Made by a program: the position numbers and the translations under genes | Notes under the pieces: model-generated | Seen by the model: the letters and a program-made list of their open reading frames with translations, nothing else | Database searches by the model: none | What the model was told of the DNA's origin: nothing | Assembly (NCBI GenBank): GCA_014763895.1 | Contig: JACXUM010000028.1 | Coordinates: 1 to 32,993, forward strand | DNA from: Campylobacterales bacterium | GTDB taxonomy: Bacteria > Campylobacterota > Campylobacteria > Campylobacterales > Sulfurovaceae | DNA: 32,993 nucleotides | Direction of reading: 5' to 3' | Shown here: positions 1 to 32,993 of the stretch, one piece after another | Position numbering within the stretch: the first letter of the stretch is position 1 | Layout of the letters: each line of letters begins with the position of its first letter

Positions 1-37
1 CACCCCCAGCAACGAATCCTTGAATAAAACGCTTCAT
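1..37 (-). CDS. Partial ORF of the next integron cassette (N-terminus only)
   Basis: A possible start codon at 35-37 opens a minus-strand frame that reads MKRFIQGFVAGG before leaving the window. It lies about 55 bases downstream of the attC-like site at 93-159, where the ORF of the next cassette would be expected. The ribosome binding site is weak (AGAGG about 14 bases upstream). Only 12 residues are visible, so no function can be given. A short alternative frame starting near 69 ends after about a dozen codons and is less likely. Confidence 0.4.
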   Translation of the reverse strand, partial: MKRFIQGFVAGG

Positions 38-92
38 ATCGTGATGAAACCTCTGATTTTTTTTATAGACATCAATAACCTTTTATTATAGA

Positions 93-159
93 GCTAACGT
101 TTGAAATGAGCCGATGAATTGCCCGCAGGGTAATTTATTGGCTCCACTGATTTGTTAGC
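93..159 (-). repeat. attC-like integron recombination site (downstream of the HEPN-like cassette)
   Basis: Read on the minus strand, the element starts with GCTAAC and ends with CGTTAGC, the inverted core boxes expected of an attC site. Inside are complementary arms GAGCC (108-112) and GGCTC (140-144) and an inner imperfect stem of AATTGCCC against GGGTAATT around a GCA loop. The TAA stop of the 442-residue ORF lies inside the left core box, which is typical of gene cassettes. The stems are less perfect than in the second site at 1486-1558. Confidence 0.75.
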
Positions 160-1483
160 AGTTTTTTGACCATTCTTGATATATTTTTTGTACTTTTGTT
201 GGAATGGTTGAGCTATCCAGTAAGCAAACTAGCTCTTGAAATTTCAAATTACATCGTTTGTAATTCTTAAGTCTTTTCTGAATGACATTGTCACTTAAAG
301 TGCTTTCTAGCATTATTCTAGTTTCTTCAGGCGAAAAATTTTGTACCATTTTTTCGTAATGATTATATGCACTATGAGAAGTGCCATATTGATTGCCAAT
401 AGCACAACCTACTACGGTCATAACGTATTCATCTTTTGCTGTTTTAGGAATTGAGCCTTGGCTTGAGAGCTGTAATAGTCTTTCTGCAAAAGGTGGTTCA
501 TTATAAAAGTTATCTGTTGATTGATGAACACTCCATAATCTTTTACAGGCATTCGAGATTAATGCATGATGCTCCGACTCACCTAATAGCTCAAGCAAAC
601 CTAGTTTTTCAAAAAATATTTGTGAAGCAGTATGCTTGTCTGTTTTTCCTTGAGCAATATAGTCTTGATGTTGATCTATTAAATTTGATTTAATGGTTGG
701 CGAGAGCTTCTCTTTAAATACATCAATTATTTTTAAGGCATTTACTCTTGTTTCTTCTGAGCTTTGAGGATCACAAAACATTCCATGCATTGTTCCAAAC
801 AATAATTCTCTTTGTGCCTCGTGAGTTTTTTCTAATCGTCCAGCCCATGTATCAAGTTGGTCATCAGTAAATTTTGATAATTTGAGTGCATTGATAAGTT
901 CTTTAACATTTACACCAATAGGGTTTTGTTCATTTCCAAGTGCATATTTTGCACATCGATTTGCATAACTAATAAATTCGTGATTATCGATATCACCAAT
1001 TGTCGGATGAGCAGCAGAAAAATTATTTCTTATGTCTCTACATTGGTCTAAGAAAAAATATCCATCCTCTGTAATTAAATTCAATTGCAAGCAGAGGTCT
1101 AGCAGCTCTGAGTCTTTTAGATCATTTAATTTATTTTCATCAAAATCTTTTCTTGTTGTAACTTGTCCAACAATATTTAAACCAAACCTTTTGACTTTAT
1201 TTCTCAACTCTATAACTGAGGCATTCCAAATATAATTAATAGCACTATCAAAAAGTCCTGATGCTACAGATATGCACATTCTCGCTAAACCTTTAGACAT
1301 TAGCTCAGGAGGTATTTTTCTCATAACACTAGGTAAACTTGTCCAAGCTTCAGCGATTTCTTCATCACTTGCTACTATATCTCTTGAAATGCCAAGTGCC
1401 TTTGTAATTTCAAGTAATGACGAAGTTGAATCATCAACAATTTCAGGTAAGTATATTTTATTCACTTGCTGTCCTTTTTTCAT
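155..1483 (-). CDS. Integron-cassette protein with HEPN-like motif (442 aa, function unknown)
   Basis: I do not recognise the family by name. Residues 60-180 look helical. They contain an A-x2-Y-x2-A-type helix (SAINYIWNASV, 80-90) followed by RNNFSAAHP, with R152, N153 and H159 spaced as in the Rx4-6H motif of HEPN ribonuclease domains, including the polar residue after the Arg. The remainder (about 190-442) is helical and has no motif I can name. There is no signal peptide or membrane segment. The start ATG lies two bases after the GTTAGC core of the upstream attC, and GAGG of that attC sits nine bases before the ATG as a probable ribosome binding site. The stop codon is inside the downstream attC. 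The gene is visibly more AT-rich than the chromosomal genes to the right, which fits horizontal acquisition. Toxin or phage-defence function is inference from the HEPN motif and cassette setting. Confidence 0.8.
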   Translation of the reverse strand: MKKGQQVNKIYLPEIVDDSTSSLLEITKALGISRDIVASDEEIAEAWTSLPSVMRKIPPELMSKGLARMCISVASGLFDSAINYIWNASVIELRNKVKRFGLNIVGQVTTRKDFDENKLNDLKDSELLDLCLQLNLITEDGYFFLDQCRDIRNNFSAAHPTIGDIDNHEFISYANRCAKYALGNEQNPIGVNVKELINALKLSKFTDDQLDTWAGRLEKTHEAQRELLFGTMHGMFCDPQSSEETRVNALKIIDVFKEKLSPTIKSNLIDQHQDYIAQGKTDKHTASQIFFEKLGLLELLGESEHHALISNACKRLWSVHQSTDNFYNEPPFAERLLQLSSQGSIPKTAKDEYVMTVVGCAIGNQYGTSHSAYNHYEKMVQNFSPEETRIMLESTLSDNVIQKRLKNYKRCNLKFQELVCLLDSSTIPTKVQKIYQEWSKNC

Positions 1484-1485
1484 AT

Positions 1486-1558
1486 GCTAACGCCTCACAT
1501 CAGCCGACCGAAAAACGCGCAGCGTTTTTGGGGTCGGCTGGATGTGATTGTTATGTGC
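1486..1558 (-). repeat. attC site of the two-gene membrane-protein cassette
   Basis: This is a very strong hairpin. TCACATC (1494-1500) pairs with GATGTGA (1541-1547), CAGCCGACC (1501-1509) pairs with GGTCGGCTG (1532-1540), and AAAAACGC (1511-1518) pairs with GCGTTTTT (1522-1529). The core boxes are GCTAAC (1486-1491) and GTTATGTGC (1550-1558). AGCCGACC...GGTCGGCT with flanking TAAC/GTTA boxes is the classic attC (59-base element) layout. In gene orientation it begins inside the stop codon of the 101-residue ORF and ends two bases before the ATG of the 442-residue ORF. Confidence 0.9.
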
Positions 1559-1856
1559 CTTTTTGTTCATTGGTTAAAAGCCTCTTACTTATGAGAAGCA
1601 AGAACAAGCCGGAACAGAAATCAATAACCGCCCAAAGCTCTTTCGGAAAATGTATTTTGATTAGCGGGTTAAACACGACTGCCAGAATACCGAACACCCA
1701 CGGCAGAACCTCTTCATTTTTTTCATATGTGATAAATGCTGCCCAAGCAAATACACCACATGCAACGAACCTTAGCAGCATGTAATAACCATATGGCAAT
1801 GGCAACACACCTATAAAAAGCATTCCGGCAGCAATGAATATGACAACTCTTGGCAT
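1551..1856 (-). CDS. Small integral membrane protein in cassette (DUF6804-like)
   Basis: This 101-residue, strongly hydrophobic protein has about three membrane segments. The short motif PLPYGYYMLLR near the N-terminus and NPLIKIHFPKELWAVID in the second half recall a family of small membrane proteins often found in gene cassettes (I think DUF6804, not verified). It starts two bases after the stop of the upstream 93-residue ORF, so translation is probably coupled. Its TAA stop forms part of the ACATAAC core box of the attC site. Biochemical role unknown. Confidence 0.75.
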   Translation of the reverse strand: MPRVVIFIAAGMLFIGVLPLPYGYYMLLRFVACGVFAWAAFITYEKNEEVLPWVFGILAVVFNPLIKIHFPKELWAVIDFCSGLFLLLISKRLLTNEQKGT

Positions 1857-1858
1857 TG

Positions 1859-2140
1859 TTATTTTTTTACGCCTTCAATTATTGACAGGATTACACCAGG
1901 AATTATGAACGCCAAGCCGGGTGCAGCAAACAGCGCGGCTAGTGCCCAGTGCCAATGCCAGACATCCATTGCACCAAAGAACGCTCCAATCGTGATTGGC
2001 AATGTGAACCGGAACATAAATGCAGCGAAGATTGCGACACCAGCCCAAACAGCCCCGAAGTGAAAATCTATACCAACATATCCCGCTACAATCTGGGCTA
2101 TGCCGTAAACAATAAAAAGAATGAATCCAATGATTGGCAT
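1859..2140 (-). CDS. Small integral membrane protein, first ORF of the cassette
   Basis: This 93-residue protein has three predicted membrane helices (roughly 3-20, 27-55 and 62-88) joined by short loops, one containing DVWHWHW. I recognise no family. AGGAG (2148-2152) stands seven bases before the ATG and is a good ribosome binding site. The gene shares a cassette with the 101-residue membrane protein directly downstream, so the two may form a complex. That is inference from a two-base gap only. A promoter with good -35 and -10 boxes lies just upstream. Confidence 0.75.
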   Translation of the reverse strand: MPIIGFILFIVYGIAQIVAGYVGIDFHFGAVWAGVAIFAAFMFRFTLPITIGAFFGAMDVWHWHWALAALFAAPGLAFIIPGVILSIIEGVKK

Positions 2141-2168
2141 TTTTTTGCTCCTTACGTGGTGCTTATCA

Positions 2169-2177
2169 GCACATAAC
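2169..2177 (-). repeat. Integron core-site box GTTATGTGC at the array edge (possible attI or half-site)
   Basis: The minus strand reads GTTATGTGC here, the same nine bases as the core box of the attC at 1550-1558. It lies just upstream of the first cassette ORF and so marks the cassette junction. The adjoining sequence to the right shows no convincing attC stem, so this may be an attI site or a decayed site. No integrase gene is seen next to it. Confidence 0.5.
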
Positions 2178-2193
2178 TATTTATTCAACGAAC

Positions 2194-2222
2194 ATTATAT
2201 ACAAAACAGCTTGATATACCAA
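2194..2222 (-). promoter_or_regulatory. Probable cassette promoter (Pc-like)
   Basis: On the minus strand TTGGTA (2217-2222) and TATAAT (2194-2199) are separated by exactly 17 bases and point into the cassette array. The core box GTTATGTGC lies about 17 bases downstream of the -10. Position and direction match a cassette promoter. Confidence 0.6.
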
Positions 2223-2287
2223 AATAAAAGAACACGAAAAATGTTTATTTAAATGATAAAAATATGACAAAATGATACGAAATTAGA

Positions 2288-2315
2288 TTTACTAACCCCT
2301 TGGATATGCTATAAT
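2288..2315 (+). promoter_or_regulatory. Extended -10 promoter for the comF-like transcription unit
   Basis: TGCTATAAT (TATAAT at 2310-2315) is an extended -10, with TTTACT 16 bases upstream as a weak -35. The expected transcription start coincides with or is very close to the ATG at 2322, so the first ORF may be leaderless. The same TATGCTATAAT string recurs at the mltG promoter. Confidence 0.55.
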
Positions 2316-2321
2316 CTTCGC

Positions 2322-2471
2322 ATGAATATCCAAGAAATTTTCCAAAATGCCAAACAACTGTTACAGAAAGCCGATGTGGTCTTCATCCCTCCTGCAGGAG
2401 GGATAGGCATGGATGGATTGGCTTGTTTTCGTATTAGGGGCGCACTTGAAGCACTGTATGATATTTTATAA
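2322..2471 (+). CDS. 49-residue hypothetical ORF containing a perfect palindrome
   Basis: The frame runs from ATG at 2322 to TAA at 2469-2471 and ends 12 bases before the ComF-like gene. The N-terminal part looks like a short amphipathic helix (MNIQEIFQNAKQLLQKAD) and the middle reads FIPPAGGIGMDG. That middle is encoded by a perfect 20-base palindrome (2385-2404), which may be a repeat insertion rather than ancestral coding sequence. The -10 box ends six bases before the ATG, leaving no room for a ribosome binding site. Whether it is translated is uncertain. Function unknown. Confidence 0.4.
   Translation: MNIQEIFQNAKQLLQKADVVFIPPAGGIGMDGLACFRIRGALEALYDIL
2385..2404. repeat. Perfect 20-base palindrome
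   Basis: ATCCCTCCTG is followed immediately by its own reverse complement CAGGAGGGAT with no loop. It is much more GC-rich than its surroundings. It could be a repeated extragenic-type palindrome, a protein-binding site or the trace of a mobile repeat. Only one copy was noticed in this window. Confidence 0.8.
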
Positions 2472-2483
2472 TATGGTTTAGAT

Positions 2484-3062
2484 ATGCGTTGTTTTTCCTG
2501 TACTAAATTAAGCCTCAACATCCTCTGTCAAAAGTGTCAGGATACTCTTTTTATCCCGACAGTCACGAAGCGGACGGTCGGTACGCTGGAAGTGGTCAGT
2601 TTTTTTAGCTACAGCGCCGTAGAATCCCTGCTTCACACCAAGCATAAACCCGAAGGATACCGCATCTACAAGGCGTTGGCCAAAATGACGATGTGTCCGT
2701 TTATCGAAAAGTTTATGGAAACAGATGATCGCAGGTTGGCGATCATAGGGGTGGATGAACGCATCAAGAACGGATACTCGCATGTCGCGCTGCTTACCCA
2801 TGCGATGAAATACCCCAATGCAGTGCCTTTGCACGCTTCGCTGATGGCCAAGAATGGGGTGAGTTACTCAGGCAAAAGCCTTCAGTACCGCTTGGAGCAT
2901 CCAAGGGAATTTGTCTATCATGGCCCTTGGGGAGTCGATGCGATACTGGTCGATGATATCATCACAACGGGTATCACGCTGCAAGAGGCCCAAAAAGTGC
3001 TTCTGGAAAATGGTGTCAATGTACTTTTTGCCTTGACTTTGGCCGATGCACAAGAGAAATAG
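2484..3062 (+). CDS. ComF-family phosphoribosyltransferase
   Basis: This 192-residue protein starts with a small zinc-ribbon-like segment (C3, C6, C15, C18) and ends with a type I phosphoribosyltransferase signature (AILVDDIITTGITLQEA, hydrophobic residues then D-D and T-T-G that bind PRPP phosphates). Both parts and the length of about 190-240 residues fit the ComF/GntX family, whose members link to DNA uptake or are uncharacterised. The reaction is not known for most members. It follows the 49-codon ORF by 12 bases and probably shares its promoter. The assignment is firm at family level, while a competence role is inference. Confidence 0.9.
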   Translation: MRCFSCTKLSLNILCQKCQDTLFIPTVTKRTVGTLEVVSFFSYSAVESLLHTKHKPEGYRIYKALAKMTMCPFIEKFMETDDRRLAIIGVDERIKNGYSHVALLTHAMKYPNAVPLHASLMAKNGVSYSGKSLQYRLEHPREFVYHGPWGVDAILVDDIITTGITLQEAQKVLLENGVNVLFALTLADAQEK

Positions 3063-3065
3063 ATA

Positions 3066-3090
3066 AAATAGGATAAATTAACTCCTATTT
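3066..3090. terminator. Hairpin after the comF-like gene
   Basis: AAATAGGA (3066-3073) and TCCTATTT (3083-3090) form an eight-base stem with a nine-base loop directly after the stop codon of the ComF-like gene. There is no long U tract on the plus strand, so termination would be weak. It may instead be an attenuating or mRNA-stability hairpin. Confidence 0.4.
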
Positions 3091-3104
3091 AAAACCCGAC
3101 ATGC

Positions 3105-3110
3105 TATACT
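3105..3110 (+). promoter_or_regulatory. Extended -10 box upstream of the BRCT/LRV gene
   Basis: TGCTATACT (TATACT at 3105-3110) is an extended -10 about 22 bases before the ATG at 3132. No clear -35 is seen, as is common in this phylum. Confidence 0.5.
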
Positions 3111-3131
3111 AAGAAAAAACAAAGAGACCAA

Positions 3132-4517
3132 ATGGCAAATGCTAAACCTGCACTGGATGCATTGTTGAGAGAGTCAGAGGGCGGGAAGATCCTTTTTCTG
3201 GGGAGAGAAGGGGTTTTTACCAAAGCTGAGACCGAGCGTTATCTCAAACGGTACGGCATTACCAGAACCGAAAACCTCGATAAGGGGGTTGTCGGCGTAG
3301 TGGAACACCATAGCCTCAATCCCGTCGAAGAGGAGATCTCGTATCAGGCCTATGATCAGGGAATTCCTCTTTATAAACTCGGGGAGTTCGAACAACGGCT
3401 CTCTGGAGAGATCAATGATGATGAACTGCTGATGGCGGTCAAGCTGGGCAATGACCAGGAACGCATCGTACGTTTGATCAAAAATCCCGATTTAAGCGAT
3501 CTGCTCTTTGTGAAGCTTTTGGAGATGTACGGATGGCATCATGACGAGGAGGACAATGTCGATGACCGTGAGGTGATCATGGCGACGCTGCGCCGTTATA
3601 TCAAGATCAAGCCCAATGAAGAGGATCTGCTCTATTCGCCTTTGACACTGAAGCGTCTCTCAACCGAAGCGACCGATCCGGGACTGCTCTATGCACTCAT
3701 AGGCTTTCCCGATATCAGTTTTTTGCAAAAGGGCAAACAGAAGATCACCCTGCGCGAAAATATCGCGGCCAACAGGCATATCGACCCAAGGGTCATCAAA
3801 CGGCTGCTTGGTTTGCGCCAAGAGGGTGTGGATATGTATCTGGCTGCCAATGAAAATGTCGATCGGCCGCTCCTGGAGTCATTTGCAAAGCGGGGCAGCC
3901 AGAAGATCAATGCGGCACTTGCTTCGAATGGGGCTATCGATGATGTGTTGTTCCATTCGCTGCTTTCAACAACAACCGATACGGTTGCCGTGCTGCTATG
4001 GTACCAGCCTATCTCGCTTCAGCGGTACGAATGGATCAAAGAGGAGATCTCTGATTGGCAACTGTTTGCTATACTGGGTGAGAATAGCCGTTTGGATCAA
4101 GAGGTGATAGTAGCGCTTGCCAAAGAGGATAATCTAGCGCTTTTGGTGCGTTTATGCAAGAATGAAACGGTATCCGGTGAAGTGCTAAGATCGATCTATG
4201 GAAGAGAAATCGTGCAAACGCACCCTTCCTTGGCACGAAATCCGATGACGCCTGCGGATATCCTTGAAGTGCTTTATCAAAACGAGGGAAATGAGCCGCA
4301 GATAGCCCGGGCATTGGCCTATAATGCTGCAACGCCCGAATGGATACTGCGTACATTGTATGAAAGAGATATTTTTGAGATCAATGAAGGGCTGGCAAGC
4401 AATCCGTCCACACCGATGGAACTGCTTCACATCTTCAAGATCGATACGCGTCTGCGTAATGCTTTGACGACCAATGAAACCTTTGTGGCAAGCATCACCC
4501 GTTCATTGGGGTTATAA
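3132..4517 (+). CDS. BRCT-like domain plus leucine-rich-repeat-variant (LRV) protein
   Basis: This 461-residue cytoplasmic protein has no signal peptide. Residues about 15-85 (KILFLGREG, then an acidic helix, VVGVVEHH and AYDQGIPLY) have the rhythm of a BRCT phosphopeptide- or DNA-end-binding domain. From about 90 to the end it is built of irregular helical repeats with the pattern ALAxNPxTPxxLL (for example SLARNPMTPADIL, GLASNPSTPMELL, ALAYNAATPEWIL). These resemble leucine-rich-repeat variants or short HEAT-like repeats, perhaps eight to ten copies. Such scaffolds bind proteins. Its stop codon overlaps the ATG of a 50-codon ORF (TAATG), which in turn overlaps the MoxR ATPase start. This points to a shared operon and perhaps a substrate- or adaptor-recognition role for the ATPase. 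The domain calls come from pattern recognition, not from a profile search. Confidence 0.75.
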   Translation: MANAKPALDALLRESEGGKILFLGREGVFTKAETERYLKRYGITRTENLDKGVVGVVEHHSLNPVEEEISYQAYDQGIPLYKLGEFEQRLSGEINDDELLMAVKLGNDQERIVRLIKNPDLSDLLFVKLLEMYGWHHDEEDNVDDREVIMATLRRYIKIKPNEEDLLYSPLTLKRLSTEATDPGLLYALIGFPDISFLQKGKQKITLRENIAANRHIDPRVIKRLLGLRQEGVDMYLAANENVDRPLLESFAKRGSQKINAALASNGAIDDVLFHSLLSTTTDTVAVLLWYQPISLQRYEWIKEEISDWQLFAILGENSRLDQEVIVALAKEDNLALLVRLCKNETVSGEVLRSIYGREIVQTHPSLARNPMTPADILEVLYQNEGNEPQIARALAYNAATPEWILRTLYERDIFEINEGLASNPSTPMELLHIFKIDTRLRNALTTNETFVASITRSLGL

Positions 4518-4669
4518 TGAAAATAAATATTTTTACTACTTTTTTAAAAAAAATAGAGCAAAAAGCGTCATGGTTCTCGAAACGCGACGTATTATTTACA
4601 GGTGTGCAAATAATACTGCTTTCAAGGTCGTTCGCCATGACAAAATTTATTAGGGAGATGGATATATGA
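4517..4669 (+). CDS. 50-residue micro-ORF coupling the LRV gene to moxR
   Basis: The ATG at 4517 shares its A with the stop of the LRV gene (TAATG), and its TGA overlaps the ATG of the MoxR gene (ATGA at 4666-4669). The frame is continuously open through the whole intergenic space. The product would be basic (MKINIFTTFLKKIEQK at its start) and has no Cys motif or clear membrane helix. No strong ribosome binding site precedes it, so it would depend on coupling. It encloses an 8-base inverted repeat (4591-4616). It may be a real small subunit, a coupling leader or chance. Confidence 0.4.
   Translation: MKINIFTTFLKKIEQKASWFSKRDVLFTGVQIILLSRSFAMTKFIREMDI
4591..4616. repeat. AT-rich inverted repeat upstream of moxR
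   Basis: TATTATTT (4591-4598) and AAATAATA (4609-4616) form a perfect eight-base stem around a ten-base loop. It lies 50 bases before the MoxR start codon. It could be an mRNA hairpin or an operator. The lack of a following T run argues against a terminator. Confidence 0.5.
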
Positions 4670-5670
4670 AAGCATCGGATATCACGAAAGTCGTCAGTCA
4701 CCTGATCGATAAAAAACTGCCGGTATTTGTATGGGGAGCACCCGGTATCGGTAAATCTTCGATCGTTAAGCAGATCGCTTCTGCAAAAGGGATGGAGTTT
4801 TTGGATCTTCGTCTATCGCTTCTTGATCCGACCGATTTGAAGGGCATTCCTTTTTTCAATGCCGATACCAAAGAGGGGGTATGGGCAAAACCGAGCTTCC
4901 TGCCTTCAGTGCCTGAAAGCAGGGGGATACTCTTCCTTGATGAGATCAACACAGCGCCACCGGCTGTACAGGCTTCAGCATACCAGTTGATACTGGATCG
5001 TAAAGTGGGGGAGTATGCACTTCCCCAAGGATGGAGCATCGTAGCGGCAGGGAACAGGGAAAACGACAGGGGGGTGGTTTACAAGATGCCGCCGCCGCTT
5101 GCGAACCGTTTTGTGCATTTTGAAATGGAGCCGGACTTCAATGACTGGAAGGCATGGGCTTTCAAAGCCGGGATAGAAAGTTCGCTTATTGCCTATCTGG
5201 CATACGACAAGTCGATGCTCTTTACGTTCGATCCTTTGAGCAATGAAAAGAGTTTTGCTACGCCAAGGTCGTGGGAATATGTGGATGGTATCCTCAAAGC
5301 AGGGATCGAAGAGGATTTGATATTAGATAGTATTAGCGGTGCTGTAGGGCGTGAAGCGGCAGTAGGATACCTCAGTTTCAAAAAAGTGATGCGTTCTTTG
5401 CCCGATCTGGCATCGATACTGGATGGAGTGCTCCCAGCGCTTGAGGAAGAAGATCCCAAAGTGATGATGGGCCTTGCTATCGGGCTGGTGAATGCGTTGT
5501 TGGATAACAAGCGTGATGAAGCGATCACCAATGTTTTGAAGTTCTCACTTTCCATGCCCGGAGAGTTTGCCATCATGCTGGTCAAAGACATGCAACAAAA
5601 CGGCCTGGATGTGGAAGGCAGCCAATCCTGGAGTGACTGGGTCAGAAAATTTGCCTATCTTTTGAGTTAA
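4666..5670 (+). CDS. MoxR-type AAA+ ATPase
   Basis: The protein has 334 residues. Walker A is GAPGIGKSS (24-32), Walker B is ILFLDEIN (88-95), and a sensor-1-like stretch AAGNREND lies near 128-135. The extended N-terminal layout (P-V-F-V-W-G-A-P-G-I-G-K) and the C-terminal helical lid fit MoxR family ATPases. These usually work with a von Willebrand A (VWA) partner to remodel or activate protein complexes. AGGGAG stands a few bases before the ATG and is a good ribosome binding site. Immediately upstream are the LRV scaffold and the micro-ORF. A VWA-like metallopeptidase of the type usually encoded next to such ATPases lies 10 kb away at 15345-16613, so the two may have been separated. The substrate is unknown. 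Confidence 0.9.
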   Translation: MKASDITKVVSHLIDKKLPVFVWGAPGIGKSSIVKQIASAKGMEFLDLRLSLLDPTDLKGIPFFNADTKEGVWAKPSFLPSVPESRGILFLDEINTAPPAVQASAYQLILDRKVGEYALPQGWSIVAAGNRENDRGVVYKMPPPLANRFVHFEMEPDFNDWKAWAFKAGIESSLIAYLAYDKSMLFTFDPLSNEKSFATPRSWEYVDGILKAGIEEDLILDSISGAVGREAAVGYLSFKKVMRSLPDLASILDGVLPALEEEDPKVMMGLAIGLVNALLDNKRDEAITNVLKFSLSMPGEFAIMLVKDMQQNGLDVEGSQSWSDWVRKFAYLLS

Positions 5671-5691
5671 ATCCTCTTGGGAATAATTCCC

Positions 5692-5766
5692 CGACCCTTG
5701 GGTCGTAACCTTCTGATATAATTTAAACTTGGAGTTATGAAGATACCTCGCACCCTTGGGTCGAGG
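5692..5766. repeat. Two palindromic elements sharing ACCCTTGGGTCG
   Basis: The twelve bases ACCCTTGGGTCG occur at 5694-5705 and 5752-5763. Each copy sits in a palindrome: CGACCC-TT-GGGTCG at 5692-5705, and CCTCG-CACCCTTGGGT-CGAGG at 5746-5766. A third small hairpin, GAGGAG/CTCCTC, follows at 5763-5781. A promoter-like TATAAT (5716-5721), a ribosome site GGAG and an ATG (5737) lie between the copies, but that frame stops after 18 codons. The repeats stand exactly where the GGDEF-EAL gene has lost its 5' part. Confidence 0.65.
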
Positions 5767-6982
5767 AGCTTCATTCTCCTCCTCTGGGCGTAATCGCAAG
5801 AAATTTGCAATGTTGTTTTTGGATCTGGACCATTTTAAAGAGATCAATGATACGCTTGGCCATGATGCAGGGGATATACTTTTACAAAAGGTTGTCCAAC
5901 GGATCAGGCCGAATATTCGAAATGAAGATATTTTTGCCCGTATCGGTGGGGATGAGTTTATTATTGTATTGACAGATATCGAGGAGACAGATCTGATCGT
6001 TACGATCCATAAAATCATCGATCTCATACACCAGCCCTGGAGTATCAAGGAGTTTGAACTTAACATATCCGCAAGTATCGGTGTTTCTTTGTACCCTCAA
6101 GATGGCACAACAGCCATTGAACTCATGAAGAATGCAGATATGGCGATGTATCGGTCAAAAGGGCTTGGCCGTGATAATTTTAGCTTTTTTACCAACGATC
6201 TTGACAATCGTATCCATCAAGAGATGCAGCTTGAACAAGAGATGGTATCTGCATTACATGAAAATCAGTTTGAACTCTACTTTCAACCCAAAGTGAGACT
6301 TGCCAATAATGAAATGGTTGGTGCAGAAGCTTTGGTAAGATGGAATCATCCTACAAAAGGGATCATTTATCCTGAGCAATTTATTTCGCTGGCTGAGAGT
6401 ACAGGTTCTATTTTAAAGCTTGGTAGCTGGGTCATTGAAGAGGGATGTCGTGCGATTGCAAAATTCAATACTTTGTACTCAAAAAAATTGTTTCTCTCTG
6501 TGAACGTCTCGATACGTCAATTTCAGCAGGGTGATATTTATAGCGTTATCAAAACGGCGTTAGAAAAAAATGGTGTTGATCCGGAACAATTTTCCATTGA
6601 AATCACTGAGAATATCATGATAGAAAACAATGAGAAGATGATCAAAAAACTTAATGCCATTAAGTCATTGGGTGTTTCTGTTTGTGTTGATGATTTTGGT
6701 ACAGGGTATTCATCGCTTTCTTATTTGCATCGTTTTCCGATAGATGCTATAAAAATAGATAAAAGTTTTGTAGATCAGATTAGCCAAGATGACGATAATA
6801 GGGTTGTTCTGCTAGATGCAATTATTGCAATGGGTAAATCACTGAACAAGTTTGTCATTGCTGAAGGGGTTGAGCATGAGTATCAACGTCAATATCTTCT
6901 CAAAAACGGACTTGAATTTTATCAGGGTTTTCTTTTTGCAAAGCCGCTTGATGAAAATGCATTCATCAAAATGATTTCATAG
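5756..6982 (+). pseudogene. GGDEF-EAL c-di-GMP gene lacking its 5' end
   Basis: The frame has 408 codons but no good start. It opens at 5741, its first plausible start is TTG at 5756, and the first in-frame ATG is at 5810. Homology begins abruptly at NRKKFAMLFLDLDHF, so the usual sensor region and the first helix of the GGDEF domain (the D-x-LTGLPNR motif) are missing. The rest is well kept: GGDEF at 64-68, then a complete EAL domain with AEALVRWNHP, NVSIRQF, ITENIM, DDFGTGYSS, KIDKSFV, AEGVE and YQGFLFAKP. The catalytic metal and substrate residues of an EAL phosphodiesterase are all present, so a residual EAL activity is possible if the product is made. Palindromic repeats replace the lost 5' end. 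Confidence 0.75.
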
Positions 6983-7031
6983 GGGCTCAAGAGCTTTGCA
7001 CGCTTAGCGGATGGGTTGAAGTTATGTTGTA

Positions 7032-8294
7032 TCAGACCAATCCAAATAGTGCCGCCAACAAAACAGGCGGCGTGATGACAAGTCCTACTTTCATATACTC
7101 TCCCCAGCCTATCTTTACACCTTTTTGTGCCAATACATGCAGCCAAAGCAGAGTGGCAAGCGAACCGATAGGGGTCATTTTAGGACCGAGGTTGCTTCCC
7201 AAGATATTGGCATAGACCAGTGCTTCATTTCCAGCATAACCCACATGGTCGATAGCGATATCCATGATCATGATCGTTGGCATATTATTCATCACGGAGC
7301 TGATGAATGCTGATAAAAACCCTGTTCCAATGACCGCTATAGCACTGCCATGTGTACTGAGTTGTGTGATTTGCGAGGCGATTACCTCGGTCAGGCCCGC
7401 ATTTTTTAATCCATAGACTACTACATAGAGTCCGATACTAAACCAAACAACTTGCCAAGGTGCAGCTTTGATGGTCATGATCGGTTTGACAGCTTTAAAG
7501 TGATTTGCGATAGCTAAAAAGATCAGTGCCCCGCCAAGTGCAAACACTGAAACCGGAAGGTTATAGGCATCACCGATAAAATAACCGATCATTAACAGTG
7601 CCAAAAAAAACCATGAGAGTCTGAACATAGTTTGGTTCTTAATAACAGAAGAAGCTTCCGGTAAAGTAGTTACATCAACTTTTAAGGGAATATCTTTACG
7701 GAAATAGATCCACAGTACTGTAATGGAAGCGAAAATAGACAAGAGGTTTGGTAAAAACATGTTTTTTGCATACTCAACAAAACCGATATCAAAGTATCCA
7801 ACAGTGACGATATTGGTCAGGTTTGAGATCACCAGAGGGTTGGATGCGCTATCCCCGATGAATCCTCCTGCCATTAAAAATGCAAAGATCGCCAATGGAT
7901 TCATTTTCAAATACTTCATCTTTGCAAGCAGGATAGGCGTGAGGATGAGTGCTGCACCGTCATTGGCAAAGAATGCAGCGACTATCGCTCCCAAAAGCAG
8001 GATATAAACAAACATTCTGTTTCCGCTTCCACGGCTGAGTTTCGCCATTTTTATAGCTGCCCACTCAAAAAAACCTATCTCATCAAGCACCATGGAAAGA
8101 ATGATAATCCCGATAAATGCCAACGTTGCATCCCATACAATATCAATAACCGTAAAAACATCCGTATAACTTACTACACCGACAAGCAGTGCAATGATGG
8201 CACCTATGAGTGCTGTTGTACCTATCTGCAGCCCTTTAGGCTGCCAGATGACAAAGAGCAGGGTGATGAGGAAAAGGCTTAATGCTAACAGCAT
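7032..8294 (-). CDS. arsB: ArsB-type arsenite efflux transporter
   Basis: This 420-residue protein has about ten to twelve hydrophobic helices. The ion-transporter-superfamily pattern includes AFFANDGAALILTPI, GDSASNPLVISNLTNI and, in the second half, SSVMNNMPTIMIM and ANILGSNLGPKMTPIGSLATLLW, which are the re-entrant loop motifs of ArsB. It would export arsenite (or antimonite) across the inner membrane using the proton motive force. The start overlaps the end of the small Cys protein by ten bases, and arsC precedes that. No ArsA ATPase is present, so the system is a two-part efflux type. It ends convergent with the GGDEF-EAL remnant 50 bases away. Confidence 0.95.
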   Translation of the reverse strand: MLLALSLFLITLLFVIWQPKGLQIGTTALIGAIIALLVGVVSYTDVFTVIDIVWDATLAFIGIIILSMVLDEIGFFEWAAIKMAKLSRGSGNRMFVYILLLGAIVAAFFANDGAALILTPILLAKMKYLKMNPLAIFAFLMAGGFIGDSASNPLVISNLTNIVTVGYFDIGFVEYAKNMFLPNLLSIFASITVLWIYFRKDIPLKVDVTTLPEASSVIKNQTMFRLSWFFLALLMIGYFIGDAYNLPVSVFALGGALIFLAIANHFKAVKPIMTIKAAPWQVVWFSIGLYVVVYGLKNAGLTEVIASQITQLSTHGSAIAVIGTGFLSAFISSVMNNMPTIMIMDIAIDHVGYAGNEALVYANILGSNLGPKMTPIGSLATLLWLHVLAQKGVKIGWGEYMKVGLVITPPVLLAALFGLV

Positions 8295-8551
8295 GTGTCA
8301 CCCAAAACCTTTGATTTTTCAAGTGCAGCTTCGATCTCTTCTTTGCTCACTTCTCCGGAAAGTTCGATATTTACATTACCGTCATTGCCGCTGACCTGCA
8401 TATCGCTGATCTTTTTTTTAGTTTCATCGCTCATGCATTCGCATTGGCCAGTTTTACAGTTCTCGACCATTTGAATGATATTTTGTTTTTGGACATCTCC
8501 TGTAAAAGAGATCTTGACGCCGTTTGTGGTTTTAAAAACGTTTTTTTCCAT
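8285..8551 (-). CDS. Small cysteine-containing protein within the ars operon
   Basis: This soluble protein of 88 residues has cysteines at 32, 37 and 39 (NCKTGQCECM) and a terminal pair at 87-88 (DTCC). The alternation of beta strands and helices (VKISFTGDV, NVNIELSGEVSKEEIEAAL) hints at a small alpha/beta fold. It is encoded between arsC (gap of 14 bases) and arsB (overlap of 10 bases), so it is co-expressed with arsenic resistance. Five thiols in a protein this small, in this place, suggest arsenite binding or delivery to ArsB. That is inference, and I recognise no named family. Confidence 0.8.
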   Translation of the reverse strand: MEKNVFKTTNGVKISFTGDVQKQNIIQMVENCKTGQCECMSDETKKKISDMQVSGNDGNVNIELSGEVSKEEIEAALEKSKVLGDTCC

Positions 8552-8565
8552 TTTAATTTCCTTTT

Positions 8566-8973
8566 TTATTTGTTGAGTGCTTCTTTGACTTTGGGTAATA
8601 AAATCTCTTTGATCTCTTGGTAGGTTTCTTCAAATGCTTCATATCCTTTGCCATCCGGGTCTTCGAAACCTACATGGATCGTTTTGACCGGTTTTGGAAA
8701 CATAGGGCAGCTCTCTTTGGCATGATCGCAGACGGTTACCACGAGGTCATAATCGTTGTCTATGACGGTGTCTAATGTTTTGGAATGGTATTCCTCTTTC
8801 CAGATGCCTTTGGACTCTAAAAGTTTTTGGGCGTTTGGATTGACTTTGCCAGAAGCCTTTACCCCTGAACTGTCGGCATGGATACCTTCCAGTTCGGCGT
8901 TGATGAGCGCTTCGGCGATGATCGACCGGCAGCTGTTGCCGGTACAGAGTATAAGAACTTTTTGATTCATCAT
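8566..8973 (-). CDS. arsC: Thioredoxin-coupled arsenate reductase
   Basis: The 135-residue protein belongs to the low-molecular-weight phosphatase-fold ArsC family. It has the phosphate-binding loop CTGNSCRS starting at C10 and the redox cysteines C82 and C89 (VCDHAKESCPMFP). These three positions match those of the Staphylococcus aureus thioredoxin-dependent enzyme. It reduces arsenate to arsenite, forming a C10-C82-C89 disulfide relay resolved by thioredoxin, and feeds ArsB. It is the first gene of the arsC, small Cys protein, arsB operon. Its promoter carries an ArsR box. Confidence 0.96.
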   Translation of the reverse strand: MMNQKVLILCTGNSCRSIIAEALINAELEGIHADSSGVKASGKVNPNAQKLLESKGIWKEEYHSKTLDTVIDNDYDLVVTVCDHAKESCPMFPKPVKTIHVGFEDPDGKGYEAFEETYQEIKEILLPKVKEALNK

Positions 8974-8999
8974 TGGGCCTTTTTAATTTATTTGGATGA

Positions 9000-9028
9000 A
9001 TAGTAGCATACTTTTCTTAATATATCAA
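9000..9028 (-). promoter_or_regulatory. arsC promoter
   Basis: On the minus strand TTGATA (-35, 9023-9028) and TACTAT (-10, 9000-9005) are 17 bases apart, preceded by an extended TG. The -35 box is embedded in the ArsR operator, so bound ArsR would block RNA polymerase. Confidence 0.75.
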
Positions 9029-9039
9029 GATATATTGAT
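9024..9039. promoter_or_regulatory. ArsR/SmtB-type operator of the arsC operon
   Basis: ATCAA (9024-9028), six bases and TTGAT (9035-9039) give the classical ATCAA-N6-TTGAT imperfect palindrome recognised by ArsR-family repressors. It overlaps the -35 of arsC. Confidence 0.8.
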
Positions 9040-9042
9040 ATA

Positions 9043-9525
9043 TTAATGGATTTCATGCAACAATGACATCATATTGCGGTAGTGATCTCCATGCCAGTAG
9101 ATACGTCCGCAGGTAGGGCACTGTTCGAAATACTCAAAATTTTTTTTGACCCCTTCAGGCAAAAGATGGATGATCTCCTCTTTGGCCACAGTGTGAATAG
9201 GAGTATTACAGATGGTACAACGCGGGAAAGCATGGGCTTTTTTACTGAGACTAAAATGAGTAAATAGTACTTGAAGCTGTTCGTGGATATCCGTAGATAA
9301 AAGATAAAATGCGTTGACTTTTTTACGCTTTGAAAGTTCCTTGTCTCTTGTTAGGATGATACGGTCCTCTTTATTGGAAAGTTCAATAAGATCATTGTCT
9401 TCAATGTGAGGAAAATATAACGTATCATATCCCAAAATACGCAGGTATTTGGCCAATCTTCCAAGATGGCAATCAGCGATGAATTTCAAAGAGCTTAAAG
9501 GCATGGTATGATCTATTTGCCGCAT
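9043..9525 (-). CDS. Mut7-C RNase-domain protein
   Basis: The protein has 160 residues. The N-terminal part (KFIADCHLGRLAKYLRILGYDT, then EDRIILTRDKEL) is the PIN-like fold of the Mut7-C (DUF82) family with its acidic residues. The C-terminal part has two CxxC pairs (CTIC and CPTC) forming a zinc ribbon. Family members are predicted ribonucleases or nucleic-acid-binding proteins. The first ATG lies 13 bases inside the end of arsR, and a second possible start is at 9504 (MPLSS). Its coupling to arsR means it would be induced with the arsenic genes. Whether that is functional or just a shared promoter cannot be told here. Confidence 0.88.
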   Translation of the reverse strand: MRQIDHTMPLSSLKFIADCHLGRLAKYLRILGYDTLYFPHIEDNDLIELSNKEDRIILTRDKELSKRKKVNAFYLLSTDIHEQLQVLFTHFSLSKKAHAFPRCTICNTPIHTVAKEEIIHLLPEGVKKNFEYFEQCPTCGRIYWHGDHYRNMMSLLHEIH

Positions 9526-9821
9526 TCGCTTTTTAGAGATGGTAACTCTATATCCAGATAGGATAGTTCTTCAAGCACATTTTGCCTAAACCTGTCCAAT
9601 GGTGAACGAATGGAGTAATATGCCCAGCGTCCTTTGCGTTCTACGCTCAGAAAGCCGGCATCTTTCAGTATTTTTAGATGCCTTGATATGCGTGACTGTA
9701 TCATGTCAAACGAACTTTCAAGTTCACAGACACAGACAGCACCATGCAGGTCTATAAAACGCAATAATTTCAGTCTGGTGTCATCATTTAATGCACCGAT
9801 CGTTTGTAAAAATATTTCCAT
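9513..9821 (-). CDS. arsR: ArsR-family arsenic-responsive repressor
   Basis: Starting at the ATG at 9819-9821 (MEIFLQTIGALNDDTR), the product has 102 residues. The frame is open further upstream, but that would pass through the promoter and operator. It is a winged helix-turn-helix with the metal site AVCVCELE (C30, C32 from this start), corresponding to the CVC motif of As(III)-sensing ArsR proteins. The third cysteine of the ELCVCDLC form is replaced. The recognition helix region SRISRHLKILKDAGFL and wing ERKGRWAYYSI are typical. It should repress its own promoter and that of arsC, releasing on arsenite binding. The last codons overlap the Mut7-C gene. Confidence 0.93.
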   Translation of the reverse strand: MEIFLQTIGALNDDTRLKLLRFIDLHGAVCVCELESSFDMIQSRISRHLKILKDAGFLSVERKGRWAYYSIRSPLDRFRQNVLEELSYLDIELPSLKSECGK

Positions 9822-9827
9822 GTTGTG

Positions 9828-9848
9828 AGTATAGCAAAATATATTGAT
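9828..9848 (-). promoter_or_regulatory. arsR promoter -10 with overlapping second ArsR box
   Basis: On the minus strand TATACT (9828-9833) lies six bases before the arsR ATG. It abuts ATCAA-N6-TTGCT (9833-9848), one base off the consensus used at the arsC promoter. Autoregulation is likely. The spacing leaves only a very short mRNA leader. Confidence 0.6.
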
Positions 9849-9870
9849 AAATGTTTTAGGAGCGCCAAGC

Positions 9871-11289
9871 CTATGACATGGAGAATAGAACCACACCAAG
9901 CATCAGAATAAAGAGCAGGCTTCCGTAATCCAGCAATGTTCTGAAGGTATGTTTGGATGAAGCTTTTTGTCTGATTTTCATAGAGAGCCAAGCAGCTACA
10001 AAGATAACGAGACTCATGCCCAAACTCATGAACACTGCTGAGAGGAAACCTATCATATAGGCACCGAGGCTCAAGGAAAATACAAAGATCGTTATGGTTC
10101 CCGGACATGGCACAATACCGGCTGAAAGGATGATACCCAGGTCTGTTGTAGTGCTTTGGCAGGCACCGCAGCCGCAGTTTGAGCGATGTTCTGCAGGATC
10201 GGCCGCAGACCATAACGGCTGTTTGGGTTTTTTCTTCGGCAGCCTTTTGTAGAGCAAGTAAAGTGCGATCAGTATGATGATCACGGCAGAGCTCTTGATG
10301 GTCACTGATTCGAGGTCTGTAAAGTATTCATTCAGATAGGTATTCAGCAGATAGTAGACCACAAAGGTGAGCAGGAAAGCTGAAAAAGTATGTACGACAC
10401 CGATCAGTGAAGCGATGCTGAAGGCTTTGAACACGGAGCGATTGTTCCCAAGGAAGTAGGCTGCTACCAGGCTTTTGCCATGCCCGGGACCAAGCGCATG
10501 GATGATGCCGTAAAGAAGGGAAAATCCAAGAAGCCAAAAATATGCACTGATGGAGCCTTTGGTTTTGATTTGTTCTGTGAGAGAAAAGATACTCTCCTTG
10601 GTTTCTTTCATTTTGCGCCCCAAAAATGCAAAGAAGCCTGTTGCATTTTGTTCAGCCGATTGTGTAGTATGCTGAAAAATCTCAAATGTTTTGGAAGTAT
10701 TGAGTGTATCGGTGCGCAGTTGCGTGCTAAAAGGTATAAATGAAGCACTGCCTTCAGCGATCAAGGTCGAATTGTTTTCTTGAGATTCTTGAAGTTTGAT
10801 GTTATGGATATTGAATCTAAAGAACTGTTGTTTGTCAAACAAAGTGATATAGATCTCGTATCCCTTTTGGGGTACAACAGGCAGGTGAATATGGTAACTA
10901 AACTGCATCGTATCACCCACAAAACGTGTTTTGGCATCGGATACCTTGAAGTTTAGATATTCTGCATTATCGTAAGCCTCTGCATTGGGTACGTATTTTA
11001 TAAAAGTGAGGTAATTGTTTGGTGTGAGATAGTCTGTAAAACTTTTGGTGATCCCCCAAAGCTCTGCTGTACTTAGTTCTTTATTCCTGTCTTTGTCATA
11101 AGTAAGAAGGGTCTCGGCAGAGAATTCCTTATGAAAGCTCCATATGACATCAAATTCGATCTGTTGGGATGAATGTTTCTCTGTGATAGCGACATTTACC
11201 AGAGGAGTTTGAAGCTGGCAGAGTGCACAGCCAAAGCCATAAAGGCTCAATACAATCGATACAAGAAGAACTTTGAGAATGTTCATCAA
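9871..11289 (-). CDS. DUF1007 - NicO/RcnA-type metal transporter fusion
   Basis: This 472-residue protein has a signal-like N-terminus (1-25). An extracytoplasmic DUF1007-type domain (about 25-200) includes an EF-hand-like loop DKDRNKELSTAE (65-76). The rest is a polytopic domain with HALGPGHGKS (264-273), a further His (H300) and GIVPCPG (391-397), signatures of NicO/RcnA nickel-cobalt transporters. A loop before the last helices carries NCGCGACQ (C372, C374, C377), a likely metal-binding cluster. It is the last gene of the znu operon and overlaps znuB by four bases. The family points to Ni/Co, whereas the operon points to zinc: zinc import, or efflux to balance uptake. Which metal it moves, and in which direction, cannot be read from the sequence. 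Confidence 0.88.
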   Translation of the reverse strand: MMNILKVLLVSIVLSLYGFGCALCQLQTPLVNVAITEKHSSQQIEFDVIWSFHKEFSAETLLTYDKDRNKELSTAELWGITKSFTDYLTPNNYLTFIKYVPNAEAYDNAEYLNFKVSDAKTRFVGDTMQFSYHIHLPVVPQKGYEIYITLFDKQQFFRFNIHNIKLQESQENNSTLIAEGSASFIPFSTQLRTDTLNTSKTFEIFQHTTQSAEQNATGFFAFLGRKMKETKESIFSLTEQIKTKGSISAYFWLLGFSLLYGIIHALGPGHGKSLVAAYFLGNNRSVFKAFSIASLIGVVHTFSAFLLTFVVYYLLNTYLNEYFTDLESVTIKSSAVIIILIALYLLYKRLPKKKPKQPLWSAADPAEHRSNCGCGACQSTTTDLGIILSAGIVPCPGTITIFVFSLSLGAYMIGFLSAVFMSLGMSLVIFVAAWLSMKIRQKASSKHTFRTLLDYGSLLFILMLGVVLFSMS

Positions 11290-12107
11290 GTGTTCTTTGT
11301 GTGATTGATCAGCAAGAAGAGGCCAAGGCAGAGTGCCGATACGATGATAATGGAAGCACCTGAGGTAAGATTGTAACTATAGGAAAACCAGAGCCCGATA
11401 TAGGTAAAAAACATAGAAATAAGTCCGGCATAGAGCATCATTTTCCCAAGAGAAGTGGAAAGTTTTTCAGCGATATAGACGGGGATGGTCAGCATTGCGA
11501 TGACCAAAATCAGTCCTACGACCTTGATGGCGATGACCACTGTCAATGCGGAGAGGACAAGAATGAAGGTGTAGAAAAACCTCACATTCACACCTCTTAG
11601 CGCAGCATACTCGCTGTCATAGGAGACTGCAAGGATATCTCGATACCAAAAGAACATTACAAAGAGTATGATGCCAAGCAATATGCCCATAAAATACAAA
11701 TCTTCTGTACTTACGGCTAGAATCGAGCCGAAAAGGTAGCTCATCATATCGACATGATAGCCCGGGGTTATGTCTATGAAAATAACACCAATGGCCATCC
11801 CTACTGCCCAGATAAGACCGATGAACGTATCGATACGTTCGCGTTTTCGCAGGGTGAGTACCGAAATCAGCAGGGCAGAACCGACGGCAAAGAGCGAAGC
11901 ACCCAGAAAGACGGGCAAGCCCAAAAAGATAGCCAATCCAATTCCTCCGTAGGATGCATGAGCAATCCCCCCCGCCAAAAAGACCATACGGTTAACAATG
12001 ATAAGCGAACCGATGATACCTGCAGCGAGACTTACAAGCCCGCCGGCGATCAGGGCATGTTGTATAAATTCAAACGAGAGTGCTTCTATCACTTTTTGCT
12101 CCTCCAT
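11286..12107 (-). CDS. znuB: Zinc ABC transporter permease ZnuB
   Basis: This 273-residue hydrophobic protein of the ABC-3 (manganese/zinc/iron chelate) permease family has about eight helices. Its start region FIQHALIAGGLVSLAAGIIGSLIIVNRMVFLAGGIAHASYGGIGLA is characteristic, with the conserved AHASYGGIGLA stretch. It forms the inner-membrane channel that receives zinc from ZnuA and is driven by ZnuC. Its start lies 19 bases inside znuC and its end overlaps the DUF1007-NicO gene, so the operon is tightly coupled. Zinc rather than manganese is favoured by the His-rich ZnuA and the Zur-like regulator. Confidence 0.93.
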   Translation of the reverse strand: MEEQKVIEALSFEFIQHALIAGGLVSLAAGIIGSLIIVNRMVFLAGGIAHASYGGIGLAIFLGLPVFLGASLFAVGSALLISVLTLRKRERIDTFIGLIWAVGMAIGVIFIDITPGYHVDMMSYLFGSILAVSTEDLYFMGILLGIILFVMFFWYRDILAVSYDSEYAALRGVNVRFFYTFILVLSALTVVIAIKVVGLILVIAMLTIPVYIAEKLSTSLGKMMLYAGLISMFFTYIGLWFSYSYNLTSGASIIIVSALCLGLFLLINHTKNT

Positions 12108-12880
12108 TTTGGAGTCTTTTCAATGTTGCAGCTTTGATAATCGTCACTGCCTAGCATCTGAAGCAGTTCGACTTCACAGAAGTGGCCTTTGGGGTGATGG
12201 GTATGGAAGGTTGCTTCTTTGTTGGAGATGTCATGATAAGAGAGGGTTCGGTTGATATGGGCTACTTTGTTGGCATATTCCAAAATCACAGAAATATCAT
12301 GGCTTACCACGATGATCGTGATCTGTTTGGCAAGTGTTTTGAGCAGCTCATAGATGTCTCGCTGACCTGCAACGTCAATGCTGGAGGTTGGCTCATCCAG
12401 GATAAGGATGGAAGGGTGGGCACACAAAGCCCGTGCGATCATGACGCGTTGTCTTTGTCCGCCTGAGAGAGAACCGATTTTGTATTCTGCGTAAGCTTCC
12501 ATACCTACCTGCGCAAGTGCCCCCATCGCACAGGCTTTTTCATCTTTTCCATACCCAAACAATGGACGTTTGCCGCCTACATGCCCCATCATCACCACTT
12601 CAATGACCTTGATGGGAAAGTCGATGTTGATGTTCGTATTTTGCGGTACGTAACCGATATGGGAGATCTCTTTGGAGGGTTCTTTACCCAATACTCTGAC
12701 TGTACCTGATTTTGGCTTGTAGATACCGAGGATGAGTTTAAGAAGGGTGGATTTGCCTCCGCCGTTTGGTCCTATGATGGCGAGGAAATCATGCTTGCCG
12801 ACTGCCAGATTGATATCTTCCAATATGAATTCTTTGTCATACGCAAAAGAGAGATGGGAGATATCTATGACATTCATCAC
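12089..12880 (-). CDS. znuC: Zinc ABC transporter ATP-binding protein ZnuC
   Basis: This 263-residue ABC ATPase has Walker A GPNGGGKST, signature LSGGQRQR and Walker B ILILDEPTS, followed by the switch histidine in VVSHD. It matches ZnuC/MntB-type subunits and would power the ZnuB channel. It overlaps znuA by four bases upstream and znuB by 19 bases downstream. The C-terminal tail after about residue 225 includes histidines (THHPKGH) that may bind metal. No key residue is missing. Confidence 0.94.
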   Translation of the reverse strand: MMNVIDISHLSFAYDKEFILEDINLAVGKHDFLAIIGPNGGGKSTLLKLILGIYKPKSGTVRVLGKEPSKEISHIGYVPQNTNINIDFPIKVIEVVMMGHVGGKRPLFGYGKDEKACAMGALAQVGMEAYAEYKIGSLSGGQRQRVMIARALCAHPSILILDEPTSSIDVAGQRDIYELLKTLAKQITIIVVSHDISVILEYANKVAHINRTLSYHDISNKEATFHTHHPKGHFCEVELLQMLGSDDYQSCNIEKTPKWRSKK

Positions 12881-13776
12881 TCTTTCCCTGCAATGGCTTT
12901 GGCCAGATCTATAAGGTTTTGTGACCAGTCTGCTGCAAGCGGTGAAACTTTGATCACCTTGATGCCAAGCTCTTCTGAGATTACTTTGGCCGTAGCATCG
13001 GAGAACTCAGGCTGGGTGAATATCGCTTTGACCTTGTGTTCTTTGGCTGTCTCAATAAGCTTTACCAGCTCTTTGGGTTTAGGTTCTTTTCCTTCTATCT
13101 CTACAGGAAGCTGCACAAGATCATAGGCTTTGGCAAAGTATCCCCATGCAGGATGGAAGACCATAAAGGTACTATGCGGTTTGATAGAGGTGAGGATCTC
13201 TTTGATCCTGCGGTCGGTCGCATCGATCTTTTCCAAAAATTTTGTAAGGTTTTGTGTATAGTATGCCTGGTTGTCAGGATCATATTCACTCAATGCCTTG
13301 TGTATATTTTTTGCGATGATTCTGACATTTTCAGGAGAGGTCCAGACATGCGGATCGAGCCCATCCTCATGTTCATGGTGATCATCTGCTTCATGTGCCT
13401 CATGATGCTCTTTCTCTTCGTGCTCGTCATGATGGTGATGTGCCATCATCGCTATTTTGGTGATATTCTCTGCGAGGTCAACCACATTCATTTTGGGATT
13501 GAGGTTTTTGAATTTGGGAAGCCACACGTTTTCAAATTCCACATCCATGGCCAAATAGAGTGCTGCTTTGGCAATCTCTTTCATCTGGGATGGTTTGGGT
13601 TCATAGGTATGCGGTGAGTCGCCCGGCTGTACCATGAGCGAGATATCGACCTTTTCCCCACCGATCTCCTGGACAAAGGTCTTTTGAGGGAGAATACTCA
13701 CGACCACATTAATATTAGCGAATATAGTCGTTGTTGCCAAGGTTAAAAATAGAAGCAATTGCAACGTTTTTTTCAT
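12877..13776 (-). CDS. znuA: Periplasmic zinc-binding protein ZnuA
   Basis: This 299-residue cluster A-I substrate-binding protein has a signal peptide (about 1-20). The zinc ligands expected of ZnuA are visible as H56 (SPHTYEP) and H143 (DPHVW), with later ones in the second lobe. Between them is a flexible His/Asp/Glu-rich loop (about 113-137, starting HHHHDEHEE) that is typical of zinc- rather than manganese-binding members. It captures zinc in the periplasm and hands it to ZnuBC. GGAAG upstream of the ATG serves as ribosome site. It is the first gene of its operon and diverges from a Fur-family gene across a region with an inverted repeat. Confidence 0.95.
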   Translation of the reverse strand: MKKTLQLLLFLTLATTTIFANINVVVSILPQKTFVQEIGGEKVDISLMVQPGDSPHTYEPKPSQMKEIAKAALYLAMDVEFENVWLPKFKNLNPKMNVVDLAENITKIAMMAHHHHDEHEEKEHHEAHEADDHHEHEDGLDPHVWTSPENVRIIAKNIHKALSEYDPDNQAYYTQNLTKFLEKIDATDRRIKEILTSIKPHSTFMVFHPAWGYFAKAYDLVQLPVEIEGKEPKPKELVKLIETAKEHKVKAIFTQPEFSDATAKVISEELGIKVIKVSPLAADWSQNLIDLAKAIAGKE

Positions 13777-13830
13777 CTTACTTCCTAAGTTGTCTATAAT
13801 TTTTGTGATGATAAACTAAACTATCTTTAT

Positions 13831-13845
13831 TGCAACTTAGTTGCA
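13831..13845. promoter_or_regulatory. Inverted repeat between znuA and the Fur-family gene (probable Zur operator)
   Basis: TGCAAC (13831-13836), TTA and GTTGCA (13840-13845) form a perfect six-base inverted repeat in the 117-base divergent spacer. A possible -10 (CATAAT, 13856-13861) for the regulator gene lies just right of it. Its position suits joint control of both genes by the adjacent Zur-like protein. Binding itself is inference. Confidence 0.6.
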
Positions 13846-13893
13846 TTTATGGTATCATAATTTTTTTCGTAGAGAGAAAAGCAGGATTTGAAG

Positions 13894-14265
13894 ATGGAGA
13901 CATTGATCAAAGATAAAAACTTACGGTTGACATCTGCACGAGCAAGCCTCCTGAAGATATTGATAGATGCCAAAAAACCCTTGTGTTATGAAGAGCTAAA
14001 AGAGCGCATCGCTATGGACAAAACAACCTTTTATCGCAATATGAACATCTTTGAAGAGAAGGGTATTATCAGGAGTTTTGAATCCAGCGACAAAAAACGT
14101 TACCATGAGCTGACAAGTCCAATACATGCTCATTTCATCTGCTCGGTTTGCAATGGCATCGCATGTATAGAGAACTATCCTGTCCCAAAACATATCAAAG
14201 GTGCCCAGGTAGACACAGTGATCGTAAAAGGGACTTGTGCTTCTTGTTGTATGTCTTTTGATTAA
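13894..14265 (+). CDS. Fur-family metalloregulator, probably Zur
   Basis: With the ATG at 13894 the product has 123 residues. An upstream TTG at 13888 is too close to the AGGA at 13883-13886, which is well spaced for the ATG. The N-terminal winged helix (RLTSARASLLKIL, TTFYRNMNIFEEKGII) is typical of Fur proteins. The C-terminal half has HAHFICSVCNG and a second CxxC (CASC), the structural zinc site, plus His residues for sensing. Divergence from znuACB makes zinc the likely signal, repressing znu when zinc is plentiful. Fur-family paralogs cannot be separated by sequence alone, so no gene symbol is given. Confidence 0.9.
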   Translation: METLIKDKNLRLTSARASLLKILIDAKKPLCYEELKERIAMDKTTFYRNMNIFEEKGIIRSFESSDKKRYHELTSPIHAHFICSVCNGIACIENYPVPKHIKGAQVDTVIVKGTCASCCMSFD

Positions 14266-14291
14266 TCTCAAAAAACAGATAAAACACTTTC

Positions 14292-14320
14292 ATATCCCGC
14301 TGCTTTTTTGATAGGGATAT
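14292..14320. repeat. Inverted repeat between convergent genes
   Basis: ATATCCC (14292-14298) and GGGATAT (14314-14320) form a seven-base stem with a 15-base loop. It lies between the regulator gene and the convergent membrane-protein gene. It may act in termination, but there is no U tract after the stem. Confidence 0.35.
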
Positions 14321-14379
14321 TATGGCGGAGGCCTAAGCAGCTTGGCTATGTGTCAGTCTGTTTAAAAGGGGTAAAAAGA

Positions 14380-15240
14380 TCAGTTCTTTTTACCTGTAAG
14401 ATAGATAAAGACCGATAAGGCAAAGATGATCAGCGAGATACCGCCCATCAGATAAAGTGCATTGATCATCTGACCGTCTTCATTCATTGCGATCTTGAAG
14501 ACGACCATGAGTGTTTCTATGGCAAGAGCGATCAGAATGGTGAAAAGGAATTTTGTAAGCACCTTGACTTCGCCTTTTCCGTCTTTTTTATAGCTTTTGT
14601 AAAAGACCTCTTGTTCGAGTACGGTTTTAGCCAGATCGAAGATAGCCAGTCCCAAAGTAGCTGCAATGATCGGTTTAAATATCGTGCGGATAGAGATGTT
14701 CAAACTGATCATGCTTTCAAAGAAATTGATTCCGGCATAGAGTATCGCCGCAAAAGAGATGAGCATCATAAAGAAACCTACGATCGTGTAGTACATCTCC
14801 TGAAAACCGCTGAATGCAGCATTCTTTTCGATCAATCCCAAACGTTCAAGGAGTCGTGTGAGATTGAAATCCATTAAAAGGATATCATCGCCTTCCTGCT
14901 TGCTTACTGTGACACAAAGGTTCTGTGTTGCGCTGCTTTTATATGGTGTTGTAAATGAAAAACCGTTCTCTTTGTTTCTGAGACGGTTGATCAGATAACT
15001 TCTGTTGACATCTTTGGCTACTTCGTCTATTTTGTTCGGGAAGATGTTGGGTGATGTCTGAAGTTTGGTCTTGGCATTGACGACATAGACCAGTTCCAAA
15101 GATCTGAAAGTTTGGAACAGTTTGTCGTAATTGTCTTCTTGGAGTTCTGAAATGTGTCCGATATTGTTATGGAAGGTATCTTCTATGAAATCCTCAACTT
15201 TTTCTCTGTATTGGTGATAAATATCTATATATTCTCTCAT
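14380..15240 (-). CDS. Membrane protein with N-terminal Cache/PDC-like domain
   Basis: From the ATG at 15238-15240 (MREYIDIY) the product has 286 residues, and a GTG at 15279 would add 13 residues. Residues 1-140 look like a small sensory Cache/PDC fold (a LELVYVVNAKTKLQTSP strand pair, FTTPYKSS and the ending DDILLMDFNL). Four hydrophobic helices follow (about 150-175, 180-205, 225-250, 260-282), ending in a lysine-rich tail. Unlike usual Cache sensors there is no membrane helix before the domain, so its side of the membrane is uncertain. I cannot name the family. It lies alone between a convergent regulator gene and a divergent metallopeptidase gene. Confidence 0.75.
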   Translation of the reverse strand: MREYIDIYHQYREKVEDFIEDTFHNNIGHISELQEDNYDKLFQTFRSLELVYVVNAKTKLQTSPNIFPNKIDEVAKDVNRSYLINRLRNKENGFSFTTPYKSSATQNLCVTVSKQEGDDILLMDFNLTRLLERLGLIEKNAAFSGFQEMYYTIVGFFMMLISFAAILYAGINFFESMISLNISIRTIFKPIIAATLGLAIFDLAKTVLEQEVFYKSYKKDGKGEVKVLTKFLFTILIALAIETLMVVFKIAMNEDGQMINALYLMGGISLIIFALSVFIYLTGKKN

Positions 15241-15344
15241 CTTAAATCTCTTTGTTTTGATTTTGTACAAGTATGGCACAGTGCGGATAAAAAATACTGA
15301 TACAGATTGTATAATTTTTCATCAAAGTTGGTTATAATCCACCC

Positions 15345-16613
15345 ATGACTCATATAGAAAAGATAGCCAAAGCCAAAGCCAAACTGATGTTGGATCATCC
15401 CTATTTTGGAACAGTCGTATCGGCTTTGAAACTTGAACCCAGCGATAATGTCGAGGCTTTTTTATCTGACGGGATAAGGTTGCAGTACAATGACGAGTAT
15501 TTTGATAATGCCGATGTGGAGGAGGTAGAATTTGCTCTGGCAAACGGTGCGATGCATACGGTGCTCGGGCATCATCAACGATCCAACGACCGGTATGACT
15601 GGCTCTGGCAGTTAGCAACCGATTATACGGTCAATGCCATGCTGGTGAGTAACGGTCTGCAGCTTCCCCAAAGGGCGAATTACCAGGAGCGCTTTAAAGG
15701 GATGTATGCCGAAGAGGTCTATGAGATGCTTCGCTCGGAGATCATCAATGAAGAGCTTAGCGCAGATGAGAGCCTCAAGGAACAGGCCCATGATGAGCAG
15801 GGCAAAAGCAATAACGACAGGGTTTCCCAAGAAGGTATCCAGGCTCCCGATGACTGGAACAAGGACGGTGACAGGCCTCGCCAGAGCGCACACTCAGACG
15901 GTACTAATAAGCAAAATGCTCCGCAGAACCAAAGGGCTGTTCAAAACCATACGCCTGATGAAAACGAGGAAGAGAGCTTCCAGAAAGATATCAATGCGTT
16001 GCGTCAAGAGCTTGAAGAGCAGTTCGAACAGATATTCCAAAAGCTCAACCGTCAGGGCTCTCTGCCCAAAGAGCTGGAATTTGTCGTTCCCAAATATTTT
16101 TCCCATAAGATCCATTGGAGAGAAAGACTCTACCGTTATATTGCTTCTTACGCCAAAAGCACCTATGCGTTTATGCCGCCCAATATGAAGTATCTCTACC
16201 GTGGGATCTATCTGCCGTCACTCAGTTCGGATCTGCTGCGTATCGTGATAGCAGTCGATACCTCGGGTTCTATAGATGAAAAGCTGTTAGGGACTTTTTT
16301 GGCTGAAGTAGAGTCGATCATGGAGAGCTATCCCAACTATGAGATCGATCTGATCACAGCAGATGCCAAAGTGCAGTCACATCGTATCTTCCTGCCCGGA
16401 GAAGGGCTTGATTATAAGATGAGCGGAAGAGGGGGAACAGACTTTAGTGCGGTATTTGACTATATCGATCAAACGATTGACAACCCGACGCTTCTGCTCT
16501 ATTTTACAGACGGATACGGCACCTTTCCCAAAAACGAAGCCTCTTATGATGTCCTTTGGGTCATGCCGAAATCTCTTGAAGTACCGTTTGGTGAAGTCTT
16601 GGTCTTGGATTAA
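15345..16613 (+). CDS. VWA-like putative metallopeptidase (DUF2201 type)
   Basis: The protein has 422 residues. The N-terminal part has a zinc-peptidase-like HTVLGHH motif (near residue 71, following an acidic stretch) as in the putative metallopeptidase domain of DUF2201 proteins. A charged, low-complexity linker (about 140-215) follows. The C-terminal part is a VWA-like domain with the metal-ion site IAVDTSGSID and GRGGTDFSAVFDYI. Such proteins are normally encoded next to a MoxR-type ATPase and are thought to be its partner. Here the nearest MoxR gene is 10 kb away at 4666-5670. No signal peptide is present. A proteolytic substrate is not known. Confidence 0.88.
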   Translation: MTHIEKIAKAKAKLMLDHPYFGTVVSALKLEPSDNVEAFLSDGIRLQYNDEYFDNADVEEVEFALANGAMHTVLGHHQRSNDRYDWLWQLATDYTVNAMLVSNGLQLPQRANYQERFKGMYAEEVYEMLRSEIINEELSADESLKEQAHDEQGKSNNDRVSQEGIQAPDDWNKDGDRPRQSAHSDGTNKQNAPQNQRAVQNHTPDENEEESFQKDINALRQELEEQFEQIFQKLNRQGSLPKELEFVVPKYFSHKIHWRERLYRYIASYAKSTYAFMPPNMKYLYRGIYLPSLSSDLLRIVIAVDTSGSIDEKLLGTFLAEVESIMESYPNYEIDLITADAKVQSHRIFLPGEGLDYKMSGRGGTDFSAVFDYIDQTIDNPTLLLYFTDGYGTFPKNEASYDVLWVMPKSLEVPFGEVLVLD

Positions 16614-16677
16614 AAGCTAGAGATCTGGGATAACCAAAAACAGGCTTTCATTTGTTATCCGGCACCTTATAGCTTTT
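16612..16677. terminator. Nested inverted repeats between convergent genes
   Basis: An outer pair AAAAGCTA (16612-16619) and TAGCTTTT (16670-16677) encloses an inner pair GGATAAC (16628-16634) and GTTATCC (16654-16660). Together they form one long two-level hairpin between the metallopeptidase and the nucleotidase genes. The right arms lie inside the last codons of the nucleotidase. It is probably a bidirectional terminator or transcript-end structure, although the U tract is short. Confidence 0.5.
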
Positions 16678-18444
16678 AATGCAACGCTCTTCATGCGGCA
16701 GCCGCAGCACTTTTTTCCCATCAGATTGCAATGTTTGAACATAGTTTGCAAAGCTCATCGCATAATCAAGATAAGTGTCCGTGCCTTTACCGCCTTTTTG
16801 CTGCACCTCCAGCAAGGTCGTATAGCCGTCTTTGCCGTCTGCAATATAGCTGTTGACGACGATGATATAATGTTTGGAATTCTCCAATGGCAGCCATTTG
16901 CCGTTTTTACGCTCTTTGATCTCAAGATTGGATACCCGGTCATTTTTTGCCCTGCTCATATCGATGTCATAGCGCAATCCATAGGCATAGGGAAATGAAC
17001 CGTCAGATCCGTAGTTGTCATAGAAATTGATCAATGCCTCTTCAAGCAGTTGCTTTATCTGGGCACCGCTCATTTCTATCTCTATCAGCGTATTGGAAAA
17101 CGGAAGCAGGGAGTAGACGTCCTGTATCGTGATCTGGCCTGCTTTAAGTCCTGAACGGACGCCGCCCGCATTTTGGATACATGCATCGGCTCTCAGGCTG
17201 GCCTGGTAAAACGCAGCGGCAATGACCGGGGCCAATTCGCTGCCATAGGGGAGGGAGGCACCATCAACCCCCTCATAGCTTTTCCCCGGAACCCTGATAT
17301 GACGCAAATCTTCACCGATCGTGCCTATGACGGTGGCGGCTTTGCTTTTGATCTGTTCGGTATAGATTGATAGTTTTTTTGCTATGACAGGGTCTTCATC
17401 CAGGATAGAGACATTGCCGGTCCGATGAAAAACAGCCAACAGCCCCTCTTTGTTATATTTGTCAATATCAATTATTTTGTTTTGGCTGTCTTTGGCATAA
17501 AAACGGTCTCCTATGATGAGATGCGGTGTGCCGCTGCACTCTTTGAGATGTCCGTTTTGATCAAATGTGACATGCAGTTCGCCAACCACCTTGGAGTATT
17601 CCCATGCCTGGGCGATACAGACTCTATCTCCGCTTTTGGAGAGGAGTTGAGTCGGATACTCTCCAACACTGTTAAGCCCTATCTTTTCAAAATTTCCCAG
17701 CAAGGAATGGGAATCCCCGTCTATGATGACATCGATCCCGTCTATTTTTTTAGCCAGTTCCTGGTCATTTTCATAACCGAAATGGCTCAGAAGGATGATC
17801 TTGTCTATGCCTTTGGATTGCAGCTTATCCACATATTTTTTAACCCTGAAAAATTCATCATAGAAGGTGATATTACTGCTGGGCCTTGATGAAGCGCTTG
17901 TTTTTTGTGCCGTTTCCAGGCCGATGATCCCGACTTTTTGTCCCTCGATCTCTTTGATCAGGTAGGGTTTCCATTTTCCGTAGAGTACGGAACCTTTTGT
18001 TGCTTCGACATTTGAGGCGATAACAGGAAAATCGGCTTTTTCGATAAATTTTGCCAAAACTTCATCCCCTTCATCAAACTCATGGTTACCCAGCGTAAAG
18101 GCATCAAGCCCTATCTCGTTGAGCAATTCCACATCCGCTTGTCCTTTAAAAAGGGTAAAATAGAGCGTTCCGCTCATTGCATCCCCGGCATGGAGTGTTA
18201 AGCTGTTTTTGTATTTGGAACGAAGCGTTTTGATCTGGGTTGCTACTCTTGTCATCCCGCCTGCTTCTACAATGACAGGCTTGCCGCCAGCCTTTAGCTC
18301 CAGGGGTTCTGATGCCAGATGTGAATGATGGTCATTCAGATGGATGATCGTCAGGTCCAACGGTTTGGGTGTATCTCCAAAGCACTCGGTAAACCACATC
18401 ATTGTGCAGGTTGCCAAAATATTTAATGCCGTATTTATTTTCAT
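16648..18444 (-). CDS. Periplasmic 5'-nucleotidase / NAD-nucleotidase (UshA/NadN family)
   Basis: This 598-residue exported metallophosphatase has an N-terminal signal sequence (about 1-23). The dimetal domain shows HLNDHHSHL (35-43), HAGDAMSG and GNHEFDEG (119-126). The C-terminal 5'-nucleotidase domain has QNAGGVRSG and the substrate-binding NSYIADGKDGY. Length and architecture fit UshA or NadN (about 550-600 residues), which dephosphorylate nucleotides or cleave NAD for scavenging in the periplasm. The choice between these substrates cannot be made by eye. It is not SoxB, because the Sox-specific motifs were not recognised. It stands alone on the minus strand, with a divergent promoter region shared with the motor-protein operon. 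Confidence 0.9.
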   Translation of the reverse strand: MKINTALNILATCTMMWFTECFGDTPKPLDLTIIHLNDHHSHLASEPLELKAGGKPVIVEAGGMTRVATQIKTLRSKYKNSLTLHAGDAMSGTLYFTLFKGQADVELLNEIGLDAFTLGNHEFDEGDEVLAKFIEKADFPVIASNVEATKGSVLYGKWKPYLIKEIEGQKVGIIGLETAQKTSASSRPSSNITFYDEFFRVKKYVDKLQSKGIDKIILLSHFGYENDQELAKKIDGIDVIIDGDSHSLLGNFEKIGLNSVGEYPTQLLSKSGDRVCIAQAWEYSKVVGELHVTFDQNGHLKECSGTPHLIIGDRFYAKDSQNKIIDIDKYNKEGLLAVFHRTGNVSILDEDPVIAKKLSIYTEQIKSKAATVIGTIGEDLRHIRVPGKSYEGVDGASLPYGSELAPVIAAAFYQASLRADACIQNAGGVRSGLKAGQITIQDVYSLLPFSNTLIEIEMSGAQIKQLLEEALINFYDNYGSDGSFPYAYGLRYDIDMSRAKNDRVSNLEIKERKNGKWLPLENSKHYIIVVNSYIADGKDGYTTLLEVQQKGGKGTDTYLDYAMSFANYVQTLQSDGKKVLRLPHEERCIKSYKVPDNK

Positions 18445-18501
18445 TTTGCTTCCTTTTTTTGAGGCTATAACCCAACGTTAGCATTTCATTTACACATTTT
18501 A

Positions 18502-18509
18502 AGTATAAT
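18502..18509 (+). promoter_or_regulatory. Probable -10 region of the motor-pair operon
   Basis: AGTATAAT lies about 30 bases before the ATG at 18539, in the divergent spacer between the nucleotidase and motor genes. No good -35 is visible. Confidence 0.45.
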
Positions 18510-18538
18510 TGCCTAAATTATAGCCTTTAGGATTGTGT

Positions 18539-19648
18539 ATGTTTGAACTTGAAAATCGTCATGCCGGCAGTGGGTGCAGTGCCCAAATCGTTGTGCTGGT
18601 GCTTTTGCCCTTACTGTTTTTGATCGGCCTTGTACTGGGATATCTGGGAATGATACCATTAAAAGTGGAGATACATACGCTTCTCATCGTATCGTTCATC
18701 TTTGTTACATTCGTGCTCTTTGCTCGGCATAATGCCAATTATGCCGTGTGTCATATGAAAGGGTCTTTTGTTGCAATGGAACAGGCATTGCAGAGTGCCT
18801 TGCGTGCGAATGCATTGACCATTATGGATAAGACCAAATCGACGCTGAACGTCAGAGAGTTTATAGCCGAATATTATAAAGATATCCGCAATGACAACTT
18901 TGCACGTGTTGCCCCTACGGTATTTCCAATGCTTGGGATATTGGGGACCTTTATTGCGATCGCACTCTCCATGCCTGATTTTACCGTAAAGGATCTTGAT
19001 GCGCTGGACCGTGAGATTTCCATACTGCTTTCAGGAATCGGAACGGCATTTTATGCATCCATTTACGGGATCATGCTTTCGCTGGTATGGATCTATTTTG
19101 AAAAGCGCGGAAATGCCAAGGCTGATAAGACGATCCGTGGTCTTGAAAAAATCTATAATTCAAAAGTATGGACCAAAAGCGAACTGATCAAACACGAGCA
19201 TATGCAAAGCGAACTCAAAGACCAGCAGATAGTCCAGACACTCAAAGAGACGTTTAACCTTGATTTCATCAAGGAGCTGAATGAACAGTATCTGAAAAAC
19301 TTTACAACAATCATCCATGAAACGACAAACGGTTTCAGCGAACTGACCAAAAATCTCCAATATGCAGCGACAGATCTTAGAATGACGCTTGATAAGGTTC
19401 AGAACCGTCAGGAGAGTATCAATGCCGTTTCGATGATTCAAGCCAATATCGAAGGTTTCAATATGAACGCCCAGGAACTTCAAAAAGCGATGGAACGTTT
19501 TGACGGGACAGTGGACCACACGTTTGACAAGATCGACAGCGAGATCGCTCGGATCGTAGAAAAACTGGGAGATTTTGCGGGTATCATTGCTGAGCAGAAC
19601 AATGCAATACTAAAAAATATCAATAAAGAGAATAGGGAAACAAAATAG
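18539..19648 (+). CDS. MotA/TolQ/ExbB-type proton channel subunit (ZorA-like)
   Basis: From the ATG at 18539 (TAGGA six bases upstream) the product has 369 residues. Membrane segments lie at about 17-38, 46-62, 124-147 and 166-186. The last two show the conserved proton-channel pattern APTVFPMLGILGTFIAIAL and LLSGIGTAFYASIYGIMLSLVW of MotA/TolQ/ExbB proteins. Residues about 195-369 are a long helical, coiled-coil-like cytoplasmic tail. The stop overlaps the GTG start of a MotB/OmpA partner by one base. It should form the ring around two copies of that partner and use ion flow to move it. The pair recalls ZorA/ZorB of the Zorya defence system, but the tail is shorter and no ZorC/D/E is seen. 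Confidence 0.88.
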   Translation: MFELENRHAGSGCSAQIVVLVLLPLLFLIGLVLGYLGMIPLKVEIHTLLIVSFIFVTFVLFARHNANYAVCHMKGSFVAMEQALQSALRANALTIMDKTKSTLNVREFIAEYYKDIRNDNFARVAPTVFPMLGILGTFIAIALSMPDFTVKDLDALDREISILLSGIGTAFYASIYGIMLSLVWIYFEKRGNAKADKTIRGLEKIYNSKVWTKSELIKHEHMQSELKDQQIVQTLKETFNLDFIKELNEQYLKNFTTIIHETTNGFSELTKNLQYAATDLRMTLDKVQNRQESINAVSMIQANIEGFNMNAQELQKAMERFDGTVDHTFDKIDSEIARIVEKLGDFAGIIAEQNNAILKNINKENRETK

Positions 19649-20718
19649 TGTTCAGGGGTAAAAGTACCGACGAAGGAAGCAATTTCTGGATATCGTATGC
19701 AGACTTGATGGCAGGTTTGCTATTTGTGTTTATCCTGTTGATTGGAGCCATCGTTTCTAAATCGATCATTTTGAAGACGGATCTTCATAAAAAGGAAGAT
19801 ACGCTAGCCAAGATGTCACAAACCCTCAAGAAGAAAGAGTATTCTCTTGTCAGTTTAAATGAAATGCTTAGCAAAAAACAGCAAGAGCTGAAGCTCAGGG
19901 CCGACGAGATCAAAAAACTCAATCAAATGTTATTGGAGGCCAATACCCAAAAAGACCTTTTGAGCAATAAGATCGTTATCGTTCAGAATCTGCTTAAAGA
20001 AAGCAATGAAACGGTACATCAACAAACCAAAAAGATTGAGGAATACGAAGGCAAAGTGCTGGTGCTTTCCAATGAATTGACCGAAGCGAACAATACCGTC
20101 AAACTTAAAGATGAAAAACTTCTCGAACTCCTCAATGCACTGGATGAGAAACAGACCAAATATGATGAACTTGTGGCCAACCTGCAGGCGCAAAAAGCCA
20201 AGATCAAAGCACTTACGGGTATCAAGCTCAAGGTGATCGCTGCATTGAAAGAACAACTCGGAGACAAGATCAATATTGATAAAGAAAGCGGTTCACTACG
20301 GCTTGCATCTAGCATCTTATTTGATAAAGGCAGCAGTGAACTCAAAGAGGAATCCAAAGCCAATCTGAAAAAGGCGTTCGAAGAGTATATCGGTGCACTT
20401 GTCAGTAATTCACAGATTAAACCCTATCTTGACAGGATCATCATCGAGGGCCATACTGATAGTGACGGAGGGTACCTGTACAATTTGGATCTTTCACAAA
20501 AACGTGCCTTGGCTGTGATGAACTTTTTACTTACACTTGATATTGCAAAGCAGGAAAATCTCAAGCCCCTTTTGATTGCGTCCGGACGTGCCTATTTGGA
20601 TGCCATCAATGTAAATGGGGTGGAAGACAAAGAAGCTTCAAGACGTATCGAGATCAAATTCGGACTGAAAAACGAGGATGCAATGCATGAGATAGAAGAG
20701 GTGCTGGATGCGCAGTGA
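19648..20718 (+). CDS. MotB/OmpA-type stator subunit with long coiled coil (ZorB-like)
   Basis: This 356-residue protein starts at GTG, which shares a base with the upstream stop. A short cytoplasmic N-terminus leads into one membrane helix (14-38, SYADLMAGLLFVFILL) with the MotB-type aspartate at D19 as probable proton site. Residues about 45-205 are a continuous charged coiled coil. Residues 217-345 are an OmpA-like peptidoglycan-binding domain (SILFDKGSSEL, GHTDSDG at 268-274, LSQKRA at 282-287). The very long coil between membrane and wall anchor is unusual, because in MotB and ZorB the linker is short. This could be a tall periplasmic strut. The end overlaps the next small ORF by 11 bases. 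Confidence 0.88.
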   Translation: MFRGKSTDEGSNFWISYADLMAGLLFVFILLIGAIVSKSIILKTDLHKKEDTLAKMSQTLKKKEYSLVSLNEMLSKKQQELKLRADEIKKLNQMLLEANTQKDLLSNKIVIVQNLLKESNETVHQQTKKIEEYEGKVLVLSNELTEANNTVKLKDEKLLELLNALDEKQTKYDELVANLQAQKAKIKALTGIKLKVIAALKEQLGDKINIDKESGSLRLASSILFDKGSSELKEESKANLKKAFEEYIGALVSNSQIKPYLDRIIIEGHTDSDGGYLYNLDLSQKRALAVMNFLLTLDIAKQENLKPLLIASGRAYLDAINVNGVEDKEASRRIEIKFGLKNEDAMHEIEEVLDAQ

Positions 20719-20923
20719 TTTTGAACCTAAATCCCTCAAACGAGCCAATGAAATCCTCTCTCAGCATCTTAAGGTTGCGCAGATGTCCTTAGATGATACG
20801 AAACAAAAATTAAAATTAACTCAAAATAAGCCAAAACCTACCTTGTGGCAGAGTTTGAAAAGGTATGGGAGTATTTGCCGTAATTTAGGGTGCTATCCAT
20901 TTGAAGTCTCATATTGGTTTTGA
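20708..20923 (+). CDS. Third ORF of the motor operon, probably 3'-truncated
   Basis: This 71-codon frame begins 11 bases inside the OmpA-type gene. Residues 1 to about 45 (MRSDFEPKSLKRANEILSQH, then a Lys-rich helix) look like the start of a real helical protein. From roughly residue 48 on it runs over DNA that is, on the other strand, the mltG gene, and its composition changes (CRNLGCYPFEVSYWF). The natural 3' part was therefore probably lost in a rearrangement at about 20840-20861. The original length and function are unknown. Confidence 0.45.
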   Translation: MRSDFEPKSLKRANEILSQHLKVAQMSLDDTKQKLKLTQNKPKPTLWQSLKRYGSICRNLGCYPFEVSYWF

Positions 20924-21590
20924 GTCTGTTTTGAATGACTGAAGAGATTGCAGGCATTTCGCTTATATTATTGCTCTCTTTTTGTATGATGGAAGCGATG
21001 ATGCGTATTTCCTGTATCCTCGAAGCATTGGCATCTCTTAGATAAGTGTTTTAAAATCTTTCAAATGTTTCTTTAGAACGTTCAAAGAGATATTCCATCG
21101 TTGCTTTTTCATCGGCACTTCTTGCGAGCGTATAATGGTTTGCGATGATATCCCCTTCTTTGAACTGTGCATAGTTGTCATAGTAGCGCATCAGTTTCAC
21201 GGGATCAAGCTTCATATCGTTTGCAAGCCTTTCAATGAGAGCCTCCTTGCTTTCGCCTGCAAAGATCACAACCTGCATGGTAGGGGCTTTCTGACGATAA
21301 AGAAATTCAAAGAAGGTCAAACGGCCGTGTTTCTCGGGTTCAACGCGGTACCATCCTTTGGTGGGAACACGAATGAGTTTGAGCATAGCAGAATCGATCC
21401 AGGTCACATCATAGCCATTTTTTTGCAGCGTTTTTTTAACTGTTTTAAAATCTGAGGAAGGGATATAAAACGTGGTAGCACCATGTATGGGAATAAAGTG
21501 ATAGATGATGCCCAAAAGCAACAATCCTGCAAAAATCTCCACGTAGATTACAAAACGGCGATACTTATGGGAAATAATCTGTTTCATCAT
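20862..21590 (-). pseudogene. mltG: Broken mltG (endolytic murein transglycosylase): in-frame stop plus lost 3' end
   Basis: The N-terminal half reads normally from ATG at about 21588-21590: a membrane anchor (VIYVEIFAGLLLLGIIYHFI) and the LysM-like/YceG region with VVIFAGESKEALIERLA. A TAA stands at 21051-21053. Reading on in the same frame gives NTYLRDANASRIQEIRIIAS, IIQKESNN with the catalytic Glu, EMPAISSVIQNRL and LQMDSTLNYGKYSHT, which are clear MltG motifs. Homology ends at about 20862, where roughly 80 expected C-terminal residues are missing and the DNA becomes the 3' end of the motor operon's third ORF. The product up to the stop lacks the catalytic residue. MltG normally cleaves nascent peptidoglycan at the inner membrane, so another copy or another enzyme should do this here. 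Confidence 0.82.
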
Positions 21591-21620
21591 TGATGATCTA
21601 TACCTTTTTTCATAGGGTTG

Positions 21621-21626
21621 ATTATA
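21621..21626 (-). promoter_or_regulatory. Extended -10 of the mltG remnant
   Basis: The minus strand reads TATGCTATAAT, identical to the extended -10 before 2322. This indicates that the remnant still has a promoter. TATAAT occupies 21621-21626. Confidence 0.5.
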
Positions 21627-21677
21627 GCATATTTGCATATCAGGCTTGTCTTTCTGTCATTTTGTCATACTTTGGGT

Positions 21678-21683
21678 TATAAT
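21678..21683 (+). promoter_or_regulatory. -10 box of the DUF503 gene
   Basis: TATAAT at 21678-21683 lies 30 bases before the ATG at 21713. AAGGAG (21703-21708) is a strong ribosome binding site for that gene. Confidence 0.5.
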
Positions 21684-21712
21684 TATTCATCTTAAACAGA
21701 CAAGGAGATTAT

Positions 21713-21988
21713 ATGGTTATCTGTCATTGTCATATTCATATGGAACTGCCTTACGTTGCTTCTCTCAAAGGCCGCAGAAGTGTGCTGAACTCGCTGAAGG
21801 AGAAACTTAAAGCTTTCAATGTTTCGGTGTTGGATGTCAGCGGAGAGTATGCCAAAGAGGCTGATGTGGCTTTCGTATTTCTATCCCATGATTCCAAAAG
21901 TTTGGCACAGTATAAAGAGAAGATAGAACAGATGCTTGAGCGCAATTTTGGCGAGTATGTCTATGAGCTCGATTATGAAGAGATATAA
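21713..21988 (+). CDS. DUF503 (YlxP-like) family protein
   Basis: This 91-residue protein follows the DUF503 pattern: an initial strand with ICHCHIHMELPYVASLKGRRSVLNSLKEKL, a central NVSVLDVSGEY, and a closing strand-helix with AFVFLSH and an acidic C-terminus. Family proteins are small, ferredoxin-like and often lie near rbfA and translation genes. Their role is poorly known. Here it is expressed from its own promoter and followed by an AT-rich hairpin, with no such neighbours. Confidence 0.85.
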   Translation: MVICHCHIHMELPYVASLKGRRSVLNSLKEKLKAFNVSVLDVSGEYAKEADVAFVFLSHDSKSLAQYKEKIEQMLERNFGEYVYELDYEEI

Positions 21989-21992
21989 AGTA

Positions 21993-22017
21993 TTATTGCC
22001 TAAAATCTATGCAATAA
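21993..22017 (+). terminator. AT-rich hairpin after the DUF503 gene
   Basis: TTATTGC (21993-21999) and GCAATAA (22011-22017) form a seven-base stem with an 11-base loop just after the stop codon. The stem is weak and no U tract follows, so termination is only a possibility. Confidence 0.35.
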
Positions 22018-22082
22018 ATAGAATCAAAGAAAATCGGACTATGTTAGAATGAAAAAAGATGTTAAAAAACGGAGGTGGCCAA

Positions 22083-22889
22083 ATGAAGATCAAAGGTCTT
22101 TTGTTGGATTTGGGCGGGGTATTGTTCGTTGGAGAGAAGCCAATTGAAGGTGCGATCGAAACACTGAAGGAACTGAGAAAACAATTCAAGATACGGTTTG
22201 TGACCAATACCTCACGCACCGTGCCAAAAACCGTTTATGATAAACTGCTCAAGATGGGGTTTGAATTAAAGGAAGAAGAGATATTCTCTGCATTGAGCGC
22301 TTCTAAGAGCTATCTTGAGGCGCATGGGGCAGGGGCATATATCTTGGCAACTAAAGAAGCTGATGTTTTTCTAGAAATGCCTGATACCCTGCCTCTAAAG
22401 TATGTGCTGGTCTCAGATGCCTATGACCGTTTTGACTACGAGAAACTGAACCATGCCTACCGTCTGCTACTTGACGGAGCGCAGCTTCTGGGTGTGGCCA
22501 AAAACTATCATTTCAAAGACAGTGATGAGAAGTTGAGTCTTGATTCAGGTGTATTTGTCGAGGCTTTGGAACATGCCTCCGGACAGAAAGCCCTCATTCT
22601 GGGTAAACCAAGCTGTGATTTTTTTGCCAGTGCGATCTCTTCTATGGGACTTTCAAAAGAAGAAGTATTGATGGTAGGAGATGATATCGTCAGCGATGTT
22701 GAAGGGGCGCAACGGTGCGGCATCAAGGCAGTACAGGTCAAAACAGGAAAGTTCCGCCCCGAAGATCTCCAAAAAGGCATTGAACCAGACTATATCATCG
22801 AAGATATCACGCAGCTGACAGATCTGGTACTGGATGAAATCAGTAACAAAAAAGTTAGATCGTCATCACTGCCCAGCTCTCATCTTTGA
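22083..22889 (+). CDS. HAD-superfamily subclass IIA phosphatase (LHPP/NagD-like)
   Basis: The ATG at 22083 is chosen because a strong ribosome site (GGAGG) lies eight to twelve bases before it, giving 268 residues. Motif I is LLLDLGGVLF, in which the second Asp of the usual DxDGV is replaced by Gly, much as in LHPP proteins, where it is Ser. Motif II is FVTNTSR, motif III is ILGKPS, and motif IV is MVGDDIVSDVEGAQ. The cap lies between motifs II and III as in class IIA. A hydrolase for small phosphate esters or phospho-amino acids is likely. The missing general acid makes the substrate uncertain. The 3' end overlaps the convergent DsrE-like gene by 35 bases. Confidence 0.88.
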   Translation: MKIKGLLLDLGGVLFVGEKPIEGAIETLKELRKQFKIRFVTNTSRTVPKTVYDKLLKMGFELKEEEIFSALSASKSYLEAHGAGAYILATKEADVFLEMPDTLPLKYVLVSDAYDRFDYEKLNHAYRLLLDGAQLLGVAKNYHFKDSDEKLSLDSGVFVEALEHASGQKALILGKPSCDFFASAISSMGLSKEEVLMVGDDIVSDVEGAQRCGIKAVQVKTGKFRPEDLQKGIEPDYIIEDITQLTDLVLDEISNKKVRSSSLPSSHL

Positions 22890-23199
22890 GGCAGTGTGTC
22901 AGCATCTCCCCGGTATGGGTGTTTTCTATGCCGAGTTCTTTTAAGGCCTCCGTAGCACCGTAATCATCGGTACATACAATACATGCGCTCATGGTTACGC
23001 CGGTAGCTTGTATCTGCTTTAGGCGCTCTTGTATCTCTGGATCCTGGGCTGCAAGTTTGATAGACGGCCCCCAGATCATCAGATGGGCTTCTTCCCAGTA
23101 GGCGCGCTCGAGGATGACCGAACCGTAAAGCAACGGGAGTTTCATGGCGACTTCCCTGTCCTGGCTTGACCAGACAATGAGCAGTTTGTTTTTTTTCAT
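22855..23199 (-). CDS. DsrE-family small protein
   Basis: The protein has 114 residues and a DsrE/F-like alpha/beta fold: KLLIVWSSQDREVAMKLPLLY at the N-terminus, HLMIWGPSIKLAA in the middle, then GVTMSACIVCTDDYGA with two cysteines (SACIVC) at the place of the family's redox or sulfur-carrier cysteine. In sulfur-metabolising bacteria such proteins may relay persulfide sulfur, but many have no known role. It is the last gene of a five-gene minus-strand operon, 24 bases after the exported protein, and overlaps the convergent HAD gene. Confidence 0.82.
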   Translation of the reverse strand: MKKNKLLIVWSSQDREVAMKLPLLYGSVILERAYWEEAHLMIWGPSIKLAAQDPEIQERLKQIQATGVTMSACIVCTDDYGATEALKELGIENTHTGEMLTHCLKDESWAVMTI

Positions 23200-23223
23200 C
23201 TTATTCTCTTTAGGTATGGTATT

Positions 23224-23673
23224 TTACTCTTCTGGGAGTATCTGAGAGGGAAGGTCAGGGAAACGTTTTTTGAGTGTTCCAAAATAGCCGGGCTCTCCAA
23301 GGCATTCGGGATTTTCTATTTCCGTACAGGGAATCTCAACAATTTTCCATACGCCGTTTTCAACATGCAGCAGCGCCGAGATATCTTCATAGTGGTTTGT
23401 CCCGTCCGCTGATTGGGGAAGTGTATGCACCCATGCCCAGCCATCTTTGACTTTGAGGTAGCTAACGACAAATACAGCTTCAACCCCGTTCATCTTTTTA
23501 ACCTCTTGTCTGAGGGTATCAAGGATCTGTATTCGAACGGGATCTCCTGGGGGCGGTGTAAAGGAAAAACTTGAACTCTGTTTTGTTGATTCAATATCTT
23601 TTGCAAGTGCAAAGGAGGTAGTCACACTTAGGGCCATCAAAACTATAAACAAAGAAAAAGAGTGAACTTTCAT
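23224..23673 (-). CDS. Exported protein of unknown function
   Basis: The protein has 149 residues with a clear signal peptide (about 1-24, ending SFALA). The mature part starts with a Ser/Pro-rich stretch, then alternating strands (AVFVVSYLKVKDGWAWVHTL, ISALLHVENGVWKIVEIPC) and two cysteines that may pair. The shape recalls small periplasmic proteins with an NTF2- or cystatin-like sheet, but no family is recognised. Its start overlaps the end of the YaiI-family gene (ATGA), so it is translated in the same operon. Confidence 0.8.
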   Translation of the reverse strand: MKVHSFSLFIVLMALSVTTSFALAKDIESTKQSSSFSFTPPPGDPVRIQILDTLRQEVKKMNGVEAVFVVSYLKVKDGWAWVHTLPQSADGTNHYEDISALLHVENGVWKIVEIPCTEIENPECLGEPGYFGTLKKRFPDLPSQILPEE

Positions 23674-24182
23674 GGCAACTCCCCTGTATTTGGATCTATT
23701 TTAGCATAAATTTCAGAAGGATGACTAAAATCGTTTGATGTATGTTTGGTTAAAAAACGATGCAAGGCATTGGCAAAAGCATGGGCATCTTTTTGGCTGA
23801 AGGGTTTAGGCCCTTTTGTCATTTCCCCGCTGTTTCGTATCTCTTCCATGAGATTGCGCATAGCCAGGTACTGTTTGATATTCTCAACACTGTAAAGCTC
23901 ACCTCTGTGGTCTATGGCATGGGCATCTTGGGAGATGATGCGGTCGGCCAGAGGGATGTCGGCAGTGATGACAAGATCACCTTTTTGGCAGTGTTGTACA
24001 ATGGTATGATCTGCTTGGTCTGCTCCCTCGCCTACGATGAGATAGGTGATGTGCTCCGAGTTGCCTATAGAGATTTTTTTGTTGGAAACGACATAGGTTT
24101 TCATCCCCAGACGTTCGATGCTTCTAAGTACGATAGGCTTGAGCAGGTTAGGGAAAGCATCCCCGTCGATATAGAGCGTCAC
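23670..24182 (-). CDS. YaiI/YqxD family (DUF188) protein
   Basis: This 170-residue protein is typical of the UPF0178 family, a PIN-like fold: MTLYIDGDAFPN at the N-terminus, GADQADHTIVQHCQKGDLVITADIPLA in the middle (acidic residues at the presumed metal site), and a RGELYSVENIK segment. Some predicted nuclease features exist, but the reaction is unknown. It overlaps the YwbE-like gene by four bases and the exported-protein gene by four bases. Confidence 0.9.
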   Translation of the reverse strand: MTLYIDGDAFPNLLKPIVLRSIERLGMKTYVVSNKKISIGNSEHITYLIVGEGADQADHTIVQHCQKGDLVITADIPLADRIISQDAHAIDHRGELYSVENIKQYLAMRNLMEEIRNSGEMTKGPKPFSQKDAHAFANALHRFLTKHTSNDFSHPSEIYAKIDPNTGELP

Positions 24183-24379
24183 ACTATCTCCTGGACTCTT
24201 CCGACTTCTCCCGTATTGAGCCGTACTTTGATCCCGTGGGGATGGGTAGGAGAGTTGGTGAGGATCTTTTGGACCTTTCCATAGGTCAGGCGTCCGGTTG
24301 CCTGATCTTCTTTGAGCACGACGGCAACATCGAGACCATACCTGATATTGGCGCGTATCCTGCCGTCTTTAGAGGGCAT
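24179..24379 (-). CDS. YwbE-family (DUF2196) small protein
   Basis: Starting at the ATG at 24377-24379 (MPSKDGRIRANIRYGLDVAV), the product has 66 residues, the usual length of YwbE-like proteins. The motifs are GRIRANIRYGLDV, LTYGKVQKILTNSPTHPHGIKVRL and VGRVQEIV, a small basic beta-barrel-like protein. The upstream extension of the frame would overlap the preceding gene by 80 bases and is not conserved in style. Its start overlaps the stop of the 169-residue gene, and its stop overlaps the YaiI start. Function unknown. Confidence 0.88.
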   Translation of the reverse strand: MPSKDGRIRANIRYGLDVAVVLKEDQATGRLTYGKVQKILTNSPTHPHGIKVRLNTGEVGRVQEIV

Positions 24380-24878
24380 GTTCTGTCTTTGATTCGTAGT
24401 TGAGTACTTTTTTGACCGTCTCCACGGAACAAAAAAATAGCGCATCAAATACAGGGTTGAGCCGCGTGGTCTTTTCGTCTATGACTTCAAAAGGCTGGAA
24501 GAAAAAGCCGTTGCCGTCTTCTTTGCGTGCAGGTTTGACTATGAATACGATAGGTTTGAGGGTACGTACGAGGTTGAGTACCTTTTTATAGCCCTTGCCG
24601 GTTGTTTCGGGAAGAAGATTACCTCTTTGGCTTTCTCCCAGACGTGCTTTAAGAAGAAGTTGGAGTTTGTCGTTAAAAATGACCTTGTTCCACTTGACAC
24701 TGCCTAGGGGCATAGTAAACTCATGGTTCCCGGCAGTAAGCGGATGGGGTTTTGTTTCACGGATGGCTTCTAAAAGCTGAAGAAAGAAATTCTTGCCCCC
24801 AAATGCATCGGCACAGCGTAAAAGTTTTTCGTGATAAGCCTGTTTTTGAGCCTCATCAAGGTTGTTAAAGTCGCACAT
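24369..24878 (-). CDS. Conserved-looking protein of unknown function, first gene of a five-gene operon
   Basis: This soluble protein of 169 residues reads as alternating helices and strands (LLRCADAFGGKNFFLQLLEAI, then KVIFNDKLQLLLKARLG, then KPIVFIVKPARKEDGNGFFFQPFEVIDEK). There is no signal peptide and no metal motif. I do not recognise the family. It starts the operon that continues with YwbE, YaiI, an exported protein and DsrE. A TATAAT (24907-24912 on the minus strand) with TTTGAG 16 bases upstream forms its promoter. Confidence 0.78.
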   Translation of the reverse strand: MCDFNNLDEAQKQAYHEKLLRCADAFGGKNFFLQLLEAIRETKPHPLTAGNHEFTMPLGSVKWNKVIFNDKLQLLLKARLGESQRGNLLPETTGKGYKKVLNLVRTLKPIVFIVKPARKEDGNGFFFQPFEVIDEKTTRLNPVFDALFFCSVETVKKVLNYESKTEHAL

Positions 24879-24906
24879 GATGACTTTCCTTGTTTTAATT
24901 TATGCC

Positions 24907-24934
24907 ATTATAGCGGAATTATTGCAAGCTCAAA
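24907..24934 (-). promoter_or_regulatory. Promoter of the five-gene unknown operon
   Basis: On the minus strand TTTGAG (24929-24934) and TATAAT (24907-24912) are 16 bases apart, 29 bases before the ATG at 24878. Confidence 0.5.
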
Positions 24935-25046
24935 TATCTTTGTACTGATTCCAATATTTTCTGTTTATGACATGTTTTGCCAAAATCATTTTACATAAAA
25001 TGTGCTACACTGTAAAAAACAGTAGTATGATCAACAAGGTTAAGAT

Positions 25047-27560
25047 ATGATAGTCGCTTATCCCCACCATTTGACGATAGAGACCATTGAAGGTGAACTT
25101 CATAGTTCAAAACTGGGATTGGATGATGCTGCCATCAGGGAACGTTTTGCGCTTTACGGTTCCAATGAGATCGAAGAGAAAAAAAAGAATCTTTTTCTGC
25201 TTTTTTTTTCTCAGTTTAAAAGCCCTTTGGTCAATGTACTGATCATTGCTTCACTTTTGTCTTTTTTTCTTAAAAATTATCATGAAGGGATCGTGATCCT
25301 TCTTATACTTCTGATCAATGCCTTGATCGGATTTTGGCAAGAGGTCAAGGCGCTAACCTCTATAGAAGCACTTAAAAAGCTGACACAGAACAAAACGATG
25401 GTTAGGAGGAATGGTCGGGTCATATCTATTGATTCGGCCAAGCTGGTACCTGGCGATGTCGTGCTTTTAAGTGAAGGGGATATCGTTCCGGCGGATATCC
25501 GGCTTCTTGAAACCAATGGATTGGTTGTGGATGAATCCATCCTTACCGGGGAATCTTTGCCGGTTATCAAGGATGCAAAACTGATCCTTCCCAAAGAAAC
25601 ACAGCCTTATGAACTTGACAATATGGCGCTTTCTGGGACTGTGGTGACCAAAGGGAATGCGGAAGGTTTTGTGGTTTATACAGGTACGGATAGCTATCTT
25701 GCTTCCATCGCACAAAAGGCTAAGGAGGCTTCGCCTGATTCACCTCTAGTCAAGGCATTAGAAGTGTTCATCAAGAAGCACATGAGCGTTTTGCTCGTTT
25801 TAATTCTTCTAACAGCGATTTTGGCATTATGGCAGGGAAGAGAATTTTTTGAGGTGGTCTATCTTGTCATTGCGGAGTTGGTTTCGGCTGTGCCGGAAGG
25901 ACTGCCTATTGTGGTTACATTGGTTCTAACCATCGGTGCGATGAGCCTGAGCCTTCGAAAGGTCTATATCCGACATTTGCCTTCAGCACAGACATTGGGC
26001 AGTACAACGGTGATCGCTTCAGATAAAACCGGAACCATCACAGAGGGAAAACTAAAAGTAGAAAAGACCTTTTCTCTTGATGATGCCTTTATCCAAACGG
26101 TTTCATCCCTTGCAAACGAATATACCCAAGGCAAAGGTGATCCGATCGATATCGCACTTGCGTTTTGGGTTGGCAGAGCAACCTATGAAAAGATCCGCGA
26201 AGAATACCCCCGCGTGAATCTCTATCCGTTTGATACAGAGTATCGGCTGATGGGAAGTTCCCATATCCTTGAAGATGAACATAAACTTTTTGTTAAAGGT
26301 GCTTTTGAAACGCTAAAAGATATGGCTTTAAACAGGCAAGATATAGAAAAACTCCAAATGGAGCATGATCAGATGGCCCGTGAGGGGTTGCGTGTTATCG
26401 CTCTTGGAATGGGTGAGCACACGACCGATGATATTGAAAAGTGGCAAGTTAGGATCGTGGGGTTGGTAGGATTTATCGATCCGCCGAAAGCCGGTGTCAT
26501 TGATGCGGTGAAGACTGCACAAAAAGCGGGGTTGAGAGTGATCATGATCACCGGTGACAATCCGTTGACAGCAACTGCGGTTGCAAGGTCAGTAGGGATC
26601 TATAACGAAGGTGATATGACACTTACCGGGCATGAGCTTTCAGAGATGGATGATGATACAGTCAAGTCAAAATTAGATAGGGTCAGTGTATTTTCTCGTG
26701 TATTGCCTGAGCACAAATACCGCATTGTACAACTGCTTCAGCAAATTGGAGAGGTCGTAGCCGTAACCGGTGATGGGGCGAATGATGTTCCGGCTTTGAA
26801 GGCAGCCGACCTTGGAATAGGAATGGGAAGCGGTACGGATGCTGCAAAATCAACTGCAAAAATGGTCTTGGCGGACAATAATCTCTCCGTTATAGTCGAC
26901 GCTATCAGACAGGGGCGTACGATAGCGGGCAACATTAAAAAGGCGATCTATTTTTTGGTTTCCACCAGTCTGGATGAGGTTATTTTGATCACCGGAGCGA
27001 TCTTGATAGCATTGCCTTTGCCGCTTTATCCTGTGCAGATATTGTGGATCAATCTTGTTTCTGACAGTGCTATGGACAAGACCTTCCCTTTTATGAAAGA
27101 TGAGGAAGATGTCATGCGCAGACCTCCCATACGGCTTCACGAACAGTTTCTGAGCAAAACGCAGATCTTTCGGATACTCTATGCTGCTCTTGTGATCAGT
27201 CTGGGTGCATTGTTCATCTATGTGTGGATGCTTGAGCATAAAGGGCAGGAATATGCAGTCTCGACGGTGTTTAGCGGATTTGTCATTGCTACCTGGATGA
27301 ATGGGCTGCAGTCTCTCAAAGAACATGAACCTTTTTTGAAAAATATCAAACGTTCTTTACAGATCAACCCCTATATATTTTACGGGATAGGAGTCGGGGT
27401 GGTGTTACAGCTTTCAGCCGTTACATGGTTACCCGAAGTTTTTCATACAGTACCATTGGATAAAGAATCCTTACTTATGGTTGGATTATTGGCTTTGTGG
27501 GTATTTGGTATGCTGGAGATACGCCAGTGGATCATATATCTTGTTAAAAAACATCAATAA
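25047..27560 (+). CDS. P2-type cation-transporting ATPase
   Basis: The protein has 837 residues and is complete. It has the N-terminal cation-ATPase domain, TGES (167-170), the membrane motif PEGLP (283-287), the phosphorylation site DKTGT (D326), and the hinge TGDGANDVPALKAADLGIGMG. The last membrane helices include STSLDEV and NLVSDSAMD, corresponding to the SERCA M5 (N-x2-E) and M6 (N-x2-T-D) ion sites, with Ser in place of Asn in M5. PEGLP and M6 N-x-x-S-D favour Ca2+ (or Mn2+) export like bacterial PMR1/LMCA1 pumps over Na/K transport. No zinc-type CPC motif is present. The ion is inferred. It ends six bases from the convergent upp gene. Confidence 0.92.
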   Translation: MIVAYPHHLTIETIEGELHSSKLGLDDAAIRERFALYGSNEIEEKKKNLFLLFFSQFKSPLVNVLIIASLLSFFLKNYHEGIVILLILLINALIGFWQEVKALTSIEALKKLTQNKTMVRRNGRVISIDSAKLVPGDVVLLSEGDIVPADIRLLETNGLVVDESILTGESLPVIKDAKLILPKETQPYELDNMALSGTVVTKGNAEGFVVYTGTDSYLASIAQKAKEASPDSPLVKALEVFIKKHMSVLLVLILLTAILALWQGREFFEVVYLVIAELVSAVPEGLPIVVTLVLTIGAMSLSLRKVYIRHLPSAQTLGSTTVIASDKTGTITEGKLKVEKTFSLDDAFIQTVSSLANEYTQGKGDPIDIALAFWVGRATYEKIREEYPRVNLYPFDTEYRLMGSSHILEDEHKLFVKGAFETLKDMALNRQDIEKLQMEHDQMAREGLRVIALGMGEHTTDDIEKWQVRIVGLVGFIDPPKAGVIDAVKTAQKAGLRVIMITGDNPLTATAVARSVGIYNEGDMTLTGHELSEMDDDTVKSKLDRVSVFSRVLPEHKYRIVQLLQQIGEVVAVTGDGANDVPALKAADLGIGMGSGTDAAKSTAKMVLADNNLSVIVDAIRQGRTIAGNIKKAIYFLVSTSLDEVILITGAILIALPLPLYPVQILWINLVSDSAMDKTFPFMKDEEDVMRRPPIRLHEQFLSKTQIFRILYAALVISLGALFIYVWMLEHKGQEYAVSTVFSGFVIATWMNGLQSLKEHEPFLKNIKRSLQINPYIFYGIGVGVVLQLSAVTWLPEVFHTVPLDKESLLMVGLLALWVFGMLEIRQWIIYLVKKHQ

Positions 27561-27566
27561 ATAGGA

Positions 27567-28190
27567 TTATCCCGGCGTATTGTAAGCTCTGTCTCCGGCA
27601 TCTCCAAGGCCTGGGATAATAAACATCTGGCCATTGAGCTTTTCATCGATCTGGGCGATATAGAGGTTGATATCGGGATGTTTTTGGTCCACAACAGCAA
27701 GCCCTTCAGGTGAACCGATGAGGTTAAGTGAAATGATGTTTGCAGGTGATTTTGTTTTGATCAGTGCGATGGCATCACTGAGCGATCCTCCAGTAGCGAC
27801 CATTGGATCGACGATGATTACTGTTTTGCCATCACAAGGCGGGATACGATCATAATAAAGAACACTTTGATGGGTTTTCTCATCCCGTTTCATCGCCAAA
27901 AATCCGAATGATGCCAAAGGAAAGAGTGCCGAAAGCGACTCGATCATCGGAAGGCCTGCACGCAGAATCGCGACAAATACAAGATCTTCTTCTTTAAGGA
28001 AATCAAAAGTGGCTTCTTGTTGCCACGTAGTGATGGTTTGTTTTTGAGGTTGTTGGGATTGGAGTGCCTCATAGGCCAAAAAGCGTGCCAACTCCTGAAC
28101 CGTATGCCGAAAACGAAGAGCGTCCGTTTTGGTTTCGCGGAGACGGTTCAGCAGATTTTTTACAACAATGTTGGAAAGTTCATGGATCAT
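27567..28190 (-). CDS. upp: Uracil phosphoribosyltransferase
   Basis: The 207-residue enzyme converts uracil and PRPP to UMP in pyrimidine salvage. It carries the PRPP loop VIIVDPMVATGGSLSDA and the C-terminal uracil-binding GLGDAGDRAYNTPG typical of Upp. The N-terminal NLLNRLRETKTDALRFRHTVQELARFLAYEA is also typical. AAAGGAG a few bases before the ATG is a strong ribosome site. It is monocistronic here. Confidence 0.96.
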   Translation of the reverse strand: MIHELSNIVVKNLLNRLRETKTDALRFRHTVQELARFLAYEALQSQQPQKQTITTWQQEATFDFLKEEDLVFVAILRAGLPMIESLSALFPLASFGFLAMKRDEKTHQSVLYYDRIPPCDGKTVIIVDPMVATGGSLSDAIALIKTKSPANIISLNLIGSPEGLAVVDQKHPDINLYIAQIDEKLNGQMFIIPGLGDAGDRAYNTPG

Positions 28191-28308
28191 TAGGATCTCC
28201 TTTGGAGGATGGATTGATTGATTATATCTAAAAAATTAAGACCATGATAAAGTGAATGCATGAAATGGACATGGTTTTTACCGCTAAGTTCTTATCTTAA
28301 TAAAATGT

Positions 28309-28314
28309 TATAAT
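28309..28314 (+). promoter_or_regulatory. -10 box of the FtsH-like/antiporter operon
   Basis: TATAAT at 28309-28314 lies 40 bases before the ATG at 28354. AGAGGGATA precedes the ATG as a ribosome binding site. No clear -35 is seen. Confidence 0.5.
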
Positions 28315-28353
28315 GATAGCTGATCAAAGTCTGAGAAGAAGAGGGATAAGAGT

Positions 28354-29700
28354 ATGACCGGAAAAAAAGCAAAAGAGACTCCGAAGCTTCATCGATCTAA
28401 AATCGGATTTGATGATATAGTAGGGCATAAACAGATCAAAGAACGTCTCAAGTCAATTATCAATATTATCAAAAATCCCAGCAAACTAAGACGTTTTGAT
28501 ATTCTTCCTCCCAAAGGATTGCTCTTATATGGTCCCATCAGCGTGGGTAAAAGCATGCTTGCCAAAGCATTTGCCAAAGAAGCAGGTATGCCTTATTATG
28601 AGATATCTGGTTCGAAACTTTTTGAAATCACTTATATCAAAGAGGTCTATGATAAGGCTAAAAAACATGCTCCCTGTATTGTCCTACTTGAAGATATCGA
28701 TGTCAAAGGGCTCTTGCAGGGTGCTATCGCAAATGTCTCTTTTTCAGATATTGCCAAAGTTCTTGAATCGATCGATGCAATGGTTTTTACGATTGCTACG
28801 GCTGAGAGTCTTGAGGATGTCGATCCTGTTTTAACTGCACCTCAGAAGCTTGATTTTTTACTTGAAGTATCCAAACTTGATAAAGATGCCAGAAAGTATT
28901 TTATAGAGAAGATCTTGCAAAAGCCGCATGATCCCAAGATCAATGTTGAACGTATTGTACGTTACATTACGGGAATGAGCGCGATGGAGCTGGAGCGGTT
29001 GGGAAGGATGGCAGCATTGAGCGTGATCGAACAAGACAAAAAAGAGATCACCGAAGAGATCCTCATCGAACAGATCAACATTATCAAATACGGGCATAAG
29101 ATCGAAAAAGAGATGGTTAAAAACCTTGAAGAAGAGATGAAGATGACAGCCTATCATGAGGCAGCTCATGCAGTGCTTTCGTCTATCCTTGTACCCCAGA
29201 TCAAAATCGAGCAGGTCACGATAGCCCCTAGAAGCAAAATGCTCGGTTTTGTTTCGTACAACGCAGAAGACCAGGTTTCAAACGTGACCAAAGAAGAGCT
29301 CTTTTTTGATGTCTGCATCCTTCTTTCGGGACGTCTTGCCAAGATCAAAAAAGCGGGGGAAGAGCAGATGGACAGCGGTGCGGTCAATGATCTTTCACAG
29401 GCTTCTTTGCAGGTATATGCAGCTATCTCCAATCTCGGGATGGACAAAGAACTCGGGTTTATCAACATTGAGTCTGTTACAGCGCTTGATAACTATTTTT
29501 TGAGTCAGCAGATAGAGAAACGCTTCTTGTTTTGGATCAATGAAGCCAAAGCCTATGCTGAAAAACTGGTTGATCATTATTGGAACAAGATCGAAGCAGT
29601 GGCCCAAAAACTGATCGAGCAGGAAATCGTTGAGAGTGATGAACTGATCAAGATCGTCGGGAAAAGAAAGAGAGCCCATAAGCTGCCGGAAGGAATCTAG
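28354..29700 (+). CDS. Soluble FtsH-like AAA/M41 protein with degenerate ATPase site
   Basis: The protein has 448 residues and lacks the two N-terminal membrane helices of FtsH. Walker A is GPISVGKS (60-67) and Walker B is CIVLLEDID (108-116). The sensor-1 Asn and the arginine fingers of the second region of homology (FtsH LRPGRFDR) are replaced by LTAPQKLDF (160-168), and the aromatic pore loop is not recognisable. The protease part keeps the zinc motif HEAAH (268-272) and a third-ligand Asp, D346 (GAVNDLSQA). It may therefore be a peptidase with impaired unfolding, or a regulator. It is followed after three bases by a CPA2 antiporter gene. Confidence 0.87.
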   Translation: MTGKKAKETPKLHRSKIGFDDIVGHKQIKERLKSIINIIKNPSKLRRFDILPPKGLLLYGPISVGKSMLAKAFAKEAGMPYYEISGSKLFEITYIKEVYDKAKKHAPCIVLLEDIDVKGLLQGAIANVSFSDIAKVLESIDAMVFTIATAESLEDVDPVLTAPQKLDFLLEVSKLDKDARKYFIEKILQKPHDPKINVERIVRYITGMSAMELERLGRMAALSVIEQDKKEITEEILIEQINIIKYGHKIEKEMVKNLEEEMKMTAYHEAAHAVLSSILVPQIKIEQVTIAPRSKMLGFVSYNAEDQVSNVTKEELFFDVCILLSGRLAKIKKAGEEQMDSGAVNDLSQASLQVYAAISNLGMDKELGFINIESVTALDNYFLSQQIEKRFLFWINEAKAYAEKLVDHYWNKIEAVAQKLIEQEIVESDELIKIVGKRKRAHKLPEGI

Positions 29701-29703
29701 GTT

Positions 29704-30924
29704 ATGGATGTACATGATTTTTTCCTGATGCTTTTCTTTATCCTGGTGAGTGCCAGGATATTGGGAGAGCTCTTTGCAAGGATTGGCATCCCTTCCGTTC
29801 TTGGAGAGTTGAGTGCAGGAATTTTACTTGGCGTTTCCGGACTTGGTCTTATAGAAGTCAATGAGATACTCAAAGTACTTGCGGAGATCGGTATATTGTT
29901 GTTGCTTTTTGATGTTGGGCTCGATACTGATCTTCATAGGCTAAAAGAAGCCGGGATGAAAGCGGGAGTTGTAGCTATATTTGGGGTACTTCTTCCTTTC
30001 GGTGCGGCGGCAATAGTCTCTTATTTTATGTGCGGTTTGAATTTGGGTGTTTCCCTATTTATCGGTGGAACGCTTACCGCAACCAGTATCGGAATTACGA
30101 TCAGGGTACTTAAAGACCTGCACAGGGATCAGAGCAATATCGCACAGATCGTCATCGGTGCGGCAGTGATCGATGATATTCTGGGTGTTATCATCCTTGT
30201 ATTTATCTACGATTATACCGTAACAAAAGAGATCAGCCTTACCAATACTTTCAGTATCACAGGGTACATCTTTTTATTTTTACTGCTTGCACCGGTATTT
30301 GCCAATATCATGTCCGATCTTGTTAGAAAATTTGATGCGGTTACAAGGGTACCCGGATTTATCCCGACAACCATTGTTTCTATGATCGCGTTTTTTGCCT
30401 ATCTTTCACATCTTGCCGGGGCACCTGAAATATTGGGTTCATTTGCTGCAGGTATCGCACTTTCAAGAAGGTTTATCCTCCCTTTTGGGCTAGGGCTCAA
30501 CAAAGATGCACAATTCCTCGAAAATGTCAAAAATGCTATCCAGCCTATCTCACAGATCTTTACACCGATTTTTTTTGTCATGGTTGGGCTTTCAATGAAC
30601 CTCAAAGTGATCGATTTTACTTCAGTGGATTTTTGGTGTCCGGCACTGGTTTTTTTGCTGATAGCGGTTCTTGGAAAGTTCCTTGGTGGTTTGATCTTAT
30701 GGAGGATGCCTTTGCTGGAAAAAACTATGGTCGGTATTTCAATGGTTCCAAGGGGTGAGGTAGGTTTGATATTTGCAGAGATCGGAAGAACCAATGGCAT
30801 TCTTGGAAATGAGATCTATGCGGTTTTGATCTTCGTGATCATAGTCACGACCGTACTCCCTCCTTTCTTACTCAAATGGCTTTTTAAGATCGAAAGTACG
30901 ATGAGGGCAGAAGGAGAGATTTAA
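29704..30924 (+). CDS. CPA2-family cation/proton antiporter
   Basis: This membrane protein of 406 residues with about 12 helices has the CPA2 features GIPSVLGELSAGILLG near the N-terminus, the helix LLLFDVGLDTDL, GGTLTATSIGITIRVL, and the ion-binding Asp pair in AAVIDDILG. It has no C-terminal RCK/TrkA domain, so it is the short NapA/KefB-core type. It would exchange Na+ or K+ for protons. It is translated three bases after the FtsH-like gene stop, so the two are co-expressed. A regulatory or quality-control link between them is inference. Confidence 0.92.
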   Translation: MDVHDFFLMLFFILVSARILGELFARIGIPSVLGELSAGILLGVSGLGLIEVNEILKVLAEIGILLLLFDVGLDTDLHRLKEAGMKAGVVAIFGVLLPFGAAAIVSYFMCGLNLGVSLFIGGTLTATSIGITIRVLKDLHRDQSNIAQIVIGAAVIDDILGVIILVFIYDYTVTKEISLTNTFSITGYIFLFLLLAPVFANIMSDLVRKFDAVTRVPGFIPTTIVSMIAFFAYLSHLAGAPEILGSFAAGIALSRRFILPFGLGLNKDAQFLENVKNAIQPISQIFTPIFFVMVGLSMNLKVIDFTSVDFWCPALVFLLIAVLGKFLGGLILWRMPLLEKTMVGISMVPRGEVGLIFAEIGRTNGILGNEIYAVLIFVIIVTTVLPPFLLKWLFKIESTMRAEGEI

Positions 30925-31038
30925 GTCTTTTACATTTAGGGCATCTTTTGCCACTTTTTTAAAACTCATTTTAGATAATCCTTTTCAAACCCGCATGGTA
31001 GCGTACTTTTAAAGGGATTTCAGCCTCTCGTTTTTTTC
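30925..31038. other. Spacer before the sufBD remnant
   Basis: About 114 bases follow the antiporter gene. No gene, strong promoter or terminator stem was recognised here. A minus-strand frame (MSFKKVAKDAL...) crosses into the antiporter end and is probably chance. The start of sufBD-like homology at about 31039 suggests that this spacer includes the edge of a deletion. Confidence 0.5.
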
Positions 31039-31293
31039 ATTACGCCTCAAATTCATGCAATCCCGGAGCTTGTGGCAAATAATCCTAATCTTGAACTTTC
31101 ACATGAAGCGAGTGTAGGGATGATATCACAGGAGATACTTGCCTACCTTATGACTGCAGGGATAAGTGAGGATGATGCCAAGAAACTTGTAGTAGAGGGA
31201 TTTCTTGATCTAAAGATTCCGGGGCTTCCTGACTATCTTCAATACAAGATAGATGAGATGATAAAACAGTGTCAGGACGCAACAGCGATATAA
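31039..31293 (+). pseudogene. C-terminal remnant of a SufB/SufD-type Fe-S assembly gene
   Basis: The frame has no conventional ATG. A GTG at 31072 could start a 73-residue product, but homology reaches further upstream (ITPQIHAIPELVANNPNLEL) and fades at about 31039. LSHEASVG followed by ISQEILAYLMTAGISEDDAKKLVVEGFLDL is the C-terminal signature of SufB/SufD, closest in style to the single archaeal-like SufBD. The large beta-helix body is missing. SufBD proteins act as the scaffold for Fe-S cluster assembly with SufC, and this fragment cannot do so alone. No sufC is nearby. Confidence 0.75.
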
Positions 31294-31453
31294 TTACTGT
31301 ATAGATAAGATATTTTTAGAAACGTTAGTTAAAAACAACAGTACAAATAGCCTCTGCTGGGACCAAAGAGCACCAAATGTTACATTTATATGACGTTATA
31401 GATACGTTTTAAACCTGATAGTATCAAAACAGAAAAATCTTATATAGTCTCAA
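31294..31453. other. Intergenic region without recognised gene
   Basis: About 160 AT-rich bases lie between the sufBD remnant and the convergent HIT gene. A small imperfect inverted repeat GATAC/GTATC (31401-31425) was noticed. Nothing else can be supported. Confidence 0.4.
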
Positions 31454-31819
31454 TTATGAAATTGCCTTGATCAATTTCTCACAAAAAATTCTAAAATCAG
31501 GCAAATTCAACTTGCCTTCTCTCTGTTTGGCTCCCCACATCGGTTCTGGAAAATAACTGTCCTGCTCAAATCGTGCCATAATATGCCAATGCACATGGGG
31601 AAGATAGTTGCCAAAGCTTGCAATGTTGATCTTGGTAGGTCTATAATAGGCAAGCATTTCTCTCTCGATAATATCCAAAAGCGTATAGATCTCACATCTT
31701 AGATCAGCCGGCACGTCGCTCATCTCTTTATAGGGATATCGCGTAAAGATCTTCAGCCACGGGATCTCACTTTCATGGATCTCTATTTTAAGTTCTTGAG
31801 TTTCATAGATAACAGACAT
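31454..31819 (-). CDS. HIT-family nucleotide hydrolase/transferase
   Basis: The protein has 121 residues with the histidine triad HVHWHIMAR near residue 75, preceded by NIASFGNYLPH and a buried N-terminal strand region, like short HIT (Hint or Ap4A hydrolase) proteins. The catalytic middle His is present. Substrate is probably a nucleoside phosphoramidate or dinucleotide. Its ATG shares a base with the stop of the YrdC-like gene (TAATG), so the two are translated together. Confidence 0.92.
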   Translation of the reverse strand: MSVIYETQELKIEIHESEIPWLKIFTRYPYKEMSDVPADLRCEIYTLLDIIEREMLAYYRPTKINIASFGNYLPHVHWHIMARFEQDSYFPEPMWGAKQREGKLNLPDFRIFCEKLIKAIS

Positions 31820-32253
31820 TAACGTATCCTTTTTAAAGTGTGTTCACCCAGTTTATATATCTTTGAAGCTTGTTTGGTCTCATGCAAGGGAGTGATGATG
31901 ACATCGGCTGCCTCTTTTGCAAAGGTTTCATCGTATTCTTGGCCGCTGAGATTTGCCGAAGTGGTATAAGCCCATTTAAGACGGTCTAGGAGCAGTAGAT
32001 GGTGCTTGTCTTGAATTACACGATAAGAGTGTCCATCCGGCATGATAAAGGTCGTTTTTTTAGCTCTTCTGACAAGGTTTTTATACAAAGGAGGGATGCG
32101 TGTAAAGCTCTGTAGTGTTGAAAGCGAATTGACTGCTTTGATGTAGTGCTTATGCGGCGGACGCTGTTTAATGGCTGTAAGTTTATCTGCATTTTGTGAG
32201 ACAAAGCCTATAGTAGTATCGGTTTGTGTTAGAAAAACTTTGTCTTTTAACAT
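31819..32253 (-). CDS. YrdC/Sua5-family protein (threonylcarbamoyl-AMP synthase type)
   Basis: At 144 residues it is shorter than TsaC (about 190), as is common in Campylobacterota. The N-terminal VFLTQTDTTIGFVSQNADKL, the K-x-R motif (AIKQRP) and TTSANLSG are the nucleotide- and threonine-binding motifs of the YrdC fold. If active it makes threonylcarbamoyl-AMP for the t6A modification of ANN-decoding tRNAs. The shorter length leaves open that it is a YciO-like paralog. It overlaps the HIT gene by one base. Confidence 0.87.
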   Translation of the reverse strand: MLKDKVFLTQTDTTIGFVSQNADKLTAIKQRPPHKHYIKAVNSLSTLQSFTRIPPLYKNLVRRAKKTTFIMPDGHSYRVIQDKHHLLLLDRLKWAYTTSANLSGQEYDETFAKEAADVIITPLHETKQASKIYKLGEHTLKRIR

Positions 32254-32322
32254 ATCTATATATCTTTGAAAAAATAATTTTAAAATATTATAGCGTAATG
32301 GATTTTATGAATATATGTTATC

Positions 32323-32993
32323 TTAGTGCATATATACTTGGTTTCTTCCGTTATTTTTCGCATGATAGAGTCTTTCATCGCTTGCTGGACAATCTTTTCG
32401 ATCGTCTCAGAATCTTCATATTGCGCCACTCCGGTACTGATCGTTACAACTTGATCCAGCCCAAAGTCGTTGTTGAGGATATTGATACGGATCTTTTCTG
32501 CTATTGCGTATGCCTGTGCGATCTTGGTATTGGGTAAAAAAAGTATCAAAAACTCTTCGCCGCCCCATCTGCCGACTTCGTCAATACTCCGTACAGATTG
32601 AAGCAAGATACAAGAGAGTGCCCGGATCACCATATCTCCGGCATTATGACCGTATATATCATTGATTGATTTAAAACGGTCGATATCTATGAGTATGACA
32701 GAGAAAGTTTCACGATATCGTTTCGCTCTTTCCAGCTCAAGGTTACACAAAGACTCAATTTTCATGCGATTGTGAAGGCCGCTGAGTTGATCGATAGTTG
32801 CCATTTGTTCAAGTTGTTTAGTGTCTAAAAAGATACGTTTATTTATCTTATTGAGGATTGCTGCGTTAAAAACTCCAAAAGAGAATGCAGAGAAATATAA
32901 TGGCCTGAAAAATCAAGACAATATAATGCTCTGATTTATTTCCACCTTTTGACCTTTAAATCATGCCACATTTTTAATAGATTCAAGATAAAG
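32323..32993 (-). pseudogene. Frameshifted diguanylate cyclase (GGDEF) gene, cut by the window edge
   Basis: The central frame (ATG at 32802-32804) has ATIDQLSGLHNR, a full GGDEF core with WGGEEFLIL, and VTISTGVAQYED. After QQA (about 32380) the correct C-terminus DERLYHAKNNGRNQVY lies in another frame ending at 32323, which implies one lost base. Upstream, the signalling helix NAAILNKINKRIFLDTKQLE continues in frame, but its membrane helix (HYIVLIFQAIIFLCILFW) is in yet another frame, which implies one extra base in the run of five A at 32868-32872. A further stop lies near the right edge. Unless these are sequence errors, no working cyclase is made. The sensor region is outside the window. 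Confidence 0.8.

Follow-up and report, generated by a model that had tools for sequence, protein, structure and literature searches.

A ZorAB-like gene pair of Campylobacterota with a long, heptad-stepped rod in its wall-anchoring subunit

The Zorya motor is known as a defence device. What, then, might a ZorAB-like pair do when no effector stands beside it? The question is raised by two adjacent genes, here called A and B, in a 32,993-nucleotide stretch of DNA (the window) that belongs to contig C5. The genome, 1.77 Mb in size and near-complete, has Sulfurovum (Campylobacterota) as its nearest named relatives. A preliminary description, made from the letters alone, had seen in the two genes a ZorAB-like motor pair with the long coil placed in the wall-anchoring subunit, and had offered two readings: an undescribed envelope motor or a Zorya relative that lost its effectors. 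We examined the pair by profile searches, structure models, a tree of the ring subunit, and a survey of related loci (Table 1).

Table 1. Features of the A-B locus and its downstream neighbours (window coordinates).
Feature	Position	Strand	Basis
A: MotA/TolQ/ExbB-type ring subunit, ZorA superfamily, 369 aa from ATG	18539..19648	+	Pfam, ZorA models, relatives, tree, structure model
PF01618 pore domain of A, residues 95-204	18815..19144	+	Pfam match, conserved columns
Helical tail of A	19259..19642	+	helices 243-291 and 297-370 in low-confidence AlphaFold model
B: MotB/ZorB-like wall-anchoring subunit, 356 aa, GTG start	19648..20718	+	OmpA match, ZorB model, alignment
Codon of B Asp19, pore Asp in SYADLMAGLLF	19702..19704	+	invariant alignment column
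Periplasmic coiled-coil rod of B (probable), about residues 40-190	19765..20217	+	continuous helix, heptad periodicity, heptad-step length changes
OmpA-type peptidoglycan-binding domain of B (Pfam residues 224-302)	20317..20667	+	Pfam, fold matches, conserved residues
ORF3: small basic protein; conserved part 20708-20863, last ~19 codons non-homologous here	20708..20923	+	relatives, pN/pS, junction
Remnant of convergent mltG (YceG)	20868..21638	-	YceG homology 20868-21455 with one stop

The two subunits in relation to known ion-driven motors

The start of A is backed by relatives, the earliest possible alternative being a TTG at 18533. The protein matches PF01618 at 3e-8 and ZorA models down to 8.5e-18, and in the alignment of relatives its pore domain carries GILGTF and GIGTAFYASIYG motifs along with the conserved Thr of the polar ring. 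An AlphaFold model of modest confidence (pLDDT 71) consists of several long helices and a helical tail, which is shorter than the tail of Zorya ZorA and, if the membrane side is taken from ZorA, would be cytoplasmic. B is coupled to A, its GTG overlapping the A stop by 1 nt. It matches OmpA at 1.2e-12 and the ZorB model PDLC00609 at 1.3e-56, while ExbD/TolR models gave no match at E up to 1. Because PDLC00609 scores annotated ZorB2 (188 bits) and other members of the window's family (191-206 bits) alike, it should be read as a broad model. The single membrane helix of B contains the pore Asp, the counterpart of ZorB D24/D21, and the wall-binding residues are kept as well: R286, R332, and R333 are invariant in the alignment, and H269 and D273 nearly so. 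AlphaFold models B as one continuous helix from residue 12 to 190 followed by an OmpA fold (pLDDT 81). The Pfam matches and both models agree with the preliminary assignment of A as MotA/TolQ-like with a helical tail and of B as MotB/OmpA-like.

Both proteins fall well short of curated family cut-offs. In NCBIfam, A reached at most 55 bits against a cut-off of 500 (NF033917) and B reached 73 against 400 (NF041788); the match of B to NF006543 (PRK09039) scored 61 bits against 305, even though it was full-length. The best sequence matches among solved structures, as well as the best Foldseek matches, were nonetheless ZorA and ZorB. A second-look aligner placed ZorA (Z about 9) barely ahead of TolQ/ExbB (Z about 8), so fold alone is not decisive for A. 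It also matched A with unrelated helical proteins, which we disregarded as an unspecific likeness among helices.

A tree of the A pore core (70 sequences, 121 columns, several long branches) also placed the ring subunit. One branch (100/97) unites Zorya I, Zorya II, a Helicobacteraceae-type ZorA-like group, the partner of PRK09039, and the window's family, and it stands apart from TolQ/ExbB and from the phylum's MotA. Within it, the window's family is its own clade of 34 sequences (100/98), outside the ZorA I and II clades, with the order inside the ZorA branch unsettled; the placement of two divergent MotA-type sequences, both with long branches, is unsure. The phylogeny proposed as a check on the preliminary description has thus tied A to ZorA while also setting its family off as a separate lineage. 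Together with the model scores, solved structures, and fold matches, it bears out the view of a ZorAB-like pair.

Compared with known systems, the pair most resembles the Zorya ZorA5ZorB2 motor (types I and II; PDB 8qyd, 8vvn, 8vvi), with which it shares homologous ring and axle subunits, the pore Asp, and the Ser/Thr ring; the OmpA-type wall domain, dimer-forming in ZorB, has its key residues in common with that of B. It differs from Zorya in lacking adjoining ZorC, ZorD, or ZorE, in its conserved chromosomal distribution, in forming its own clade, and in missing the cut-offs. With MotAB/PomAB it shares the general motor plan, a pore Asp in B, and an OmpA-type wall domain; however, A lacks MotA_N (PF20560) and lies apart from the phylum's MotA in the tree. 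The ring subunit of TolQR/ExbBD belongs to PF01618, as does A, but the window's B is an OmpA-type protein with a long rod rather than a small ExbD/TolR domain, and the tree keeps the two separate. A 2025 survey of MotAB relatives described a large diversity of non-flagellar relatives, with Zorya more distant still (PMC12505986).

A rod that changes length in heptad steps

The most distinctive part of B is its linker. From the pore Asp to the EGHTD motif, the window's B spans 248 residues and its family spans 210-395 (median 269). By contrast, the same span measures 104-115 residues in annotated ZorB and in Zorya-like homologues on plasmids, and within the phylum two B subunits of Zorya-like type have 130-137, making the B linker about twice the ZorB linker or more. 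Hydrophobic periodicity in the window's B peaks at 102.5 degrees, the heptad value, a peak reached by none of 1,000 shuffles, and one heptad position of the rod is 95% hydrophobic. Across the family, the peak lies at 102-104 degrees in 104 of 105 B linkers. The continuous helix and the heptad peak uphold the placement of the long coil in the wall-anchoring subunit, and the preliminary estimate of about 160 residues was right.

The lengths of B are themselves informative. Modulo 7, 87 of 105 distinct B proteins share the window's length class. To allow for relatedness, we took 52 disjoint nearest B pairs, 33 of which differ in length; the difference is a multiple of 7 in 24 of these 33 (about 5 expected; P about 5e-14). 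The next commonest class was 7n+4 (4/33), matching what an 11-residue step would give. By contrast, under the same pairing treatment the A tail differed by multiples of 7 in only 1 of 25 pairs, with no heptad signal, and the idea of the A tail as a second heptad-quantised rod was dropped on that count. The change of the B linker in heptad steps is what is new here. Set against the A tail, it is strong sequence-level evidence that the linker is an in-register coiled coil. Most simply read, the linker would be a two-stranded, parallel coiled coil whose register is kept from membrane to wall domain, over about 22 nm in the window's protein. Shorter A tails also accompany longer B rods across 102 loci (Spearman -0.36, a figure that ignores relatedness).

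Long-coil B subunits occur outside the window's family too, in the PRK09039 pairs, so the long rod is not unique to it. These two-gene pairs of alphaproteobacteria such as Shinella combine PRK09039 with a MotA/TolQ/ExbB-like partner, and in Shinella 247 residues separate the pore Asp from the GHTD motif. The partner A falls in the same superclade as the window's A, yet the two are only 24% identical. To our knowledge, the function of this "peptidoglycan-binding protein" pair has not been described.

Distribution, gene neighbourhood, and the third gene

We surveyed 298 Campylobacteria genomes of at least 90% completeness with the A alignment, admitting matches up to 1e-20. A match was present in 147 of them, one per genome and always at E <= 2e-66. 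The pair is chromosomal and spread across several families: in the window's own family, 17 of the 20 genomes sampled have it, and it also occurs in families f6, f8, f10, f16, and f19. It was absent from all listed genomes of family f13, members of which have a ZorA-like pair of another kind. Roughly half of the class does without the window's pair, and so it is not universally needed. In six f8 genomes (G218, G303, G158, G265, G137, and G323), the A matches have one or two stops inside, reflecting either an interruption or an overrun past the stop of A. The pair is tandemly duplicated in genome G011 (locus L040, 4266-8359), where the leading copy of B measures just 199 aa.

The upstream neighbours differ among lineages. 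A DUF2201 (metallopeptidase/VWA) gene often lies upstream in Sulfurovum-type genomes, and genes for a PPIC-type PPIase and a class II fructose-bisphosphate aldolase precede the pair in the f10 genomes examined. We take Cj0596-Cj0599 of Campylobacter jejuni to follow that order, in which case the pair would presumably be Cj0598/Cj0599. Among the papers searched, one lists cj0598 as of unknown function and another names Cj0599 as a major outer membrane protein, and the main text of an essential-genome paper names neither gene. Our literature search, which left most subscription journals outside, found no functional study of the window's family or of housekeeping ZorAB homologues. The preliminary description would have been undone by a firm grouping with a known housekeeping family, present in all relatives and lacking a third gene; what emerged was a housekeeping-like distribution, no described function in the literature searched, and a small third gene in one lineage.

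No ZorC, ZorD, or ZorE gene stands beside the pair in the window or its relatives, and a genome-wide search for ZorE returned no match in the window's genome. The earlier remark that no effector is left therefore holds for the neighbourhood, and for ZorE in the genome. Two Campylobacter-like f10 genomes (G125 and G163) carry a window-type pair and, elsewhere, a complete Zorya II system of ZorA, ZorB, and ZorE (loci L207, 6303-9230, and L208, 7759-10579), with ZorE scoring 324-349 bits.

Several other Zorya-like loci came up in the class. Helicobacteraceae-like genomes contain a different ZorA-like pair (L047, 4806-8224; L209, 7046-10560; L206, 6543-9337; L210, 6899-9578), in which A is very long (644-920 aa) and B short (236-250 aa). 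This pair groups with Zorya II in the tree, and no ZorE was called adjacent in the cases tested. At L047, a PPIC-type PPIase gene comes after the pair, whereas in f10 it precedes the window-family pair. At L205 (5802-10796), a Zorya-like A (440 aa) and B (250 aa) are followed by four small ORFs and a dynamin/LeoA-like GTPase, with no ZorE; this locus is possibly a Zorya-like system with another effector.

The third gene had been described as cut, and this needs revision: only its last few codons are replaced, and in relatives it is a small conserved ORF of 46-72 aa rather than a large gene. Its ATG sits 11 nt upstream of the end of B. An ATG ORF of 46-72 codons is found at the B stop in 67 of 72 loci (the window and the L080-L159 set), with the 11-nt offset kept in 59, which supplies the intact third gene that had been sought in relatives; it is absent from the f10 loci examined. 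With a pN/pS of 0.38 over codons outside the B overlap (17 disjoint pairs), ORF3 is under purifying selection. Its products are basic, with a median net charge of +6, and usually carry an F-x-P-type motif early in the sequence and close with an aromatic C-terminus. As ORF3 is small wherever present, a truncated large effector was ruled out.

The altered end of ORF3 follows from a deletion. In the closest relatives (L080-L082), A, B, and ORF3 are followed by a convergent full-length mltG (344-346 aa), whereas the window retains a 195-aa ORF. Homology to mltG starts at 20868, where homology to ORF3 stops (about 20863). As read from this junction, one deletion at ~20864-20868 swapped the last codons of ORF3 and took off one end of mltG. 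Contig C7 has another copy of mltG, which is intact. In L080-L082, a site-2-protease-like gene lies between mltG and the next gene; it is missing from the window.

A motor for the envelope rather than for defence?

Zorya defence needs the ZorB Asp, the wall-binding residues, and the ZorA tail (PMC11890865). Because residues needed there are kept here, the conserved pore Asp, Thr, and wall-binding residues suggest a working motor rather than a relic. We think it likely, with some reserve, that the two proteins assemble into an ion-driven 5:2 motor belonging to the ZorAB superfamily, and that Campylobacterota employ it as a housekeeping machine of the envelope and not in Zorya defence. Of the two original readings, the undescribed envelope motor is the better one.

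The other original reading, a degenerate or minimal Zorya whose effectors were lost or are encoded elsewhere, draws on ZorA and ZorB being the nearest families by HMM, solved structures, and tree. We consider it improbable. The pair is chromosomal and conserved across families in a single copy per genome; its clade is separate from Zorya I/II; it occurs alongside full Zorya II in two genomes; it misses every curated cut-off; and a search of the window's genome for ZorE found none. The pair is thus probably not a defence motor stripped of effectors. It is very unlikely indeed that it is a flagellar, Tol, or Ton energiser paralogue, that is, a stator or a substitute for TolQ/ExbB. The superfamily fold is the same and TolQ/ExbB come close behind ZorA in the second-look list, but the tree sets A apart from TolQ/ExbB and the phylum's MotA, B carries an OmpA domain and is recognised by no ExbD/TolR model, and the genome has separate TolQ and ExbB genes and no MotA_N gene. 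The last point rules out flagellar use in the window's genome.

An alternative that would also account for the rod is a non-rotating tether or strain sensor, in which the B dimer senses wall distance or tension via the rod and gates ions, or signals through the A tail, without mechanical work. A long in-register rod ending in a wall-binding domain would suit this role, and wall binding has been proposed to open the channel in Zorya (PMC11890865). However, the conserved pore Asp and polar ring favour ion-driven motion, even if a gated channel would need both, and we regard the sensor as unlikely.

If the pair is an ion-driven motor, five A subunits would form a ring round two B helices, and ion flow past the B Asp would make the A ring, tail included, rotate against a B dimer held by the wall. 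The rod, about 22 nm here and roughly 16-44 nm across the family, would hold the wall-binding domain off the membrane, so that the motor would be held by, or pull on, peptidoglycan well above it. In Sulfurovum-type bacteria, the co-translated small basic ORF3 protein would be a likely partner, perhaps of the A tail. More tentatively, and with doubts that outweigh our confidence, the family could be an unrecognised housekeeping branch of ZorAB whose lever arm is no longer the cytoplasmic A tail but the heptad-quantised periplasmic rod of B. The rod might then fix how far from the inner membrane the wall is engaged, and this branch might show the role of the Zorya motor before or besides phage defence.

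These results carry a warning for genome annotation, as a defence-finding ZorB model scores B strongly (1e-56) though B is probably no defence gene. The evolution of the rod in heptad steps is sequence-level evidence for a coiled coil that keeps its register even as its length varies freely, and it makes "ruler or lever" ideas directly testable. If a non-defence relative of the Zorya motor is truly conserved in Campylobacter-type bacteria, this would open the question of what task such a motor performs in normal cells.
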